Shown: in pieces, positions 1 through 64,000 of the stretch
How the letters are laid out: the number at the start of each line of letters is the position of its first letter
Position numbering within the stretch: the first letter of the stretch is position 1
Virus record (IMG/VR): IMGVR_UViG_3300030090_003995
Span: 23,980-87,979 of that record
Direction: 5' to 3' (one strand)
DNA: 64,000 bases
Source of the DNA: a virus
The notes under the pieces: model-generated
Databases searched by the model: none
What the model saw: only the letters and a program-made list of their open reading frames with translations
What the model was told of the DNA's origin: nothing
Made by a program: the position numbers and the translations under genes

Positions 1-73
1 TGCGAGACATAAATGTAAAACTTGTAAAAGAGGCGATTATTCAGCAAGATGTATGGCTTGTAGGGATTGGTAA
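1..73 (+). CDS. C-terminal end of a zinc-binding protein (cut by window start)
   Basis: The open frame enters from the left edge (codons begin at base 2) and ends at TAA 71-73. The visible 23 residues carry two Cys-x2-Cys pairs (KCKTC and CMAC), so the protein ends in a small zinc knuckle. The gene stands just before the portal gene, where tailed viruses often place the terminase, but nothing visible here proves that. The function is unknown. Confidence 0.5.
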   Translation, partial: ARHKCKTCKRGDYSARCMACRDW

Positions 74-75
74 TT

Positions 76-243
76 ATGTTAGGAATTGTGTTAGCATCAT
101 TAATTATTTTGGTTGCCATTTTTTGGTATAATTTTTGGGTTTCATTAAATGACCTTGTTGATGGTGTTATTGAAGTTGAGGCTGAGGAAATAACAGAAGA
201 GTTATGGAAAAGTCATAAATTATTAAGGAGGATTCATAAATGA
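76..243 (+). CDS. small single-span membrane protein, 55 aa
   Basis: ATG at 76 starts two bases after the previous stop. Residues 2-22 are a strongly hydrophobic stretch (LGIVLASLIILVAIFW), followed by an acidic then basic tail. The TGA overlaps the portal start as ATGA, so the two are translationally coupled. One membrane span with the N-terminus at the membrane is the only clear property. A holin-like or virion membrane role is possible but not shown. Confidence 0.55.
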   Translation: MLGIVLASLIILVAIFWYNFWVSLNDLVDGVIEVEAEEITEELWKSHKLLRRIHK

Positions 244-1883
244 GTGAGAAAAGAAGATGGAGGATTGGGAACTTTTTGCGAAGAAAAACTCCTAAACCTG
301 GAGACCGTAAAGTATTTAATTTAGGAATACAGGAAAGAGAAGCAAATTATTTAATGACAACACCTCTATTATATAACGTTGCATATAATTCAGTTATTAC
401 TCGAACCTGTATTACGCAATTGAAAAATGAAGTGTTTAGACGTGGTTATGAATGGAGAAAGAACTTTGCTCATAAATGTCAAGATTGTGGAAAACAACAT
501 GAGAAGCCAGTTGAAGAGTGTTCAGAATGTGGTTCTAGAAATTTAAAGAAACCTGACCAAAAACAATTAAAGTATGCCAAAAATATGTTTGAGGGTTATG
601 TCAATAAGTCTAATCAAATGTTGATTGATGTTCTTAAAGAACTTGAAGACGATTTAAATATTGTCGATGATGCTTACCTTGTTCTTGTTAAAGAGTATTA
701 TTTAGATGGTAACGGTGAAATTAAATTGCACCGTGTTAAAGAAATCTATCGTGCTGACCCAGTTACTATGGCTATTTATTCCGATGAAGTTGGAGAAAGA
801 GGAACCAAAGGGTTTACTGCTTTGAATGATAGAAATTATATTTCAGAAAATCAATTTGAGTGTCACCCTGAAACACAAGAAATTCTTTATCCTATACATT
901 ATGTAAATAGAGTGCATGGTGAAGACCAGTTCTTTATTGAAGGTGAAGTTTTACACTTTAGTAAATATTCTCCAACAAGGATGTATGGGCAATCTCCTGT
1001 TATTACATTGTTTAATCATATTACTACTCTTATTGCTATGGAGAACTATGTTAATCAGTCTTATACTAAAAGCCGTATGCCTAAAGGATTGCTCGCTGTT
1101 CAAACTAGAAACATTGAATCAATGAGAACTTTTTGGCGAGCGGTTAAAGAAAAGATGGAAGAAGACCCACACTTCATTCCTGTTATGGGTATTGAAGCAG
1201 AAAATGGAAAGGGTTCAGTTGAGTGGATTAAATTTATGGATTCATTGAAAGAGATGGATTATGTTGCAGTTAAGGAAGATTTGCGAGATAGGATTGCTGC
1301 TTTCTATGGGGTTAGTAAAATCTTTATGGCAGACAATTCATCAAGTGGTGGATTGAATAATGAAGGTATGCAAATTCTTGTTACAAATCGTGCGGTAGAA
1401 ATGGCACAGAACGTTTACAATCATTATGTCTTCCCTTGGTTTGTTGGAGAATTTGGAATTACAGATTGGAAGTTAGTATTGCCACCATCAGAAGAAGAAG
1501 ATGAAATTGCAGTAATGCGAAAGCGAGAAATTGAAGTTAATATTGCCGCTTCAATTAAAAATCTTGGATTTATTGTTGATATGAATGAAGATGGTGAATT
1601 TACATTCAAGAAAGAACCACCTGCACCACCGGCAGGACAACCACAACAAGGTGATAAAGGTGATAAAGGCGGTAAAATAGAAACCGACCCTTATGCGGGA
1701 ACAAATATTGATGCAAGTCAATTAGGGCAAATGCAAGAACAAATGATGGCGGGTGGAAAAGATTCATCCGGTGGAGGCACAAGGAATAAACCCTCTATGA
1801 GCGTTGGACCTGATAAGAGAGCCACAGGCTTACCAAAAGAAGCCGGAAACCAAAATGTCGATAAAAGAACAGAAAGAAGGTGA
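240..1883 (+). CDS. portal protein
   Basis: This 547-residue protein has the length and layout of a tailed-virus portal, the dodecameric ring at the capsid vertex through which DNA is packaged. The N-terminal half contains a Cys4 knuckle (C80, C83, C94, C97), an unusual insertion for a portal. The region around residues 235-400 (EVLHFSKYSP, MARGLLAVQT-like, DRIAAFYGVSKIF) matches the portal stem and wing order. The last ~85 residues are rich in Pro, Gln, Gly and Lys and are probably disordered. It is the first large gene of the head cluster, preceded by GGAGGATTCATAA as ribosome site and overlapping the upstream gene as ATGA. The assignment rests on family pattern and gene order. Confidence 0.85.
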   Translation: MSEKRRWRIGNFLRRKTPKPGDRKVFNLGIQEREANYLMTTPLLYNVAYNSVITRTCITQLKNEVFRRGYEWRKNFAHKCQDCGKQHEKPVEECSECGSRNLKKPDQKQLKYAKNMFEGYVNKSNQMLIDVLKELEDDLNIVDDAYLVLVKEYYLDGNGEIKLHRVKEIYRADPVTMAIYSDEVGERGTKGFTALNDRNYISENQFECHPETQEILYPIHYVNRVHGEDQFFIEGEVLHFSKYSPTRMYGQSPVITLFNHITTLIAMENYVNQSYTKSRMPKGLLAVQTRNIESMRTFWRAVKEKMEEDPHFIPVMGIEAENGKGSVEWIKFMDSLKEMDYVAVKEDLRDRIAAFYGVSKIFMADNSSSGGLNNEGMQILVTNRAVEMAQNVYNHYVFPWFVGEFGITDWKLVLPPSEEEDEIAVMRKREIEVNIAASIKNLGFIVDMNEDGEFTFKKEPPAPPAGQPQQGDKGDKGGKIETDPYAGTNIDASQLGQMQEQMMAGGKDSSGGGTRNKPSMSVGPDKRATGLPKEAGNQNVDKRTERR

Positions 1884-1887
1884 TTAA

Positions 1888-2331
1888 ATGAGTTGGTTTG
1901 ATATATTAAAAGCCCAACAAAGGTTATTTAGCGAACCCCCTTTAACAGAAGAAGAGGAAGCAGTTTTAGATGAAGGATTGGAGGAAAATCCATTCTTGAG
2001 ACCAAGGGAAGGTAAAGTCTTAGCAGCGACCGAAGACCATAAAAAGCCTAAAAAATCAAAACAATTAAAACTTCCGGGTGCGCCTATTAGAACAAAAGTT
2101 CCTATATCTGAATTTAGAGATGGTTCTAGTCCAACAGGTGATGATACAAAATTAACCGTTCAACAACAAACAAGACTGGCTCAAAAAGAACCTAGAGGGC
2201 ATTTTAAAGAATTAGCCAATGAAATGACAAGATTGGCATTACGTTCTCAAAATTCTGATGGTCAAAAACAAAAGAAATTATTAGGGCGTATGAGAATGCG
2301 ATTAGAAGAAGAAAATATACCGAGGGCTTAA
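1888..2331 (+). CDS. tagged head-module protein, 147 aa (MSWFDILK)
   Basis: No family is recognised. It begins with MSWFDILK, the tag shared by eleven small genes of the morphogenesis half. The rest is charged, with an acidic patch near residues 20-35 and a basic stretch near 55-70, and looks largely disordered or helical. It starts four bases after the portal stop with the ribosome site GGTGATTAA, in which the TGA is the portal stop. The position after the portal suggests an internal head or assembly protein (inference). Confidence 0.75.
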   Translation: MSWFDILKAQQRLFSEPPLTEEEEAVLDEGLEENPFLRPREGKVLAATEDHKKPKKSKQLKLPGAPIRTKVPISEFRDGSSPTGDDTKLTVQQQTRLAQKEPRGHFKELANEMTRLALRSQNSDGQKQKKLLGRMRMRLEEENIPRA

Positions 2332-2332
2332 T

Positions 2333-2551
2333 ATGACAAGTAGAGAAGATGTAGCAAAAATTCGTAGGGAACTACAAGAAACTGAGAGAGTGCTAACTTT
2401 AGCAGAACAGAAAAAAACTATCAATAAAAATCATGCACCTGTGCAATTACCTGATAAAAAGACTCATTATAATGAGAGGACTTCATCCAATCAAATTGAT
2501 TATGTTGTTCATTTGCCTAAGAAGCAAAAGCGTAGCGAAAATAAGTGGTGA
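2333..2551 (+). CDS. hypothetical protein, 72 aa
   Basis: This is a small, highly charged protein. Residues 1-30 look helical (RREDVAKIRRELQE-like heptads) and the C-terminus is basic. The ATG follows the previous stop by one base and the stop precedes the next gene by five bases. The function is unknown. Its place in the head cluster argues for a small assembly factor. Confidence 0.6.
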   Translation: MTSREDVAKIRRELQETERVLTLAEQKKTINKNHAPVQLPDKKTHYNERTSSNQIDYVVHLPKKQKRSENKW

Positions 2552-2556
2552 GTAAA

Positions 2557-5500
2557 ATGACATTACTAAAAGCCTATCTAATGAATAAGCGTGACCCGTT
2601 TACATTAGCGAAGGCTTTCCTTGATGTGCTTAAAGATGAACAAGCATGGAGAGAAGAACAATTAGGTGAGTTAGGTGCAAAATATTTCAGTGATGCGATG
2701 GAGTTTTATGAAGATGAACTTGCTGAAATCAATGGTAAGATTGTAGAAAATAATTCTAAAATTAAAGAGATTAGAACAAGACTTGCCCCTAATTATACTT
2801 TTGAAGATAAAATTGAGTATGAGGGTCCAGATGGTGAAACCTTTATTCGTAGAGAAACTAGAGGTCTTACTGATGAAGAATCTAATTTGGAGCGTTTAGA
2901 ACTAGAAAGTGCTGAATCTCTTAATAATGATTATGCTGAAATAAGGGAGTCTGTCAACGGTCACTTATCTGATTTAACTACACACTATACTAATTTAACA
3001 GGTGAGGAATACGATAGAAGTGATGAAAATAAAATACGTTTGACCTTAAAGGGGTTAAAAATATTAGCAGATAGAATAGATGATTTAGGTGAAATTAAGC
3101 CACCCGATTCTATAAAACAATTGGATGCTAATTTAGAAAATGCTAAGAAACTTTACGAAAGGTCATTAGAAGAATTAAAATCAGATTTACAGGAAAAAAA
3201 TGCTCCCCAAGATATTATTACTAATGCAACTGCTAAATTAAAACGCAAGTTTGATACAAAAATGTCTACATTAGAATCATCAAGAAGTGGTATGTCTAAG
3301 AGTTATGAATCTTTACTATCTCAAAAATATAAACTTGAACAAAGAATTATTAGAGGAAAAAAAGATTTAGAAAGAATGGGTATTGATGTAAAGGAATACG
3401 GCCCGAAATATTCAAAAGAATCAGACTTTAAAAAACCACAGTCTAAACCTGAAACAGCGGAAGAGAAGAAGGCTAGAGAAGAAAAAGAAGAACAGGAAAA
3501 TCTTGAAAGAAGAATAGATTTGAAAAAACAAGCGTTAGTCCGTTTAGCAAAAAGAGCCCTTGAATGGGAAAAACAAGGTTTTATTCCTGGCCCTAAATAC
3601 AAAGCGGGAAGAAGAAAAACTACGGGAAAATTAGATAGAGATTATGCTCGCCCAATTAAAAGTGGAAAATACAAAGGCATTACCCTTAAAGGCGATGAGG
3701 TAGAATTAGATGCAAAAATGACTAAACTGGTAAATGATAGCAATATTGGTGTCAATGAACTTATTAGTCAGGTTAATAAACTTAATCCAAATTTAACTAT
3801 TTCTCTTCCTGAAACACAAAAAACTGTTGACGTAAAGAGGGATATTAGAGGGCTTCCAATAAGAGATAAGGATGGGAATGAAATACCAGTTAAATTTGGT
3901 GAAAATAAACCATACACTCAAGAAGAAATATCTCGCGCTAAGAGTCAAGAACAGAAAGAATATATGGTGCGTATGAATAATTTAGGTATCGGTAAGGGAA
4001 AAAGAAAAGTTAAACAAACCGCTGGTAATTTAAAAAATTGGAAAGAGTGGAGAGAAGAGTTTTCAAGAGTAGTAAGTGATGAAAATCTTCAATTAATGCG
4101 CAACCAATTAAATGATTTCTTTAAAGATTTAGACCCTGAAGTTATGCGTTTATTTGATAAAGATGCACATTCCACTGACACTACTAGATTTGGTTTGGCA
4201 TCAAGCAAAGAAGGTTCAGATGGTAACATTAAATGGACTAAACATGTTAGCAGAAGAAAAACATTACAAATATTAGGTAAGATTTTTTCTGAGGCACTAA
4301 GGACTGATATTTTATCTGATATACAAAAAGTTAATGCAGAGAAAATTCTGAATGCTATTGACGAGGAGTTAGGGATTTCTGGCGGAAAACAAATTAGAGA
4401 ACAACCGGTTGCTGACCAGCAAGTTACTAATATGATGGAATTACTACAAGATTTTTATGATGAGACTCAAATTCTTTTAGAATCTGATACTGATGATGAA
4501 TGGAATGAAGAACCAGTTGAAAGGTTAGAAGATTTAACTGAAGAAGTTGCACAATTATTACAGGATATGGATGAAGAAAATCCTTCACAAGAAGATTATG
4601 TTAATTTATTAATTAGATACCATTTAATAAATGTCACAATTAGGGAATTGGGTAGAGAATTACCAAATCAAGCCTTACAAGCAAAACGTTCTTTAAGAGA
4701 ATATTTAGATTCATTAGAGAATAGATATGAAGATATGTATGGTAATATTGCTGATGATAAGTTACAATCTTTGCAACGTCTTGCTCAAGATTCAACTGAT
4801 TCCGAAGAAGATAAAAGAAAATTAGAACAAGAAATTAGAAGAACATCTACTAAAACTTCTTGGAAACCACCTAAAGGTTATCATGATAAAGATGATACTG
4901 TTAGAAGAAGAGAAAGGGTAAAATTACATAAAGCAGAATTACAGATGCATATTGATATATTTAAACGGTTATCTGAAGGTGGAGAGGTAAAGATAACTAA
5001 ACCTATTAGACACCCTGACCAAACTGATAAAGAATATGCAGAAGCAAAACGTAGGTTTGAACCTAAAGTAATTTCAGGTAAAAAAATTCCTAAAAGGCAA
5101 GGTAATCAAAGACCTCTAAAACAGTTAGCAGAAATGGTAATTCCTAAATTTAAAGTGGATATGGAAAAATCTAGACAAAAGCGATTGTATGGTAAAATTT
5201 TAACTCAAGAACGTATTGATGGTATTAGAAATAATTTGGTTGCAGAATTAGGAAGAGGTGAAGAAGTTGATATTGAGAATTTTGATAGTTTATATTCTTC
5301 AGCGGTAGATATTATAGGGCCAAAATCTTATACTGATAGATATAAACAGGTTAAGACTCTAACAGGTAAAGAATTAGAACAACTTGGTTTAGAGGATGTT
5401 AAAGAAGAGTTTTTAGCAAGAAGAGTTAGAGGTGAAGGTACTGATGACGAAGAATTTATTCCTGATTCTGAAATTAGTGATGCCGATGAATTTGATGCCG

Positions 5501-5937
5501 CTAATACATTAATGGACCAAGCAACTGCTATGGTTATGAATTACAAAGATGACGATGGTAAGATTGTTGAAATACCTGAAGATGCAGCGCCTTATTTAGA
5601 AATAGTAGAACAACGATTTAAACAGGCTAGAGATGAGGCTTTAAAGGTTCAAGCAGAAAGTGAAGATGATGAACTTCCTAAAGAGTTCCGTTCTAAATCT
5701 GGCACAACAATTAATTTTGATGAGTGGTTACAAAATATAGAATCGGCAAAGGCTGAAGCGCAATCTAAGAAGTTAGATGAAAGAAAATATGGTGAAGATA
5801 AAAAGGTTAAGAGAAAACCTAAGAGACCTGTTGTTAAATTACCAGAAACAAGAACAATTGATGAAGAGAGAGAAAGAGGAGAAAATTTGTTAGACCCTTC
5901 AATTCTAAGAAGACCTGAACAGGAGGAAGAAGAATGA
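2557..5937 (+). CDS. very large charged coiled-coil head-module protein, 1126 aa
   Basis: No domain is recognised. The protein is extremely rich in Glu, Lys, Asp and Arg, with long heptad-like helical stretches (about residues 40-330 and 620-800) and many EEK/KKR runs, and a short, nearly domain-free C-terminus ending in EEEE. I chose ATG 2557 because GGTGAGTAAA stands directly before it. A GTG four codons upstream at 2545 overlaps the ribosome site. Lying between portal and capsid genes, it could be a core, internal or ejected head protein, or a scaffold-associated protein. It is one of the largest genes in the window. Confidence 0.75.
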   Translation: MTLLKAYLMNKRDPFTLAKAFLDVLKDEQAWREEQLGELGAKYFSDAMEFYEDELAEINGKIVENNSKIKEIRTRLAPNYTFEDKIEYEGPDGETFIRRETRGLTDEESNLERLELESAESLNNDYAEIRESVNGHLSDLTTHYTNLTGEEYDRSDENKIRLTLKGLKILADRIDDLGEIKPPDSIKQLDANLENAKKLYERSLEELKSDLQEKNAPQDIITNATAKLKRKFDTKMSTLESSRSGMSKSYESLLSQKYKLEQRIIRGKKDLERMGIDVKEYGPKYSKESDFKKPQSKPETAEEKKAREEKEEQENLERRIDLKKQALVRLAKRALEWEKQGFIPGPKYKAGRRKTTGKLDRDYARPIKSGKYKGITLKGDEVELDAKMTKLVNDSNIGVNELISQVNKLNPNLTISLPETQKTVDVKRDIRGLPIRDKDGNEIPVKFGENKPYTQEEISRAKSQEQKEYMVRMNNLGIGKGKRKVKQTAGNLKNWKEWREEFSRVVSDENLQLMRNQLNDFFKDLDPEVMRLFDKDAHSTDTTRFGLASSKEGSDGNIKWTKHVSRRKTLQILGKIFSEALRTDILSDIQKVNAEKILNAIDEELGISGGKQIREQPVADQQVTNMMELLQDFYDETQILLESDTDDEWNEEPVERLEDLTEEVAQLLQDMDEENPSQEDYVNLLIRYHLINVTIRELGRELPNQALQAKRSLREYLDSLENRYEDMYGNIADDKLQSLQRLAQDSTDSEEDKRKLEQEIRRTSTKTSWKPPKGYHDKDDTVRRRERVKLHKAELQMHIDIFKRLSEGGEVKITKPIRHPDQTDKEYAEAKRRFEPKVISGKKIPKRQGNQRPLKQLAEMVIPKFKVDMEKSRQKRLYGKILTQERIDGIRNNLVAELGRGEEVDIENFDSLYSSAVDIIGPKSYTDRYKQVKTLTGKELEQLGLEDVKEEFLARRVRGEGTDDEEFIPDSEISDADEFDAANTLMDQATAMVMNYKDDDGKIVEIPEDAAPYLEIVEQRFKQARDEALKVQAESEDDELPKEFRSKSGTTINFDEWLQNIESAKAEAQSKKLDERKYGEDKKVKRKPKRPVVKLPETRTIDEERERGENLLDPSILRRPEQEEEE

Positions 5938-6287
5938 GTTGGAAAAAGATATTAAAATTTCAATCTGACGGTTTAGATGAACATAATGTGGATGAACTTC
6001 TTGTTCATCCAATTGAGCGATTAGGTTTCCGATTACAAACGAATGAGTCATATATAGTTGGTGATAATCCAGAATCAGGAGAAGCCGGATGGAATACCGG
6101 ACAGTATTCTTTGGATTTTGCCCACACAACAGGAACGCGATATACTGTAAAAAGGACACATATACGTGCTACCCCCACATCTCCCCAATATTATATTTTT
6201 AGGGGTAATGAGGGAATTGTTGGTAAACCTTTCAATTATATAGAAGTAGTAGATTGGTTTGAACACGAAGCGGAGAGTTTATCATGA
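5934..6287 (+). CDS. tagged head-module protein, 117 aa (MSWKKILK)
   Basis: It starts with the MSWKKILK tag, followed by a compact region with several aromatic residues and likely beta strands (GWNTGQYSLDF, GTRYTVKRTH, QYYIFRGNEG). The ATG overlaps the previous stop (ATGA). It looks like a small folded domain carried behind a common N-terminal tag. The function is unknown. Confidence 0.7.
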   Translation: MSWKKILKFQSDGLDEHNVDELLVHPIERLGFRLQTNESYIVGDNPESGEAGWNTGQYSLDFAHTTGTRYTVKRTHIRATPTSPQYYIFRGNEGIVGKPFNYIEVVDWFEHEAESLS

Positions 6288-6616
6288 CGTGGTTTGAAGT
6301 AATTAAAGAAGATAGTCCGGCTTTGGCTAGTCTATCACAAAAAGAAAAAAAGAAACTCAAAAAGGTTTTGCAAGCAGCCGAACCTTCAGAATACTTTGGT
6401 CAAGACTTTACAAGAATGGGAGAATTGATTGAATTAATGAGAGAATTAGATTTGGTTAAGGGAGATAAAAAAATGCAAAAGAAAATGAAATCTATTTCTG
6501 AGCAAAATGTAGATGTTGTCGCTATGGCTGCTAAATTGCGAAAAGAATATGAAGAAATGTATAGACAACTTCGACAAATTGTATATCCTAAAAGCAAGGG
6601 GTTGAGAAAGAAATGA
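6284..6616 (+). CDS. tagged head-module protein, 110 aa (MTWFEVIK)
   Basis: It begins MTWFEVIK, a variant of the shared tag. The body is helical and very basic (KEKKKLKKVLQ, KKMQKKMKS) and could bind nucleic acid or another head protein. It overlaps both neighbours by four bases (ATGA), so it is translated as part of a coupled string. No family is recognised. Confidence 0.7.
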   Translation: MTWFEVIKEDSPALASLSQKEKKKLKKVLQAAEPSEYFGQDFTRMGELIELMRELDLVKGDKKMQKKMKSISEQNVDVVAMAAKLRKEYEEMYRQLRQIVYPKSKGLRKK

Positions 6617-6876
6617 GTTGGGAAAATATAATTAAAATGAGAAGAATTATTCCTGAAGTAGAGGAAGTCATGCCCTATTATAATGGGTTAGATGAATTAC
6701 TCACTATGGTTAAAAAAGATATGGAAGAAGTTGTAAGTTTTATTATGAATGATGATTTAGAAAGGGCCGAAATTAAGTGGGATAAAATGAAAGGAGGCAT
6801 TCTCGATTTAGAAGGAACCTTTACTGGAATTAAAGACGTTAATGCGTTTATTACTAGATTATTAGGTGATGCTTAA
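6613..6876 (+). CDS. tagged head-module protein, 87 aa (MSWENIIK)
   Basis: It carries MSWENIIK at the N-terminus, then an all-helical acidic body (DELLTMVKKDMEEVVSF and similar). Four-base overlaps link it to both neighbours. The function is unknown. Confidence 0.7.
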   Translation: MSWENIIKMRRIIPEVEEVMPYYNGLDELLTMVKKDMEEVVSFIMNDDLERAEIKWDKMKGGILDLEGTFTGIKDVNAFITRLLGDA

Positions 6877-7022
6877 TGAGTAAAATGGATTTCGCTAAAG
6901 CGAATAAAGAACTTAGACATCATATTATTTTAATGCTTGACCATTTTGATAATCAAGATGAAGAAGGTTGGAACAAACTACTTAAAATTGCAAGATTTGT
7001 GGTGGAGGTAGATTATAAATGA
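6876..7022 (+). CDS. small helical protein, 48 aa
   Basis: ATG 6876 shares a base with the preceding TAA, and the TGA overlaps the next ATG. The protein is short, helical and charged. Its start MSKMDFAKAN is a weak echo of the tag, without the tryptophan at position 3. It is kept because the coupling on both sides is exact. The function is unknown. Confidence 0.55.
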   Translation: MSKMDFAKANKELRHHIILMLDHFDNQDEEGWNKLLKIARFVVEVDYK

Positions 7023-7264
7023 GCGAAAATAAAGATGAAACGCTAGAAGTTCTGAAATTATTAGTGGATAAAATCCAAAAATTAGAAGAAACTGTCTATA
7101 ACAATGACAACGTATTAATGAAAGCGGGTCTTGTAAAGGTTGATAGTCCAACACCAAGTATGGGCGGTGGAGATGGGGTTATTCCTGATTCTAAGGCTAT
7201 TGCTAAGATGAGTTGGGATGAAATCAATACATTGGTTACTCGATTAGGAGGCGGAACAATATGA
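7019..7264 (+). CDS. small protein with C-terminal MSW motif, 81 aa
   Basis: Residues 1-35 form a coiled-coil-like helix (LEVLKLLVDKIQKLEE). After a glycine-rich linker the protein ends with KMSWDEINTLVTRLGG, which closely resembles the end of the protease/scaffold gene at 11714 (KMDWNEVHLAMARLE). Both are preceded by Ile-Pro and Ala-Lys. A shared C-terminal binding motif on a helical spacer is typical of scaffold-like partners (inference). Confidence 0.65.
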   Translation: MSENKDETLEVLKLLVDKIQKLEETVYNNDNVLMKAGLVKVDSPTPSMGGGDGVIPDSKAIAKMSWDEINTLVTRLGGGTI

Positions 7265-7779
7265 ATACTGAAGAAATCTTGAAAAAGTTAAAAGAGATTC
7301 AAGTCGAGGCGATTAATAATCTACATAGTGATGATAAAGAAAGTCAACTTCAAGTCGCTGATAAAGAAAAATTACCGAATGAAGAACTTGTTGGTGGAGA
7401 AGAAGTTAAGATTAAAAGACCAAAGGCTGAAAATGTTAAAGTTCCTGATAGTTTAAGTCGAACAACACCAATGGCCGGCCCAACAAAATTCAATACGCCT
7501 GAAGAGGTTTATACAAGTGGTGAAAAGAAAAGCATTACAATTGAATCAATCCAAGCACAATTAGACGATTTAAAAAAGGATATGAATGCTGATAGATGGG
7601 GCGGAGAATTAGGTAATTTATTAATGGAGGCTGAATCATATTTAACTGAGCATGAGCAAAACAGGCGAGAAGGTAAAATTAAATATGACCAACAGGATAT
7701 TGATGAATTAAGGATTGAAATTAATAGAAATCCTCCTAGCCCTGGCAATATTAGAAATGTCTTAGCCCGATTTCCGTGA
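7261..7779 (+). CDS. hypothetical head-module protein, 172 aa
   Basis: This is a charged protein with a helical N-terminus (EEILKKLKEIQVEAI), a disordered middle (residues 40-95) and a helical C-terminal third. The ATG overlaps the previous stop, and the stop overlaps the GTG of the ligase gene. No family is recognised. Confidence 0.65.
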   Translation: MNTEEILKKLKEIQVEAINNLHSDDKESQLQVADKEKLPNEELVGGEEVKIKRPKAENVKVPDSLSRTTPMAGPTKFNTPEEVYTSGEKKSITIESIQAQLDDLKKDMNADRWGGELGNLLMEAESYLTEHEQNRREGKIKYDQQDIDELRIEINRNPPSPGNIRNVLARFP

Positions 7780-10340
7780 TTAGTATGCCATTAAGCGGTC
7801 TTAGTTTTAGAAAAGAGAAAAACCCTCTTTCTAGGCGTATTCAACGCCTATTTGAACAGATTAGGGCCGACTATCTATCTGCTAAACAACAACCTAAAGA
7901 ATTCGCTAAAGATTGGGAAAAGGCAGTTGATAAACTAATAAACATTTATTCAGATATTGACGACCTTTCTTCTCAATTAAAAACTGTATTAGAAGAGAAA
8001 GATTTGAATTCTTCTGAAGCGAAGGATGCTACCTCTTCAACTGCCCAAAAAGTGTATAATGCTGTTAAAACTTTAAGATACGACAGTGACTACGTTAGAG
8101 ACCCCTTTGTTAAAAAGTTTGGTAAAGAGGTTCTTGAGAAATTATTAGAGAGTAAAGCCCATCTTGCTCTATTTATCCATTGGTGTCTTAGAAATGACCG
8201 AAATGCACTTCCTAGAGAGTTTTGGGAGGAATACCTGCCCGAAGGTGACAAAATAACTGACGGGTATGAGGGTCTTGACCTACATGAGAAGGCGATAGTA
8301 CCCTTCATTACTGAACATTATGGGGATGGAAAAAATAGTCAAGGTGTTAAAGCAAAAGTTAAGGGGTCTATGGCCTTATTTAAGGATTTATACACACGTT
8401 TCTATTCCAAATCCGAGTGGGCCGAGTTACTTGGCCTCGATATTGAGAAGTCTGAAAAAGATAAAAGCGATATTAACTTCATGGTTCCAAATAAACCAAT
8501 GTATAGGATTTTTGAGATTGATGATATTAAAGAGTTACGCGGTTTTACTGGAGATTGGGTTGTTCAAGAAAAATATGATGGTATGCGAATACAATTACAT
8601 AAAATTGATAATAAGGTGAAAATCTTCTCATTTAATGGTAATGATATTACAGATAAATGTCCAGAACAAGTTAAAATTCTCAAAGAAAAGAAGTTTGGGG
8701 AATGTATCTTAGATGGGGAGTTAATGTTATCAACGAAAGAAAAGCCTCTTCCCCGCGCTCAAGTTATTGCTCATGTATTTAAGAATAAAGAAGTTGATGG
8801 GGAGTTAAAGGTTCATGTTTTTGATATTATGCGCCATAATGACCGTGATTTAGCAGATTCTCCTTTACAAGATAGAATTAACATTTTATTTCAAAATTAT
8901 TCCATCCATTCGGATGAAAAATTAGCGTTCCCATCTAAGAAAGACACGCGAATTGCAGATAGTTTAGAAGATATTCAACGTTATGGTAAAGAAATTATGA
9001 AAATTCCAACATCTGAGGGTGTTGTCATTAAAGATTTAACTTCTACTTACATTAAAGGTGCGAAAAAGAATCCTAAGTGGATAAAATGGAAAAAATTTGT
9101 TGATTTGGACCTTATTGTTTTAGATAAGAAAACAACTAAGTCTAATCTAAATTCTTATACTCTTGGGGCTGGCCCATTAACTATGGAACAGGCTCGCAGT
9201 TTACAATCTGAGAAGATAAATGATAGATATTACTTAAATGTTGGGAAGGCTCTTAATACTAAGATAAATGTTGAAGTTGGTAAAATTGTTCGTGTGACTG
9301 TTGATGAAGTTAAGAAGAATAGAAAGGGCCAATATCGAGTATTTACTGCAAAAGTCATTGAGATTCCTGAAGTCGAACATCCTGATAAATTAATCACTTT
9401 AGAGTTGTTAGCCGGTGAAGGTGAAGTTAAAAATTATAAGGCTAAAGCATTAGAAAAGGGATATTCTATTACCGACGATATACATGGTGAAACAGAAGTT
9501 ATTCTTAAGCATGATTTAGACGGCTTTACAATTTATGGATTTAAAGATAATAACTTAATGTCAAAGAACGCGTTAGTAGATTTAGACCTTGTTAAAGAGC
9601 AAATTTCTGAATTAATAACAAAATATTCTAATCAAATGAAATCATTAATTATGACCATAATTAGAAGAAATGGTAATAAAATGACTTTAGAAGATATTAT
9701 AGAAGAAGGGTTAAGAGATAAGAATTTTAAGAAGATTTATGAAAAACACTATGGTAGTCCTAAAGAATTAGGAAAGGCTATGAAAGATGACAAAATGGAT
9801 GGTATAATTTTATTAGACAATATTCATTTTTCTACAGCAAATGAGAAGGAAGCCGAAAAAGTAGAAGTTGAGACTAACCCTGATGTTATTGTTAAGGAGT
9901 ATAAAACTCCTGAAAAGTATAGAAAAGGTAATTTTAAATTGTATCTTAGAAAAGATGAAAACTTAAATTTAACCTTTCAATTAGGGGAAGAAGTTATTGG
10001 TTGGGAAATTCAAATTGACTCAATTGATAATGTATTTGATTTATTTGGTAAAGCAGGTAAGTACCCTGCTAGGATTCAAGAAACAGTTTCAAAGGAAAAA
10101 CTAATTGATAAAGGTTCTGTTGAGTTAGGCGTACAAAGACATGGTTATCACGAATACATCTTAAAAGGCGAAAAGTTTGATACTAAACTTCATTTAAGAG
10201 TTGTCCCATTAAAGGACCAAAAACAATGGATAGCGTTTTCTAGTTTTGTAAAGGAACCTGTTGAACCCTCCACAGATGATGGTATATGGGATATTAGAGA
10301 GGATGAGAACAAGGATTTGTCCTTTGAAAGTCTTGAATAG
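7776..10340 (+). CDS. LigD-like ATP-dependent DNA ligase with C-terminal extension
   Basis: It joins nicked DNA using ATP. The adenylation lysine is K266 in EKYDGMR. Later motifs are DGELML (~313), EGVVIKD (~413) and KWIKWKKF (~431), followed by an OB-fold region to about 560. A helical N-terminal domain fills residues 1-230. Residues ~708-825 resemble the 3'-phosphoesterase domain of LigD in spacing and in the ending KGEKF...QWIAF, but its catalytic histidines (the HxxxxxHYDxR element) are not there. The start may be GTG 7776, coupled to the previous stop, or ATG 7785. A ligase among capsid genes, directly before the protease, is unusual, and a second ligase lies in the replication half. The ligase call is firm. 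The extension call is weaker. Confidence 0.85.
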   Translation: MISMPLSGLSFRKEKNPLSRRIQRLFEQIRADYLSAKQQPKEFAKDWEKAVDKLINIYSDIDDLSSQLKTVLEEKDLNSSEAKDATSSTAQKVYNAVKTLRYDSDYVRDPFVKKFGKEVLEKLLESKAHLALFIHWCLRNDRNALPREFWEEYLPEGDKITDGYEGLDLHEKAIVPFITEHYGDGKNSQGVKAKVKGSMALFKDLYTRFYSKSEWAELLGLDIEKSEKDKSDINFMVPNKPMYRIFEIDDIKELRGFTGDWVVQEKYDGMRIQLHKIDNKVKIFSFNGNDITDKCPEQVKILKEKKFGECILDGELMLSTKEKPLPRAQVIAHVFKNKEVDGELKVHVFDIMRHNDRDLADSPLQDRINILFQNYSIHSDEKLAFPSKKDTRIADSLEDIQRYGKEIMKIPTSEGVVIKDLTSTYIKGAKKNPKWIKWKKFVDLDLIVLDKKTTKSNLNSYTLGAGPLTMEQARSLQSEKINDRYYLNVGKALNTKINVEVGKIVRVTVDEVKKNRKGQYRVFTAKVIEIPEVEHPDKLITLELLAGEGEVKNYKAKALEKGYSITDDIHGETEVILKHDLDGFTIYGFKDNNLMSKNALVDLDLVKEQISELITKYSNQMKSLIMTIIRRNGNKMTLEDIIEEGLRDKNFKKIYEKHYGSPKELGKAMKDDKMDGIILLDNIHFSTANEKEAEKVEVETNPDVIVKEYKTPEKYRKGNFKLYLRKDENLNLTFQLGEEVIGWEIQIDSIDNVFDLFGKAGKYPARIQETVSKEKLIDKGSVELGVQRHGYHEYILKGEKFDTKLHLRVVPLKDQKQWIAFSSFVKEPVEPSTDDGIWDIREDENKDLSFESLE

Positions 10341-10376
10341 GTTTCGCTTTAAGTAGTCAATCGGAGATGGTGATTC

Positions 10377-11714
10377 ATGGCGAGCGCAACGCTTCAACAA
10401 AGTGCGACAATTAGAACAAATAATCCTTCTGATTTTCAAATAATTAAATCTGATGATTTATACATTGGTGGATATGCTTCTATTGAATTAGTAGATAAGC
10501 AAAACGATTTAATTACATTAGAAGCATTAAATGATGCTGTTAAAAAATTCATGCAAGCACCAAGATACAGAAACGTTATGAATAATCATTCAAATGTTCA
10601 AGTTGGTGAAGTAGTCAAAGAATATCGAGATAAGACAGGAAAATTATGGAAAACTGATGTTGATGATGTTGGTTTTTTTGTTGTAATAAAATTAAGAGAT
10701 GATATTGAGAAGGCTAAAGAAGTTAGTCGGGACATTAGAAAAGGTACTCTTCGTTCTTTCAGCATTGGGGGTCAAGCACTCGAAAAGCGTAAACGAGAGA
10801 ATGATGAATTAGGAAAGTTTAATGAAATTAGTAAATTGGAATTGCATGAAGTAACTATTTGTGAAAAAGGCATTAATCCAGAAGCAAAATTTGATATTCT
10901 AAAACAAGACAGTGGTGATAACATGACCGAAGTTACAAAAGCGTTAGAAGAACTAAACTCTCTCTTAAAAGAAATTAGAGGAGAAAGTGTATCAAAAGCC
11001 CCTAATCCAAAATCGGAAGAGGGATTTGAAATGCAAGAATTACCGGAAGGTGAAGAAAAAATGACAAGTGAATATTTAGACACTGAAGAAGAAACTGAAG
11101 AATCACCTGAAATGCTAGAAATGGCAGAAGGTGAAGAAGAGGAAATGATGGAATTAGCCTCAAGCGAAGAAGATGACCCTGAAAAGGAATTAAAGAGCAA
11201 AACAAGCCATACCCATGAAACACAATTAGTGGATGAGGCTGGTCTAGAAGTTGTAGTGGGTGGACAACCTTCAACAAAACATGGACAGCGTAAAGATATG
11301 GGGATTCCTGCCGGAACTGAAACCAAAAAGTCCATTTATGGTGGAGATACACCAACACTCGATTTGAGTCCTGAGAATCTTGAAAAGGCTTATGCTGAAT
11401 TTAAGGCTGAGCAAATGGAAAAAATGGCTTACAATGATATTAAGTCGTCTTTCCAAGCACGATTCGATGCTGAAGTTGCAGCAAAAGCAGATTCAATCGA
11501 GAAGGCAAACTATGACCCACGAAGTGAGGTCAACGAACTTAAAAAGCAGTTTAGTGAGTTAATTGACACACTAAAGGGTGAGAAGGAAAATGTTATCCGA
11601 AAGCAACAAGAGGCTGTTGATAACCTAAACATTCCTTCAGGTGATGATTTGGCTAAGATGGATTGGAATGAAGTCCATTTGGCTATGGCTCGACTAGAGC
11701 GCAATTTCCGCTGA
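10377..11714 (+). CDS. XkdF-type prohead serine protease with scaffold-like C-terminal half
   Basis: The N-terminal ~175 residues fit the XkdF/S78-type prohead protease fold. They include GYASIELVDKQNDLIT, a histidine in NNHSNVQVGEV and the probable catalytic serine in LRSFSIGG. Such proteases mature the procapsid by cutting the scaffold and capsid delta regions. Residues ~183-445 are highly acidic then coiled-coil and look like a scaffold, ending in KMDWNEVHLAMARLE. GGTGATTC precedes ATG 10377. An internal in-frame start (10923) may make the scaffold part separately. The gene stands immediately before the major capsid gene, as usual for this pair. Confidence 0.85.
   Translation: MASATLQQSATIRTNNPSDFQIIKSDDLYIGGYASIELVDKQNDLITLEALNDAVKKFMQAPRYRNVMNNHSNVQVGEVVKEYRDKTGKLWKTDVDDVGFFVVIKLRDDIEKAKEVSRDIRKGTLRSFSIGGQALEKRKRENDELGKFNEISKLELHEVTICEKGINPEAKFDILKQDSGDNMTEVTKALEELNSLLKEIRGESVSKAPNPKSEEGFEMQELPEGEEKMTSEYLDTEEETEESPEMLEMAEGEEEEMMELASSEEDDPEKELKSKTSHTHETQLVDEAGLEVVVGGQPSTKHGQRKDMGIPAGTETKKSIYGGDTPTLDLSPENLEKAYAEFKAEQMEKMAYNDIKSSFQARFDAEVAAKADSIEKANYDPRSEVNELKKQFSELIDTLKGEKENVIRKQQEAVDNLNIPSGDDLAKMDWNEVHLAMARLERNFR
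10923..11714 (+). CDS. possible nested scaffold protein from internal start, 263 aa
   Basis: Inside the protease gene and in the same frame, ATG 10923 (codon 183) is preceded by GGTGAT at 10914-10919 with a 3-base gap, the same layout as authentic starts in this genome. It sits exactly at the border between protease and acidic/coiled-coil region. Translation from here would give a free scaffold of 263 residues, as known for lambda C/Nu3-type nested genes. Use of the start is inferred. Confidence 0.5.
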   Translation: MTEVTKALEELNSLLKEIRGESVSKAPNPKSEEGFEMQELPEGEEKMTSEYLDTEEETEESPEMLEMAEGEEEEMMELASSEEDDPEKELKSKTSHTHETQLVDEAGLEVVVGGQPSTKHGQRKDMGIPAGTETKKSIYGGDTPTLDLSPENLEKAYAEFKAEQMEKMAYNDIKSSFQARFDAEVAAKADSIEKANYDPRSEVNELKKQFSELIDTLKGEKENVIRKQQEAVDNLNIPSGDDLAKMDWNEVHLAMARLERNFR

Positions 11715-11742
11715 ATACGGATTAAAAAAAAGGTGATTAAAA

Positions 11743-13107
11743 ATGGTAAAATATATTAACACTATCGCTGACCTTGAACAAGCCACTTACGGTACGTTTG
11801 GTGGAAATAGCGACATTCTGAAAAGTGGTGGGTCTTTACTCGGACTTCACACAGCACACGATACAAACGCAACAAACGCATTTGTTGGAACTGCGGCTTC
11901 AAACCTCAGTAACTTGTATAACGTAATTTATGGACAGAAAGTTTGGTCAATGCTCAATCAAGAGATTAACCCACTTTCTATTCTTCCTAAGCGACCATAC
12001 ACTTCAAGCGGTTGGCGCGTATTAATTGACCGACCTGCTGGTGGAAGTGCTGCGGCTTTTGCGATTGGAACGCAAGATATTACTGCAACTCCAACTGCTG
12101 ATATGAGCGCACCTTCAGCCGATAGTATCGGTGGTGTGAAAGAAAACCACGCTTTGAATAGTGTTGGACTTTCTGAACTATCTCCAGAATATGCGACCTT
12201 ATTTATGAGTCCTAAGACTGTTGCGCATATGTTCGGTTATTCCGAAGTTGCAGCAGAAATGGCGAAAATTGATGATGGTATCGGTGATATTCGTAACATT
12301 GTTCGTGAAGATATGGGTAAATTCCACGCTGAGGTTCAGTCCAAAATGCTTGTAATGCCTCTTGAAAATTACGACCACTCAAGTTATGCAGATATTGAAT
12401 TAAACTACACTTCATTATTGAAGATTGTAGCAAGTAGTCAAGAAATGGAGGCTATGATTGATGCAGGTATGCACGGTTCAATGGGTGGTTCTTCATCAAC
12501 AGGCGGTTTAGTAGACCAAATGAGTTATTTGTATGGAAACAATTCTCGTGATTTGGTTGCAAATGCTTACAATGAATCATATATGGATGCTTATGTCAAT
12601 TATGGTAGTGGATATGCTGCTGGCGATGTTCGAGCATTAACTCTAACTTTGCTTAATACTACTTTGCAGAACCTCCGAACAAACGGTGGTACGCCAAAGT
12701 GTATCTTAACTGGATATGATACAATTCAAGCAATTGCTGATTTGTTACAGTCCCAAGAACGATTTATGGAGCGAAAAGAAATTGTTCCTACACATAATGG
12801 TGTTCGTGGTGTAAAGGGCCGAGAAGTCGGTTTCCGAGTAGCGACATATTTCGATATTCCGCTAATTCCATGTAAAGATATGGCAAGCACAGGTGAAGCA
12901 ACAGGTAAACTAAGCGATTTATTGTTCTTAGACACTGACCATCTTTGGATGGCTGTAATGAAACCAACTCAATACTTTGAGGATGGTATTAATTCTGGAA
13001 ACCCATTCGGTGTTGGCGCACTTGGAAACAAGGCCATGTTCCGAACAATGGGCGAAACTGGCTGTACTTTCTTTAAGGGACAAGGCAAGATTACTAACGT
13101 GAACTGA
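11743..13107 (+). CDS. major capsid protein (HK97 fold)
   Basis: This 454-residue protein follows the protease/scaffold gene and has one of the strongest ribosome sites of the window (GGTGATTAAAA after a poly-A run). The N-terminal ~60 residues resemble a delta/N-arm region. The body contains features typical of HK97-type capsid proteins: a long helix near residues 150-200, KCILTGYDTIQAI, and a C-terminal region on the domestic coat pattern (FDIPLIPCKDM ... LLFLDTDHLWMAV). It builds the icosahedral shell. I infer the fold from gene order and sequence pattern, not from a search. Confidence 0.88.
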   Translation: MVKYINTIADLEQATYGTFGGNSDILKSGGSLLGLHTAHDTNATNAFVGTAASNLSNLYNVIYGQKVWSMLNQEINPLSILPKRPYTSSGWRVLIDRPAGGSAAAFAIGTQDITATPTADMSAPSADSIGGVKENHALNSVGLSELSPEYATLFMSPKTVAHMFGYSEVAAEMAKIDDGIGDIRNIVREDMGKFHAEVQSKMLVMPLENYDHSSYADIELNYTSLLKIVASSQEMEAMIDAGMHGSMGGSSSTGGLVDQMSYLYGNNSRDLVANAYNESYMDAYVNYGSGYAAGDVRALTLTLLNTTLQNLRTNGGTPKCILTGYDTIQAIADLLQSQERFMERKEIVPTHNGVRGVKGREVGFRVATYFDIPLIPCKDMASTGEATGKLSDLLFLDTDHLWMAVMKPTQYFEDGINSGNPFGVGALGNKAMFRTMGETGCTFFKGQGKITNVN

Positions 13108-13142
13108 GGCTTTTTAGTCATTAAAATAAAAGGTGATTAAAA

Positions 13143-13493
13143 ATGACAACACATACGGTAACTATTTTAACAGACCATAAAGGTGTAGCAAAGCCAAAAG
13201 TTAGTGGAGATGAATACGTCGTTGATGTTTGTGTAGATAGCACAAATATGCCATCAGGTGGAGTGACAGTTTCAGCATCAGAATGTGGATTAGCAACAAT
13301 TCACTGTGTAACAGTAACAGGGGCAGAGAACGGTAATCATTACAAAATTGTTCCAGAAATTGCGGCAGAAACAGGGGCTTATGCTTCATCATCATCATTT
13401 AAACTACATTATGCTGATGATTTAAGTAGCGGTTCAACAACAAGCGATACTAACGTAGGTTCAGTAAGGGTTCGTGTTTGGGGCTTAATTTGA
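13143..13493 (+). CDS. probable capsid decoration protein, 116 aa
   Basis: This is a small protein rich in Ser, Thr, Val and Gly with alternating beta-strand pattern and no clear helix. It follows the capsid gene with the same strong GGTGATTAAAA ribosome site, which suggests high expression. Small beta-rich proteins in this position commonly stud or cement the capsid. The role is inferred from position and composition. Confidence 0.65.
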   Translation: MTTHTVTILTDHKGVAKPKVSGDEYVVDVCVDSTNMPSGGVTVSASECGLATIHCVTVTGAENGNHYKIVPEIAAETGAYASSSSFKLHYADDLSSGSTTSDTNVGSVRVRVWGLI

Positions 13494-13504
13494 GGTGATT
13501 TGGT

Positions 13505-13885
13505 TTGGCTAGACTATTGCTAAAAGACAGTAATCCAGAAAAATACGTGACAACACGTAAAACTGGAAGATTGAAAAGAGGTGAGTCTGCTGAATTATCT
13601 GCTGATAACATTGTAGCGTTCTTAGGAACGGAACATTGGGAAGTAACATTGAGTGAAGAAGAAGTTAATGGGTTAAGTGATAAGAAATTAGCATTAGCAC
13701 AAAGACTACTTAATTTGAAATCGAAAGAAGCGGTGTTAAACGCACTACTTCCTGAAAAGACAATCGTTCAAACGGTTACTTCAGCAGTTACTTCAACGGT
13801 AAAATCAGTAACGCCCACTTTGAATAAAAAGGTGACTAAGGAAGAAACTTCGGATGAGGCTATTTTAGCCGATGATTCCGAATGA
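13505..13885 (+). CDS. hypothetical virion-module protein, 126 aa (TTG start)
   Basis: The start is TTG 13505 with GGTGAT at 13494-13499. No ATG stands near the N-terminus. Residues 1-50 look like a small beta domain (KYVTTRKTGRLKRGESAEL). The middle is helical, and the C-terminal 40 residues are Thr/Lys/Glu-rich and probably disordered. A 10-base tandem repeat (TGATTCCGAA twice, 13873-13892) spans the stop codon. The head-completion role often found here is possible but unproven. Confidence 0.65.
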   Translation: MARLLLKDSNPEKYVTTRKTGRLKRGESAELSADNIVAFLGTEHWEVTLSEEEVNGLSDKKLALAQRLLNLKSKEAVLNALLPEKTIVQTVTSAVTSTVKSVTPTLNKKVTKEETSDEAILADDSE

Positions 13886-13910
13886 TTCCGAATGGTTAAT
13901 ATGGTGGTCT

Positions 13911-13935
13911 GCCTCTCCCCAATACGGGGAGGGGT
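13911..13935 (+). terminator. strong GC-rich stem-loop after the capsid cluster
   Basis: A 10-base-pair stem (GCCTCTCCCC with GGGGAGGGGT, two wobble pairs) closes a 5-base loop AATAC. It is by far the most GC-rich spot of this stretch and lies in the 75-base gap before the gene at 13961. No T-run follows it, so it may be a partial terminator, an RNA-processing or stability element that limits read-through from the highly expressed capsid genes, or a pause site. Confidence 0.5.
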
Positions 13936-13960
13936 GGCCCCAATTAAATAGGTGATAAAA

Positions 13961-14305
13961 ATGAGTCATGCAGGATGTAGAAGTAGTGGTTTAATTACCG
14001 CAGATACGTTAGTTAATACAGGTCAATGTAAGTTAATTAGTTTTCATGGTTATAATAATCATGCGACCGATGCTTGCACAATTAAAATTTATGATAATAC
14101 TGCCGCAAGCAATCCACAAATAGCAGAAATTTATTTGCCCGGAAAATTGTCATCTGTTATGGATGATACATCAGGTGGCGACCAAGAGGCTAGGACCGCA
14201 ACGGCGGTTAATTTTGAATGTGATTTTCATGCTATTCTTTGTAGAAATGGAATTTATGTTGATGTAACAGGTGGAACACCTCGAATATTTATTGAGTTTG
14301 CATAA
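13961..14305 (+). CDS. probable virion surface or decoration protein, 114 aa
   Basis: ATG 13961 follows GGTGATAAAA. The protein has a beta-strand pattern with several Cys and short turns (CTIKIYDNTAASNPQIAEIYL, GIYVDVTGGTPRIFIEF), like single-domain jelly-roll or fibre-base proteins of marine viruses. No enzyme motif is visible. Its place between capsid and membrane genes suggests a minor structural protein. Confidence 0.6.
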   Translation: MSHAGCRSSGLITADTLVNTGQCKLISFHGYNNHATDACTIKIYDNTAASNPQIAEIYLPGKLSSVMDDTSGGDQEARTATAVNFECDFHAILCRNGIYVDVTGGTPRIFIEFA

Positions 14306-14314
14306 GGTGGTTAA

Positions 14315-14689
14315 ATGGCAGCAATTAATAAAGATACTAGACTAGTTATGACGATTTTATTCGTCGGTGCAGTAAGTGGAATGAATGTGTATTTCTATGC
14401 CAATTATGGCGCAGAATTACCTTGGACACCATTAAGTCATGCTGTGTTATTTTCTCTAATTACGATTGGGTTTGTAATGGGAATTAAAGCAGTATTTGAC
14501 TTAATTATGAACGACAGGATGGAATTATGGTTACTTGATAGAAAAATTAATATGTATTGGGAAAAGCGCAAGAGAGAAGAAACTCAACGAAATAAAATTG
14601 TTGATTCTATGCGCCAATATAATATGAACCCGTATATGCAAAATAACCAAGAAGTGCCAGCAGTTTTTCTTGAAGGTATTGAGCCTTGA
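14315..14689 (+). CDS. two-span membrane protein, 124 aa
   Basis: There are two hydrophobic segments, about residues 9-30 (VMTILFVGAVSGMNVYFYA) and 42-66 (HAVLFSLITIGFVMGIKAVFDLI). A basic, helical cytoplasmic-type tail follows (KRKREETQRNK). The layout fits a holin or other membrane protein used in release or entry. The gene lies next to a second membrane protein. The function is inferred only from topology. Confidence 0.6.
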   Translation: MAAINKDTRLVMTILFVGAVSGMNVYFYANYGAELPWTPLSHAVLFSLITIGFVMGIKAVFDLIMNDRMELWLLDRKINMYWEKRKREETQRNKIVDSMRQYNMNPYMQNNQEVPAVFLEGIEP

Positions 14690-14701
14690 TGGGGAATAGA
14701 T

Positions 14702-14914
14702 GTGCTTTTAGACTTATTTGGTTTAGATGAAACGTCTGTTGCTTATGATATGACAAGAGCGCATTCTGCTGATATATTATTTCTAAAAATGAGAGCAATT
14801 ATGTGGTGTATAACAACAGGTGTTGGGGCATTATTAATTGGTAATATATGTGGAGTATTTGGAATTAATTTCTTTGGTATGACTTGGGAATGGTTAACAG
14901 GGTTGTGGCATTAA
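14702..14914 (+). CDS. single-span membrane protein, 70 aa (GTG start)
   Basis: It starts at GTG 14702, 12 bases after the previous gene. Residues ~33-57 are hydrophobic (IMWCITTGVGALLIGNICGVF). The TAA shares its last base with the next ATG. Together with the preceding gene it forms a small membrane-protein pair, a common layout for holin and partner. The role is not shown. Confidence 0.55.
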   Translation: MLLDLFGLDETSVAYDMTRAHSADILFLKMRAIMWCITTGVGALLIGNICGVFGINFFGMTWEWLTGLWH

Positions 14915-15270
14915 TGAGTTGGCAAGATATTTTAAAGAATGATGAAAGAAACCCTAAATTTAGGGAAGGAGATGAATTGGAGGGCTATTGGATTAGTGAT
15001 TATATTAGTGATTATATTTTTGAGGGAAATAAATTACGCTCGGGTAATAGTTGGTGGGAAGAAGCCGCTGGTGAAGATTACTTGGATAAGTTATTAAAAG
15101 AATTCATAGAAAGTGGTGAAGAATATACTAAAGAAGCAGTAGATAAATGGTTGGAGAAAAATATAAGTCAAGAAGAATTTAATAGAATGGCTAAAGAAAT
15201 TAGAGATGATGATTACGGCCCAGACTATGAAGATTTTGGACCGGTTGAAGGATATAAAGATTATTATTAG
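14914..15270 (+). CDS. tagged protein, 118 aa (MSWQDILK)
   Basis: It begins MSWQDILKNDE. The rest is strongly acidic and aromatic (YWISDYISDYIF, YGPDYEDFGPVEGY) with no known family. ATG 14914 overlaps the upstream TAA. I prefer it over upstream GTG/TTG codons because it restores the shared tag. Confidence 0.7.
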   Translation: MSWQDILKNDERNPKFREGDELEGYWISDYISDYIFEGNKLRSGNSWWEEAAGEDYLDKLLKEFIESGEEYTKEAVDKWLEKNISQEEFNRMAKEIRDDDYGPDYEDFGPVEGYKDYY

Positions 15271-15279
15271 GTGATTAAA

Positions 15280-15453
15280 ATGAGTTGGTTTGATACATTA
15301 AAAATGCACTGTGGAACTAAACAGAAAGTAGATGATGATTTTGAAAAAACAAAAGGAATTGCTAGACAGTTACGGCCTGATTTCAAACCTGATTTTAAAG
15401 AAAAAGATACCAAAAAGTACGGAATTAAACATCAAATACGTAGAGGTCAATAG
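15280..15453 (+). CDS. tagged basic microprotein, 57 aa (MSWFDTLK)
   Basis: It begins MSWFDTLKMHC, then a basic, Lys/Asp/Arg-rich, probably disordered body with repeated PDFKPDFK. The ribosome site GGTGATTAAA immediately follows the upstream TAG. Apart from the tag, nothing is recognised. A tag with a basic payload would suit DNA binding inside the head (inference). Confidence 0.65.
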   Translation: MSWFDTLKMHCGTKQKVDDDFEKTKGIARQLRPDFKPDFKEKDTKKYGIKHQIRRGQ

Positions 15454-15463
15454 GTGATTTCAT

Positions 15464-16132
15464 GTGTCAGTTGTTGCAGGTTTCGCAATTGTTTGTTTAG
15501 AAGCGGCAGGTTCATTTTGGAAAAAATTTCACGCAATTAATTTTGGAGTCTATGGTGCATCAAGAGTTGGAAAAACTACTTTACATAGACAATTACGAAC
15601 AAGAGGAGAAGTACCTGAAATCAAAAAAAGAACGGTCGGTTTAGAAAGAGCAACAAGAAAACTGGTTAAAATTGATAAAGATATGCACACAATCAAAGCC
15701 GCAGATATTGGAGGAGAATCAGCATATTGGAATCTTTGGAAAAAAGATATGAGAAAAAGAAAACCAAAACACGTTATATTCATGATAGACCATCGGCATT
15801 TAGAAAGTAATGTAAATATGGATAACCAATTAGCATGGCAGTATTTTGTTGATTTAATTTGTGACCCATATTGGAGAGATGGAAAGAAAAAGAAAAGAAA
15901 AAAGGATAAAGATTATCCAAAGTCTATTGGTATATGGGCAAATAAATACGATTTATGGGGGAAAGAAAATGGATTCAACGACATTTCAAAACACCCTATT
16001 TTTGAACCATTCGCGTATGGAATGCAACGACTTAATGAAATTGGAATACCTTGTTTCAAATATGTCGTTAGTGCAAAATCCGACCCTGAAATGGTATATC
16101 GCGGAGTAATGACAATGTGTGATGATTATTAA
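15464..16132 (+). CDS. Ras/Arf-like small GTPase
   Basis: All five nucleotide-binding elements of a small GTPase are present in a 222-residue protein. The P-loop is GASRVGKT (31-38), with a switch I threonine near 57. The G3 element is DIGG (81-84, as in Arf-type proteins), G4 is NKYD (160-163) and G5 is SAK (203-205). A lysine-rich insert occupies 140-150. The N-terminal ~18 residues are hydrophobic and may contact a membrane. Translation starts at GTG 15464 after GGTGAT. It lies inside a run of tagged structural genes. Such a GTPase in a virion module is rare. It might drive assembly, DNA handling or host vesicle/cell-polarity interference. The biochemical class is well supported and the role is unknown. 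Confidence 0.85.
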   Translation: MSVVAGFAIVCLEAAGSFWKKFHAINFGVYGASRVGKTTLHRQLRTRGEVPEIKKRTVGLERATRKLVKIDKDMHTIKAADIGGESAYWNLWKKDMRKRKPKHVIFMIDHRHLESNVNMDNQLAWQYFVDLICDPYWRDGKKKKRKKDKDYPKSIGIWANKYDLWGKENGFNDISKHPIFEPFAYGMQRLNEIGIPCFKYVVSAKSDPEMVYRGVMTMCDDY

Positions 16133-16142
16133 GGTGATTAAA

Positions 16143-16406
16143 ATGAGTTGGCAAGATATATTAAAGGATGATGCAAAATGGGGCAGAATCCATCAACATC
16201 TAAAAGATAAATTAGAAGAATATAAACGTGACTACCCGTCTGCAAACACTTTAAGTTTTAATAAATTTGACGAAATTTATGAAGATATTATACAGGCGGC
16301 TATTGAGGATGAACAACGTCTACAAAAATTGGCTAAATATGCAGGATTTAGTCATTTTAATCCTCAACATCAAGGAAAAAGTGATGTGGTGGCGTTTTAC
16401 TATTAG
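16143..16406 (+). CDS. tagged protein, 87 aa (MSWQDILK)
   Basis: It begins MSWQDILKDDAKW, followed by a helical charged body. The ribosome site GGTGATTAAA and first codons are almost identical in DNA to those at 14914 and 15280. The function is unknown. Confidence 0.7.
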   Translation: MSWQDILKDDAKWGRIHQHLKDKLEEYKRDYPSANTLSFNKFDEIYEDIIQAAIEDEQRLQKLAKYAGFSHFNPQHQGKSDVVAFYY

Positions 16407-16415
16407 GTGATTAAT

Positions 16416-16607
16416 ATGAGTTGGGATGATATATTAAAATTAGAAACTCCCCTACAAAAACCATTGAATGAAGCGTTAAGATTGTTAGAACCAACCACGC
16501 GCTATGAGATGGATGAAAGCAAGCAACAATACCAAGATTTAAGGAATGCTATTACTAAATTTTTAGAATGGGAACAAACGTTTCTACTGAGCCAAAGAAA
16601 TAGGTGA
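16416..16607 (+). CDS. tagged protein, 63 aa (MSWDDILK)
   Basis: It begins MSWDDILKLETP, followed by a helical body with a tryptophan near the end. The upstream TAG runs directly into GGTGATTAAT before ATG 16416. The function is unknown. Confidence 0.7.
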   Translation: MSWDDILKLETPLQKPLNEALRLLEPTTRYEMDESKQQYQDLRNAITKFLEWEQTFLLSQRNR

Positions 16608-16612
16608 TTAAA

Positions 16613-17170
16613 ATGGGTTGGGAAGATATTCTAAAATTAAGATACAAGCCACCGAAAAAATTTGGATACGAAAGTGATGCAGATTTCAAGAGAAGATTGG
16701 CAGCATACGACCGAAAATATCAAAGTGACAAAAGTAGAGGTGTTTTAGGAACAAGAGAAGAAATTGAAGCCGATGAGCAACGTAAGAAAGATAAATTTGC
16801 TCAAAATCAAAAAGAATTAGAGGAATCATCAATTGATTGGAATAAAGCACTAAACACTATGGTTTTGCTAGAAAAAGAAGTAAAACGTAGATTTGAACCG
16901 AGAGGTAATGACCCCGGAGAAAGGATGTTACAAAATGTATTTATAAATGCGGCTAATAAACCAATGCGAGAATTAGCAGATATTTACCTCGCTCAACCTA
17001 AAGGTTCAGAAGGCGGAATAAAAGAATGGAATAGAGCAAGAAGGTATCTTGCTCAAGTTTTACTTGACCCTCGATATGTTGGTCTGTTAAATAATTTAAG
17101 ATTAGCGCGTGATGATGAGTCATTAGAAAGGTTTCTTGAAAATAATGGGTTTGGAGATGGTTCTGAATGA
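16613..17170 (+). CDS. tagged protein, 185 aa (MGWEDILK)
   Basis: It begins MGWEDILKLRYK, the only tag copy with glycine at position 2. The body is helical and highly charged (KRRLAAYDRKY, EADEQRKKDKF, LLEKEVKRRF). No family is recognised. The ribosome site is GGTGATTAAA straight after the previous TAG. Confidence 0.7.
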   Translation: MGWEDILKLRYKPPKKFGYESDADFKRRLAAYDRKYQSDKSRGVLGTREEIEADEQRKKDKFAQNQKELEESSIDWNKALNTMVLLEKEVKRRFEPRGNDPGERMLQNVFINAANKPMRELADIYLAQPKGSEGGIKEWNRARRYLAQVLLDPRYVGLLNNLRLARDDESLERFLENNGFGDGSE

Positions 17171-17823
17171 GTGTTAGTTATTCACCTTCAAATTTAATTG
17201 GGATGGGCCAAGGTCAAAATTCAACAATGGGATTCACACCATTACAAATTGCTAGAATGCCCGGCCCTATTTCACCATACGAATATAAAAATATCAAAGA
17301 AAAAAAACAATTAAAGGAGATTCGTAAAGTACTCAGTCCCGAGAAAAAGAAATTTTTATTTTTAAAATACGGTTTTAAATTCAATGTTAAACATAGATGT
17401 GTTGTTTGTGGTTCATATCACGAATGGGAAGCATCAGATACAATGAGGCCACCAATTCCATTATCAGAGGTTCATAAAGGTAGACCATTAAAAGGTACAT
17501 TATGTCCTAAACACGCGTCAATGTACATTCAAATGGAGACTTTAGAACAACAAATTCTCGCAAACAATCACGGTTTAGAATTTAAAAAATACATTCCAAA
17601 GGCGAAAGTCCCTAAAATGATGCAAAGGGGTCCATTAACAGATTTATCGCCAGCAGACGTTACAACTCTAGTATCAGCAGGTTGGGTTGTTGAACCACCA
17701 AAAGGAACAAAAGAAACACCACATATGCAATATACTAGAATTATGTTGGAAGTTCAAGGGAAACTTTCACAGATACAAAAAATTATTCCTTTAATTGAGG
17801 TTGAAGAAAATGGTGAGAAGTAG
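17167..17823 (+). CDS. zinc-finger structural-module protein, 218 aa
   Basis: The central part carries CVVCGSYH and, ~35 residues on, CPKH, consistent with one structural zinc site. The flanks are basic (EKKKFLFLKYGFKF). An N-terminal ~35-residue Gly/Pro-rich segment precedes it, and the C-terminus is helical. It overlaps both neighbours. No recognised family, although a nucleic-acid or assembly role is plausible. Confidence 0.65.
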   Translation: MSVSYSPSNLIGMGQGQNSTMGFTPLQIARMPGPISPYEYKNIKEKKQLKEIRKVLSPEKKKFLFLKYGFKFNVKHRCVVCGSYHEWEASDTMRPPIPLSEVHKGRPLKGTLCPKHASMYIQMETLEQQILANNHGLEFKKYIPKAKVPKMMQRGPLTDLSPADVTTLVSAGWVVEPPKGTKETPHMQYTRIMLEVQGKLSQIQKIIPLIEVEENGEK

Positions 17824-18463
17824 TACATTAAACTCGGCACTGGCGGATTCTCAGAATCAAAGTTTTAAGAGCATGAACAATCTCTTAACTTTGCAAGAGA
17901 ACCATGTAGAAGAATTTTTCCAATATCACGGGCCTGAATTTATGAATGCCCTTGAAAAGTTAATGGAAGATGTTGTTCAAAGAGTAGTATCAAATATGTT
18001 AGCAAGTTTGGAATTTGTTTTAAACCCAGCATCAAACCATATTACATTACAAGAAAAATGTCTTTCAGAATATCAAAAAATTACTCAAGAAAACATTGAC
18101 TTAGATATTCAAACTATTCTTGCTACGGCAGTAAATAGTGAAGTTATTCATCAACGTAAGATGGCTAAACAACAATATCTTGAAAGTCAAGGATTTAGCC
18201 CGCAAACAACTGGACAACAATATACAGTTGCTCAAGGTGTTGGAATGGGCGCAACATCCGGTGGAATGGCCGGAGGTGTAATGGGTATAAATCAAGGAAT
18301 GCAGAGTGGTTATCCAATTCCGCCTAATGGTTACGACCAAATGAATAATCCTTATTGGATTGACCCACAAACAGGCCAAATGTCATATACCCCGCCTAGT
18401 GGTGGAATTGGCTTAGGCCAAAAAATGGCTAAAGCAGCAGCATGGGCAAAGTGGCTAGTGTGA
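17810..18463 (+). CDS. helical protein with Gly/Met/Pro-rich tail, 217 aa
   Basis: I chose ATG 17810, overlapping the upstream stop by 14 bases. TTG 17795 and ATG 17870 are alternatives. Residues 1-135 are helical. Residues ~138-205 are rich in Gly, Met, Gln and Pro (GVGMGATSGGMAGG) and look disordered. The last residues are basic and hydrophobic. No family is recognised. Confidence 0.6.
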   Translation: MVRSSTLNSALADSQNQSFKSMNNLLTLQENHVEEFFQYHGPEFMNALEKLMEDVVQRVVSNMLASLEFVLNPASNHITLQEKCLSEYQKITQENIDLDIQTILATAVNSEVIHQRKMAKQQYLESQGFSPQTTGQQYTVAQGVGMGATSGGMAGGVMGINQGMQSGYPIPPNGYDQMNNPYWIDPQTGQMSYTPPSGGIGLGQKMAKAAAWAKWLV

Positions 18464-18477
18464 GGGGGTAAAATTGG

Positions 18478-20247
18478 ATGGCTCTCAAATATTCTTGGTT
18501 TAAACTTGACAAAGATGAAAAGTTTGAAAGCCATAATTTTGAGCAACAAGAGATTACTGAACCCAAATTAAAATATATTTTTGGTTTGTACTTGTTTGAT
18601 TTAAAAAATAAAGCGGAGTTAGATATTGTTCCTGCTAGATTAAAAGATATTAAATCTAGAACTATTGGCGACTATACAGATATTGACGTTAATAATCCGC
18701 CTGATTCTGTTTGGTCTGATGACCATACCACAGAATTGTTGAGCAAAATTGATAATGCTAGGCGAAGCCTTCTTCAAATGGATTTAGATGATGCGATTAA
18801 AAATTATACCGGTGCAAAACATAAAGTAAATGTTGGTGGAAAAGAAGAAGAAATATTAGAAGCGTTATATTTAGATGTAGATGAAAAAAGTTGGGATGTT
18901 GAGGATGTTGTCAACGAGGAATTACATGAAATGTTTTATAGACCAGTTTTTACTACTAAAGATGAAAAATTAAAGAAAAAGCAATTGATGTTATTAAATC
19001 CTATAGAGGTTGAAAATAAACAAGATTATAAGAGATTAGTTAAATTAGATTTAGATGATTGGCAGAAGATAATTGATTCTAATATTAATATGCCTAAATT
19101 TATAAATATTGTTAAAGGTAAAAAGGGAAATAAAATAACCCTCACATTAAATATAGATTTCTCAAGTTCAGATGCACAAATTAATGCTGTTAAAAAAATC
19201 TTTCCCGGCCAAAAAGTAAAATTTATGCCTTCTAGAGAAGAACTTAAATCTACTTCAACTGTTGCACAAATTAGAATGCCAGCGCAAAATGCTGAAGGGG
19301 CTAAAGGAGAGTATAAACGTGAATTGGCAAGTCCTGACGAAATTAGAGATTACAATTATCACGCCTTGGAAGATGCTGTAGATTTAAATGAAGATGAAGA
19401 AGGGTTAAAAAATGTATTGATGGCACTAAATGAATTTTCAAAAGAATCACAGATACAAGAGTCTCTACCGCCCCTAAAAACAACAAGAGTCAAAACTACT
19501 TACGGAGATATATTAGTCCAAGGTGTTCCATTTGATGCTGAAGATTACATAGATGGTTTAGAAGTTGAAATTTCTGATAAAGATAGTGGTGAAATACTCG
19601 AAACAGTTTTTGGTACTTTAGAAGAATTGAAGAAAGACCCTAGATTTGAGAAAGTTTTGGCTAAATATGAAACTTCTAAAAGAAAAGCAGATAGATATAT
19701 TGATAAACTAAAAAAGGATGCTAAAAAAATAAGAGATAATTTAGCAAAAACTAAGAAAAAAAGACAAGAGATTAACTTCACTGGCACTTCAAATGTAGCA
19801 CTAAAAGAAATGTTTCAGAGCGAAAGTCAAGAGTCTTTAAAGGATATAACATTAAATTGGATAAGAAATATAAATTCTGATGGTAGTTTGTATAGATTAT
19901 TTCAACAAATACTTTTACCAATGAGTGTAACTTCTCAAGGTGATTACAAAATAGTTATTCAATTGAATAAGAAAGGTTTAAATTATTCCGGACAAGTTAA
20001 AAGGTGGCAATATATTCAAACTGCAGAATTAGATACTAAATTTTTAAGTATGCCTTCAGGCCGCCAATCAAGGGTTAAATTAGATATTGGTAGAAAAACC
20101 GATAAAGGAAAAACTGAAAGTATGCGGGGTGATTATCGTACAGATATGGGTTTAGGGTATAATCCAGTAAGACAGTTTTTAACTAAATTTGTAACAAATA
20201 GGCTATCAAAACTAGATAAAGCAATCGAATCTTTAAGGAGGAATTAA
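18478..20247 (+). CDS. large hypothetical structural-module protein, 589 aa
   Basis: ATG 18478 follows GAGGGGGTAAAA, an atypical ribosome site. The protein is charged with mixed alpha/beta pattern. Residues ~390-440 form a lysine-rich coiled coil (KRKADRYIDKLKKDAKK), and a beta-rich block follows near 475-540 (DYKIVIQLNKKGLNYSGQVKRWQYIQ). It precedes the adaptor gene, so a head-vertex or connector-associated role is possible. No family is recognised. Confidence 0.65.
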   Translation: MALKYSWFKLDKDEKFESHNFEQQEITEPKLKYIFGLYLFDLKNKAELDIVPARLKDIKSRTIGDYTDIDVNNPPDSVWSDDHTTELLSKIDNARRSLLQMDLDDAIKNYTGAKHKVNVGGKEEEILEALYLDVDEKSWDVEDVVNEELHEMFYRPVFTTKDEKLKKKQLMLLNPIEVENKQDYKRLVKLDLDDWQKIIDSNINMPKFINIVKGKKGNKITLTLNIDFSSSDAQINAVKKIFPGQKVKFMPSREELKSTSTVAQIRMPAQNAEGAKGEYKRELASPDEIRDYNYHALEDAVDLNEDEEGLKNVLMALNEFSKESQIQESLPPLKTTRVKTTYGDILVQGVPFDAEDYIDGLEVEISDKDSGEILETVFGTLEELKKDPRFEKVLAKYETSKRKADRYIDKLKKDAKKIRDNLAKTKKKRQEINFTGTSNVALKEMFQSESQESLKDITLNWIRNINSDGSLYRLFQQILLPMSVTSQGDYKIVIQLNKKGLNYSGQVKRWQYIQTAELDTKFLSMPSGRQSRVKLDIGRKTDKGKTESMRGDYRTDMGLGYNPVRQFLTKFVTNRLSKLDKAIESLRRN

Positions 20248-20249
20248 TA

Positions 20250-21344
20250 ATGGTTAAGTTATCATCACCATCTGACTATACGGCAGTAAATCCTAACTAT
20301 GCTATTGGGCAAGGGTATTACACTAACGAAGATAAAATAGCAGATTTACTACAAATACCATCTTTCTCCGCCACGACCAATCCATCTTACGACCAAGTGG
20401 GCGACATTATTAAGGATGTAGAAGACGAAATAGATGAAAAAACCGGAATGTCGTTTAGACCAATCATTTACGCGAATGAGATGCACAATTTTCGTAGTCC
20501 AACGGGCGGGTCTTTGCGAAAGTGGCCCTCATGGTGGTCAGACTACGTTGGTTTTTGCCAACTAAACCACAGACATATCCGCAAAATGATTAGAATAGAA
20601 GTTTGGCAGGGAAATAGGTGGACAGACCTTTGTTCGGCAACTGCAAAGGTTAGCGTGTCTAATGACCAAGTTGGTTCTAGCGGTTCTATTACACTAACAT
20701 TACCTAATAACGTAACATTCGTTTTAAATAAAGGAACGACAAATAGCCAATACAATAATGCCTATGGTGCTAAAACTATTGCTCAAGAAATTTGTCATTT
20801 AATAAATGAAACCTTTCCTTCAATAACTGCTAGATTTACAGGTGCTACTGCTTCTAAATCTTTAGTGGGTTCAGATGGAACTAATGTTTCTGATTTCTTT
20901 TATGCTACTGTAAATACAGAAGATGAAACTGAAGTTATAATTTCTTCATTATTACCCGGCGATGATGGGTCACAATGTTCTATTGCAGTAACAGGTTCGG
21001 GTTTAACTAAAAGCGATTTTACAGATAATGAAGAAATGAAACGTCTTGGTACATGGTGGAAAGTAGATGAAGAAGGCCGTATTTTCTTTAGAACCAAATT
21101 TCCTTATATGGAAAAAAATTCAATTCGTATGACTTATATTGCAGGTAATCCTAGAGTTCCCGGAATTATTTCTCAAGCAGCAACAAAAATGTCAGCGATG
21201 GAAATTTTACGGCATGATGACCAAACAGTGTTAATTGCAGAATCAGGTTCACAAATTGATATTAAAACTAAATACGACTTGTTAAAACAAGAAGCCGCAG
21301 AATTATTGAAACTTACAAGAGAAACTATCTTTTTGATTGAGTGA
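20250..21344 (+). CDS. probable head-tail adaptor (connector) protein
   Basis: The N-terminal ~70 residues (DKIADLLQIPSFSATT ... DIIKDVEDEIDEKTG) and the C-terminal helix (ISQAATKMSAMEIL) resemble gp6/gp15-type adaptors, which form the ring under the portal. A beta-rich insert lies between, about residues 110-260. The length (364) is above the usual ~100-170 because of that insert. Gene order (before the tail terminator and tube) supports the call. Confidence 0.6.
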   Translation: MVKLSSPSDYTAVNPNYAIGQGYYTNEDKIADLLQIPSFSATTNPSYDQVGDIIKDVEDEIDEKTGMSFRPIIYANEMHNFRSPTGGSLRKWPSWWSDYVGFCQLNHRHIRKMIRIEVWQGNRWTDLCSATAKVSVSNDQVGSSGSITLTLPNNVTFVLNKGTTNSQYNNAYGAKTIAQEICHLINETFPSITARFTGATASKSLVGSDGTNVSDFFYATVNTEDETEVIISSLLPGDDGSQCSIAVTGSGLTKSDFTDNEEMKRLGTWWKVDEEGRIFFRTKFPYMEKNSIRMTYIAGNPRVPGIISQAATKMSAMEILRHDDQTVLIAESGSQIDIKTKYDLLKQEAAELLKLTRETIFLIE

Positions 21345-21349
21345 TTAAT

Positions 21350-21754
21350 ATGTCATGGACTAATATTCTAAAAAATGAGTCTCATTTTATTTGGAATGCA
21401 GATATATTTTCTTGGTCTGATAAGCACAAAGAGTGGCTTGAAAGTTTAGATTGGGGTCAAATTAGACAATACAAAACAGGATTTCCAATTTGGCAGATAG
21501 AAAAACACTTCAATTCTCAAATTACTGACTTAAAGGGAATTATGGATAAGGCATGGGAAGCCCTTTCAGAAAATCTTGAAGATAAAAAAGAGTTACAGCA
21601 ATTAAGTGATAGTTTAGGTAATCAATATCAAGAGATGATAACAGGGATTCTTAATCATGCTAATGATGCATTTAGACAAATAGCAGGAATTCAATATGAT
21701 TTGGCAAGTCAAGATGAAGCAACAGGAGCAGTTAAACTAAAGTGGGTGGAATAA
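21350..21754 (+). CDS. tagged protein, 134 aa (MSWTNILK)
   Basis: It begins MSWTNILKNESH, followed by a helical body (ISQL/DKAWEALSENLEDKKEL). ATG 21350 is preceded by GAGTGATTAAT that also contains the upstream TGA. It could serve at the head-tail joint. The function is unknown. Confidence 0.7.
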   Translation: MSWTNILKNESHFIWNADIFSWSDKHKEWLESLDWGQIRQYKTGFPIWQIEKHFNSQITDLKGIMDKAWEALSENLEDKKELQQLSDSLGNQYQEMITGILNHANDAFRQIAGIQYDLASQDEATGAVKLKWVE

Positions 21755-22032
21755 TGACGTGGGATACTGTTCTTAAAGTTAGAAGAAAAATAAATATGCC
21801 TCATTTAAAAAGAATTGTAGACCATATTTTACCAAACATGGTTGAAGATGAATTTGCGTTATCAGATTTAGCAAAAATGGTTACAACGACTTATTTAGAA
21901 TATAATCCTAATACTAAACGGGCGTTAAATATATCCTCTATTTTAAGTCAAATGTTACAAAATAGAGGATATGAGCAGTTTTATAAATATTCTAAGGGTC
22001 AACGTTTAACTTATTATAGGAAAGTGCAATAA
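21754..22032 (+). CDS. tagged protein, 92 aa (MTWDTVLK)
   Basis: It begins MTWDTVLKVRRK. The rest looks like a small winged-helix or helical domain (FALSDLAKMVTTTYLEYNPNTKRA, then LSQMLQNRGYEQFYK). The ATG overlaps the preceding TAA. This is the last copy of the tag in the + strand half. The function is unknown. Confidence 0.7.
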   Translation: MTWDTVLKVRRKINMPHLKRIVDHILPNMVEDEFALSDLAKMVTTTYLEYNPNTKRALNISSILSQMLQNRGYEQFYKYSKGQRLTYYRKVQ

Positions 22033-22241
22033 TGGTTACAATTAAAGATATAGAAATTAGACTTAGAAATGGTCAAACTTTAATTGATGATTTAATTAAA
22101 AAGGAGAGAGACTTGGAAACTCTTTATCAAGAAACTATGGGCGTTTCATTTGAAATAGATGAAGATAAAATAGCACAAAAGTTTTATGATGAAATATTAA
22201 AAGATTTACAAAAATTCGCAAAAGAGCGGGGGATTTATTAA
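22032..22241 (+). CDS. hypothetical protein, 69 aa
   Basis: This is a helical, charged small protein (DLIKKERDLETLYQETMG). The start overlaps the previous stop and the stop overlaps the next start. It lies in the head-tail joining region. No family is recognised. Confidence 0.6.
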   Translation: MVTIKDIEIRLRNGQTLIDDLIKKERDLETLYQETMGVSFEIDEDKIAQKFYDEILKDLQKFAKERGIY

Positions 22242-22822
22242 TGGATGAAACTACATATTTAGTGGCATTAATTGACCCATCAGGTTATTCAGATGATGGC
22301 GCAACAGTATCTTCAATAAATGGTGCTGCTTTCTCTTCGACAAATACTTGGGCTAAATCAGCAGAAGCAGTATTAGGTGGTTCTTGGGCTACTTTAGTAG
22401 GAACACCAACAGTGGTTGATATTAGAAATATGACTAAAAATAAAGCCATGCGATATGATTTATCAGCAGGTGATATTATTATTGTATATGAAAGTGGTCA
22501 AACGATTGAATATCCTACTATTTCTTGGGATGTTCGTAATGAATTTTATAACATGACAATAGATATTAGAACCCTTCAAGACGAAAGAGGTGCTTCCGAC
22601 GCAAACTTTGCCCGCAGCAGATTGGAAAACCTTTACAAAGTCTTACGACATAGATTGGAACAGAACCGCAAGGGTGCGACAATTACATTATCCGATGGCG
22701 AATCTTTAAAGATGAATCAATTATTTGTAGGAAATAGAACTGAATCAAATAATAGAAACAAAAGATTATTCGGATATAAATTAACCGCTGATATGAAAAA
22801 GTACGCGGTGGCTTTACCTTAG
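22241..22822 (+). CDS. probable tail terminator / tail completion protein, 193 aa
   Basis: The mixed alpha/beta sequence has strands around DIIIVYESGQTIEYPTISWDV and a later basic helix (RSRLENLYKVLRHRLEQNRKG). This fits the neck and tail-terminator class in size and location: it stands directly before the tail tube gene, as gpU/gp10-type proteins do. The call rests mainly on position. Confidence 0.55.
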   Translation: MDETTYLVALIDPSGYSDDGATVSSINGAAFSSTNTWAKSAEAVLGGSWATLVGTPTVVDIRNMTKNKAMRYDLSAGDIIIVYESGQTIEYPTISWDVRNEFYNMTIDIRTLQDERGASDANFARSRLENLYKVLRHRLEQNRKGATITLSDGESLKMNQLFVGNRTESNNRNKRLFGYKLTADMKKYAVALP

Positions 22823-22850
22823 TAAGTAAGTAAAAAAAAGGTGATTAAAA

Positions 22851-24389
22851 ATGGCAATTAATAGCGAAGTATTTCTGGGTAGTGGCGCAAGTTTAATGTT
22901 TGTGCCAGAATTAGATTTTTATGTGAAACCAAGCGCAAATCCGGCAACAGATGATACATCAGTTGCTTTCCATAGTGATATAACTTGGGCTAAATTAGTA
23001 ACTAATTTATACACTGGTTGTACATTAGAACTGCGTAATGCTTCAAATAATTTTATTTCCTCACATAAAGTAACTAGTAATACATATAATACTCTACATT
23101 TTACACCAAAAGTTACTGCAACAGGAACATTAACTAATTATTACTATATTTTAAAAGGTTTTGCTGCTCCATTACCCGCACCTGATGGTTCAGGACACGC
23201 AAGACTATGTGCAGACAATTGGTTAGGTTTAGTAGAAAGTGCTACTTTTCCTAACATTGATATTGAAATGAGACAAATGAATAATCAATTAGGTGGGACT
23301 AGAAATTTTAGTCATCAATTTAAAGGGATTGAAACTACTTCAGGAGGAAATCTTGGACTTGTTCTTACTCACCCATGTTGGCTATATTATTTCTTAGGCA
23401 AAGCCGGGACTGTAACACCTCATACTGATTTAATTACTGCTAACACAGGTCTTAATTCTGATGTTAGGGCATCATCTACAAATGGTTTATTTATTGATAA
23501 TGGGGCGCATTTAGCACAAGGTCCGATTTTCTACCGTTCTATTGGTGATAAAGTAGTTCCACCACTTATGAAAGGGGCAGATGCTTATGGAAGTATGGAT
23601 TTAGTGGCTTTACCAACATTGGCTAATAAATTAATTACATACGCTTTTACAGAAGCAAATGGTGTAAGTTTACCTTCCTTTTCACTTGAACAAAATTTAA
23701 GTAAATTGGAAGATAGTGATGCGTATGTTGATTCTACTGAAACTAATGAATCTCATAACTTTGTTCGAATCGCAAGAGGAAATAGAGTTAATACATTGAC
23801 ATTAACTGCTAATGAAAATGAAGAAGTTAAAATGACTTTAGATTTAAATAGTAGCACTATTGATACACCAACAACTGATTATACATATCAAGGGAGAAGA
23901 GGTGTAACTGCTGATTCTAGTTTATTTAACAATAATGCTAGCCAAGATTCATATAATGAACCATATTTCTTTACTGACGGTGTTATTTCTATTTATGGTC
24001 AAACCTTTTTAAAGATTCAATCTTTCTCATTAACAATGAATAATAACTTAATGGATAAGAGATATGTTGGTATGGCAAATAAAAAAGTCAAAGATTCTAT
24101 CCCAGCACAAAGAACATATGAAATATCATTCAGTGCTTTAGTTACAGATTCAAAATTATTTAATGAATTAAGACAAGCCGGTGAAAATACTAGTAATGAT
24201 ATGACATTGACCTTTACTAAGGCAAATAATACTAATGAAACATTTAATATTACTTTCCAAAATTATATCACAAATTCTGCAAATTGGACTATTCCGGAAG
24301 ATAGAGGCCCAGTTACTGTTGATATGACAGTAAATCCTAGAACGATGAGTAGTTGCACAGCAACAACAAATTGGGTTTTACAGGGGTGA
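22851..24389 (+). CDS. major tail tube protein
   Basis: This 512-residue, beta-rich protein has the same strong leader as the major capsid gene (poly-A then GGTGATTAAAA), pointing to high expression. It is followed by the tail chaperones and tape measure, the normal order for the tube subunit that polymerises into the long tail. Residues ~56-104 form a ~49-residue domain that recurs in two other tail proteins (see the repeat entries). Tube proteins are usually 150-350 residues, so the extra length may be surface domains. Confidence 0.75.
   Translation: MAINSEVFLGSGASLMFVPELDFYVKPSANPATDDTSVAFHSDITWAKLVTNLYTGCTLELRNASNNFISSHKVTSNTYNTLHFTPKVTATGTLTNYYYILKGFAAPLPAPDGSGHARLCADNWLGLVESATFPNIDIEMRQMNNQLGGTRNFSHQFKGIETTSGGNLGLVLTHPCWLYYFLGKAGTVTPHTDLITANTGLNSDVRASSTNGLFIDNGAHLAQGPIFYRSIGDKVVPPLMKGADAYGSMDLVALPTLANKLITYAFTEANGVSLPSFSLEQNLSKLEDSDAYVDSTETNESHNFVRIARGNRVNTLTLTANENEEVKMTLDLNSSTIDTPTTDYTYQGRRGVTADSSLFNNNASQDSYNEPYFFTDGVISIYGQTFLKIQSFSLTMNNNLMDKRYVGMANKKVKDSIPAQRTYEISFSALVTDSKLFNELRQAGENTSNDMTLTFTKANNTNETFNITFQNYITNSANWTIPEDRGPVTVDMTVNPRTMSSCTATTNWVLQG
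23016..23162 (+). repeat. tail repeat domain copy in tube protein
   Basis: Residues ~56-104 of the tube protein follow the pattern hydrophobic-x-x-[NDS]-x-x-x-[FILV]-x-x-x-x-V, then a strand, then an end like TLTNYYYILKG. This matches copies in the genes at 27970 and 29163. It is a protein-level repeat of about 49 residues with no DNA identity needed. Confidence 0.5.
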
Positions 24390-24393
24390 TTAA

Positions 24394-24522
24394 ATGGGTA
24401 AAGGATATTCATATGATGAAATTGTTAAACGTAATTTGGCTGAAAAAAGTAAGCCAAAAAAGAAATCAATTAATAAAAAAACTGAAACTAAAAAGGAGAC
24501 TGAAGAGAAACCTGAAGAGTAA
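24394..24522 (+). CDS. small lysine-rich protein, 42 aa
   Basis: ATG 24394 follows GGTGATTAA, whose TGA ends the tube gene. The protein is almost entirely Lys/Glu/Thr after residue 18 (KPKKKSINKKTETKK) and therefore disordered. It lies between tube and tail chaperone. The function is unknown. Confidence 0.55.
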   Translation: MGKGYSYDEIVKRNLAEKSKPKKKSINKKTETKKETEEKPEE

Positions 24523-24579
24523 ACATAATTTTCCACCACAGTATGTGTGTATGTAAAAGTGGTAGGTGGAAGTGATGAA

Positions 24580-24951
24580 ATGTTTGATGAAAAGAAAATT
24601 GTAACGAACAAAGAGACCTTATTTGTGTTGAATGAGAGTGAACTACATTATATTAAAGTAGCACCTGATTCAGAAGAATATTTAAAAATATGGATTAAAC
24701 AACCAACTTGGCTACAAGTAGAACAAGCAGTTAATTCTGTTCTAAAACTTAATGCTAGGACTCAAGACATGGATTTAGATTTAAACGCCATGTATAAATA
24801 TATGGTTGATAATTTTATTGACAAGACTGAGCCTCATCTCAGTTCTGTCGATTTACTACGACTCACGCCCTTTGTGGGCAATCAGATTAAAGAGATTCTC
24901 CCAAATCCTTTCAAGGATTTACAGGGGGATGAAGTAAAAAACGAAGATTGA
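24580..24951 (+). CDS. tail assembly chaperone, first frame (G-like)
   Basis: This 123-residue helical protein is encoded between tube and tape measure, with a second overlapping frame and a canonical slippery heptamer near its end. That is the gpG/gpGT arrangement: the chaperone holds the tape measure for tube assembly. I chose ATG 24580 because AGTGAT stands three bases before it. GTG 24547 would add 11 residues. Without a frameshift it stops at TGA 24949-24951. Confidence 0.65.
   Translation: MFDEKKIVTNKETLFVLNESELHYIKVAPDSEEYLKIWIKQPTWLQVEQAVNSVLKLNARTQDMDLDLNAMYKYMVDNFIDKTEPHLSSVDLLRLTPFVGNQIKEILPNPFKDLQGDEVKNED
24936..24942 (+). promoter_or_regulatory. -1 programmed frameshift slippery site A AAA AAC
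   Basis: In the zero frame the codons read GTA AAA AAC, giving the canonical X XXY YYZ heptamer A AAA AAC in exact phase. A -1 slip leads into the open frame of the T-like domain without a stop. A run of five G (24924-24928), a possible stimulating SD-like element, lies upstream. A small hairpin (about 24965-24983, stem AGGTGGA/TCCAC-CCT) lies 22 bases downstream, further than usual. Confidence 0.65.
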
Positions 24952-25154
24952 AGGCGGCGATTAAAGGTGGAAAATCCACACCTCAAGACGCTTCCCTAAT
25001 TATCGTTTATACCTTAGCGAAAGCATTAGCAATTAGCCCATTAGAAGTTTATAAGATGCCGGCACCATTAGTGCAAGATTTATTATCAGTTCATTTTGTT
25101 ATGGAAGAAATTAAATCTGATGAAATGCAAAAATCTTTAAAAAGTGTGAAGTGA
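24942..25154 (+). CDS. tail assembly chaperone, -1 frame extension (T-like)
   Basis: Read after a -1 slip at 24936-24942, this frame adds 70 residues (from Arg-Arg-Leu-Lys) and would make a fusion of about 191 residues with the G-like part. As an independent gene it has no good ATG or ribosome site (TTG 24948 is the first candidate). It is helical, ending in basic residues, like T domains that contact the tape measure. The stop at 25152-25154 lies directly before the tape measure start. Confidence 0.6.
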   Translation, partial: RRLKAAIKGGKSTPQDASLIIVYTLAKALAISPLEVYKMPAPLVQDLLSVHFVMEEIKSDEMQKSLKSVK

Positions 25155-25159
25155 TTTAT

Positions 25160-27211
25160 ATGGCAGCGGAGCAAAAAGAAATGCTAGAAGCGTTAAACAC
25201 TTTAATTGGCTTGCATAAAGACGCAGCGAAAAAAACAGAACAACATAGAATAGAACAAGAAAAAGCAGAATTGGGATTAGTCGCATACAAAGATAGTATG
25301 AGAGGTCTGTCTGCTGAAATTCAAAATGTTAATAATTATTCAAAAGAAATGGGCCGAACAATGGCTCAAGCCGCTCAAGAAAGTAAAGTTTGGACCGCTG
25401 CTTCTCGGCTGCTATCGGGAACAGGGCTATGGTCTATTCAAAATGGTATTCGTGGTATTATTGACGTGTTTGCTATTTATGACACTTCACAACAAAAAGC
25501 AATGAATAGACAAAATCAGGCTGCTAAAGTAATGGAAAACTACGCTGATGTTCTTGAAAAATATAAAGAAGAACAAATCAAATTAAACGACGCTATTGAA
25601 GCGGGTGCTGATGCAACATATTGGGAAACAAATGCTGCATATAAATTAATGAAAGCAAAGGGTATTTCTCATGAAACCTCCATTAAACTTCTTAAAGAAG
25701 AAATGGATGTTATGGATGATATGATTAAAAAACAAAAACGTTTAATAGAAGGAAGTTGGTTTTCCAAAAAAACAGCGGATTTGAGGGCAAGAATTGGATT
25801 AAAAATTAGAGGAAGACTAAAAAAGGATTTTCAAGATAGGGAAAAATATATTGAACAAGTCAATAAAGGTAGATTTTTAGTAAATCAGGGTTCTGTCAAT
25901 ACCGGCGCAAGGGTAACAGCATATCATGGTCAGGATGCTAAAGCACTACATCATTTTACGGAAATGATTAAACCATTTGAAATGGGTTTATCGGCAATAG
26001 GAAAAACTGCGGAAATGTTAGGTAAAGGTGCTACAAAGGGGGTTTCACAAGCATTTGGTGTAGGTAAAGCGATTTGGGATATGGGGCCGGATAGTTCAGA
26101 ACAAAGACGAGCAAAAAGACTAGAAAAACAAAAAATGGCTGAATTTAAAGAGGGGCAAGGAATAGGGTTTAGTGGTCAACAATTCGCTAACTTGTTTGAT
26201 ATTCCTGATGTTAAAGCAAAAAAACCCGGAGGATGGGATAGTTGGGCTAATTTCAAAAAGCGTGTGGCATTTGAAAGAGGACAATTTAATAGAAGTAAAT
26301 TTGGTAAAAAAATGTTGGAGTTTCAAGAATTTATAAAAAAGAAAGTTATTCCCAATATAATGTTCGTGTTTAGTAAATTAAAAATGGCTATGCTTTATTT
26401 CGTAGCAGCATTAGTAGTTGTTATGGCACTAATGCCATTAATTAAAAGTTTATGGGAAGGTGTAAAAGAAACGGCTGGGTTATTATCAGCAATAGGAATT
26501 GGAGTATGGGACCAAGTAAAGAGTATTTGGGGAGATGCTGTTAAATTACTTGAAGTAACATGGGGTATGATTTATTCAGCATTTACTGGAGATGCGGAAG
26601 CACTTGTAGGTTATACTTTAGACTTTTTATGGGTAAGTGCTAAATTGATTTTTAAACTTGCCGCATTAACATTTACTGTGGCAATTGGCGCGGCAGTAGC
26701 ATTAGGATTAGGTATTTGGAATTGGATTGTAACTAACGGTCCCGGCAAATTAATAAAAATCTTACTATATGCAGGACTCATTTTAATTGTTTATCATATA
26801 GCAGCACAAGCAATAGCGATGATTGCTTCAATAATAGCAGGTATTATTGGTGTAATTCCTGTTGGTATTGCTTTGCTTGTTATTGCACTTGGCGTTGTAT
26901 TGCATCAATTTGGTCGATGGATTGGGAAAAATTTATTTGGATTTTCAGAAGGTGGTGTGGTCAATCATACCGGAATGTCTTTAGTTGGTGAAAAGGGTCC
27001 AGAATTTGTAAACTTACCAAGGGGTTCTAGAGTCTTCAGTAATAAAGATAGTAAAAAAATGGTTGGTGGTAATGTAACTAATAATATTTCAGTAAATGTT
27101 CAAGGAAGAGTGGGCGCATCAGATTCAGAAATTAGAGATATTGCTAGAAAGGTTGGTGTTCAGATTAATAGAGAAATAAATAGGACAACATCTTCAGCAA
27201 CAAGGTCGTGA
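25160..27211 (+). CDS. tape measure protein
   Basis: This 683-residue protein has a helical N-terminal half, a cluster of hydrophobic membrane-like helices at about residues 410-590, and the classic tape-measure ending FSEGGVVNHTGMSLVGEKGP with FVNLPRGSRVFS. Tape measure proteins set tail length and help eject DNA. It follows the chaperone pair, as expected. AGTGAT precedes ATG 25160. It is short for a tape measure, which implies a modest tail length. Confidence 0.88.
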   Translation: MAAEQKEMLEALNTLIGLHKDAAKKTEQHRIEQEKAELGLVAYKDSMRGLSAEIQNVNNYSKEMGRTMAQAAQESKVWTAASRLLSGTGLWSIQNGIRGIIDVFAIYDTSQQKAMNRQNQAAKVMENYADVLEKYKEEQIKLNDAIEAGADATYWETNAAYKLMKAKGISHETSIKLLKEEMDVMDDMIKKQKRLIEGSWFSKKTADLRARIGLKIRGRLKKDFQDREKYIEQVNKGRFLVNQGSVNTGARVTAYHGQDAKALHHFTEMIKPFEMGLSAIGKTAEMLGKGATKGVSQAFGVGKAIWDMGPDSSEQRRAKRLEKQKMAEFKEGQGIGFSGQQFANLFDIPDVKAKKPGGWDSWANFKKRVAFERGQFNRSKFGKKMLEFQEFIKKKVIPNIMFVFSKLKMAMLYFVAALVVVMALMPLIKSLWEGVKETAGLLSAIGIGVWDQVKSIWGDAVKLLEVTWGMIYSAFTGDAEALVGYTLDFLWVSAKLIFKLAALTFTVAIGAAVALGLGIWNWIVTNGPGKLIKILLYAGLILIVYHIAAQAIAMIASIIAGIIGVIPVGIALLVIALGVVLHQFGRWIGKNLFGFSEGGVVNHTGMSLVGEKGPEFVNLPRGSRVFSNKDSKKMVGGNVTNNISVNVQGRVGASDSEIRDIARKVGVQINREINRTTSSATRS

Positions 27212-27215
27212 TTAA

Positions 27216-27965
27216 ATGGTTAGTAATAGTTCAATAGGTGATGTTGGCGGGCATTCTGTGTTGTTAAATTTGGCATCGAGGTCAGGTTTAAGTTCTGGAG
27301 AAAATTGGACTCAAAATAGAATTTCGTTAAAGGCGGATAATATCACCTTTAACACTTCAAAAGATGTTCTCGCTTTACCATTACCTTTGAGCGGTTGGGC
27401 AACAGGTGAATCAACAAAAGTAGCATTAGATTTTGGCGTTGCCACTAAAAATATTTCACTTAGCGGGATTATTACCGAACAAAATATTCTTAAGAAGTTT
27501 AAAGATGACGATACTTCTTATAATAGATTCATGACAGCACATGAAGTTTCTCAACTGATTCATTCTTATGTTGATTCATCTTTTCTACAACAGCAGCAAA
27601 ATCTAAATTCAATTATTATTTTGATGCCTTCTAGAGTAAATAAAAATTGGGATTATTATACTACATCTGTTGATGGTGTCTCAGCAAATGTAGATGCAAA
27701 CACCGCAACTGAAGATGCACCATTAATTCCTTTTTCATATAAAGTCCGTGGTGGCGGTTCTTCAGGTTCAGGTATTACTTCTCGTAGCACTACCTTTGAT
27801 GCCGCACCTTTACAATTAGGAAATTTTCCTGTTCCAGTTACAACCACTGATGAATCAGAAAATTTAGAAGGATTTATTAGAAACTTTAGCACAACTATGG
27901 TGGGTGGACAACCATATCTTGATTTTACTATGGATTTTGAAATAGCAAAGAGTCCTTTGGGGTGA
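27216..27965 (+). CDS. probable distal tail protein, 249 aa
   Basis: This is a beta-rich protein directly after the tape measure, where distal tail (Dit-like) or baseplate ring proteins are encoded. Features include an N-terminal strand-rich block (SLKADNITFNTSKDVLALPLP), a helical middle and a C-terminal strand region (NFSTTMVGGQPYLDFTMDFE). The call is from gene order. Confidence 0.5.
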   Translation: MVSNSSIGDVGGHSVLLNLASRSGLSSGENWTQNRISLKADNITFNTSKDVLALPLPLSGWATGESTKVALDFGVATKNISLSGIITEQNILKKFKDDDTSYNRFMTAHEVSQLIHSYVDSSFLQQQQNLNSIIILMPSRVNKNWDYYTTSVDGVSANVDANTATEDAPLIPFSYKVRGGGSSGSGITSRSTTFDAAPLQLGNFPVPVTTTDESENLEGFIRNFSTTMVGGQPYLDFTMDFEIAKSPLG

Positions 27966-27969
27966 TTAA

Positions 27970-29163
27970 ATGTCTTATCAGGTGTTAATTGGTGAAAGGA
28001 AATCATTAGTATTTCCTGTCATGTGTTATGGTTATTTAACTGTTGATTATGATGATGAGATTGCCGGACAAAATTATGGTTTATTTGGTCACGACGATTC
28101 GATAACTTTACAGGCTATTATTACACCTTATGATATAAATGGTTTCGGGCATGAATATACAGGATTAGACAATGCGATTGGTGAACATGGAATTGTTGAT
28201 TCTGTTAAAACTTTGCCCGCTAGACAGGCCCGCGATGATGCTTCATCAGCATTATATTACAAAAAAAATGGTACGGGTTCGACAGAAGTTATAGAGACCA
28301 AGACTCAAAGATATAATTATTTAACACCGGCTGCTGCTTTAACACATGAAATGACTATTTTTTACAATGAAGTTTTTCATTTATCACTATTAAACGCTAC
28401 AAGTGTTCATACTAACCAGCCAGCAGAATATAAATTAAGACTAAGAGTTGCCGCTGATGGTGTAGTCGATACTTTAACAAGTGATATTGCAATATCAGCA
28501 GATTTTGAATTATTGAAAAGTGCAGATATTGGCGTTGAAACATACCATAGTAGTAGCCTAGTTAGCAAATATAAAGGTTTAGCAACAATTGAATCTAGCG
28601 GAAATAGCGGTGTTAGTGGGAATACAATTAAAATTACTGGCGGAACTAATACTGATGAGTTATTTTATGTGGACCAAAAACTCTATACTTTAAGTGGACA
28701 AACTTTTACACACGCGGCAACGGTAGCAAGTGTTGGTACAAATGTAAAAACCTTTACAGTAGATTCTTCTCCAACTCACTCATTGACAAATGACGCAATA
28801 ATTTATACTGAAATTCCAAAAGAAGCATTATATTTAGAATCAGCAATTCATATTGCCGCGTCTTTTAATCCAGCAACAGGAAGAATGGCAGTATTTAGAG
28901 GTGGTAATATGATAGCGAATAAAGTCCATAGTGCCGCACCAATTTCCCAATTTCAACTTGCTGGGCAAGATTCATACATAGGTGCAAAAATTACTGGGGA
29001 ATCTGCTGATGCAAATGCTAGTGATAGACAACAATTTATGGGAGAATTGCATGAATTATCTATTAGTGGAAATGATATTCAAAGTTTTCTTAGTACAGAA
29101 ACTTTAACACCACAATACTCAGACTTGTTATTATATTTTAGATTTGAAGAGGTGGATTTATAA
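27970..29163 (+). CDS. tail protein with LamG-like C-terminus, 397 aa
   Basis: The last ~120 residues (LESAIHIAASFNPATGRMAVF ... FMGELHELSISGNDI) match the concanavalin/LamG pattern of sugar-binding fibre domains. A copy of the tail repeat occupies residues ~235-283. The N-terminal ~200 residues are beta-rich and unassigned. It starts with GGTGATTAA after the upstream TGA. It is likely a baseplate or side-fibre protein that touches the host surface. Confidence 0.6.
   Translation: MSYQVLIGERKSLVFPVMCYGYLTVDYDDEIAGQNYGLFGHDDSITLQAIITPYDINGFGHEYTGLDNAIGEHGIVDSVKTLPARQARDDASSALYYKKNGTGSTEVIETKTQRYNYLTPAAALTHEMTIFYNEVFHLSLLNATSVHTNQPAEYKLRLRVAADGVVDTLTSDIAISADFELLKSADIGVETYHSSSLVSKYKGLATIESSGNSGVSGNTIKITGGTNTDELFYVDQKLYTLSGQTFTHAATVASVGTNVKTFTVDSSPTHSLTNDAIIYTEIPKEALYLESAIHIAASFNPATGRMAVFRGGNMIANKVHSAAPISQFQLAGQDSYIGAKITGESADANASDRQQFMGELHELSISGNDIQSFLSTETLTPQYSDLLLYFRFEEVDL
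28672..28818 (+). repeat. tail repeat domain copy
   Basis: Residues ~235-283 of the 397-residue tail protein (pattern YTLSGQTF...VASVG...IIYTEI) match the ~49-residue module found six times in the giant tail protein. Confidence 0.5.
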
Positions 29164-32100
29164 TGACTAATGATAAGTTATTTATTATGAAAAAAGGGTC
29201 AAAACCCGGTGACACACCAACATTAGGAACAAACGTGTACTACGATACTGCAACAAATCCATTAGTTATTTGTGATGATGACACAATTGATGATGCTGCT
29301 ACTATCGCTTGTTATGAAGTTAGAAATGATTGGGTTTTACCGCTTAAAGGAATAAGAACTCATACTTCAGGTGTTGCAGTTGATAATGGAAGTGGTTATG
29401 CTACAAGTGTTGATACGATTAATGTTGATGGTGGCGACCCAAGAGATTTACTTGAAGTAGGTTGGCATACATACAAAAGTGATGGAACATTTATTGGGAC
29501 TATCAAAAGTATGGCTTATGATGGAACACATGGAACAATCGTTTTTACAACAAATATACAAACTGCTTTAGCAAATAATGATGTTATTCATAGAGCATGG
29601 GGTGTATCTAATTCTAAAACTTACAATGTATTAAATAGAATATACCCAAATGATTCAACAAGTGTTGATTTATATTTAGAAAATTTAAACAATACACCTG
29701 GATATAGAATTGATTGCGCATCATACAAAAGTGATGGTTCTACATTAAGTGTGGGTGTATCATTGGCATCATTAGATATAGCAACAAATGATTATTTTGT
29801 TATGATTAACAATTTAGACCCATTGAAACATCACATCGCTAAAATAACAGAAATTACAACTAATGATGTTGCTGGGGATTCTTTTGAGTTTAGCCCTAAA
29901 TACGGTTCAGAAATTCCTAAAGGGACTAAATTTGCTATTTATAAGGGTCCACTTGTAACTGATACAGGCGTTGTTGCTGTTGGTTACGGGTTATATGGAA
30001 ATACTCAAAATTATGGAACTGATTCTGATGAAACCGATGGAACAGGAACGGCTACTGATGCAAGACACGCAGGATTAACACAAATTTCTGCACCTAATTT
30101 TTACTTCTATAATGATAGGCTAAACAAAAAAAATGAATTAAATCATAATACAAAATATATGCTTCATTATTCTAGGACTACAAGTGCGGCTACTCATTAT
30201 TTTAGAGCATTTTTAACTTGTCAAGATTACGGACTGAAAGTTGTTGATTATGGGCCATACACAATGAACGCAACACTAACAGATAAATCTAGAGAATTTG
30301 ATTCTATTAGTTCTACTCCACAATCTACTGACCATTACTCGGCTTCAGTAAGTGAAACATACACTGTTGATGTTGAGGATTGGGATAGATGTTTTACAAA
30401 TAATAAAAGGAATACAAAAAATTTAATTAGACAGTGGTCTAATAATAGAGTTTTTACTGCCACTTCACAAGATGCAAATGCTTATCCTGAAGGAACCTTT
30501 ACAGGCCCAACGAGATATTTACATTATACTACTTCACCAAATGCTTGTAGTTCTATTCCTGATGTATTAGAAATGGAAGTTTTTGATTCTATTAATGAAA
30601 GTGGAAGTTATGTAGATATGGTTATTGCTGATGCGAAAAGAATATATGGTAGAAAATTAAAACAGCATGATAAAATTACAATTAAAAAAATAATTGGTAG
30701 AGACAATTTAGATGAAAATTTTAAAGCACTTCCCGGAAAATGGAGTGGAAATTCTGGCGGAACTGATTTTACTGTCGAATTAGATACAGGTCAAGATTTA
30801 AGAATTTTATTACAAAAAACGACAGCATCAGGAACAAAATATGAAACGTTTTTAATTGGTAATTATTACTATTTTATCACCGGCATAGACGCCCCTGTTA
30901 ATGCTAATATTAGAACACAATCAATTACAATAGGTGGATATAAAGGTAAAACTGATGCAGAATTTGTTGGTGGGGGAACCATTCAGGAAACATTTACAGA
31001 TAGTACAGGATATAGGAGAGCATGGTCAGTTTTAACTGAATCATTACTAACAGATGTATCAATTGATACAGATGTTACATATAGTAATATTGGAACCGCC
31101 ACACAATCTTCAACAATCACTTATGCAAATCAGACTATTAGTTCTAATAATTCTAGACTATATAATTCAGAATTACTTTTACAAGGAGGTTACCTTTTTA
31201 ATTATTCTATACCAATAGAGTATGGGGATAAAACTCATAAAATTTTAAAATTACAATCGCCTAGAAAACAAATGTACCAAGATGAAACTTTAGGTAATGA
31301 AAGTTTACTAGAATATTTTATTGGTGATTATGCTATAATGAAGACAATATTTGTTGGTAGAATTGAAAGTTTAGAGGATTATATTGAACAAGGAATGTTT
31401 AAATATAAATTATCGGGAAGAGGAAATATAAATAAATTATTGGGCCCAATTGTAAATAAAGATTATAAGCATACGGAAGATATTATATATTCTACTTATG
31501 GTCCTATTTTCAATATGAAAGATAGTGGTTATGATGTTAATTTATCTACTGGAGCATACGCTTGGTCGCCTACTCCAGTTATTTTTGATGGAAGTGGTTC
31601 TTGGGGCTCAACAGTAAAAAGGTTATTATTTAAACAAGATGGAAATTTACTCGGTAATGTTTCTAGCACATCATCTAACCAATTAAACTTTGTTGGTGCT
31701 AGTGGGGCGTTACAAACATCAGTTGATAATAACGATTCTATTTATGAAGGTTTAACAGATAGAAATATTATTAGTCTATCAAAGTCTTTAGAAGCCAATC
31801 CAACATTGAATATTTCCCCCTTGTCTTTACGAGGAACTGCTGGAAAGGGGTTAATTTTTACATCTGGCCAAAAATTAGATGTTAATGATTATGGGGTTCC
31901 AACAACGGAATTATCTACTTTAGTTGGGACTTCCGCCCATTCTCATTCTAGGGCTTTAGGTTATAATATTCATAATCCACAGTCGGTAAATGAAGGTGTT
32001 GATTTACCATTTATGTTTAATGTTAAAGATGAAGTAACTACTGGTGGAACATTTTCTAAAATAAATACAGTTAATAGTTTAACAGAATATGAAGTCGTTA

Positions 32101-35100
32101 GTATAGATTCTGGCGTAGGCTCATCAATTATAGAAATAGCACCTAATTGCCCAGTAATTATGGGTAGAGTAGATGATAACCCTAATGATGTTAGGTTTGA
32201 AACGTTAACCGCCACAACTATAAACCCTGACGATAATTATGCTATTGGTCATAATTATGCTATTGAGGTGAATGATAATTATTCCAATACAAACTCAGCC
32301 ATTAATGGTAAGTATATTTACAATTCTGCTGGAATTTTATTAGGAAAGGTGTTAAATGTTATTGATGATGGGGATTCTGGTTATGGGTGTTTAATAATAT
32401 TAGATAGACCATTAACAGTTGCCATCACCACTTCTACTTTATTTTACACTTCAACTAGTAAAACTCATGGTTTGTATTTAATTAATACTCAAGGATTAAG
32501 AAATGGCGGAATATTACAATTAACTAATTCTATATTAAACACTTTATATCAACCAACAATTTTTAACCTTTCGCAAACACCTGATGGTACACACACATTA
32601 GATGCTCTTAACCGTCATTATTGTGCAGTAGATAGATATGGTTCATATTTTTGGAGATATTTGGATTTACAAAAAGGAAAAAAGGGTTCAATTTCCTACG
32701 CTAAAAGGCAAAATATTAGTGGAGATTTAACTGATATTTATTCTGCGCAATTAGGTGAATTTAATGCTTACGCACCAGCATTTAGATTTAATCCCGGAAG
32801 CGACGTATCTCTTAATTTAACAGATTTTAATTATGATTCAGATTATAGTAATGATTACCAAAAAATGGGTTCCCATGAAACTAGAAATGTATTTCCGGTA
32901 TTGGGTAGTAATTTTGCTGATTATGATAAATATAGTTCTAATTCTGCAACACACCCAACAGGTTATAATTTAATACCTAAAAAGTATAGTACAACATTAG
33001 GTGGGCCTTGGAATATTGATTGGGATGGCGCAGTATGGGATTCAACGGCTATTAGAAAGGTTGCTTCAGGAATAAAGGCTAATGCTGTTAAAGCAACTAG
33101 GGATAGGCTAGAACTTATTGACCCTAAAGTAATAACACCATTTTTATTTACAACCGCTGATTTATTTCCCGATAGCCTAACAAGAACAAATCATATTGGG
33201 AATGTTGAGAGAGATTTTAGTAATTATAGTATTATGTTAAAATCAAAACCGACTCAAATTAAAAGTTCCACAGAACATGATAAATATGTTGGTAAATTAA
33301 ATCAATTAGAATTAAGTGATGATTCTTACGAAACGTTATTAATTAATTCCGCATCAATTAAAACTAATCAAATGAGAAGATTAGGTTTAATGCGATTAAC
33401 AGAAATTACATTTGATTGGCATTTTAATATGATTGACCCTGAAAATATTAAAGAAAAGGATAAAAACAATGTACCTTTTTTCAAATACGCTAGATATCAA
33501 AAAGTAACTGATAGTTCAGAAACAATTAGTAGTATTTCAGGGGCAGTAATTACTTGTACAAATTCCGTTACTGCTAGTAAATTCCCTGACGGTTCTTATG
33601 TTTTTGATTCTAATGGTAATTACTTGGGTACAGTTAATTCTAGCGGTGTAAGCGGAAGTAATATTACACTTACCGCTGATGTTAAATTAGTTAATGGTGC
33701 GGCAGCAACTGGTAATTTATATTATATAGAAAAGGGCCACACTAATAATCAGTCATACTATGAGTATTTTATTGGCGGAAAGGATGGAGATGACTCATTT
33801 ACAAACTTTACTGAAGAATCAGCAAACAGTACTAATGATGCTGATGATTCATGGGGTAATACTCCAAGACCATTAAATATGTTACAGATGGCTATTTTTA
33901 ATGGTTATGGTTCTTGTACTGAAACTCTTAATGAATCTACATCTTCTGCTGAAGAGGCTAATAATGAAGGATATGGAGCATCAGATTCTAGTGCATTTAA
34001 AAAATATTTTATTAGAAAAATGGATATGGCTGCAAATGGTAATCATGAAATAGGTTATTTAAATCATATTACTTTACCACCTGTTTTTGAAGGATTTGTT
34101 TTAGAAAAATTATATCAAGCAGGTTCTTCAGGAACAAGATTAAGACCATCAGGTTCAGGAAGTTATATTAGCGGAACGACTATCGCTACAAATGGTGCAT
34201 CACAAGGAGATATTCAAAATCAACTTAAGTATGGTGATAAAATTTATACTGATAATGGAGAATTCGTTGGAACATTCGCTTCAGTCGATGCAAGCGCAGT
34301 AATTACTATCGTTGAAAATTTAAATACAACAACCACTTTAAATCGTGGTGGAGATGATGCTACTTTCTTATGTAAGGGTGGTACACAAATAACAGATTAC
34401 CATTCATCAGGTAATCATATTGATATTGCAACAGGTAAAGGTGGTAATGAAAGTGGTGGACACGCATTATCATCTAAAGAACACGTTGCTAAATATTCTT
34501 ATGCTGCTACTGCTTCTACAATTCCTGATGCAGAATATGTTCATCCTTCAAGAGTTTTAGAAGGAATTTTTAACTTTTTCCAAGATACTAGAATACAAAA
34601 CCCATATGCTAACTTAAGAGCAGTAGCACTAACTAGACATAAAGTAGAAAATAGTGGAGGAAAATTGGGTTGGAATGTAACAGAAGATATTAAACCGAAA
34701 ATAGGCGCGGGAATGTCTGCATTATTAGGTTCAGTTGGAAATGGTGGAGGACTAGATGGTGAGGACAAGCAACAACAATTAAAAATAAAAGTTGGGTCTG
34801 ATTTAGACTATGTTCAACAGGATTATCCACCAATGTTTATTGCTGCTAGATTATTTGATAGTCATACTTTTCCAGATGGTTTTTCTACTCACGATGACTT
34901 TAGGGGAGAATTTGCTAAATTTACTAGAACTAAATCTGCAACAGGACAAGTTTTCAAAAATAGGGGTGAACAGGGTGGAAAACAAACCCTTTGCGATGGT
35001 GGAGAATTTGTATTTAAGCCTATATTTAACACTCAAGGAACAAATACTAGTATTACTTATGATACTACAACGCCAAATGGAAGTAGTATGGCTAGAATTA

Positions 35101-36812
35101 GAATTCGCCCAGATACAGATGGTAAGATGGCTTGGCTCGCTTATTCACCAAATTTAACTGGTTGTTATTTAGTTTCTACTGATGCAAAGGAATGGGACAG
35201 TACAGATGTTAGTTCCGATAATCTTTTCTCAGATTCTACACATAATAGAATACCTAAATACATTTCATACATTATTTCACATGAAATAAGTAGAACTGAT
35301 AGTATAATATATCATGACTTTATTGTTGATAATATGGGCTCAGCGACTAAACAAAATAATTATAAGATAATGCGCCCTAATCACGTCTGCTTTTATCCTG
35401 AAAGTCCGAATGAAATTGATTTATACAAATTAGATTATTCTTACACAAAACGTGCAGATAGTAATGAAATGTATTCTAGAATCCCACATTTAAGATATTG
35501 GGAAGATGGTTGGAAACATGATGATGTTGGAGAACCTGATTATGGAGAAGGAATACAATCTATGTATGTAGTAATTAATCCGGACCATACTTCAACTGAG
35601 AAATTTTTGATACCAAGAGTTCACACAGGAGGTTATACACATGATGATTTATTATTCGGTTCAGGAAAAACTTTTGAAGAAGGTTCATATGATATGTTAG
35701 CAAGTGACGGTGTTAATAAAGAAAGAAAGACTCTAAACATTTCAAAATCAAGCGGTTGGGGTTCACAGAATGGAACAACAATTAGATTCAATGAAAAATT
35801 TGATAAAAAAATGTCAGGAGTTGTTTCTTTAGGAGAAATCTTTTCAATAGAAACAGCGACACCGGTTTCATTACAAAATGTAGAATCCGCAACAATAGGA
35901 ACTGGAGTCACTATCGGAGAAGAAGTAGAAGATATAGTAAATGATATTTTAGAAACTAATAGTATTGTTTATACAAAAACTGATAGAGAATTCCCATATG
36001 TTACAGCACCGAATATTCAAGGTGCAGATGTGTATAATTCAGTTAAATATTTAGGAACTTTAAAGGACAAAGAGTTATCTTTTAACAAAGATAAGATTGA
36101 ATTTATACCAAAAGATTATACATATAGACAGTCTAATATAGAACTTTCTGAAACAAATAGTGACATACAAGTTGTGGAGTTATCTAGAAATAAATCAGGG
36201 TTTGATATTTATAATGAAATAATTGTTTATGGTCATGGTGTGAAATCTACCAAAAGAGATAGTAAAAGTATCAAAGAAATAGGAAAGAAAACTCTAGAAG
36301 AGTTTGATGATAAACTAATGACACAACCCGAAGTTGATGAAAGAGCAAGAGGATTATTACAATTACATTCAGCAGACTCACAAAGAATTACTTTTAGAGT
36401 TTCAGAAAAGAATTTAGAATTATTACAATCCGGAGACATAATTACAGTTGAATGGCCCAGTCAACATATTCCAAGAAGCAACTTTATAGTTTTAGAAATA
36501 AGACATTCTATCAATGGATTATTAGAAATTGAAGCAGGTTCATTTAAGAAAGGATTAGAAGGCACTCTCGCCCAAATGATAGTTCAACAGAAAAAAGTAG
36601 ATTCCTTTTTAAGAAGTGATAGGTTTAAAGCACCTGTTGTAGATGAAGGACATTTTGAATCCTTTAGGGTTAAACCAATTAAACTAGTGATTAAAAAGAC
36701 TTCAACATCAGGTTCAACGCAGATAGGTTTAACTACTGCGCTAGGGTTCACAACAACGCTTGACATAGGGACTACAACAGTTACAGAAGAATTAAATGAG
36801 GATTATACATGA
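29163..36812 (+). CDS. giant tail hub / adhesin protein, 2549 aa
   Basis: This is the largest gene of the window. About residues 2300-2500 near the C-terminus look like a baseplate-hub (gp27-like) domain (NLELLQSGDIITVEW ... FIVLEIRHSINGLLEIEAG). The rest is a long beta-rich protein with at least six copies of a ~49-residue module (from about residues 99, 183, 819, 1049, 1477 and 1691). Such proteins form the tail tip and host-recognition structures. ATG 29163 overlaps the upstream TAA. No transmembrane segment was noticed. The hub and adhesin call is inferred from position, length and the C-terminal pattern. Confidence 0.7.
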   Translation: MTNDKLFIMKKGSKPGDTPTLGTNVYYDTATNPLVICDDDTIDDAATIACYEVRNDWVLPLKGIRTHTSGVAVDNGSGYATSVDTINVDGGDPRDLLEVGWHTYKSDGTFIGTIKSMAYDGTHGTIVFTTNIQTALANNDVIHRAWGVSNSKTYNVLNRIYPNDSTSVDLYLENLNNTPGYRIDCASYKSDGSTLSVGVSLASLDIATNDYFVMINNLDPLKHHIAKITEITTNDVAGDSFEFSPKYGSEIPKGTKFAIYKGPLVTDTGVVAVGYGLYGNTQNYGTDSDETDGTGTATDARHAGLTQISAPNFYFYNDRLNKKNELNHNTKYMLHYSRTTSAATHYFRAFLTCQDYGLKVVDYGPYTMNATLTDKSREFDSISSTPQSTDHYSASVSETYTVDVEDWDRCFTNNKRNTKNLIRQWSNNRVFTATSQDANAYPEGTFTGPTRYLHYTTSPNACSSIPDVLEMEVFDSINESGSYVDMVIADAKRIYGRKLKQHDKITIKKIIGRDNLDENFKALPGKWSGNSGGTDFTVELDTGQDLRILLQKTTASGTKYETFLIGNYYYFITGIDAPVNANIRTQSITIGGYKGKTDAEFVGGGTIQETFTDSTGYRRAWSVLTESLLTDVSIDTDVTYSNIGTATQSSTITYANQTISSNNSRLYNSELLLQGGYLFNYSIPIEYGDKTHKILKLQSPRKQMYQDETLGNESLLEYFIGDYAIMKTIFVGRIESLEDYIEQGMFKYKLSGRGNINKLLGPIVNKDYKHTEDIIYSTYGPIFNMKDSGYDVNLSTGAYAWSPTPVIFDGSGSWGSTVKRLLFKQDGNLLGNVSSTSSNQLNFVGASGALQTSVDNNDSIYEGLTDRNIISLSKSLEANPTLNISPLSLRGTAGKGLIFTSGQKLDVNDYGVPTTELSTLVGTSAHSHSRALGYNIHNPQSVNEGVDLPFMFNVKDEVTTGGTFSKINTVNSLTEYEVVSIDSGVGSSIIEIAPNCPVIMGRVDDNPNDVRFETLTATTINPDDNYAIGHNYAIEVNDNYSNTNSAINGKYIYNSAGILLGKVLNVIDDGDSGYGCLIILDRPLTVAITTSTLFYTSTSKTHGLYLINTQGLRNGGILQLTNSILNTLYQPTIFNLSQTPDGTHTLDALNRHYCAVDRYGSYFWRYLDLQKGKKGSISYAKRQNISGDLTDIYSAQLGEFNAYAPAFRFNPGSDVSLNLTDFNYDSDYSNDYQKMGSHETRNVFPVLGSNFADYDKYSSNSATHPTGYNLIPKKYSTTLGGPWNIDWDGAVWDSTAIRKVASGIKANAVKATRDRLELIDPKVITPFLFTTADLFPDSLTRTNHIGNVERDFSNYSIMLKSKPTQIKSSTEHDKYVGKLNQLELSDDSYETLLINSASIKTNQMRRLGLMRLTEITFDWHFNMIDPENIKEKDKNNVPFFKYARYQKVTDSSETISSISGAVITCTNSVTASKFPDGSYVFDSNGNYLGTVNSSGVSGSNITLTADVKLVNGAAATGNLYYIEKGHTNNQSYYEYFIGGKDGDDSFTNFTEESANSTNDADDSWGNTPRPLNMLQMAIFNGYGSCTETLNESTSSAEEANNEGYGASDSSAFKKYFIRKMDMAANGNHEIGYLNHITLPPVFEGFVLEKLYQAGSSGTRLRPSGSGSYISGTTIATNGASQGDIQNQLKYGDKIYTDNGEFVGTFASVDASAVITIVENLNTTTTLNRGGDDATFLCKGGTQITDYHSSGNHIDIATGKGGNESGGHALSSKEHVAKYSYAATASTIPDAEYVHPSRVLEGIFNFFQDTRIQNPYANLRAVALTRHKVENSGGKLGWNVTEDIKPKIGAGMSALLGSVGNGGGLDGEDKQQQLKIKVGSDLDYVQQDYPPMFIAARLFDSHTFPDGFSTHDDFRGEFAKFTRTKSATGQVFKNRGEQGGKQTLCDGGEFVFKPIFNTQGTNTSITYDTTTPNGSSMARIRIRPDTDGKMAWLAYSPNLTGCYLVSTDAKEWDSTDVSSDNLFSDSTHNRIPKYISYIISHEISRTDSIIYHDFIVDNMGSATKQNNYKIMRPNHVCFYPESPNEIDLYKLDYSYTKRADSNEMYSRIPHLRYWEDGWKHDDVGEPDYGEGIQSMYVVINPDHTSTEKFLIPRVHTGGYTHDDLLFGSGKTFEEGSYDMLASDGVNKERKTLNISKSSGWGSQNGTTIRFNEKFDKKMSGVVSLGEIFSIETATPVSLQNVESATIGTGVTIGEEVEDIVNDILETNSIVYTKTDREFPYVTAPNIQGADVYNSVKYLGTLKDKELSFNKDKIEFIPKDYTYRQSNIELSETNSDIQVVELSRNKSGFDIYNEIIVYGHGVKSTKRDSKSIKEIGKKTLEEFDDKLMTQPEVDERARGLLQLHSADSQRITFRVSEKNLELLQSGDIITVEWPSQHIPRSNFIVLEIRHSINGLLEIEAGSFKKGLEGTLAQMIVQQKKVDSFLRSDRFKAPVVDEGHFESFRVKPIKLVIKKTSTSGSTQIGLTTALGFTTTLDIGTTTVTEELNEDYT
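29457..29603 (+). repeat. tail repeat domain copy 1
   Basis: Residues ~99-147 of the giant tail protein. The core is YKSDGTFIGTIKS, ending in ANNDVIHRAWG. Confidence 0.5.
29709..29822 (+). repeat. tail repeat domain copy 2 (shorter)
   Basis: Residues ~183-220. The core is YKSDGSTLSVGVS, ending in ATNDYFVMINN. Its second half is shorter than in the other copies. Confidence 0.4.
31617..31754 (+). repeat. tail repeat domain copy 3
   Basis: Residues ~819-864. The core is FKQDGNLLGNVSS, ending in DNNDSIYEGL. Confidence 0.5.
32307..32459 (+). repeat. tail repeat domain copy 4
   Basis: Residues ~1049-1099. The core is YNSAGILLGKVLNV, with a longer middle loop and an end like TSTLFYTSTS. Confidence 0.5.
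33591..33737 (+). repeat. tail repeat domain copy 5
   Basis: Residues ~1477-1525. The core is FDSNGNYLGTVNSS, ending in ATGNLYYIEKG. Confidence 0.5.
34233..34382 (+). repeat. tail repeat domain copy 6
   Basis: Residues ~1691-1740. The core is YTDNGEFVGTFASVD, ending in DDATFLCKGG. Confidence 0.5.
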
Positions 36813-37210
36813 TAACCGATAAAATGAAAAGAAAAATAGCATTGTTCTTGAAAGACCAAGTAACTAAAGCCAATATGGGAACAGGCGGAAACGCAAGTTT
36901 TCCAACAACAGAACAATTAGATGTTCCAATTTTAACCACATTAGTAACTACTGTAAACTCAGAATCAAATGATAACACTATTGACTTTAAAGCAACATTT
37001 ACAGGTAGTAGTTTGTTAGGAAATACTATTAGAGAAATTGGGTTATTTAGTGATACTATGCCAGCAGATGACAAATTTGATGAATTACGTGGAGGTTCCA
37101 GTATCGGGACAACAGACACAACAATGCTAACTCGTATAAATTTTGACCCAATTGGGCCTTTTTCGGCATCAGATGAAATCGAATTTATATTTACAATAGA
37201 GGTGGAATAA
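36809..37210 (+). CDS. tail fibre-associated protein, 133 aa
   Basis: The sequence pattern (FKATFTGSSLLGNTIREIGLF) is like small proteins of tailed viruses encoded with the tail fibre, where the EIGLF-type turn recurs. ATG overlaps the previous stop (ATGA), and the next gene starts one base after its stop. A fibre connector or fibre-assembly role is likely but inferred. Confidence 0.5.
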   Translation: MITDKMKRKIALFLKDQVTKANMGTGGNASFPTTEQLDVPILTTLVTTVNSESNDNTIDFKATFTGSSLLGNTIREIGLFSDTMPADDKFDELRGGSSIGTTDTTMLTRINFDPIGPFSASDEIEFIFTIEVE

Positions 37211-37211
37211 T

Positions 37212-38879
37212 ATGGTAACAAGTGTAAACGAAGGAATGTATACAGAAATGGATTCTGCTGGAACACCAATTCAGGGAATTAGAGATACTAATGACTTTAT
37301 TCATTCAGGAATAATTAAAGGTCTGAGCGCAGGAATTAGAGGGCATTATGCTATAAAAAATGGTGCTTACAACGGAAGTGTTGGATTTGAAATAGTTCAA
37401 GGTAATTCTGGAGGAAAAACTACATTAGCAGTTGCGGCTGGAAAAGTATTCAGAGATGGTGCGTATAATTCCGTGGCTACTGTAACATTTACTGCTAATT
37501 CCAGTCCATCTACTTTTGATGAACCAAGTTCAGGCACATCATATTTTATGATAGTAGCCGACGCTTCAAACGTTTTAAAAATTAGAGGGGATAAAGCCAA
37601 TACAAATTCTCTTCCCGTCAATAAACATACAAGTTCATCAGCAACAGATATTCTTACAGGTGACGTTCCAATTGCTATTGTTAAAATGGCTAATGGTGGA
37701 ACGGTTGATGCAAGACCAATTCAATTTTTAACAACAGACCAAGATGAAAAAACTGTTACTATTGGTCATACTACGACTAATGCCTTTGTTGAGGCTATGT
37801 CAATTTCAAGCACCGCTTCTGTTACTACTTTTGAGAATAAAGTAAGTGATGCTGATATTGTTTTTCAAGTAAAAGATGGAAGTTCGGCTAGTCAAGAAGT
37901 ATTAAGAATAGATGCTGCTGCCCAAAGAATTGGAATTAACGCTTCTTCACCTTCATCCGATTTACATATTGATAGTTCAGGTGTTACTGAATTAAGAGTA
38001 AGTTCAACACAAGATACTAATTATAGTGTAGCAAATATTATTTGCCACACAATTAATGATTATAGAGGTAGCGGTTTATACATATCTGCTGATGATGATA
38101 GCGGTGATGCTCAAGACCAAACTTGGGCTATTGGAACAGCATATTCTAAAGATGATTTACAAATCGGTTTTTATCAAGATAAATATGATGATGTAGTAAA
38201 TAGTGCTAATGACCCCTTAGACCCAACTCAAGGTGTAGTTAGAATTACTACTGGCGGTAATGTTGGAATTGGTTTATTTGATGGTGGAGATACCCCAAGC
38301 GCACCTGAATATATGTTACATCTAGTTTCAATGACAGACCAAAGACCTCAATTAATGTTAGAAAATAGAAACACAGATGAAAACGCAGGAAATGAACCTG
38401 AAATTATTTTTAAAAGACAGGCTACACCTTCCGCAGAAGGCGACCACGATTCTTTTGATATAGGAAACATTAAATGGAATGCAAGGGACCATAATGGTAA
38501 TTATCTTACTTTTTGTCAAGTAATGGGTGATATTGTCGATGATTCTGATGGTTCTGAAGATGGTAGATTAGTTTTCTATATGCAAGCAGGTGGCACTAAT
38601 TCAGAACATTTTAGAGTAGGCGGTGGTGCTGTTACAGTTAATAGTCAAGGACTTAGTAATATTGATTTTATTGTTGAGTCTGATACTTATAATGTTATTA
38701 ATGTTGATGCTAGTAATGATTCAATTTCTATCGGTGGAAACGATTCTGCTAAAATCGGATTTTATGGCGCAACACCAATTGTCTGTGCAACAGTATCCGC
38801 TGGTGATATTGCTAGTAGTCCTGAAGCGGTAGTATTGGCTACTGCTTTATCAAATCTAGGATTAATTAATGTAGCATGA
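37212..38879 (+). CDS. tail fibre / receptor-binding protein, 555 aa
   Basis: This is a beta-rich fibre protein with the RIGINASSPSSDLHI and VGIGLF-type repeats often seen in fibres of marine tailed viruses, where each rung covers 15-20 residues. The N-terminal ~170 residues probably attach to the tail. The C-terminus ends in a small helix (AVVLATALSNLGLINVA). There is no endosialidase-like chaperone motif that I can see. It is the last large gene of the structural half. Confidence 0.65.
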   Translation: MVTSVNEGMYTEMDSAGTPIQGIRDTNDFIHSGIIKGLSAGIRGHYAIKNGAYNGSVGFEIVQGNSGGKTTLAVAAGKVFRDGAYNSVATVTFTANSSPSTFDEPSSGTSYFMIVADASNVLKIRGDKANTNSLPVNKHTSSSATDILTGDVPIAIVKMANGGTVDARPIQFLTTDQDEKTVTIGHTTTNAFVEAMSISSTASVTTFENKVSDADIVFQVKDGSSASQEVLRIDAAAQRIGINASSPSSDLHIDSSGVTELRVSSTQDTNYSVANIICHTINDYRGSGLYISADDDSGDAQDQTWAIGTAYSKDDLQIGFYQDKYDDVVNSANDPLDPTQGVVRITTGGNVGIGLFDGGDTPSAPEYMLHLVSMTDQRPQLMLENRNTDENAGNEPEIIFKRQATPSAEGDHDSFDIGNIKWNARDHNGNYLTFCQVMGDIVDDSDGSEDGRLVFYMQAGGTNSEHFRVGGGAVTVNSQGLSNIDFIVESDTYNVINVDASNDSISIGGNDSAKIGFYGATPIVCATVSAGDIASSPEAVVLATALSNLGLINVA

Positions 38880-39031
38880 TTAATAGATTTAATTTCAAAA
38901 TGGATTTAATTACTATGCCCCCTCACGGCCCTTCTAACGCGATTGAGCATGGCGGTGGTGGTGATACCTACCCGACCTATTGGATGCGCTTAGAGGCCAT
39001 CTTACGGGCCTTTAGAGGGCATTCCAATTGA
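38876..39031 (+). CDS. small protein at the end of the structural operon, 51 aa
   Basis: ATG 38876 overlaps the fibre stop (ATGA). The protein has a Gly/His-rich middle (MPPHGPSNAIEHGGGGDTYP) and an amphipathic basic C-terminus (YWMRLEAILRAFRGHSN). The DNA here is richer in G and C than the genes before it. It is coupled to the fibre gene but otherwise unrecognised. Confidence 0.5.
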   Translation: MINRFNFKMDLITMPPHGPSNAIEHGGGGDTYPTYWMRLEAILRAFRGHSN

Positions 39032-39102
39032 AGATTCGGGATAACTGATAGTGTTAGATTTTAGCAACAAAAAATAACATGGTAAATTTGACCAAAAAAA
39101 AT

Positions 39103-39279
39103 TTAGGCCGAGGGAACCGAAATTCCCCCGACCTTTATTTTTGTCTTATTAGACCACAAAGCAAAACATTCCCTGCATTCCCAGACTTTAATCGAATCTG
39201 CCGACCCAACATATACCCCAATAATTCTCTTGGGTATTGTCTGCATATTGCATACAGGACACTTTTGCTTTAAACTCAT
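39103..39279 (-). CDS. zinc-knuckle protein, 58 aa
   Basis: Two Cys-x2-Cys pairs (CPVC and CREC, 25 residues apart) define a zinc ribbon. The rest is basic and beta-like. The start shares a base with the upstream gene's stop (TAATG). It is the last gene of the - strand half, with its end inside the terminator hairpin. It could be a small DNA/RNA-binding or transcription-modifying protein. Confidence 0.6.
   Translation of the reverse strand: MSLKQKCPVCNMQTIPKRIIGVYVGSADSIKVWECRECFALWSNKTKIKVGGISVPSA
39106..39133. terminator. two-sided hairpin terminator at the convergent junction
   Basis: The left arm GGCCGAGGGAA and right arm TTCCCCCGACC pair with two mismatches around a 6-base loop. T-rich DNA follows on the + strand (TTTATTTTTG), and an A-rich run (a T-run on the - strand) precedes it. 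It lies where the two halves of the genome face each other, so it could end transcripts from both sides. It overlaps the last codons of the - strand gene at 39103. Confidence 0.6.
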
Positions 39280-39431
39280 TATTTTTCACCGCGTTTAATT
39301 TTTTGCATGATGTTTTCCATATATTCTTCAATTGTATCTTCAGTGATGCTTGTTTGACCAAACGCCGCAAAAAATAAAATCGAAATGATACATAGGAAAA
39401 CTAACCATGCGAATACTTCACCTGTTTCCAT
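39279..39431 (-). CDS. small single-span membrane protein, 50 aa
   Basis: Residues ~6-25 are hydrophobic (VFAWLVFLCIISILFFAAFG), followed by an acidic/basic helical tail. The ribosome site GGTGATAAA precedes ATG 39431, and the TAA shares a base with the next start. The function is unknown. Confidence 0.55.
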   Translation of the reverse strand: METGEVFAWLVFLCIISILFFAAFGQTSITEDTIEEYMENIMQKIKRGEK

Positions 39432-39435
39432 TTTA

Positions 39436-40035
39436 TCACCACTCCATTTTCATTTCTACAAATTCTTCTTTTTCTATACTAAAGCCCTTAATCATGTTAT
39501 CTAATCCATGCATATACAAATCATACACCAATTTACAATCTTTAAGGCAATAGTCTACTACTTCTTGATATTCACCCGCTTTCCAAAGAGCAGGGGCCAT
39601 AACACTCTCTAATGATTTAGTTTCTCCCAATGTATTATCCACTAAATTTTGTAGAGAAAATCTTTCACCATATTGTTTAGTCAATTCTCTACTAGTGTCA
39701 ATATATTGCTCATCATTTAAAAACTTTCTAACACAATAAATATCCATTGAGTCTCTTAATACTGGCAAATCAAATGTAGCAATATTGTGACCCAATAGTT
39801 TAGTGCCACTTTTATACATATCATCTAAATCGTATTTCAATTGGCTCAGCGGTAGCACTTTAGTATTACCCTTTTCTATAACTTTATCAACTAATTCTTT
39901 TTCTACATATGTTTTTCCAATTGTTCCATCCCACGTTGCCACCGTCGAGACAAGAAACATATGAGTATTTCCCCAACCACCAATTTCCGTAGAAAGGTTT
40001 TTAGTTTCAATATCAAATGCAACTACATTACCCAC
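39436..40035 (-). CDS. DnaQ-like 3'-5' exonuclease, 199 aa
   Basis: The RNase H-fold exonuclease motifs are visible: DIET at the N-terminus (residues 8-11), a GHNIATFDLP second motif and YCLKDCKLVYD near the C-terminus (third motif with the Tyr/Asp pair). It removes nucleotides from 3' ends, for proofreading or DNA processing. It is encoded beside the helicase and polymerase genes. The split polymerase also keeps its own exonuclease domain, so this is an additional enzyme. Confidence 0.8.
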   Translation of the reverse strand: MGNVVAFDIETKNLSTEIGGWGNTHMFLVSTVATWDGTIGKTYVEKELVDKVIEKGNTKVLPLSQLKYDLDDMYKSGTKLLGHNIATFDLPVLRDSMDIYCVRKFLNDEQYIDTSRELTKQYGERFSLQNLVDNTLGETKSLESVMAPALWKAGEYQEVVDYCLKDCKLVYDLYMHGLDNMIKGFSIEKEEFVEMKMEW

Positions 40036-40039
40036 CCTT

Positions 40040-40261
40040 TCAGCCCCAAAGTTTGTTAAGTTCTTTTTGCTTATCTGACTTTTTATCAGGCATAATATAT
40101 GTTGCTTTTGCTAAGAAAAATACTATTTTTTCTCCACTAACATTTACAGTTGCGGTTGTTACCCAACCATCTTTACCTCTAGCGTTTAATGCTTCAATAA
40201 TGGCCGCCGGCCCTTGTGAAATATCAAACACTATCATATCATTTTCATACGTTGCTTTCAT
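40040..40261 (-). CDS. hypothetical protein, 73 aa
   Basis: ATG 40261 is preferred over ATG 40270, which touches the GGAGG ribosome site. The protein is alpha/beta: a strand (MIVFDISQGP), a helix, a strand pair (VTTATVNVSGEKIVFFLAK) and a basic end. No family is recognised. It lies between exonuclease and helicase. Confidence 0.6.
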   Translation of the reverse strand: MKATYENDMIVFDISQGPAAIIEALNARGKDGWVTTATVNVSGEKIVFFLAKATYIMPDKKSDKQKELNKLWG

Positions 40262-40262
40262 A

Positions 40263-41741
40263 TTATTCATCCTCCTTTACCTTTACTAATACTGTTTTAC
40301 CATGTTTTTTAGTATCAAATTTATGTGCAATTTTAGGCCAAGTTCTATAAAATTTAGCGTGTGGAATGTTATACTTTTCTTCCAATTCTATTCTTAGCAC
40401 AGATTTTGTTACCCAACCATCCTCTTTCTTATCAGGAGAAATGTTGTAAAAGCAATTAATATAATCATTCATCCCTGCGGTTTCCGCCACAGTTTGCCGT
40501 TTTACCTTCAGTGCCGTAAGCATCCAAGCGACGAGACTCATATAACCTTGTCGGACAATTGCAGATGATTGTTTAACGTTTCTTGCAGTTACAACCCATT
40601 TTTCGGCATCTTTGCGACCCGGAGTTTCAGTGATAGCACACAATACTGCAAATTTAGTAATATAAATCAAAGAGTTTGTTTCAAACAAACTTACAATTCT
40701 TCTCACTTCATCAGGAACCTTTGTCAAAAATGCAACCATGTTATCGTATTCTAATTGAACCAATTCTTGAACACCATCACCCCAAATCATCATTTCTTCT
40801 GACGGACAATTAAAACGTTCATCTTCGGGCAAGTCGGCCATTCTATCATCAAAATCTAAAGCCAACATATCATGCCTTTCTTTTGCACATTCATACAATG
40901 TAACAAACGCCTGACTAAATCTGTTCTTTGGCGTTGTTCGTCGTTTAATAGTGCCAATAGAAGAAATTAGTTCTGAACGCATTTTATTCAATACTTCTTG
41001 TGGAACATCATTTACATATAAAAACATTCTTTGTAAGACACCCTTATCAGCAATAGTTTCAGTTAAGTGTTCAGGGAAATAAGAAGTTGCCCAAACCGAC
41101 CTTTGGCAATCAGTTGTGGCAATAGGTTTTCCTGTCAATACTCTTCTAATTAAATAACCATCAGTAGTTAGAGTATTCATCATTTTTTGAAAGAAAGTAA
41201 CCATACTATCTTTGTTTGACATTTTCTTGAAGATACCGCTACTTTCAAACTCATCAAAAAGTAAAAGGCCGCTACCTTCAATATGACCCTTAACTTCATT
41301 CCAAATTGTATCGGGTTCACCTTCTTCTCCCCTATCTGGATTTCTAACTTCAACATAACTACTTACTAAAGCAGAATCTGTAAAATCGACACAATCAAAT
41401 GTATCAAACTTTGTATCATGCCTTAATTCTACTTGTTGCCATGTAAGTTTAGCCACCTCATTTAAAAAATCATTCAATACAGATTTTCCACTACGTGCAG
41501 TTTGAATCCAACAAACGTGTATTCTAGTATCTTCAATTGTGAATCCGTAAGGAATTCTTACGAAATCTTTTGTTAGTTGGCCCAACATTGTAAAGTATGC
41601 TAAAATTGCTGGGAATTCATTATATCTTGACACTTGGCCGAAAGTTTCAGTCCAAGTATTCACTAATTCAGGTAATTTTTCTTGGTCAGATACATCAGTC
41701 CAATTGACTGTGTATTCTGATAAATCTACTTGTTCATTCAT
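40263..41741 (-). CDS. replicative helicase-like P-loop ATPase (DUF3987-like)
   Basis: The Walker A is TARSGKS (residues 81-87) and the Walker B is LLLFDEF with D163/E164. A domain before it (WTETFGQVSRYNEFP) and the long C-terminal half fit the DUF3987/DnaB-like group of virus replication ATPases. An MCM or SF3 relative is the alternative. It would unwind DNA ahead of the polymerase. No other replicative helicase is visible in the window, and it lies with primase and polymerase. The ATPase class is secure and the helicase role inferred. Confidence 0.7.
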   Translation of the reverse strand: MNEQVDLSEYTVNWTDVSDQEKLPELVNTWTETFGQVSRYNEFPAILAYFTMLGQLTKDFVRIPYGFTIEDTRIHVCWIQTARSGKSVLNDFLNEVAKLTWQQVELRHDTKFDTFDCVDFTDSALVSSYVEVRNPDRGEEGEPDTIWNEVKGHIEGSGLLLFDEFESSGIFKKMSNKDSMVTFFQKMMNTLTTDGYLIRRVLTGKPIATTDCQRSVWATSYFPEHLTETIADKGVLQRMFLYVNDVPQEVLNKMRSELISSIGTIKRRTTPKNRFSQAFVTLYECAKERHDMLALDFDDRMADLPEDERFNCPSEEMMIWGDGVQELVQLEYDNMVAFLTKVPDEVRRIVSLFETNSLIYITKFAVLCAITETPGRKDAEKWVVTARNVKQSSAIVRQGYMSLVAWMLTALKVKRQTVAETAGMNDYINCFYNISPDKKEDGWVTKSVLRIELEEKYNIPHAKFYRTWPKIAHKFDTKKHGKTVLVKVKEDE

Positions 41742-42436
41742 TGTTTCACCTTCTCATTCGAGTTTAATACATTATTAATTCTATCTGCTACTTTATTTCC
41801 GATTCCTTTAACTATTGTTAACTCTTTTAAATTACTATCTCCAATTTCCATAATACATCCATGCTCTTTCAATAAATTTTTCGCTTTCGTTTCACTTACG
41901 CCTTTAATTGTTGTCAACATATCCACTCTAACGTCATCAGTTGCTGTTCTAGTTGGTATTGACGGGTTAATCATTTTTCTTTCTATTGGGGCCATTTTTG
42001 CTATTGTTAATATTTCATCCACTACATCAGTAACATTATCTCTCCAAATAACACCAATGTCATAATCTAATCTAAGTCTACCAATAGCACCTTTGAATCT
42101 TAATTTATAAGTTTGTTTTAATTGTTGTGGGTTAACATTTGAATTTAGTTTTGTAATATATTTCATATTAGATAAAGCGTCATCCAATGAACCATAAATA
42201 ACTACAAAATTCTTATGATACCATTTATCCATATTATCTATTTGAGTCCAAATCCTGTTATTTATTACCGATTGCATAAAGTCAACCGCTGATTTGGCTT
42301 CAAAACATACGGTTCCAATAACATAATCACCAACCTCTAACCATTTTTTCTCATTTACAATTCCCATTTTATTTGCTCTCTGCTCTATTAATTTTGCTAA
42401 TTCTGAATTTTCTCTACTATCTATAATCAATTTCAT
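41738..42436 (-). CDS. XPF/ERCC4-type structure-specific nuclease, 232 aa
   Basis: The N-terminal ~130 residues carry the XPF nuclease pattern with D6, GDYV (D37) and E-A-K (E46, K48) in place of the usual E-R-K, and an Asp at 52. Two helix-hairpin-helix motifs follow (LTTIKGVSETKAKNLL and LTIVKGIGNKVADRI). Such enzymes cut flaps and branched DNA at replication forks. It overlaps the primase gene by four bases. The E-A-K variation is seen in some family members. Confidence 0.85.
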   Translation of the reverse strand: MKLIIDSRENSELAKLIEQRANKMGIVNEKKWLEVGDYVIGTVCFEAKSAVDFMQSVINNRIWTQIDNMDKWYHKNFVVIYGSLDDALSNMKYITKLNSNVNPQQLKQTYKLRFKGAIGRLRLDYDIGVIWRDNVTDVVDEILTIAKMAPIERKMINPSIPTRTATDDVRVDMLTTIKGVSETKAKNLLKEHGCIMEIGDSNLKELTIVKGIGNKVADRINNVLNSNEKVKQ

Positions 42437-43446
42437 TTTTCAACCTCCGGATAACGCCAACATTTTCCTACACAATAACCTTCACTAATTAATTTTTCAC
42501 AAGTCGGTGCTAAATACCCACCATCATTTGACACAGTATATTGTGCATGATGACGAGTTACACTTTCATCCCAATCTAACCAAACCCCATCTTTAGAAGC
42601 AATATTCTTAATTTCTTCCATAATGATTTCTAACATCTTTTGCTGTTCTGCATAATCATAACACTTTTGGTTATTAGCCAATAATGTTCTAAACCATGAT
42701 ACAAGGTAAACTCTTGCTTCATGTGTTGGATTCTCCACCATGATGCTATTATTCAAACAAGGAATAATTGGCAGTTTTCCAACCCGCTCAACCGTAGCAA
42801 TCTCAATAGGTGCATACGCAAATAGAGGGGCATTGGGCCACGCGACCTTACTTTTTCCATAGCGTTTTGGCGCGGAGAAAGGTGGATTCTTCGCTAGAGC
42901 AATTATTTCATCCATAGTGGTCAATTGTTCCCGCGTTAAAGGAATACAATACAGAAAATCTTTAGTGTTCATATTCACTGTATTTGGAACCCTTCGCAAT
43001 CTTCGCGTTTGAACGCCCGATTTATCTAATGTCTTGTTTGTGGCAATAGGATAAAGTTTATTGAAAAACTGTTGAATATCTCTAATTGAAGATGCAACTT
43101 CGCCAAATACAAAAACGTGAAAACCGTTTCCACTAAAGTAGATTTCAAATTCATAATCTTTTTCAAGTAGATAATTCACGACTAGTTTGGTATCTTGTAA
43201 AGATAAATCCAAAGGCTTTCCATGTGAATCAAAATCTAAAAATAATCTATCTAAGATTACAGAAGAAGTAAATGCTTGACTATCCCCAAATCTTTTGTAA
43301 TCATATACGCTCGTATAACAATTCATTTTATTATTGAATCTTTGTAAGAACGTAGCAAACTCTTCTCTATCTTGAACAATTTGCCTTTTTAACTGTTGCT
43401 TTTTAGTTAAATGGCTACCTGCCCAAACTTCTCTTGGAAATTTCAT
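42433..43446 (-). CDS. archaeo-eukaryotic DNA primase, 337 aa
   Basis: The catalytic DFD (D71, D73) and SGNGFH (105-110) elements mark the AEP primase fold. A basic motif RRLRRVPNTVNM follows. Near the C-terminus C316, C325 and C329 lie in a region like the PriL iron-sulphur/zinc tail. Small-subunit and large-subunit features therefore seem fused in one short protein. It makes RNA/DNA primers for the polymerase. Neighbours are helicase, XPF nuclease and Cas4-like nuclease. Confidence 0.85.
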   Translation of the reverse strand: MKFPREVWAGSHLTKKQQLKRQIVQDREEFATFLQRFNNKMNCYTSVYDYKRFGDSQAFTSSVILDRLFLDFDSHGKPLDLSLQDTKLVVNYLLEKDYEFEIYFSGNGFHVFVFGEVASSIRDIQQFFNKLYPIATNKTLDKSGVQTRRLRRVPNTVNMNTKDFLYCIPLTREQLTTMDEIIALAKNPPFSAPKRYGKSKVAWPNAPLFAYAPIEIATVERVGKLPIIPCLNNSIMVENPTHEARVYLVSWFRTLLANNQKCYDYAEQQKMLEIIMEEIKNIASKDGVWLDWDESVTRHHAQYTVSNDGGYLAPTCEKLISEGYCVGKCWRYPEVEK

Positions 43447-43862
43447 AATCTTTCAACACCTGGCGGTAAATCAGTTCCATCGGTATTTTTAGTTTTTTCG
43501 TATTTTGGTATCTGTTTTTTGTTAATTGTCTTCGGTTTTGGTGGTAAAGGTAGTTCTTCCACAATCCCTTTTTGGTCCTGTAATAGAGTTGGTGGGTCAA
43601 AACTAACAGTCGCAGATTCAAAGTATTTTTTGAATGCATCCATAACTTCTTGTGTTAGATATTCCATAGCCAAATTTTTATACAATTGACCAAATGATAT
43701 TCCATCAGCCACTTCAATTCTCTTACTCCATAAGTTATTAATCATATCAATAACTGTTATTTCCTCATACAATTCTTCAGCAACCCTTTTAGAAGTTTCA
43801 GTTAACTGCAATAATTCTCCAAATTTCCACTCTTTACTCATAATATATTCTTCAATGTTCAT
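43443..43862 (-). CDS. hypothetical replication-module protein, 139 aa
   Basis: This is a helical protein with a Pro/Lys-rich C-terminal third (LPLPPKPKTINKKQIPKYEK). The start is ambiguous between 43868 and 43862. I prefer 43862 because GGAGTG lies seven bases upstream of it. It overlaps both the Cas4-like gene and the primase. No family is recognised. Confidence 0.6.
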   Translation of the reverse strand: MNIEEYIMSKEWKFGELLQLTETSKRVAEELYEEITVIDMINNLWSKRIEVADGISFGQLYKNLAMEYLTQEVMDAFKKYFESATVSFDPPTLLQDQKGIVEELPLPPKPKTINKKQIPKYEKTKNTDGTDLPPGVERL

Positions 43863-44788
43863 AACCATCCACTCCCTCTATTTAACTCTGCATCCATCGC
43901 CGCCGGACAAATACCAACATACGAACAATGCTCACATTTCTTATGAAAATAACTAGGCTTAAAATATCCATTTTCATATGAATAAATTAATTCAGCCAAG
44001 GATTTTTTCATTGCAGTTTCAGACCGCTTATTGACTTCTTCCACATACACATAATTACTAGCGGGATAATACCATCCCCAATGTGTTATTGTCCCATCCC
44101 AATCAGGGGAAGATTCCATTAGTAATTTATAATATGCCATTTCTCTTCTCATTGTTGTTTTCTTACTATCCTTCCAAACACCAGTCTTTAATTCAAAAGG
44201 AATAGAATATCCATCTTCCGTATAAACTCTATCAATGATACCTTGAAGGTGAACGATATAATCTCTACTTAAAGGGAATTTAGGGTTGTCATTTGCACCA
44301 ACAGTAATTTCTGCATTAAGCATAATTTCATTACCTTCAGGCATCCATTCTTCTATCTTATCTTGATTGCGAGCATCAACAAATCTTTGTGCCTCAAATG
44401 CGGCAATAGTATCTGTCATATCGGAATATTCAGTAATAGGAAATAATCCTGTAATATACTCGTTAACTTCTAAGAAAGACATATTTTCCATTTTATTAAT
44501 GTCTGCCTCTTTGTACATATCTTCATAAGCATCGTGGATAATAGTTCCTTTTAACATAGCCTCAGTTTGGTCTTGAGGTCGTCTATCAATATAGGAAAAT
44601 TCATATTGTTTATTACACCATTTAAAGGAACCAAGTGAAGATTTCGTAATTTTTAAAATTGGCTTATCTTCATCATCAGCCCATTCATGGTTCCATTGAT
44701 ATGTATATTCATCATCAGGTTTTGGAACAGGTCTAACCCATTCCCCATTTTCATTTTCGTGTCCGTATGTTCTTTCATAACTCATCAT
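43859..44788 (-). CDS. Cas4-like PD-(D/E)XK nuclease with iron-sulphur cluster, 309 aa
   Basis: The RecB/Cas4 pattern is present: GTIIHDAYE, GIIDRVY, FELKTG and a C-terminal CEHCSYVGIC cluster, with an early Cys in WCNKQYEFSY to complete the four iron-sulphur ligands. Viral Cas4-like enzymes degrade or process DNA ends during replication or recombination. No CRISPR array or other cas genes are present, so an adaptation role is unlikely. It overlaps the polymerase C-terminal gene by four bases. Confidence 0.8.
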   Translation of the reverse strand: MMSYERTYGHENENGEWVRPVPKPDDEYTYQWNHEWADDEDKPILKITKSSLGSFKWCNKQYEFSYIDRRPQDQTEAMLKGTIIHDAYEDMYKEADINKMENMSFLEVNEYITGLFPITEYSDMTDTIAAFEAQRFVDARNQDKIEEWMPEGNEIMLNAEITVGANDNPKFPLSRDYIVHLQGIIDRVYTEDGYSIPFELKTGVWKDSKKTTMRREMAYYKLLMESSPDWDGTITHWGWYYPASNYVYVEEVNKRSETAMKKSLAELIYSYENGYFKPSYFHKKCEHCSYVGICPAAMDAELNRGSGWL

Positions 44789-45576
44789 AACCACTCTCCT
44801 AAACTTTTTTGATTTTCATCTACAATAAATTCTTTTACGTTCCAACCCATCGCTAGGAATATGGGTGACGCTTTTTGAATAATAGATTTTTGGGCATACG
44901 CATTCCAATCTACTAAAAACCTTTCATCAAACTCTTTCATCTCTTTCACCGCCACATATTTTGCTATTCGTTCTTTACCATTAGGTAGTATAAAATTTTG
45001 CGGACCATCAATATGTGAACACTCTATATAAAAATAAGAATCCGTAATTGGGTCATCGGGATTAATATGCTGATTGTAATAACATAGTCCTGCCGTTCCA
45101 CCTGATATAGATTTATATTCATCAATATTTCTTCGTAATCGACTACGTTTAACAATACCTTCTATACCAACTCGGCCCTTTCTAACATCATTATATCTGT
45201 TTTGGCAATATTCTAAAATTTCAGATTTAGATTTTTGTCCTGCCCACATTTTAAGTAACTCACCTTGAAACTCTTTTCCAACTTTATTTTCACTGATACG
45301 TTTAGTAGAATAACCAGTTACAACAAATTGGTGTTCATCTAAGTATTTACCATCTTTCCAAGAAATGAAGCCGGCATTTCTATTACGTTTAGCACCAACC
45401 CCAAGACCTTCATAATACTTTTCAAATTCTAAGGTAACTGGGTGATTTTCTAAACCCAAAAGATTTGGGAAATGTTCACGCATTTTAGAATTCAAAAGTT
45501 TACAAATCTCTTCTGCTTTATCTATACTCTCAATTGGAACATAAATTGAATCTGTGTGTGCATATACTACTTTCAT
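44785..45576 (-). CDS. DNA polymerase B, C-terminal part (motif C and thumb), 263 aa
   Basis: It starts exactly where the palm motif C begins (VVYAHTDSIYV). The first motif-C aspartate is His here, but the second, metal-binding aspartate is kept. Then come AKRNRNAGFISW and GYSTKRIS (KxY-like and thumb elements). It must combine with the 549-residue protein encoded upstream to make a working polymerase. The ATG overlaps the stop of the 84-residue gene lying between the halves. No intein remnant is visible. Confidence 0.85.
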   Translation of the reverse strand: MKVVYAHTDSIYVPIESIDKAEEICKLLNSKMREHFPNLLGLENHPVTLEFEKYYEGLGVGAKRNRNAGFISWKDGKYLDEHQFVVTGYSTKRISENKVGKEFQGELLKMWAGQKSKSEILEYCQNRYNDVRKGRVGIEGIVKRSRLRRNIDEYKSISGGTAGLCYYNQHINPDDPITDSYFYIECSHIDGPQNFILPNGKERIAKYVAVKEMKEFDERFLVDWNAYAQKSIIQKASPIFLAMGWNVKEFIVDENQKSLGEWL

Positions 45577-45827
45577 TCTTCATCATCTCCTATCCATTTC
45601 CACATTCCCGGTTTTTTGTGAAATCTACAAAGTTGAATATACTCAACATTGGGGTTTTGTTTTAAGAGATTAGTTAATCTACCAATAGTTACTTGATGAC
45701 TTGTTTTACCATAACCATTCATATTGGGGTAATTATTTAGTATTACCAATAACTCATTTGTATAAAACTCCCTAAGTTTCCACGCTTCTTTATTAATTCG
45801 CTGTTTTACAATTTTATGTCTAACCAT
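45573..45827 (-). CDS. small winged-helix-like protein between the polymerase halves, 84 aa
   Basis: It overlaps the stop of the polymerase N-terminal gene (start) and the start of the C-terminal gene (stop), four to eight bases each, so all three are translated in series. The sequence from residue ~22 (LLVILNNYP ... VTIGRLTNLLKQ ... YIQLCRFHKKPGMWKWI) has the helix-helix-helix-wing look of an archaeal winged-helix DNA binder. No LAGLIDADG, HNH or intein motif is seen. Its role in the split is unknown. Confidence 0.6.
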   Translation of the reverse strand: MVRHKIVKQRINKEAWKLREFYTNELLVILNNYPNMNGYGKTSHQVTIGRLTNLLKQNPNVEYIQLCRFHKKPGMWKWIGDDEE

Positions 45828-47469
45828 CTAATCCTCTCACAATAAATGCCGCTTCTCTAATTGCTTCTCTTGCACTTGCAGTAATGGCCGCCGCTAATGT
45901 TACATTAGCCCAACCAAATCCTTGATAGGCAATAATTCCATAAAATGATGCCATAAGGCGTTTTACAGCCATTTGACTATTCTCCCACTTAGTATATTCA
46001 CGTTTATCAGTTGCGGCGTTTCTTCTACGTTTATATTCATCACGCAAAGTTTTTAATTCCAATACAGACCGAGGTAATAGTCCCAACTTATCTGTTTTGA
46101 AATAGACCATTTGCTTCTCGGTAACGGGCGAAAAATCGCGCGGTGTTTTCAAATTAACAGCAAAATCTGTTTTGGTTGGGGATATAGTTTCAAAACTAAT
46201 GTTTCTTGCCAACATCATTGATGGGTATAGTCCCGCATAATCAAATGCGGCAACCCCTAAATGTAATCCATTTGTTCCTTCACTCAATGGGTCATAAATT
46301 AATGCACCATCGTATTCTTCACGCATTTTAGATTTATCACCTGTTGGTGCTTTCCAATCAGCGTTACGCATGAAGTATATGCTACCCATATTTGAAGCAT
46401 AAAAACAGGCGTCGAATGGTGCGATTAGAAGCCTTTGTAGAGACAATATCCCTTCTGATAATCCCATCTCATCATCTATACGGTGAAGTAATTCAACATC
46501 CACTCTTGCATATTCAAGGTATCTTTCTGTATCTTCTAACCAACCTCTCTTGAAAAACTCGTTTTTATCAGGGAATTTTTCTGATACTAACTTCTTTGTT
46601 CCCAATACTGTTTCCGATACATAGTCAAGTGCTAATGATGGTAATGTTCCACGTTGCGAATCATTCCATTGTCGCTCAAATGCGAGGTCAAGATTCAATG
46701 TTATACGCCCCCGTATAGGTTGTGATACCGGAGAATAATTGTCCACCTTCTCAGTTACCTCGTTATATTTTACACCCTTAACTTCATTATACGGTGAAAG
46801 CCCTCTTGGGTCAATACCGTTATGGTGCATCCTATGAATCAATTTAGGTAAATCGAATTTAAGCCCAAACCACGCAATAAGCATATCAGGGTCTTGTTCT
46901 CGAATATCAGATAGGAATGCCTCAAGCATTTTCTTTTCACTATCATAACAATCTCCTAAAGAAGCAATATATCCGTTCTGAGGTTGCCAATAATAAATTG
47001 TATGTTTCTTTGTATAGTTATCATAAACTACAATACAAGTAATAGCATCACCATGTTCAGGGTCATCAGTAATCCATTCCATATCCCAATACCATTTGCG
47101 TAAATTATATTCTTTTAATTCTGATAATTCATCTACACAATAACGATTGTGAAAAGGTACATCGGCTTCATAAGTTTTAGACCAATGTTTTCTAGCCTTG
47201 TAAATGTCAGATGGTCTAGCAACAATAACCTTTTTTAATGACTTTCCGTGAAGGTTTCTCCAATCACCATATTCATATTTATATGGCATTTCTAATTTAA
47301 CTCTACGCCCATCAACATTCATATTAATTTGATAAAACGCAGGCTCATCTGAATTAGCAGAAACAAAGAAATAAGGCTCAAAATCCTGAACAGTTTCTTC
47401 TTGTCGCTTTTCATCTTCTCGCCACCTTAAATGTATTTTACCATCATTCTCAGTTTGACAAATAATCAT
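45820..47469 (-). CDS. DNA polymerase B, N-terminal part (exonuclease and most of palm), 549 aa
   Basis: Exonuclease motifs are WDMEW (DxE), FGLKFDLP and YARVD. Polymerase motif A is FDYAGLYPS (D-x-x-x-LYPS) and motif B is KRLMASFYG, where the usual Asn-Ser is Ala-Ser. The chain ends with VRGLDG, just before the residues that would hold motif C. I chose ATG 47469 over 47475 because GGTGGA is too close to the latter. It is the main replicative enzyme, completed by the gene at 44785. Confidence 0.85.
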   Translation of the reverse strand: MIICQTENDGKIHLRWREDEKRQEETVQDFEPYFFVSANSDEPAFYQINMNVDGRRVKLEMPYKYEYGDWRNLHGKSLKKVIVARPSDIYKARKHWSKTYEADVPFHNRYCVDELSELKEYNLRKWYWDMEWITDDPEHGDAITCIVVYDNYTKKHTIYYWQPQNGYIASLGDCYDSEKKMLEAFLSDIREQDPDMLIAWFGLKFDLPKLIHRMHHNGIDPRGLSPYNEVKGVKYNEVTEKVDNYSPVSQPIRGRITLNLDLAFERQWNDSQRGTLPSLALDYVSETVLGTKKLVSEKFPDKNEFFKRGWLEDTERYLEYARVDVELLHRIDDEMGLSEGILSLQRLLIAPFDACFYASNMGSIYFMRNADWKAPTGDKSKMREEYDGALIYDPLSEGTNGLHLGVAAFDYAGLYPSMMLARNISFETISPTKTDFAVNLKTPRDFSPVTEKQMVYFKTDKLGLLPRSVLELKTLRDEYKRRRNAATDKREYTKWENSQMAVKRLMASFYGIIAYQGFGWANVTLAAAITASAREAIREAAFIVRGLDG

Positions 47470-47471
47470 AC

Positions 47472-47636
47472 TCATTCCACCTTATCTACACAAGGTTCTT
47501 CAGTTACATAGGCAATACTTATTCTATTGAGAATAGCATTACCATCAGCGAAAGTTTTCAGACTATTAACATAAGCCTGCAAATCCAACACTGAATTAGA
47601 TTCAATCTTAAATGTTACAATTTTTCCATATTTCAT
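47472..47636 (-). CDS. hypothetical protein, 54 aa
   Basis: It runs from ATG 47636, overlapping the clamp stop (TAATG), to TGA at 47472-47474, which overlaps the polymerase start region. It is a small alpha/beta protein (GKIVTFKIESNSVLDLQAY). No family is recognised. Located between clamp and polymerase, it might adjust their interaction (inference). Confidence 0.55.
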   Translation of the reverse strand: MKYGKIVTFKIESNSVLDLQAYVNSLKTFADGNAILNRISIAYVTEEPCVDKVE

Positions 47637-48400
47637 TATACCACCACATAAGGGGCTCTTGCTACCAACAAATTCTCATTTTGCAATACAAGTAAAGAAT
47701 CATCATTAAAATGACAATTAACTAAACCAGATTTAAATGCTACATGAATCGGCCCACTATATTCTACTGTTGCATCATTACCCCAAATCGCCATAGGATT
47801 TACGCTTTCAGTATATTTTTCACGATTTCCACTTGATGAAGAAATTACCACACCATTGTTTACAACACATAATTTGTAAACCCCATGCCCGACAGATTCA
47901 CAAGATTTGATAATTGCTTGTAGGCTTTCTGCCGGAATAATAAAACCTGATGTTATTGGAAATTCTCCCCATTTAATTTCATTTACAGGTGTAACATTAA
48001 CTGAAGCCCTGAAAAAACTGTCACACGCCCCATCATTAGAATGAGAGTGATATGTTGCAAATTCCGCAGTTTTCATATCTGAAGTAAACATAGCACCATT
48101 ACCTAAATGCAAAGTAACGTTTCCATCATTAAAATTCTTAAGATAATTCTGCGCCTTAGCAATATCAATAACTGCCCAAGATTCGTTTTCTACTTCAAAG
48201 GGAACCCAATAATCTACAAACGTCTGATTGTTAGCATTAATAAAATGATACCCCCGTTTAGGGGCATCAGGTTTGGCAACAATTTTAACTAGGGTTCCCA
48301 ATTTATCAGATTTTAAACCTGTTGATGTAAACCATTTCCCCTTCAATTCTACGGCATTAAACGCATCTTGGAAGGTTGCCTTATCAAGTGTAATTTGCAT
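47636..48400 (-). CDS. sliding clamp (PCNA-like), 254 aa
   Basis: Length and the two-domain beta-alpha pattern match PCNA-type clamps, including VNVTPVNEIKWGEFP in the second half and a C-terminal LLVARAPYV strand. It encircles DNA and tethers the polymerase. It is the partner of the RFC-like loader at 50752. ATG 48400 shares a base with the upstream TGA, with GGTGAA five bases before it. The identity with archaeal PCNA is low by eye, so the call leans on length and context. Confidence 0.65.
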   Translation of the reverse strand: MQITLDKATFQDAFNAVELKGKWFTSTGLKSDKLGTLVKIVAKPDAPKRGYHFINANNQTFVDYWVPFEVENESWAVIDIAKAQNYLKNFNDGNVTLHLGNGAMFTSDMKTAEFATYHSHSNDGACDSFFRASVNVTPVNEIKWGEFPITSGFIIPAESLQAIIKSCESVGHGVYKLCVVNNGVVISSSSGNREKYTESVNPMAIWGNDATVEYSGPIHVAFKSGLVNCHFNDDSLLVLQNENLLVARAPYVVV

Positions 48401-49242
48401 CAAAGTTCACCCGTCTGCATTTCTTCAATCGAAGTCCAAGTAACATCCCCGTCATCAATAGTTAAGAAATCAAATGATTTTCCAACTAACTCAGTGTTCG
48501 TTTTACTTGCTACAATTGTTGCAGTAGATGTTTGCTTTGTTCCTAACTTATTAGTCTTAACTTCAATCACTTGGTTCATCTTATCCATTGTAGATTCTTT
48601 GATATTTACTACACGCCCAATGGGATTCGGGTTATTATGTGCATACTCATCCTTCATGTGAGTAATAAAATATCGGTCACATTCCAAACCATCAGTAATT
48701 TTTTCAATTAGATTTTCATACTCAGTGTTCCGCTTTCCCCACTTCATAGGCATTTGTTTAACTTCTGTTGCTCTCTTATCAATACCCATAGCATACCAAC
48801 AAAGACGCAACCATCGGTCGCACCCATCAAATACAAACTTTACAGTTTTTCCTTCAGCCATGTATTCTTTAGCAATAACAATAAATGCTTCTGCTCTTCT
48901 GACTGTTCTATCTAAATCGGGAAAACCTTCTTCATCCCGAACAATAGGGTTTAGAATTTTGATATTTGGGTCAGAATTCCAGTTTGTTCTCCATGTAGGT
49001 TCACACCCATTATCAAAATCTAATACCATAACAATAGCGTCTTCATCTAATTCTTTTGGTGTTCTACAATCTAATGCTAATCCTGATTTTCCTGTCTTAG
49101 CATCACCGTAAATTAAACAACAGAGGTGCGCCCTTTGTCTTTCTAAGAGTGCCTCTAATTCTTGAGTAACTTCTGCTTTAATTATTTCTAATAGATTTTC
49201 TTTTGACACCGCTTGTGTCGTTGTTTGACTTGCCCAACTCAT
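48400..49242 (-). CDS. Sak4-like RecA-fold recombinase ATPase, 280 aa
   Basis: Walker A is GDAKTGKS (residues 46-53), and Walker B-type segments are VMVLDFDNG and VKFVFDG. Size and layout match the Sak4 group of viral single-strand annealing ATPases related to RadA. It would handle strand exchange or annealing during virus replication. It lies beside the SSB and clamp. A RadA-type or KaiC-type ATPase is the alternative. Confidence 0.7.
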   Translation of the reverse strand: MSWASQTTTQAVSKENLLEIIKAEVTQELEALLERQRAHLCCLIYGDAKTGKSGLALDCRTPKELDEDAIVMVLDFDNGCEPTWRTNWNSDPNIKILNPIVRDEEGFPDLDRTVRRAEAFIVIAKEYMAEGKTVKFVFDGCDRWLRLCWYAMGIDKRATEVKQMPMKWGKRNTEYENLIEKITDGLECDRYFITHMKDEYAHNNPNPIGRVVNIKESTMDKMNQVIEVKTNKLGTKQTSTATIVASKTNTELVGKSFDFLTIDDGDVTWTSIEEMQTGEL

Positions 49243-49448
49243 TCTCTCATCTCCAATGTATCTAGTATTTCTTGTAATTGGTTTTCATACACTCTTCGTG
49301 TAAACTTTTTTCCACTTTTCATGTGAAATTGAATTTGGTATAATTCATCTCCCCTATCATCAGGTCTTTCATTTGATACCGAATTCCATTCCACCGCTTC
49401 AATTTCAGATTCTTCAATAATTGCTCTATGTACTTTAATAAAACTCAT
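49239..49448 (-). CDS. hypothetical protein, 69 aa
   Basis: This small alpha/beta protein ends with a long helix (YENQLQEILDTLEMRE). The start follows a 79-base non-coding gap, the only real gap in this half, so it may be the first gene of a separate transcript. No family is recognised. Confidence 0.55.
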   Translation of the reverse strand: MSFIKVHRAIIEESEIEAVEWNSVSNERPDDRGDELYQIQFHMKSGKKFTRRVYENQLQEILDTLEMRE

Positions 49449-49462
49449 TTAATCGCTTCCTA

Positions 49463-49479
49463 TGGGGCTTCGCACCCCA
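49463..49479 (-). other. stem-loop in the 79-base gap
   Basis: On the - strand TGGGG and CCCCA pair around a 7-base loop TGCGAAG, just upstream of the gene ending at 49239. It may be a leader hairpin or part of transcript punctuation. No archaeal TATA/BRE box could be named with confidence in this gap. Confidence 0.35.
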
Positions 49480-49518
49480 CCGAATGTCATTTGATGCGCC
49501 AACATTTACACACAATAT

Positions 49519-49537
49519 TTGGTTTAATTAAAACCAA
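49519..49537. terminator. inverted repeat at the end of the SSB gene
   Basis: TTGGTTT and AAACCAA form a perfect 7-base-pair inverted repeat around AATTA, spanning the SSB stop codon. It could end or shape the SSB transcript. No long T-run follows. Confidence 0.35.
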
Positions 49538-50742
49538 CCAGTGTAGGTTTCGCCACTATCTTGTGTTGTAGAGGGAGAACCATGCTTATCCAATACAATT
49601 ACACCAAATACATTGATGCTACATTGTCGCATTTCCCCAGTCTCTTGATTTTGTGACTGATTTGAACGACCGATAACCAAAATTTGGCTACCAATTCCAA
49701 AGTCCAAATCAACGTGTTCAGGAACCCAACATGGAGTTGCACCTTGCGGATTGTCGTAATCAAATTCAGAATTCAAATCTGAAATATACAATGTGCGATT
49801 TCCATTAGAGTTTGGGTTCATATACATATTTGTTACCGTTCCATCTGTAACAACAAGACGTTCCTTAGCAGGGCGATTCTTATTATTCACATGGTAATTT
49901 TCCAAATTAATTAATGGGCAAACAAATCCTCGCATATTTTCTGCAATCAGAGTTTGCAGATTATGGTTCGCAGGTTGTGGGTTCTCCAATTCATCATTAT
50001 ACATGATGGTTTCCAAATTTGGAGCATATAGATTTCCACTATCCAAATGGTCTTGAGTAGCAAATACATCAATGTAAACTGCTCGCTCGTTATCAACATT
50101 CCAATTCTTTGCCTTGTCACCCTTTAGACCAATTCTCCAATATTGAGTCTCCTTTCCTTCAAGGGAACCAATAAAGTGTACCCCTCGCTGAAAATTATTC
50201 AACGGTTTAGGATGACCATACTTCTTGTTTTCTTTACCAAACAGGAATTTTTGGTCATCAATAGGAACAATCAAATTTCCATTTACTTCCATTACAGATT
50301 CAGGAAGTTCAGTATTATTCAAAGGTCGGGTCAATACTTCATTATCCATAACTTGACTAACTTCATAGCCTGTTTCTGTTTTACGCAGACGCGCATATTT
50401 TCCGGCATTGAAAGTAGTGTTCTCATCACGAATAATTGCAGCCTTTAATTGGTCACGATTATATTGTTCAAAGTCTCGCAAATCCTCAACCGCAACAACA
50501 TATCCAAAAACGGTGTGATTATCATTACCTTTATTAGATTGTGTGGGTTCTACGCCTGTGTCCAATACTCGCTTTTTTCCAGCAAACCATTGTCTAAATA
50601 GAGTGATAGCAATTTGATTTTGCTCATCACCTAATCCATTTGTGGACTTAATTTCATTCCATTTTTCTTCAATTGCAGACAATTCCATATTTAGAATTCC
50701 TGCCGCTTTTGTCAGTTCATTTCTCACATTTTCATCGTTCAT
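49528..50742 (-). CDS. RPA-like single-stranded DNA-binding protein, 404 aa
   Basis: The strand-rich regions (YWRIGLKGDKAKNWN ... AVYIDVFATQD, and RLVVTDGTVTNMYM to RTLYISDLNSEF) suggest OB folds, and the protein ends in an acidic-hydrophobic tail (DSGETYTGWF), common in SSBs for partner binding. It is encoded between RFC and Sak4. GGTGAAAAA precedes ATG 50742. The call is from composition, tail and context, without a visible Cys finger. Confidence 0.6.
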   Translation of the reverse strand: MNDENVRNELTKAAGILNMELSAIEEKWNEIKSTNGLGDEQNQIAITLFRQWFAGKKRVLDTGVEPTQSNKGNDNHTVFGYVVAVEDLRDFEQYNRDQLKAAIIRDENTTFNAGKYARLRKTETGYEVSQVMDNEVLTRPLNNTELPESVMEVNGNLIVPIDDQKFLFGKENKKYGHPKPLNNFQRGVHFIGSLEGKETQYWRIGLKGDKAKNWNVDNERAVYIDVFATQDHLDSGNLYAPNLETIMYNDELENPQPANHNLQTLIAENMRGFVCPLINLENYHVNNKNRPAKERLVVTDGTVTNMYMNPNSNGNRTLYISDLNSEFDYDNPQGATPCWVPEHVDLDFGIGSQILVIGRSNQSQNQETGEMRQCSINVFGVIVLDKHGSPSTTQDSGETYTGWF

Positions 50743-50751
50743 TTTTTCACC

Positions 50752-51657
50752 TCAAATTTGGGCAATCATCCAAGACGCTACGATTCTTGGCGTCATGGTG
50801 TTACTTCTATATTCTGTTTCTCCTATAATTCTTAAGAATTTATATTTTAATTCGCTATCATATTCTCCCTTCAGTAATACGTCATGTAGACCATGACATA
50901 TATCTTTAACAGAATGGCCTGAAAACAACATATTTTGCATTTCAGTTAAAGCCTTACTATTTCTGTTAATCATTAGTTCCAGAAGAACCCTGTGTGTCGA
51001 GTCCCGCTCAGACTTATGGCTATTTAAGGGCTTGCCTCCGGCAGTAATTGCTTGAAGTTCCCCAATAGCCTTTCTTAAATCACCATGATGAGAAAGAGCG
51101 AATTTACTCAATTCAGTTGTTGAATCAATTTCAATCCCTTCATTCATTAAGATACGTTCAAGGGTAAACTCAATTATTTCTGGATGCACTAACTTAAAAT
51201 GATAACTAGCACATCTAGATTGAATTGGGTAAATAATCTTGTTTCTATCATTACAGGTAATAATGAACCTTACATTTGAATGATACCTCTCCATGACTCT
51301 TTTAAGAGCATTTTGAGCATCAAGAATCATTCCTTCCATTTCATCTAATAACACAATCTTAAATGGGACATTACCCATTTTTCCTGTTGCGGCGAAGTCT
51401 TTTATTTTCGTTCTTACCGCTTCTAATTTTCTATCATCACTAGCATTTAGTTCTAAAAAATTTGTACTAAAATCTTCCTTTAGAACATCTTTTGCTAATG
51501 CAATTCCGGCACTCGTTTTACCTGTTCCTGCCGGTCCGTAAAGTAATAGGTTAGGAATCTCATTATTTTCAATCCAACTCTTTGCATCTTCAACAAATAA
51601 TTCATTACCCATCACTTCATTAATAGTCTTAGGTCTATACTTTTCAGTCCATAGCAT
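50752..51657 (-). CDS. rfcS: replication factor C small subunit (clamp loader)
   Basis: Clamp-loader AAA+ motifs are clear: MLWTEKYRPKT, Walker A GPAGTGKT (41-48), Walker B LLDEME (103-108), sensor 1 FIITCND and the SRC arginine finger in PIQSRCAS. It opens the sliding clamp and loads it on DNA. At 301 residues it is slightly shorter than the usual ~320. The Walker B is DEME rather than DEAD, which is unusual but functional-looking. Confidence 0.92.
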   Translation of the reverse strand: MLWTEKYRPKTINEVMGNELFVEDAKSWIENNEIPNLLLYGPAGTGKTSAGIALAKDVLKEDFSTNFLELNASDDRKLEAVRTKIKDFAATGKMGNVPFKIVLLDEMEGMILDAQNALKRVMERYHSNVRFIITCNDRNKIIYPIQSRCASYHFKLVHPEIIEFTLERILMNEGIEIDSTTELSKFALSHHGDLRKAIGELQAITAGGKPLNSHKSERDSTHRVLLELMINRNSKALTEMQNMLFSGHSVKDICHGLHDVLLKGEYDSELKYKFLRIIGETEYRSNTMTPRIVASWMIAQI

Positions 51658-51946
51658 CTCTAATTTCCTCCTTTAAATCATAAACTTTACCTGCGGCTTT
51701 TCCTCTATCTTCAACAACAACAAATACATCCGTTCTTCCACCTAAAACAGTGTAAAGACTGTGCGCCGCAGGATAATATCTCCATCTTTTCTTCATTCTT
51801 TCTGTTAATTGTAAGTAATCTCCCGGCCCTTCATCTTTAATTACTTTAATAATCTTCCATAATGTTGAGGGCTTGGAAGATGTAATTCCCTCCGGTAATC
51901 TCATTCCGGATTGGGAACCTCTTGTTCTACCTTTTTTACTAACCAT
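51644..51946 (-). CDS. winged-helix-like protein, 100 aa
   Basis: Its residues ~25-90 follow a winged-helix pattern (STLWKIIKVIKDEG ... YLQLTERMKKRW ... DVFVVVEDRGKAAGKVYDL). The N-terminus is basic and glycine-rich. It overlaps the RFC gene and shares a base with the upstream stop. It may be a transcription regulator. Confidence 0.6.
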   Translation of the reverse strand: MVSKKGRTRGSQSGMRLPEGITSSKPSTLWKIIKVIKDEGPGDYLQLTERMKKRWRYYPAAHSLYTVLGGRTDVFVVVEDRGKAAGKVYDLKEEIRDAMD

Positions 51947-52782
51947 TAAAAATCCTCCAAAGTTTTTGTGTAATCTTTTTTGTACGACTTATTCACACGA
52001 TTTTTCTTTTCGCCGTAACCTAACATACGCCACTGTTGATGACTCACTTTAGTTTTAACAAAGTCTCTAACTTCTTTATCTTTCAACAAATCCTTAAGAA
52101 GATACCTCTCATTACTTCTCAACCCTATTTTTCTACAAATTTTATCCACTTCAGTATATTTACCCCTCTTCGGTGAATTTACATTATACCCTTTACCTTT
52201 GTGACCAAATGCCACTAATTCATAGATATAGTTCGTAGGCCACCTCCATTTAACATGGCCATCAATAAATGCTATTTTATTGGGGTGGACATTTTCATTT
52301 AACCAAATCATCAATTGGGGTATTGAAGGTTTGTTATATTTTAACATATCCGCAACGTAATTTCTATCGGTATTATTCACATACTGCCTCATCATCGAAT
52401 ACATATCTTTCTTAACTTCGTCTGGTTCATCTGAATTTGGCGCAATATTCATAATCTTATCTCTACCAATTTTTCCAGTCTGTCTACGCAACTTACATCT
52501 ATTTTTAATCTTCTTAGGCACATCCTTCTCATTGAGGGAAGTTAGAATAATTTTACCCTTATACGTTCTAAATATTTCTAGAATAGAATCGACGTTCGCT
52601 TTGTGGTGAACATCTTCGATTAAAATACCATTTTCTTTAGGAAAGGAATAACTATCAGTGGGAATTTCATTCGCATACATTATGATAGGTTCTCCTAATT
52701 CTTTAATCGCCCTTGTTGTTTTTCCAGTCATGGGTTTACCAACAATCAATTGTGGCTGTTCTTGTACATAATTTGTCAACAT
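51946..52782 (-). CDS. AAA+ ATPase, possible divergent clamp-loader subunit, 278 aa
   Basis: Walker A is GKPMTGKT (15-22), a Walker B-type segment is ILIEDVHH, sensor 1 is IILTSLNEKD and an RFC-like NRC element follows (KIKNRCKLRR). It is adjacent to rfcS. It may stand in for the large RFC subunit or be a helicase loader. The C-terminal half (residues 150-278) is basic and not recognised. Confidence 0.6.
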   Translation of the reverse strand: MLTNYVQEQPQLIVGKPMTGKTTRAIKELGEPIIMYANEIPTDSYSFPKENGILIEDVHHKANVDSILEIFRTYKGKIILTSLNEKDVPKKIKNRCKLRRQTGKIGRDKIMNIAPNSDEPDEVKKDMYSMMRQYVNNTDRNYVADMLKYNKPSIPQLMIWLNENVHPNKIAFIDGHVKWRWPTNYIYELVAFGHKGKGYNVNSPKRGKYTEVDKICRKIGLRSNERYLLKDLLKDKEVRDFVKTKVSHQQWRMLGYGEKKNRVNKSYKKDYTKTLEDF

Positions 52783-53180
52783 TACAATAGCCCCTTTAAT
52801 TTCAATAATTTATCTAAACCCACTTGGGTATTATGTTCTCCTTCATAAATAGTATCAAGCGCTAATTTAAAATAATCCCATTGAATTTTAGAATCGGGAT
52901 AATTTGGAACAAGACTTGCTAGACGGACTAGATTTGTTATTCCAGAAACCCATAAAACGGGTTTTGGTCGTACCTTACTTTCTGCTAATCTATATTGTGA
53001 CTCAATATTTTCTTCCTCTAACGCACCTTGAACATATTCTAAAAATGCAGAAGAATCAGCCCTAAAAAATACTCGCGCTCTAACTTCATACCCAAGATTC
53101 TTTTTCTCATTTCGGTAAATAGTCAATTCGGGCCGCGATGCCGCCAATAAAATTCCTTGTAATTGTTCTCTACTAAGCAC
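52782..53180 (-). CDS. LAGLIDADG-like protein lacking the catalytic acid, 132 aa
   Basis: I chose GTG 53180 with AGTGAT four bases before it. The sequence reads like one LAGLIDADG repeat pair (LQGILLAASRPELTIYR, then strands and LWVSGITNLVRLASLVP) but the acid at the end of the first helix is replaced by Ser-Arg. It is therefore probably not an active homing enzyme, but a DNA-binding regulator with that fold. It overlaps its neighbours and is not in an intron or intein. Confidence 0.55.
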   Translation of the reverse strand: MLSREQLQGILLAASRPELTIYRNEKKNLGYEVRARVFFRADSSAFLEYVQGALEEENIESQYRLAESKVRPKPVLWVSGITNLVRLASLVPNYPDSKIQWDYFKLALDTIYEGEHNTQVGLDKLLKLKGLL

Positions 53181-53520
53181 CCATATCACTTCCAAACACA
53201 CCAACATATTCATGTGGTAATCTAAGGTGGTCTAGACCATCACTAATCAACAATGGTATAAATTCATATTCAAAGTCACCCGGAAAAACCCATTGAAGAT
53301 TCCAACCTCTAGGCCAACTTTCTTCTTCATCATCCAAAGTTATTTCTCTAATAGATTGCATATATCTAGCAGTATCAAAACCTTCATCCAATAGAGTCAT
53401 AGTTAATCCTTTATTGATAATCGAATTATCCTTAACGGTATAAGCACCATAGACCATAAAGGTATATGTTGTTACAGAACCAAATCGCTCTACCCAATCC
53501 ATAATATCTTCATTAAACAT
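53173..53520 (-). CDS. hypothetical protein, 115 aa
   Basis: This is an alpha/beta protein with many aromatic residues (SVTTYTFMVYGAYTV, SWPRGWNLQWVFPGDFEYEF). GGGGAT lies four bases before ATG 53520, which I chose over ATG 53526 and 53547. No family is recognised. Confidence 0.6.
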   Translation of the reverse strand: MFNEDIMDWVERFGSVTTYTFMVYGAYTVKDNSIINKGLTMTLLDEGFDTARYMQSIREITLDDEEESWPRGWNLQWVFPGDFEYEFIPLLISDGLDHLRLPHEYVGVFGSDMGA

Positions 53521-54010
53521 CTTCATCCCCTTCTCGCCTTTCTTCATCTAAATGAAACCAAATAGATTCTTTTCTAGCGTAATCATTTTGGTCCTCTTCA
53601 TAATACCTATAATTGTGGTTGTAATAAATTGGTCTGAAATGTGCCGGCATTAATCGCCTATCGCCATTATCAATAGCATTAGCGATACAATCATCTAATA
53701 CTCTATGTAATAAATCATCAATCATTTCATAAGCATACGCAATAAATTCCTTAGATACTTGAAATTCTTCACCGGAATTCTTTTTGAAAAAGGAACCCAA
53801 ATGTATCTTTGAATTAAACTTTGGCAACTTTTCCATTGTTGGTACAACTAATTTACCTTCATCAAAATATGGCACTTCTCGCCAATACATTTTCTTAGAT
53901 TTGCCACGCGCATTTGGTTGGCGCATATATACCCAACCATTATCAATCTTTTCAATCATATAAATATCTGCACCAATTGGCACAATATCTCCAACTTCTT
54001 GAGTTTTCAT
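53513..54010 (-). CDS. protein with possible histone fold, 165 aa
   Basis: Residues ~1-55 look like a small beta barrel (VGDIVPIGADIYMIEKIDNGW). Residues ~66-128 fit the histone fold in helix-loop-helix order: a short helix (KIHLGSFFKKNSG), VS starting a long helix (VSKEFIAYAYEMIDDLLHRV ... IANAID), then GDRRLMPAHF, which parallels the rKTvkaeDi loop of archaeal histones. The C-terminus is acidic/basic and disordered. Histone-like proteins wrap or bend DNA. The match is by eye only. Confidence 0.5.
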   Translation of the reverse strand: MKTQEVGDIVPIGADIYMIEKIDNGWVYMRQPNARGKSKKMYWREVPYFDEGKLVVPTMEKLPKFNSKIHLGSFFKKNSGEEFQVSKEFIAYAYEMIDDLLHRVLDDCIANAIDNGDRRLMPAHFRPIYYNHNYRYYEEDQNDYARKESIWFHLDEERREGDEDV

Positions 54011-54011
54011 T

Positions 54012-54113
54012 CTACATCATCTCCAATACAATATTTACAAAGAATGCTAAACTGCCTAGACAGTAAAAACATACTCGCGAATAAAACATAACATTCTTTT
54101 TCGCATCACTCAC
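54012..54113 (-). CDS. single-span membrane microprotein, 33 aa
   Basis: GTG 54113 shares its first base with the TAG of the ligase gene, and the stop lies just before the next ribosome site (GGAGATGAT). Residues ~10-28 are hydrophobic (FYSRVCFYCLGSLAFFVNIV). It is one of several membrane microproteins tucked between replication genes. Coding is plausible but not proven. Confidence 0.4.
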   Translation of the reverse strand: MSDAKKNVMFYSRVCFYCLGSLAFFVNIVLEMM

Positions 54114-55636
54114 TACATCATCTCCTTTAAATCATCAATAGTATTAATATCACTTACAGGTTTGTCATCTCTAATTCTAACCAACCGTGGGAATCTTAGA
54201 CCGTAACCACCTTGTTCATTTGTAGTTACCATATCCGCTTTAATTTCTAATACAATTCTTGGCAATACATTATGTGTTCCATCTGTGTAATCAGTAACTA
54301 AAGGTTTTAATTGTTGGGTCATATTAATAAAATCCATATCTGAAAATCCTGTTCCAGTTGCACCAACATTAATAAATTGTGAACCATTAGAAACTGCAAT
54401 ATCAAAAGAAGCAAATACATTTGCTCTTTTACCATCTCCGTATCTAGCACCTGTTACCACTAAATCAAGATTAATTTGTGGTGGTTTATACTTGAACCAT
54501 TTGCGCTTTCCTGACTCATATTTACCATTTAGGTCTTTTACCATGATACCCTCGAATCCCCCTGCAATTGCTTCATTGTAAAATTCAATACTGTTTTTAC
54601 CTTCTTTTGCCCTTAAAGCCTGATATGGAAATCGCTCTATGGAGGCCATTCTGACGCGCAAAGACTCATCAATGAGGCTCACGCCCTCAACCATCAAAGC
54701 GTCAAACACGGCCACTGTTACAGGGCATTTTAGAGCGGCTTCAGCATGGTTCTTACTATGAAATCGGGTGTTCATCTTCTTGAATTCAGCAGGTCGCCCA
54801 TTTGTTAAAACGGGATATATTTCAGTATCAATAATAAAGTCCTTTATGTCACACTCATTCAAAAACATCTCAACAACATCAGGAAACTGTTGAGTTACAA
54901 TTTTACCACTACGGTTGAAAATAGTAATTTCATCCTGCTTTCGATGAATTTGGTATCTAGCCCCATCATACTTAATATCCATGAGTTTTTCTCTAGGCCA
55001 TTTATTACGAGGAACCTCTTTAGCCAACATTGGTTTTAGAAATGTTGCGTATGATAAATTATTACTAGGTTCTTCACCCGCTTCATACGCCTTTACAATA
55101 TCAGTGTAGGAATTAGTGGCCGCAGATTTTTTAACTTCCGAATCTTTTTTATCATAAATCTTACCCAAAAGTTTTCCGAAGTTCCCTTTACCAAAACCGT
55201 GACGAAGTGTTCTTGTCCAATAACGAACAAACCACTTCTTTTCCAACGCACTCATTCTATTGAATGCAAAATTCCAAGCATTAAAAGAATCCCCATCCAT
55301 TTTACTACAATCAAGAATAAGAACGTTATAGACTTGAAGAATACTAAATCCACTATCTTCACCATTTTCATCAAAGAAATAAACGCCTTCTCCTAAATCA
55401 CCATACATATTTGCATACTGTTCGATTTCATCATCAAACGCATCATAGTGACTAGTAATCCATTTAATTGCTTTCTTCTTACCCAAATTATTCTGTGGGT
55501 ACTCTAACGTCAATAGTGACGCCACAAGATGCTTTTCGGGTAAATTATCCCAAGACCTACGAATAACACCAATAGATGCCGTAGGTGTTAAATCCTCAAT
55601 CGCTTCATTCATTCTACAAAAATTAATCCAACTCAT
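54113..55636 (-). CDS. ATP-dependent DNA ligase, 507 aa
   Basis: The adenylation lysine is K222 in IKYDGARYQ. DTEIYP, EGIMVKD and KWFKYKP are the later nucleotidyltransferase motifs, followed by an OB-fold region and the C-terminal RFPRLVRIRDDKP typical of this ligase class. The N-terminal ~190 residues are the helical DNA-binding domain. Start ATG 55636 overlaps the 27-residue ORF as ATGA. The N-terminus MSWINFCRMNE resembles the tag only by chance, as its helix continues differently. It seals Okazaki fragments. Confidence 0.9.
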   Translation of the reverse strand: MSWINFCRMNEAIEDLTPTASIGVIRRSWDNLPEKHLVASLLTLEYPQNNLGKKKAIKWITSHYDAFDDEIEQYANMYGDLGEGVYFFDENGEDSGFSILQVYNVLILDCSKMDGDSFNAWNFAFNRMSALEKKWFVRYWTRTLRHGFGKGNFGKLLGKIYDKKDSEVKKSAATNSYTDIVKAYEAGEEPSNNLSYATFLKPMLAKEVPRNKWPREKLMDIKYDGARYQIHRKQDEITIFNRSGKIVTQQFPDVVEMFLNECDIKDFIIDTEIYPVLTNGRPAEFKKMNTRFHSKNHAEAALKCPVTVAVFDALMVEGVSLIDESLRVRMASIERFPYQALRAKEGKNSIEFYNEAIAGGFEGIMVKDLNGKYESGKRKWFKYKPPQINLDLVVTGARYGDGKRANVFASFDIAVSNGSQFINVGATGTGFSDMDFINMTQQLKPLVTDYTDGTHNVLPRIVLEIKADMVTTNEQGGYGLRFPRLVRIRDDKPVSDINTIDDLKEMM

Positions 55637-55716
55637 TCTAATTCTCTCCATTCTTTTATTATCCATAGTGCAAATGTTCCCCATATAAACAACATACACC
55701 AATACGCTTGGCTCAT
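55633..55716 (-). CDS. membrane microprotein, 27 aa
   Basis: ATG 55716 shares a base with the upstream stop and its TGA overlaps the ligase ATG. The peptide is hydrophobic (YWCMLFIWGTFALWII) with a charged tail. The double coupling argues for real translation, possibly as a coupling leader for the ligase. Confidence 0.4.
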   Translation of the reverse strand: MSQAYWCMLFIWGTFALWIIKEWRELE

Positions 55717-56033
55717 TATTTTCGCCTCACGATTCTCTTTTTATTAGTAATATTTTTTGATAGTTTAGGAGGTCTATTTACATACTCCATACCCCTAGCA
55801 ACTTGGCAACAAAGCCGAATTTTTTGAGTAGATTCTAATTCCCAAAAAGAATCCTCTTTCCACCCAAACTTCTTTTCGATGTGGCGGCATAATTCTCTCC
55901 TCGATTTTTGTTGCAAGTCCATATCAATAGGGACTTTTAAAATTACATCTGTATCATGGTCAAGACCTTTATCTAACCAAACATACACATTTCCCATGAA
56001 GGAAATAATCTTTCGTCTAAGCCATTGACTCAT
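55716..56033 (-). CDS. hypothetical basic protein, 105 aa
   Basis: It starts MSQWLRRKIISFM at ATG 56033 after GGAGGAAGA. The middle is acidic-hydrophobic, and the C-terminus is strongly basic (SKNITNKKRIVRRK), likely for nucleic acid contact. It overlaps the 76-residue gene by four bases. No family is recognised. Confidence 0.6.
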   Translation of the reverse strand: MSQWLRRKIISFMGNVYVWLDKGLDHDTDVILKVPIDMDLQQKSRRELCRHIEKKFGWKEDSFWELESTQKIRLCCQVARGMEYVNRPPKLSKNITNKKRIVRRK

Positions 56034-56260
56034 TCTTCCTCCTCCTTCATTTTTTGAATTTGTGGGTCCATCATGCCCATTAACATCTGTTGTACAATTG
56101 TTAAACAATCTCGCATTCCCATCATGTGGCCCAAAGCGAATGGTAATGATTCATAGTAAATTTCAATTAATTCTTCCAAAGATTTACCACTTTTCTCTTC
56201 CAAGAAGCCTTGTGCATCTTGAACGCCCTGTAACAATTCTTGAAAATTAATTTTACTCAT
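56030..56260 (-). CDS. hypothetical helical protein, 76 aa
   Basis: ATG 56260 is preferred because GGTGAG lies four bases upstream. The protein is helical with methionine-rich ends (ALGHMMGMRDC ... QQMLMGMMDPQIQKM) and an EEEE tail. It overlaps both neighbours. The function is unknown. Confidence 0.6.
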   Translation of the reverse strand: MSKINFQELLQGVQDAQGFLEEKSGKSLEELIEIYYESLPFALGHMMGMRDCLTIVQQMLMGMMDPQIQKMKEEEE

Positions 56261-56501
56261 CATTCTCACCATTAAATAAGTTAGGCCAGATTTCACCAAA
56301 TGCAGAATTTACATCGGTTACTAAAATTCTTTGTGGACCTTCGCCCCATCTTCTCCCCTTTGCATCTTGCGCTCTTTCCGCAAGAAACACCATCAACGAT
56401 TCAATATTTGCGATGAATGTTTTCTTTGCACCGCTTGTCCATTGGTCATTACTCTTCGATTTCTTTATTATTCTCTTCATTTCTAGTTCGCTCACCATCA
56501 T
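56253..56501 (-). CDS. histone-fold protein, 82 aa
   Basis: The full length fits an archaeal-type histone: helix 1 SELEMKRIIKKSK, a long helix from TSGAKKTFIANIESL through LAERAQDAK, and the loop plus helix 3 QRILVTDVNSAF, parallel to the usual rKTvtaeDv. The loop between helices 2 and 3 is longer than normal (GRRWGEGPQ). It would bind or wrap DNA, alone or with the 165-residue candidate. Its start lies 53 bases inside the PC4 gene in another frame. The fold assignment is by pattern only. Confidence 0.6.
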   Translation of the reverse strand: MMVSELEMKRIIKKSKSNDQWTSGAKKTFIANIESLMVFLAERAQDAKGRRWGEGPQRILVTDVNSAFGEIWPNLFNGENDE

Positions 56502-56694
56502 TAATCCTCCCTAATATGTTTGCCAAATGTCTTAATTCTGTCATGTTAATCCTAATACCCTTCCGCGTAGGTTTACCATCCTTATGCCAACGAATATCTA
56601 CAATAGGAATATTCCAATATTTACCAGTTTTTATTAGTATTTCTTCCGTCGCTGTTCTTGGAATGCGACCTCTCACTTCAAAATCATCAGCCAA
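56449..56694 (-). CDS. PC4-like single-strand DNA-binding coactivator, 81 aa (TTG start)
   Basis: The central pattern PIVDIRWHKDGKPTRKGI followed by a helix (NMTELRHLANIL) is the PC4 fold signature (strands, then KDGxxKPTRKGI, then helix). Such proteins bind melted DNA and assist transcription or replication. It starts at TTG 56694, eight bases after GGTGA, overlapping the GroEL stop. Its acidic C-terminal codons overlap the histone-like gene. Confidence 0.75.
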   Translation of the reverse strand: MADDFEVRGRIPRTATEEILIKTGKYWNIPIVDIRWHKDGKPTRKGIRINMTELRHLANILGRINDGERTRNEENNKEIEE

Positions 56695-58249
56695 AGTATT
56701 TCACCTCACCTTCATCAAAATCCTCACCAACTAAAACTTCAGTGGTAAATACTAATCCCGCGATAGAAGCCGCAGTAACTAATGCACTTTTTGTAATCTT
56801 AACAGGGTCTAAAATTCCCGCTTCCCACATATCAGTGTAAACATCATTCTTTGCATCGTAACCATCACGTTTTGATAAATGGCTATAACTCAATTCATGC
56901 CCTGAATTTTCTGCTAATTGTCTAATAGGTGCTTTTAATGCTGAACGTACAATAGAACAGAGGCCTTTCGAGAAATCATCATTTACACAATTCCAAAGTG
57001 CTAATCCGCCACCAACAACAATTCCTTCTTGAAGTGCCGCCTTTGTCGCATTTAAAGCATCATCCAACCTTTCTTTAGTTTCTCGAATTTCAATATCGGT
57101 TGAACCTCCAACCTTAATCAATGCTACACCACCCAAAAGTCTACCTATTCGCTTATGTAATTTTTCTTTAAACCACTCATTAGTTTGTGATTTCATTTGG
57201 TTAGATAATTCTTTAGCGCGAGCAGTAATGTTTTCGCTTTCCTCATCTGTTGAATCGTGAATCATAGTAGTAGATAATTGACCAATTTTAACTTTATCAA
57301 CAACACCCAAATCTTCTAACTTCACATTAGAAATCTTCATTCCCAAATCAGCATTGAATACAGTACCCCCAATCATTGATTGAATATCCTTTAGAATTTC
57401 TACCTGCTCATCACCAAAGTCTGGAGTTTTCATAGCACACGCATTTACAATCTTATTATGCACATTTGCTAACAAATTAGGAAACGCGGTCCCTTCCAAT
57501 TCTTTACACATAATTAACAAAGGTTTCTTTTCTGACATAGAAATCTCTAGGGCCGGAAGCAATTCGTTAATGTTATTGATAGTCTCATTAGACATTAACA
57601 CCAAACAATTACTAAACTCACAATGAGTACCCTCTTCATTGTTAATCATAAGGTGACTCATATATCCTGAATCCAATTCCATCCCTTCAATAATATCAAA
57701 AGTGGTATCCAGACTTTGACCGTTCTCAATAGAAATAATTCCGTCACGACCAACCTTTTCTACAATATCAGCAATCAATACACCCAATTTAGAATCGTTG
57801 TTTGCGGCAATTGTAGCGACACCCTCTAATTCTTCTCGACCTTTGATTTTTGTAGCCATGCCATCTAATTTTTTCAAAACCAATCTAACATCACTATCCA
57901 TCATTTTCTTTAAATCGACAGGATTTTCTCCATCCTTTACCGCCGCTAATCCATAATGACATAATTGTTGAGCCATAATTGTTGCAGTAGTTGTACCATC
58001 CCCACTATTTTCTTGTGCTTGGGCGGCAACTTCTTGCATTAATTCTACACCCATTTGAACAAATTCATCATCAGATTTAATCGCCTTAGCAATAGTCACA
58101 CCATCATTAATTACGACAGGTTTACCATTCTGCTTAATTACCACTGTTCTTGCTTGTGGCCCCAATGTACATTTAATTGTGTTAGCCACTAAATTAATAC
58201 CATCCATTAGTGCATCTCTAGCCTCTTCATCATATAATATTTCACCCAT
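56687..58249 (-). CDS. groEL: group I chaperonin (GroEL-like), 520 aa
   Basis: Unmistakable GroEL signatures are present: GDGTTTAT (83-90, catalytic Asp), GGSTDIEIRETKERLDDA, ALQEGIVVGGGLAL, and TKSALVTAASIAGLVFTTE near the end. The usual GGM-repeat tail is missing. It forms a folding cage with the GroES encoded just upstream. ATG 58249 follows GGAGGAATAATT. It is a group I (bacterial-type) rather than the archaeal group II chaperonin. It likely folds the viral capsid or replication proteins. Confidence 0.95.
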   Translation of the reverse strand: MGEILYDEEARDALMDGINLVANTIKCTLGPQARTVVIKQNGKPVVINDGVTIAKAIKSDDEFVQMGVELMQEVAAQAQENSGDGTTTATIMAQQLCHYGLAAVKDGENPVDLKKMMDSDVRLVLKKLDGMATKIKGREELEGVATIAANNDSKLGVLIADIVEKVGRDGIISIENGQSLDTTFDIIEGMELDSGYMSHLMINNEEGTHCEFSNCLVLMSNETINNINELLPALEISMSEKKPLLIMCKELEGTAFPNLLANVHNKIVNACAMKTPDFGDEQVEILKDIQSMIGGTVFNADLGMKISNVKLEDLGVVDKVKIGQLSTTMIHDSTDEESENITARAKELSNQMKSQTNEWFKEKLHKRIGRLLGGVALIKVGGSTDIEIRETKERLDDALNATKAALQEGIVVGGGLALWNCVNDDFSKGLCSIVRSALKAPIRQLAENSGHELSYSHLSKRDGYDAKNDVYTDMWEAGILDPVKITKSALVTAASIAGLVFTTEVLVGEDFDEGEVKYFG

Positions 58250-58251
58250 AA

Positions 58252-58485
58252 TTATTCCTCCGTATACATTACATCTTGCCAATGAATACAAATATATCCA
58301 TTCATTGGTAGCGCAGACCTATGTTGTTTGTAATAAACTTTCTTACCTATCAGAGTTTTAAATTCTTCCGGGCATTCCTCACCGATAGAAATTACTTTCA
58401 TCGCCGCACCCTGATTAGTCACAATTCCAGACTCAGTAGTTTCTTCAACATGAGCCATTACTACCCAATTTCCATACGCTCTCAT
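58252..58485 (-). CDS. groES: co-chaperonin (GroES-like), 77 aa
   Basis: The GroES pattern is visible: a mobile loop TTESGIV, a V-I-S-I-G strand pair, GKKVYYKQHRSALP and a final VMYTEE. It is about 20 residues shorter than typical GroES. The gene lies directly before groEL and overlaps the upstream gene as ATGA. It caps the GroEL ring. Confidence 0.85.
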   Translation of the reverse strand: MRAYGNWVVMAHVEETTESGIVTNQGAAMKVISIGEECPEEFKTLIGKKVYYKQHRSALPMNGYICIHWQDVMYTEE

Positions 58486-58640
58486 TCTTCTTCACCAACT
58501 TCTTCTAACATACTTAATGCGATTGCATAGATAATATCATGCTTCTCTTCAGGCCATTCTTTATTTAGAATATCCCAAAGGATTACAGAATCCTCATCAC
58601 TTACTTTATTTGCTACTGCTTTTACTAAATCAATATTCAT
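58482..58640 (-). CDS. hypothetical acidic protein, 52 aa
   Basis: ATG 58640 follows a G-rich site (GTGGTGGTTTTA). It overlaps the zinc-knuckle gene by 11 bases and the GroES start by four. The protein is helical (EDSVILWDILNKEWP, then a helix and EEVGEEE). No family is recognised. Confidence 0.55.
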   Translation of the reverse strand: MNIDLVKAVANKVSDEDSVILWDILNKEWPEEKHDIIYAIALSMLEEVGEEE

Positions 58641-58773
58641 TAAAACCACCACTCTCTTCATTTGTGTAACCACACTTACGACATTTCCAAAAATATACAA
58701 ATTGGACTTGTCTACCGTCATAACTTCTATCATGCTCTTCTCGCATATTTGCACCACACATAGGACACCTCAT
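58630..58773 (-). CDS. zinc-knuckle protein, 47 aa
   Basis: CPMC and CRKC pairs 29 residues apart define a zinc ribbon. ATG 58773 overlaps the JAMM-gene stop (ATGA). Its end reaches 11 bases into the next gene. The function is unknown, perhaps nucleic acid or regulatory binding. Confidence 0.55.
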   Translation of the reverse strand: MRCPMCGANMREEHDRSYDGRQVQFVYFWKCRKCGYTNEESGGFNEY

Positions 58774-59228
58774 TCTTCTTCACCTCCGACCCAATCAGGA
58801 ATTTCTACTCTTTGATAAAATACAGTTTGGGGTTCTCCCTTTCGCCATTCCATAGATTGATTGTCACCTAGAACAATTGCATAATTCATAATAGGTTCCC
58901 ACGTTTTAATTGTGTTCCAGTCTGTTCCTGAAAAATATGCTTGACCAAACGGATGAGTATGAATCCAACATTCGATAGGTAAAGTCATTCCCGTAGGTGG
59001 TTCTTTAAACCAAACAAATCCGGGGTCTCCGGCAGAAATATAAATATTCATCTTACCATCAATAACCACTTGCACTTCGCGCCCAATATCAAACGCGGTT
59101 AAACTCATTTCCCAAATAGTATCTAAGAAATTCTCGTCTACAAATTCAAAATTTCCATCAGCCCAAGCATTCTTAATCTGCTCTTCCCAATCTTCAATCT
59201 TCACTTCAATACTTTCACTTGACAACAT
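58770..59228 (-). CDS. JAMM/MPN+ metalloprotease (deubiquitinase-like), 152 aa
   Basis: The metal motif is complete: H90-x-H92-P, then S100-x-x-D103 (HTHPFGQAYFSGTD), the JAMM signature of enzymes that cut ubiquitin-like proteins from targets or process their tails. No tail-module partner is near. Instead it lies a few genes from an E1-like enzyme. It could remove host ubiquitin-like (SAMP) tags or protein marks set by host defence. The motif is firm and the substrate unknown. Confidence 0.85.
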   Translation of the reverse strand: MLSSESIEVKIEDWEEQIKNAWADGNFEFVDENFLDTIWEMSLTAFDIGREVQVVIDGKMNIYISAGDPGFVWFKEPPTGMTLPIECWIHTHPFGQAYFSGTDWNTIKTWEPIMNYAIVLGDNQSMEWRKGEPQTVFYQRVEIPDWVGGEEE

Positions 59229-59434
59229 TAAATAATCCCTCCAATATTGTTGGCAACATAAATTCCAACCAATACTACTATTACACCCACAAGGAAATAC
59301 TTCCCATTGGATTCTGATTCTTGCTTTGTTTTATATTGTTGCCAATCGTCATGGCTAATAAAACGTACTTTACCATTTTCATCCTTTACATAAGGTCTTC
59401 CATTCTTCGCAATAAACACTCTTTTATCATTCAT
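59228..59434 (-). CDS. C-terminal-anchored membrane protein, 68 aa
   Basis: A hydrophilic head of ~45 residues (KNGRPYVKDENGKVRFI) precedes a C-terminal span (YFLVGVIVVLVGIYVANNIGG). Start and stop overlap the neighbours. The function is unknown. Confidence 0.6.
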   Translation of the reverse strand: MNDKRVFIAKNGRPYVKDENGKVRFISHDDWQQYKTKQESESNGKYFLVGVIVVLVGIYVANNIGGII

Positions 59435-59651
59435 TTACATACACCACCGGATGGTCAAATGCTTTTCCGCATCCACAATGTCCTTCTCTTCTCCACTTTT
59501 TTCTTCCTTTGAAATCATAACCGTCAAAAATCATACCACGGCCTGTTATATACAGGGCATCAGGCGTTAAAGCCCAAAGTCTACCGCATCCTTTTTCCGG
59601 ACATTCCCATCTTACTAGTTTCTTATTTCTTCCTAATCCTTTCAATGTCAT
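59427..59651 (-). CDS. zinc-ribbon protein, 74 aa
   Basis: A CPEKGC and a later CGCG element suggest one zinc site. Basic N-terminus (LKGLGRNKKLVRW). I chose ATG 59651 following GGTGGTGTTAAA over ATG 59678. The end overlaps the downstream start by eight bases. It may bind nucleic acid. No family is recognised. Confidence 0.6.
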   Translation of the reverse strand: MTLKGLGRNKKLVRWECPEKGCGRLWALTPDALYITGRGMIFDGYDFKGRKKWRREGHCGCGKAFDHPVVYVNE

Positions 59652-59779
59652 TTTAACACCACCATAACCAATACACACAACGTGATAATATTCACCACAT
59701 TGACTGTAATAATAATTCTATTTGTTTTTTCTATCAGAACATTTAACTTCTCTAATAGAATATTTGTATCATCCATCAT
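59648..59779 (-). CDS. small membrane protein, 43 aa
   Basis: ATG 59779 (or 59776) begins a helix of ~20 charged residues, then a hydrophobic C-terminal span (IIITVNVVNIITLCVLVMVV). The TGA overlaps the next ATG. It lies between the E1-like gene and the zinc-ribbon gene. The function is unknown. Confidence 0.5.
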   Translation of the reverse strand: MMDDTNILLEKLNVLIEKTNRIIITVNVVNIITLCVLVMVVLK

Positions 59780-59781
59780 AC

Positions 59782-60354
59782 TCACACATTCACAACCTTA
59801 AAATCTGCTACATCATCTTTTGCAAAATATCGGTGAATCCATTCAGCACCCATACCTGCGGCAATTACATGAGAAAAATGTTGTCCTTCTGTTGAACCAT
59901 CCCATGAATCACCTTGACAACTAAATGAACCTTCAGGTCCGGCTAACAAAGTATCATGTTTGTTTTTATCAGCCCTGTAAGAAATGTAAGCACAATTTCT
60001 ACCCTGCGCTCTCAAATCTAACCATTTAACATTAGAGCGATAAAGTAACCGGCGCACATCTAAATTGTCAGCACAACAGACTACCAAATCATACCCTTTA
60101 ATTTGCTTCTCAGTTAAAATTGGATAAGAAATATGCCTTGTAACAGATTCATAATTCCAACTCATTACCGATGCTTTATTCATTTCGTTCTCTTTTGACT
60201 TAAAATTCTGATAAGTTAAATTCTTTTTCTCAACATTATCAGGGTCAGCCACAACCATATCATATACCTTTGTCTTATCTAGAAGCGGAATCAAGTAACT
60301 TCCAATTCCACCTGCACCAATCATCAACATCTTTCTATTCTTTTTTCCTTGCAT
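59782..60354 (-). CDS. E1/ThiF-like adenylyltransferase, 190 aa
   Basis: The Rossmann glycine loop is GAGGIGSYL (13-20). D37/D39 in ADPDNVEKKNL, K60 and CCADNLDVRRLL (with D96, N97, R101) are the ATP-handling residues of the ubiquitin-activating E1/ThiF/MoeB family. It is compact (190 residues against ~240 or more) and the usual NLxRQ reads NLTYQ. A cysteine at GSFSCQG could accept a thioester. It activates a ubiquitin-like or sulphur-carrier protein by adenylation. No such partner with a Gly-Gly end was found in the window. Confidence 0.8.
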   Translation of the reverse strand: MQGKKNRKMLMIGAGGIGSYLIPLLDKTKVYDMVVADPDNVEKKNLTYQNFKSKENEMNKASVMSWNYESVTRHISYPILTEKQIKGYDLVVCCADNLDVRRLLYRSNVKWLDLRAQGRNCAYISYRADKNKHDTLLAGPEGSFSCQGDSWDGSTEGQHFSHVIAAGMGAEWIHRYFAKDDVADFKVVNV

Positions 60355-61315
60355 TCTTATGCACTCCTTCTACAAATTCATCAAACGTCATTAGTGGGGT
60401 CCACTTATCAAAAACGTCTTCTCTCGTTAGATTAACTAACTTCAATACTGCTATTAGATTATTTCTCAGGGTTACTTCAGTAATATTACAAACGTCAGAA
60501 ATTTCCATCTGCGTTCTCAAAGAACCAGTTGGGTTCAACCTACCCGCTAAATAAATACAAGCGGCAACAAAACCAGTATTTGCGGTAACATATTTACTTT
60601 CAGCAATCTCAATCATTAACATAGTTAATTTTACTGAGGCACTTGTCAAGTCGTTATCTGCCCCCAACAAATTGCAATATTTTTGCACTTCATCAGGAAT
60701 ATTTCTTTGCGAGAGAATCCACGGCTTTCTAAAGAAAGTAGCAATTCTTCTTGCACTTTTAGCAACTTGTCTAGGATGTGCGCTATTTTTAGCACAAATT
60801 TCATCAATAGTCCTAGAAATACCATTATCCTTAAATGTGTAATATACTAAGGCCGCCGCTCTAACTTCCAACGACATTCCTGATAATATTCTTTCTCTTT
60901 GGGTTGTCTTATAGTTCCATAAAACTTGGTCTCTTAAACTTTTACCCGCACCAAATTCTGATGCCAACATATTACATAACACTAACCCCTTTGATAGATT
61001 TCTTTCATGTGTAGTTTTATGATTTATCGCGTGTGTTCTTCTTAAGATTCTCCCAATTTTTGAATTATCTCTCGAACCATCTAAGTTGGTCATTCCTACT
61101 ACACTTCCTAACACAAAACCCTCTTGTGTCGGATTATGTGTTCTTGGAGAATTTGGGTCGTTTGGTCTTTCTTTGCCAGATGAAGTTGCCTCTAACATTT
61201 CATCTTGTAACACAAAACCACAATCTTCACAATACAACTCACCTTTATTAGAGTCTAATTTTAGATTTCTAGAATTACATTCTGTACATTTCACAATATC
61301 TTCTACGTCGGACAT
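60335..61315 (-). CDS. tfb: transcription initiation factor B (TFB/TFIIB)
   Basis: An N-terminal zinc ribbon (C10, C13, C29, C32) is followed by the reader/linker region and two cyclin-fold repeats (residues ~120-320). TFB recruits RNA polymerase to promoters. A viral copy would let the host polymerase be steered to viral promoters. It overlaps the E1-like gene by 20 bases and the upstream small gene by one base. Confidence 0.92.
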   Translation of the reverse strand: MSDVEDIVKCTECNSRNLKLDSNKGELYCEDCGFVLQDEMLEATSSGKERPNDPNSPRTHNPTQEGFVLGSVVGMTNLDGSRDNSKIGRILRRTHAINHKTTHERNLSKGLVLCNMLASEFGAGKSLRDQVLWNYKTTQRERILSGMSLEVRAAALVYYTFKDNGISRTIDEICAKNSAHPRQVAKSARRIATFFRKPWILSQRNIPDEVQKYCNLLGADNDLTSASVKLTMLMIEIAESKYVTANTGFVAACIYLAGRLNPTGSLRTQMEISDVCNITEVTLRNNLIAVLKLVNLTREDVFDKWTPLMTFDEFVEGVHKNARKKE

Positions 61316-61491
61316 TATTCCATCTCCTCTATTTTGTAAATAGCCACTTGTCTTCGTATATTTGACATAACATCGGCTAATTCTCGTATGTCTTTTTCGG
61401 CTTCAACCCATGCTTCTTCGTCTTCACAAATAACAATAGCAGTTATTACCTTTCTAATTTTAGTTGTGTCTAAACCACTTGGCGTTTTCAT
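61315..61491 (-). CDS. hypothetical helical protein, 58 aa
   Basis: ATG 61491 overlaps the stop of the 404-residue gene (ATGA) and its TAA shares a base with the TFB start. The protein is mostly helix (EEAWVEAEKDIRELADVM). No family is recognised. Confidence 0.55.
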   Translation of the reverse strand: MKTPSGLDTTKIRKVITAIVICEDEEAWVEAEKDIRELADVMSNIRRQVAIYKIEEME

Positions 61492-62702
61492 TTATTAATC
61501 ACTCCTTGTAAATCTTTCATTGAAATATTAGGCAAATGTAATCTAGCCTCAGTTTGACCATCGTAATGGTTGTCACTTAAATAATGGCTAATTGTGCTAA
61601 CAATTTCAATCGTCATCTTATCATTCAGTAATGCAAATGCTCTGGCCGCAAATTGGTCACCCACTGATGAATGTTTGGTCATGTTATCAATACAAATTGG
61701 TCCTTTAAGGAAACCATCATCAAATGGTATTTGACGGTGACTATCACCAATATCAAAAACATAAGTCGATACTGCTTGAATTTCGCTCTTGAATTGGTTA
61801 TCAGTAATTACCCAATCTGCCATTTTACCTTTAACAATAATTGCCTTAACAGTGTTATTATCCCAAAACACTTTCATTCTATCCTTGTAAGTAACAGACA
61901 TATCCTTAACTAATTGATAGGCTCTTTTCTGCACTAACTCATCAGTCCTGTTTTGTTGTAGGAATGCAACCATCATATTTTCTTGGGCAGTAGTTGGTAC
62001 TTCACCAATAAGTCTATGCCACAACTTTTTAGGCGTTAATCTAGCCTTAAACCAAGAAGATGATTTTTGACCATGTAAATAATAATTCATGTAAGTATTC
62101 ATTTTCTTAATTGAAATTGGAGCCCAGATTCCATCTGAAATCTCCATAGCGCATTCATCCGGCCCAATCATTTTAACATTGAATCTGACTTCAACCTTTT
62201 TACCCTTAAGATACCAATGATAGGGCGCACGATTTTCTAGAGCATATGAAACATTTTCAGGTAAAAGTATATTGTTAAAACAATATTCTGCCAACTTCTG
62301 CACATCTTCTTCAAAACATGAACGGTAAATAGTTCTTGCTATTGCAGTAACGGCAGTATCTTTTGTAGTTATCATTCCTTGAATCATATATTTATTTCCA
62401 TCTTTATGACAATGAATCTTAGCACCATTAATTATAATGAACCCACTAAAACTTGGGCGACCCTTTTTACCCCAACCCAAATAAGAATTCACCCACATTT
62501 TAATTGCCTTAATTGTGGGTTCTCTGTCGTTTCGATAATGGTTTGGGTTGATGGTATTAGATTGGTAAGTATGGTATCTACGACTCCACGCACCATAATT
62601 TGGTGTTTGAAACCAAGTCATATTCTGACCTTCCACATCAATAGTGGTTTTATATTTTTTACCAGAATCATCTGGCGCATTAATTTCTAAATTTATACTC
62701 AT
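61488..62702 (-). CDS. hypothetical protein, 404 aa
   Basis: It is a mixed alpha/beta protein with several tryptophans and tyrosines (TWFQTPNYGAWSRRYHTY, WGKKGRPSFSGFIIINGAKI). No enzyme motif or known family was recognised. It lies between TFB and the zinc-knuckle gene and overlaps both neighbours. By size it is the largest unassigned protein of this half. Confidence 0.65.
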   Translation of the reverse strand: MSINLEINAPDDSGKKYKTTIDVEGQNMTWFQTPNYGAWSRRYHTYQSNTINPNHYRNDREPTIKAIKMWVNSYLGWGKKGRPSFSGFIIINGAKIHCHKDGNKYMIQGMITTKDTAVTAIARTIYRSCFEEDVQKLAEYCFNNILLPENVSYALENRAPYHWYLKGKKVEVRFNVKMIGPDECAMEISDGIWAPISIKKMNTYMNYYLHGQKSSSWFKARLTPKKLWHRLIGEVPTTAQENMMVAFLQQNRTDELVQKRAYQLVKDMSVTYKDRMKVFWDNNTVKAIIVKGKMADWVITDNQFKSEIQAVSTYVFDIGDSHRQIPFDDGFLKGPICIDNMTKHSSVGDQFAARAFALLNDKMTIEIVSTISHYLSDNHYDGQTEARLHLPNISMKDLQGVINK

Positions 62703-62866
62703 CTTAATCCTCTCGTTGTTCTTTTAAAATTCTTGTCACATTTATCGTGACGCTCTTTCTTTTGTTCTGTCGGGTCAAGTAATTGACCTCCACATATTCG
62801 ACACCTTGTTGCAATTCTTTTCATATACGACCGTTTACTTTTAGTGTATTCCGGGTCTTTACTCAT
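62699..62866 (-). CDS. zinc-binding basic protein, 55 aa
   Basis: CRICGG and HDKC could form one zinc site, within a basic protein (RSYMKRIATR ... KKERHDKCDKNFKRTTRG). ATGA overlaps join it to both neighbours. The function is unknown. DNA/RNA binding is plausible. Confidence 0.55.
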   Translation of the reverse strand: MSKDPEYTKSKRSYMKRIATRCRICGGQLLDPTEQKKERHDKCDKNFKRTTRGLR

Positions 62867-63195
62867 TCTTCCTCCTCCGTGTCTAGTAAATATTTATACA
62901 ACATGACACGCAGTAAATCAGCAGGGTAGCGTTTTAATTCTCCCCAAGTATATTCTTCATCACCAATAATAGGGCGGTATCTTGCCATATCTTGCCCAGT
63001 GCGTTCTTTGGTGTAAAAGGAAGTCAATGTATATTCATACAATCCACCCCTAATATCCTTTCTAACAACGGTTCTAGTTTCAGTCCAAACTCGTTGACCA
63101 CCTCTAGTTCTGTCAGGGTTAACCTTATCTTTAAACAGGTTAATCATGTCACTCTTTTTCATATCTTTTAATTCTTCATATCCTTCAAAATTCAT
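62863..63195 (-). CDS. hypothetical basic protein, 110 aa
   Basis: ATG 63195 follows GGTGAAGAAA with the usual spacing. Residues ~30-60 are basic and beta-like (NPDRTRGGQRVWTETRTVV), and an acidic tail (DTEEEE) ends it. No family is recognised. Confidence 0.6.
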   Translation of the reverse strand: MNFEGYEELKDMKKSDMINLFKDKVNPDRTRGGQRVWTETRTVVRKDIRGGLYEYTLTSFYTKERTGQDMARYRPIIGDEEYTWGELKRYPADLLRVMLYKYLLDTEEEE

Positions 63196-63481
63196 TTTCT
63201 TCACCTTCCGGGTTCTTCTTGTAATAGTCTAACCTATCTTCTATTTTTTTCGCCAACGCCAAGAAATACGTATAAGCAAATTTATTCGATGGGAATTTAA
63301 ACCCATCAAGTATTCTAGTTAGTGTAAAATCTACACGGTCCCTAGTAATATCTGTAAATTCATGCGCATCAGTTAAAACATCCTCTACGAATTCACCATC
63401 TGTAAACATTCCTTGGTCTACCATATCCAAAATTATAGCATCAAACATTTCCCAATCTTTGAACCTATTCTTCCACCACAT
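63185..63481 (-). CDS. hypothetical helical protein, 98 aa
   Basis: ATG 63481 overlaps no gene but follows the reductase stop by two bases. The protein is helical with two acidic helices (MFDAIILDMVDQGM, EFVEDVLTDAHEF) and a basic end (KKIEDRLDYYKKNP). No family is recognised. Confidence 0.6.
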   Translation of the reverse strand: MWWKNRFKDWEMFDAIILDMVDQGMFTDGEFVEDVLTDAHEFTDITRDRVDFTLTRILDGFKFPSNKFAYTYFLALAKKIEDRLDYYKKNPEGEENEF

Positions 63482-63483
63482 GA

Positions 63484-64000
63484 TTATCCACACTCAGAAT
63501 GTCCACATTTATCGCAGGTGGCGCAACCACCTTGAAATACCATATTGCCATCTTCACAAGTATGACAAGTTTCAGTATAGGGGTCATCACTTCTTGATGC
63601 AAATTCTTTTAGAACGTTTGAAATCTGTGCAACGGTTCCACGCATAGAACCCTTTGACTTCTCCAATTGCTCAATCAACTTATCAAGTGGGATATGATAC
63701 CTTAGACCCACTGAAATAAGTCTAGAAATGCTATCCAATTGCTCACGCCTTTGAGTGTGTTCAATTGTTGGCCGATTCAAATACGGATAGTTCACGAACA
63801 TCTCAATAGGAGTATTCTCATAATGAGATACAGTAATGTAAATGTATTCATCCTCAAGACCTTCAGCCGGTAATCGGAATCTAACTGCTTCGCTAATATC
63901 ATCTAAATCTTTAGGTTTAGTTTTACTTTCGCTAGTATTCAATACTTGAACCGACTTTGACCCATCACGATAAATAGTCACACCTTTACAATTATTCTCC
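63484..64000 (-). CDS. nrdJ: class II ribonucleotide reductase, C-terminal part (cut by window end)
   Basis: The open frame runs out of the right edge. What is visible is the C-terminal ~170 residues: CKGVTIYRDGSKS, a TSCPD-like domain (residues 90-140 of the visible part) and the closing GGCATCDKCGHSECG, which is the redox-active cysteine tail of vitamin-B12-dependent (NrdJ) reductases. It makes deoxynucleotides for virus DNA. It is the first gene seen of the - strand half. The rest of the enzyme lies outside the window. Confidence 0.85.
   Translation of the reverse strand, partial: ENNCKGVTIYRDGSKSVQVLNTSESKTKPKDLDDISEAVRFRLPAEGLEDEYIYITVSHYENTPIEMFVNYPYLNRPTIEHTQRREQLDSISRLISVGLRYHIPLDKLIEQLEKSKGSMRGTVAQISNVLKEFASRSDDPYTETCHTCEDGNMVFQGGCATCDKCGHSECG

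Follow-up and report, generated by a model that had tools for sequence, protein, structure and literature searches.

Uncultured viruses of the ocean, a large group that apparently infects archaea, carry three genes that by their sequences would encode a ubiquitin-like tag (Ubl), an E1-like enzyme to activate it, and a JAMM protease to trim or remove it. Two of the three, E1 and JAMM, lie within the DNA analysed here (64,000 nucleotides, hereafter ‘the window’), while the third is found in the relatives of this virus. There is perhaps an even chance that E1 and JAMM are two members of a three-gene, virus-encoded modifier module of the archaeal SAMP kind, driving a cycle of tagging that proceeds without an E2 enzyme.

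The viral genome and the genes around E1 and JAMM

The window is the right-hand part of an 87,979-bp IMG/VR record, and its genes are laid out in two opposed blocks. It encodes a portal, an S78 protease and an SU10-type capsid protein, together with PolB, an archaeal-type primase, an ATP-dependent ligase, TFB and a chaperonin. The Magrovirales are tailed viruses of marine Poseidoniales archaea, with a gene set that includes GroEL/GroES (PMC10768690). Because the gene content found here matches that published set (opposed modules, PolB, primase, ligase, TFB and GroEL/GroES, in a genome of about 90-100 kb), the virus is apparently a member of the Magrovirales with an archaeal host. The features of the region are as follows:

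56687-58291, minus strand: group I-like chaperonin (Cpn60; PF00118, 2e-43), common to the relatives
58252-58485, minus strand: small GroES-like reading frame, a co-chaperonin by position and appearance, with no match to Pfam GroES
58770-59228, minus strand: JAMM/JAB metalloprotease of 152 aa (E51, H90xH92P, S100, D103), recognised by motif, AlphaFold and Foldseek
59228-59434, minus strand: 68-aa reading frame with a hydrophobic C-terminal stretch (possible transmembrane segment), overlapping the start of JAMM; close relatives only
59427-59678, minus strand: 83-aa Cys-rich reading frame between E1 and JAMM, with no Pfam match; close relatives only
59648-59785, minus strand: 45-aa reading frame between E1 and JAMM with a hydrophobic C-terminal half (possible transmembrane segment); close relatives only
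59782-60354, minus strand: E1/ThiF-like adenylating enzyme of 190 aa, a minimal Rossmann domain (PF00899)
60335-61315, minus strand: TFB-like transcription factor (PF00382, PF08271), directly upstream of E1 and overlapping it
63484-63999, minus strand: C-terminal part of a ribonucleotide reductase, truncated where the contig stops

A TFB-like gene lies near E1 in most relatives. Just upstream of TFB, again in nearly all relatives, is a gene for a 404-aa protein (61488-62702, minus strand) with an invariant CxDN...S...DQ...R pattern and near-invariant NRxPY motifs; it was considered as an E2 or third partner, and was rejected as a demonstrated E2 because neither PDB nor Pfam yielded a relative, and profile comparison with gp78 and gp75 of crAss-like phages gave no match. 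Two further genes were recorded in passing. An 81-aa protein (56449-56694, minus strand), present in all 14 genomes compared, displays a RWxKDGKxTRKGIRxN pattern that resembles, by eye only, a PC4-type transcription cofactor, and a single tRNA-Ser (TGA) gene is located at 49721-49812 (minus strand), in the viral replication block.

An E1-like enzyme with an altered active site

The assignment of the gene at 59782 to the E1/ThiF family, made originally from its sequence, is borne out by a match to the PF00899 ThiF model (E=7.5e-14) that exceeds the curated cut-off. It had also been predicted that the ATP-site residues are kept, and most of them are: GAGGIGS, D37/D39, N45...Q49, K60 and D96-N97 are invariant in 14 relatives (S19 being only nearly so), as is the cysteine of a GSFSC(Q) motif. 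That prediction fails at one position, the conserved arginine of the NLxRQ motif, where the window reads NLTYQ and nearly all of 124 distinct relatives likewise carry tyrosine. In addition, only about six residues precede the first strand, and the alignment to MoeB begins at MoeB residue 32; the arginine-bearing N-terminal segment of MoeB-type E1s is therefore absent. With both of these arginine elements missing, adenylation by this enzyme is no more than putative.

These losses would fit an E1 that is a catalytically weak scaffold, or a redox-type Rossmann protein that does not adenylate, partnered by a JAMM acting as a simple maturase; other Rossmann families do match the protein, weakly. 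Such an outcome seems quite improbable, given the invariance of GxGGxG, D37/D39, N45, Q49, K60, D96 and the cysteine, and a dN/dS of only 0.11 against the nearest relative, which indicates purifying selection. Distant E1 proteins of crAss-like phages argue in the same direction: they are related to the viral E1 at the profile level (hhalign 98.5%, E=2e-15), they also lack the NxxRQ arginine (NMSGQ), and they carry a D-x-R motif like the DLRAQGR of the present enzyme. The latter is invariant, as DLRAQGRN, in the first 14 sequences aligned, and the pattern DLR[AS][QT]G is found in 121/124. Its arginine may stand in for the one lost from NxxRQ, and the comparison suggests that the viral and crAss-like enzymes form a subfamily with a relocated arginine.

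The JAMM protease

The gene at 58770 was originally said to possess a full JAMM motif, and it does: E51, H90-x-H92-P, S100 and D103 do not vary among 14 relatives, and the pattern H-x-H-P-x6-S-x2-D, which occurs once only across the six frames of the window, is found in 130/130 distinct homologues, so that at the level of the motif no member lacks the metal-binding residues. The protein falls below the Pfam cut-off (PF14464, E=9e-4). Its AlphaFold model (pLDDT 87.4), when submitted to Foldseek, returned PfJAMM1 first (5ld9/5lda), followed by Rpn11 and AMSH, with modest E-values (best 7.3e-3); PfJAMM1 is a protease that was solved with SAMP2. The gene evolves under purifying selection (dN/dS 0.17 against the nearest relative).

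Linkage of E1 and JAMM was followed with alignment-based scans that recovered 289 E1 contigs and 274 JAMM contigs, the best 80 of each being analysed. The scanned loci overlap in part, because two scans can retrieve the same contig, and reduce to 124 distinct sequences of E1 and 130 of JAMM. In all 154 loci that contain both genes, JAMM lies on the same strand as E1, at a position ranging from overlapping to 1.95 kb downstream; nine loci have one gene only, and in each of these the place of the partner lies beyond the available sequence. Thus the two genes, which the original prediction allowed might prove to be consistently separated in relatives, are never so, and in one divergent clade they abut or overlap. 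In the window they are separated by the three small reading frames listed above, within the ‘four genes or fewer’ first proposed. By itself this linkage is weak evidence and not decisive, as is that of E1, JAMM and Ubl together, because the gene order of the block is conserved in general.

Seven cellular relatives of E1 were retrieved from genome contigs, of which three are viral-like and four are ordinary, longer ThiF proteins. The three (L201, L202 and L203, from metagenome-assembled genomes that GTDB assigns to Maricaulis sp. and Altibacter sp.) combine a viral E1, at 53-56% identity, with a viral JAMM, and L202 carries a Ubl as well; they are probably mis-binned virus contigs.

A ubiquitin-like protein in the relatives

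A small beta-grasp protein, for which it had been proposed to look in relatives, was found by clustering the genes that flank E1 in 123 distinct loci. It is a family of 65-68 aa proteins, present in 88 of the 123 loci and in every one (82/82) of those whose upstream sequence extends for 5.5 kb or more. Counted from the Ubl, E1 is present in 76/80 loci and JAMM in 75/80, the exceptions being cut or split sequences, and each of 18 near-complete relatives has exactly one Ubl. Co-occurrence of the three genes is in this sense obligate, and the initial view of E1 and JAMM as the activation and removal arms of Ubl modification is strengthened, the pair being inseparable and provided with a beta-grasp partner. 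The genes are not adjacent (Ubl and E1 are 2.3-7.1 kb apart).

All 88 Ubls terminate in GG followed by zero to two residues; among 72 distinct sequences this ‘cap’ consists of two residues in 38, one residue in 25 and none (a bare GG) in 9. The AlphaFold model (pLDDT 83) is arranged as beta-beta-alpha-beta-beta-helix-beta with a flexible GG tail, which is the strand order of a beta-grasp fold. Nearly all of the best 50 PDB matches listed are of the ubiquitin, ISG15, SUMO, ThiS or MoaD type, with probabilities of up to 1.00 and modest Foldseek E-values (best 4.6e-3). The family is under purifying selection (dN/dS 0.06-0.11). At the level of sequence it is nearly invisible to existing models: only 5 of 49 Ubls give any match to Pfam ThiS, and in whole-genome scans of relatives that model gave no Ubl match while controls were detected. 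A resemblance to the PinA inhibitor family (PF10465; best 1.4e-4 over 49 members) was rejected as weak against the evidence of the fold.

The Ubls (L041:2074-2277 and 75 further distinct members) are nearly free of lysine beyond residue 6, with none at all there in 74% of members, and their lysine content (0.8%) is the lowest of 35 neighbouring families. Such a composition could prevent self-tagging. It was set aside as proof of conjugation, since it does not discriminate; ThiS of E. coli is likewise free of lysine.

Why this record has no Ubl

The original observation that no Ubl with a Gly-Gly end is visible in the window holds for the entire 87,979-bp record. The three small reading frames between E1 and JAMM were rejected as candidates, as they are not conserved in divergent relatives and do not end in GG, and so was a GG-ending family of reductases, all 55 members of which end in CAGGxCEI or similar, an ordinary Cys-tail.

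The absence is consistent with truncation of the contig. The genes of the nearest relative (L002) follow the order Ubl (4074-4277), a 150-aa reading frame, reductase (4746-6935), small genes, a 403-aa gene, TFB and E1, such that the Ubl lies 469 bp upstream of the reductase start and 5.7 kb upstream of E1. Because the edge of the window falls inside the same reductase gene (the fragment and L002:4746-6935 match over their final 60 residues), the spacing in L002 predicts a Ubl of this lineage at about 66,150-66,350, roughly 2.1 kb beyond where the contig stops. The reductase, which on our own reading is of the ribonucleotide reductase type, occurs beside the Ubl in at least two forms, one with a HSECG-type C-terminus (the window lineage) and one of the CAGGACEI type (many others). 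A comparison of L002:4746-6935 with L046:2368-4236 puts the two at about the same place, which suggests gene replacement.

A tagging cycle or a sulphur relay

In the cycle that we propose, the JAMM protease would first trim the cap from a beta-grasp Ubl of 65-68 aa ending in VGG plus zero to two residues, thereby exposing GG. The minimal E1 would then adenylate the C-terminal glycine of the Ubl with ATP and capture the protein, probably on the invariant cysteine of GSFSC. As no E2 or E3 was found, the Ubl might go straight onto lysine residues of proteins of the virus or the host (the targets being speculative), as in archaeal SAMPylation, and JAMM would later cleave the tag off again. In Haloferax, SAMPs depend on the E1-like protein UbaA, and HvJAMM1 is the protease that removes them (PMC4443979).

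The main rival is a sulphur relay. In it, JAMM would uncap a ThiS-like protein, and E1 would adenylate that protein and load its C-terminus as a thiocarboxylate, with the sulphur going to a small molecule or a tRNA; QbsE/QbsD and CysO/Mec+ are the precedents. The Ubl is of the size of ThiS, and its fold matches include ThiS (3cwi) and MoaD (6jbz). A capped GG together with a JAMM is typical of sulphur carriers too; 63 of 72 distinct Ubls are capped, and sulphur carriers that need a JAMM of the QbsD type have just such extensions, of one or two residues, behind their GG (PMC6006322). Bacterial clusters of ThiS/MoaD, JAB and E1 devoted to sulphur are also known (Iyer et al. 2006, PMC1779556). 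Against such a relay stand the partners searched for in the 18 near-complete relatives: rhodanese (PF00581), ATP_bind_3 of the TtuA/Ncs6 type (PF01171) and PALP of the CysM type (PF00291) were found in none, with controls that worked, and no sulphur client was recognised among the frequent neighbours of E1 loci (a host could provide the sulphur donor or client enzymes). E2 families (PF00179 and PF14461) were equally absent from all 18, although divergent E2s could escape such a search.

A second point concerns the 13 loci in which the Ubl already ends in a bare GG. The JAMM motif is intact in all of them; therefore uncapping is not the sole role of JAMM, and the simplest second role is removal of the tag from its targets, which would account for retention of the protease where no uncapping is called for, though chemistry like that of Mec+ could also account for it. 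The tagging cycle is preferred to the sulphur relay, which we regard as a real but distinctly less probable reading, because the parts list is that of SAMP, with neither an E2 nor the sulphur-transfer families. A dual role in tagging and sulphur transfer is possible by analogy, because in Haloferax a single E1 serves both outputs.

The original prediction had left three options side by side: reversal of a host defence mark, modification by the virus itself, or redirected sulphur transfer. Since these viruses supply a Ubl themselves, the latter two are now favoured. Counter-defence genes are often carried by viruses, and archaeal SAMP tags are known substrates for removal by JAMM enzymes, so that E1 and JAMM might be imagined to act mainly on SAMP- or Urm1-like tags of the host, either erasing a mark of defence or diverting the host modifier. 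That idea has little to recommend it when the viruses encode a Ubl that accompanies E1 and JAMM with no exception found, and when deconjugation alone does not require an E1.

One report describes modification and proteasomal turnover of the Haloferax transcription factor TBP2 (PMC4895103), and the position of a viral TFB beside E1 is, by that analogy, suggestive only.

Novelty and implications

No published description of a ThiF and JAMM pair in an archaeal virus or phage was found, and PMC10160649 makes no mention of one; an earlier annotation may exist in the magrovirus literature. It is conceivable, at somewhat less than even chances, that magroviruses encode every part of a self-contained, E2-less tagging system, from modifier through activator to remover, and use it in the course of infection on proteins of the host or the virus. 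As far as we found, no complete cycle of Ubl conjugation has been described for an archaeal virus before; this one would be the first, and its E1 would belong to a subfamily, found also in crAss-like phages, that has a replacement at the usual ATP-site arginine and another arginine motif. If so, an abundant group of ocean viruses imports its own ubiquitin-like pathway into archaeal cells, and it becomes testable whether viral tagging seizes host transcription, replication or proteolysis. The Ubl-E1-JAMM set (about 400 residues) would then also offer a compact means of studying E2-less conjugation by an E1 whose active site is altered. A Ubl family undetected by the Pfam ThiS model becomes annotatable in more than 200 viral contigs.

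Comparison with known systems

Kinship with the bacterial operons first suggested is not supported. Bil (BilABCD), CBASS Cap2/Cap3, PRTRC and 6a-type Ubl operons all pair an E1 with a JAMM, and the viral E1 weakly matches the PADLOC E1-E2 and NCBIfam PRTRC_ThiF models. The similarity is nevertheless only generic: the viral module does not qualify as Bil or CBASS because no E2 is detected and the E1 is a short, single domain of just 190 aa, and its Ubl is unrelated by sequence. Lambdoid TAPI/TAPK likewise combine a viral ubiquitin-like domain with a JAMM (JAB), but are located in a tail assembly cluster without an E1, whereas the magrovirus genes adjoin TFB, reductase and chaperonin rather than tail genes.

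The capped sulphur carriers (QbsE/QbsD/QbsC, PtmS2/PtmS1, CysO/Mec+ and HcyS/HcyD/HcyF) likewise have a ThiS-like protein, capped by one or two residues, linked to a JAMM and a ThiF-type E1. The viral module differs from them in having no detected sulphur-transfer or biosynthetic client family, and in keeping its JAMM where GG is exposed.

Among phages, an E1 also adjoins a JAMM in the gp76-gp79 operon of crAss-like phages (crAss001, DAC15, cr106_1 and bajarodcaudo virus). In Bacteroides phage crAss001 (gp75-gp79 at L038:2250-7472, with similar regions in L037, L039 and L040), gp76 is an E1 beside gp77, a JAMM-motif protein (Prok-JAB E=5e-4). By eye only, gp78 is E2-like (an HSH...PC motif, with an H..C signature) and the N-terminal half of gp79 is Ubl-like, with a conserved KKIKSG. 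The region may be a complete phage Ubl-conjugation operon; it remains a lead, because database searches with gp78 and gp79 gave no support to those readings. These phages differ from the magroviruses in their bacterial hosts, in the extra genes gp78 and gp79, and in having no sequence link to the magrovirus Ubl.

The counterpart favoured here is the archaeal SAMP system (SAMP1-3, UbaA and HvJAMM1, with the PfJAMM1-SAMP2 complex). The present module differs from it in being viral, in the clustering of its genes, in a Ubl that is usually capped by one or two residues, and in a minimal E1 that lacks the NxxRQ arginine; conjugation by the viral proteins is a prediction. What the two have in common is a Ubl ending in GG, a single E1 and a JAMM that would act together without an E2, a JAMM fold closest to that of PfJAMM1, and an apparently archaeal host.
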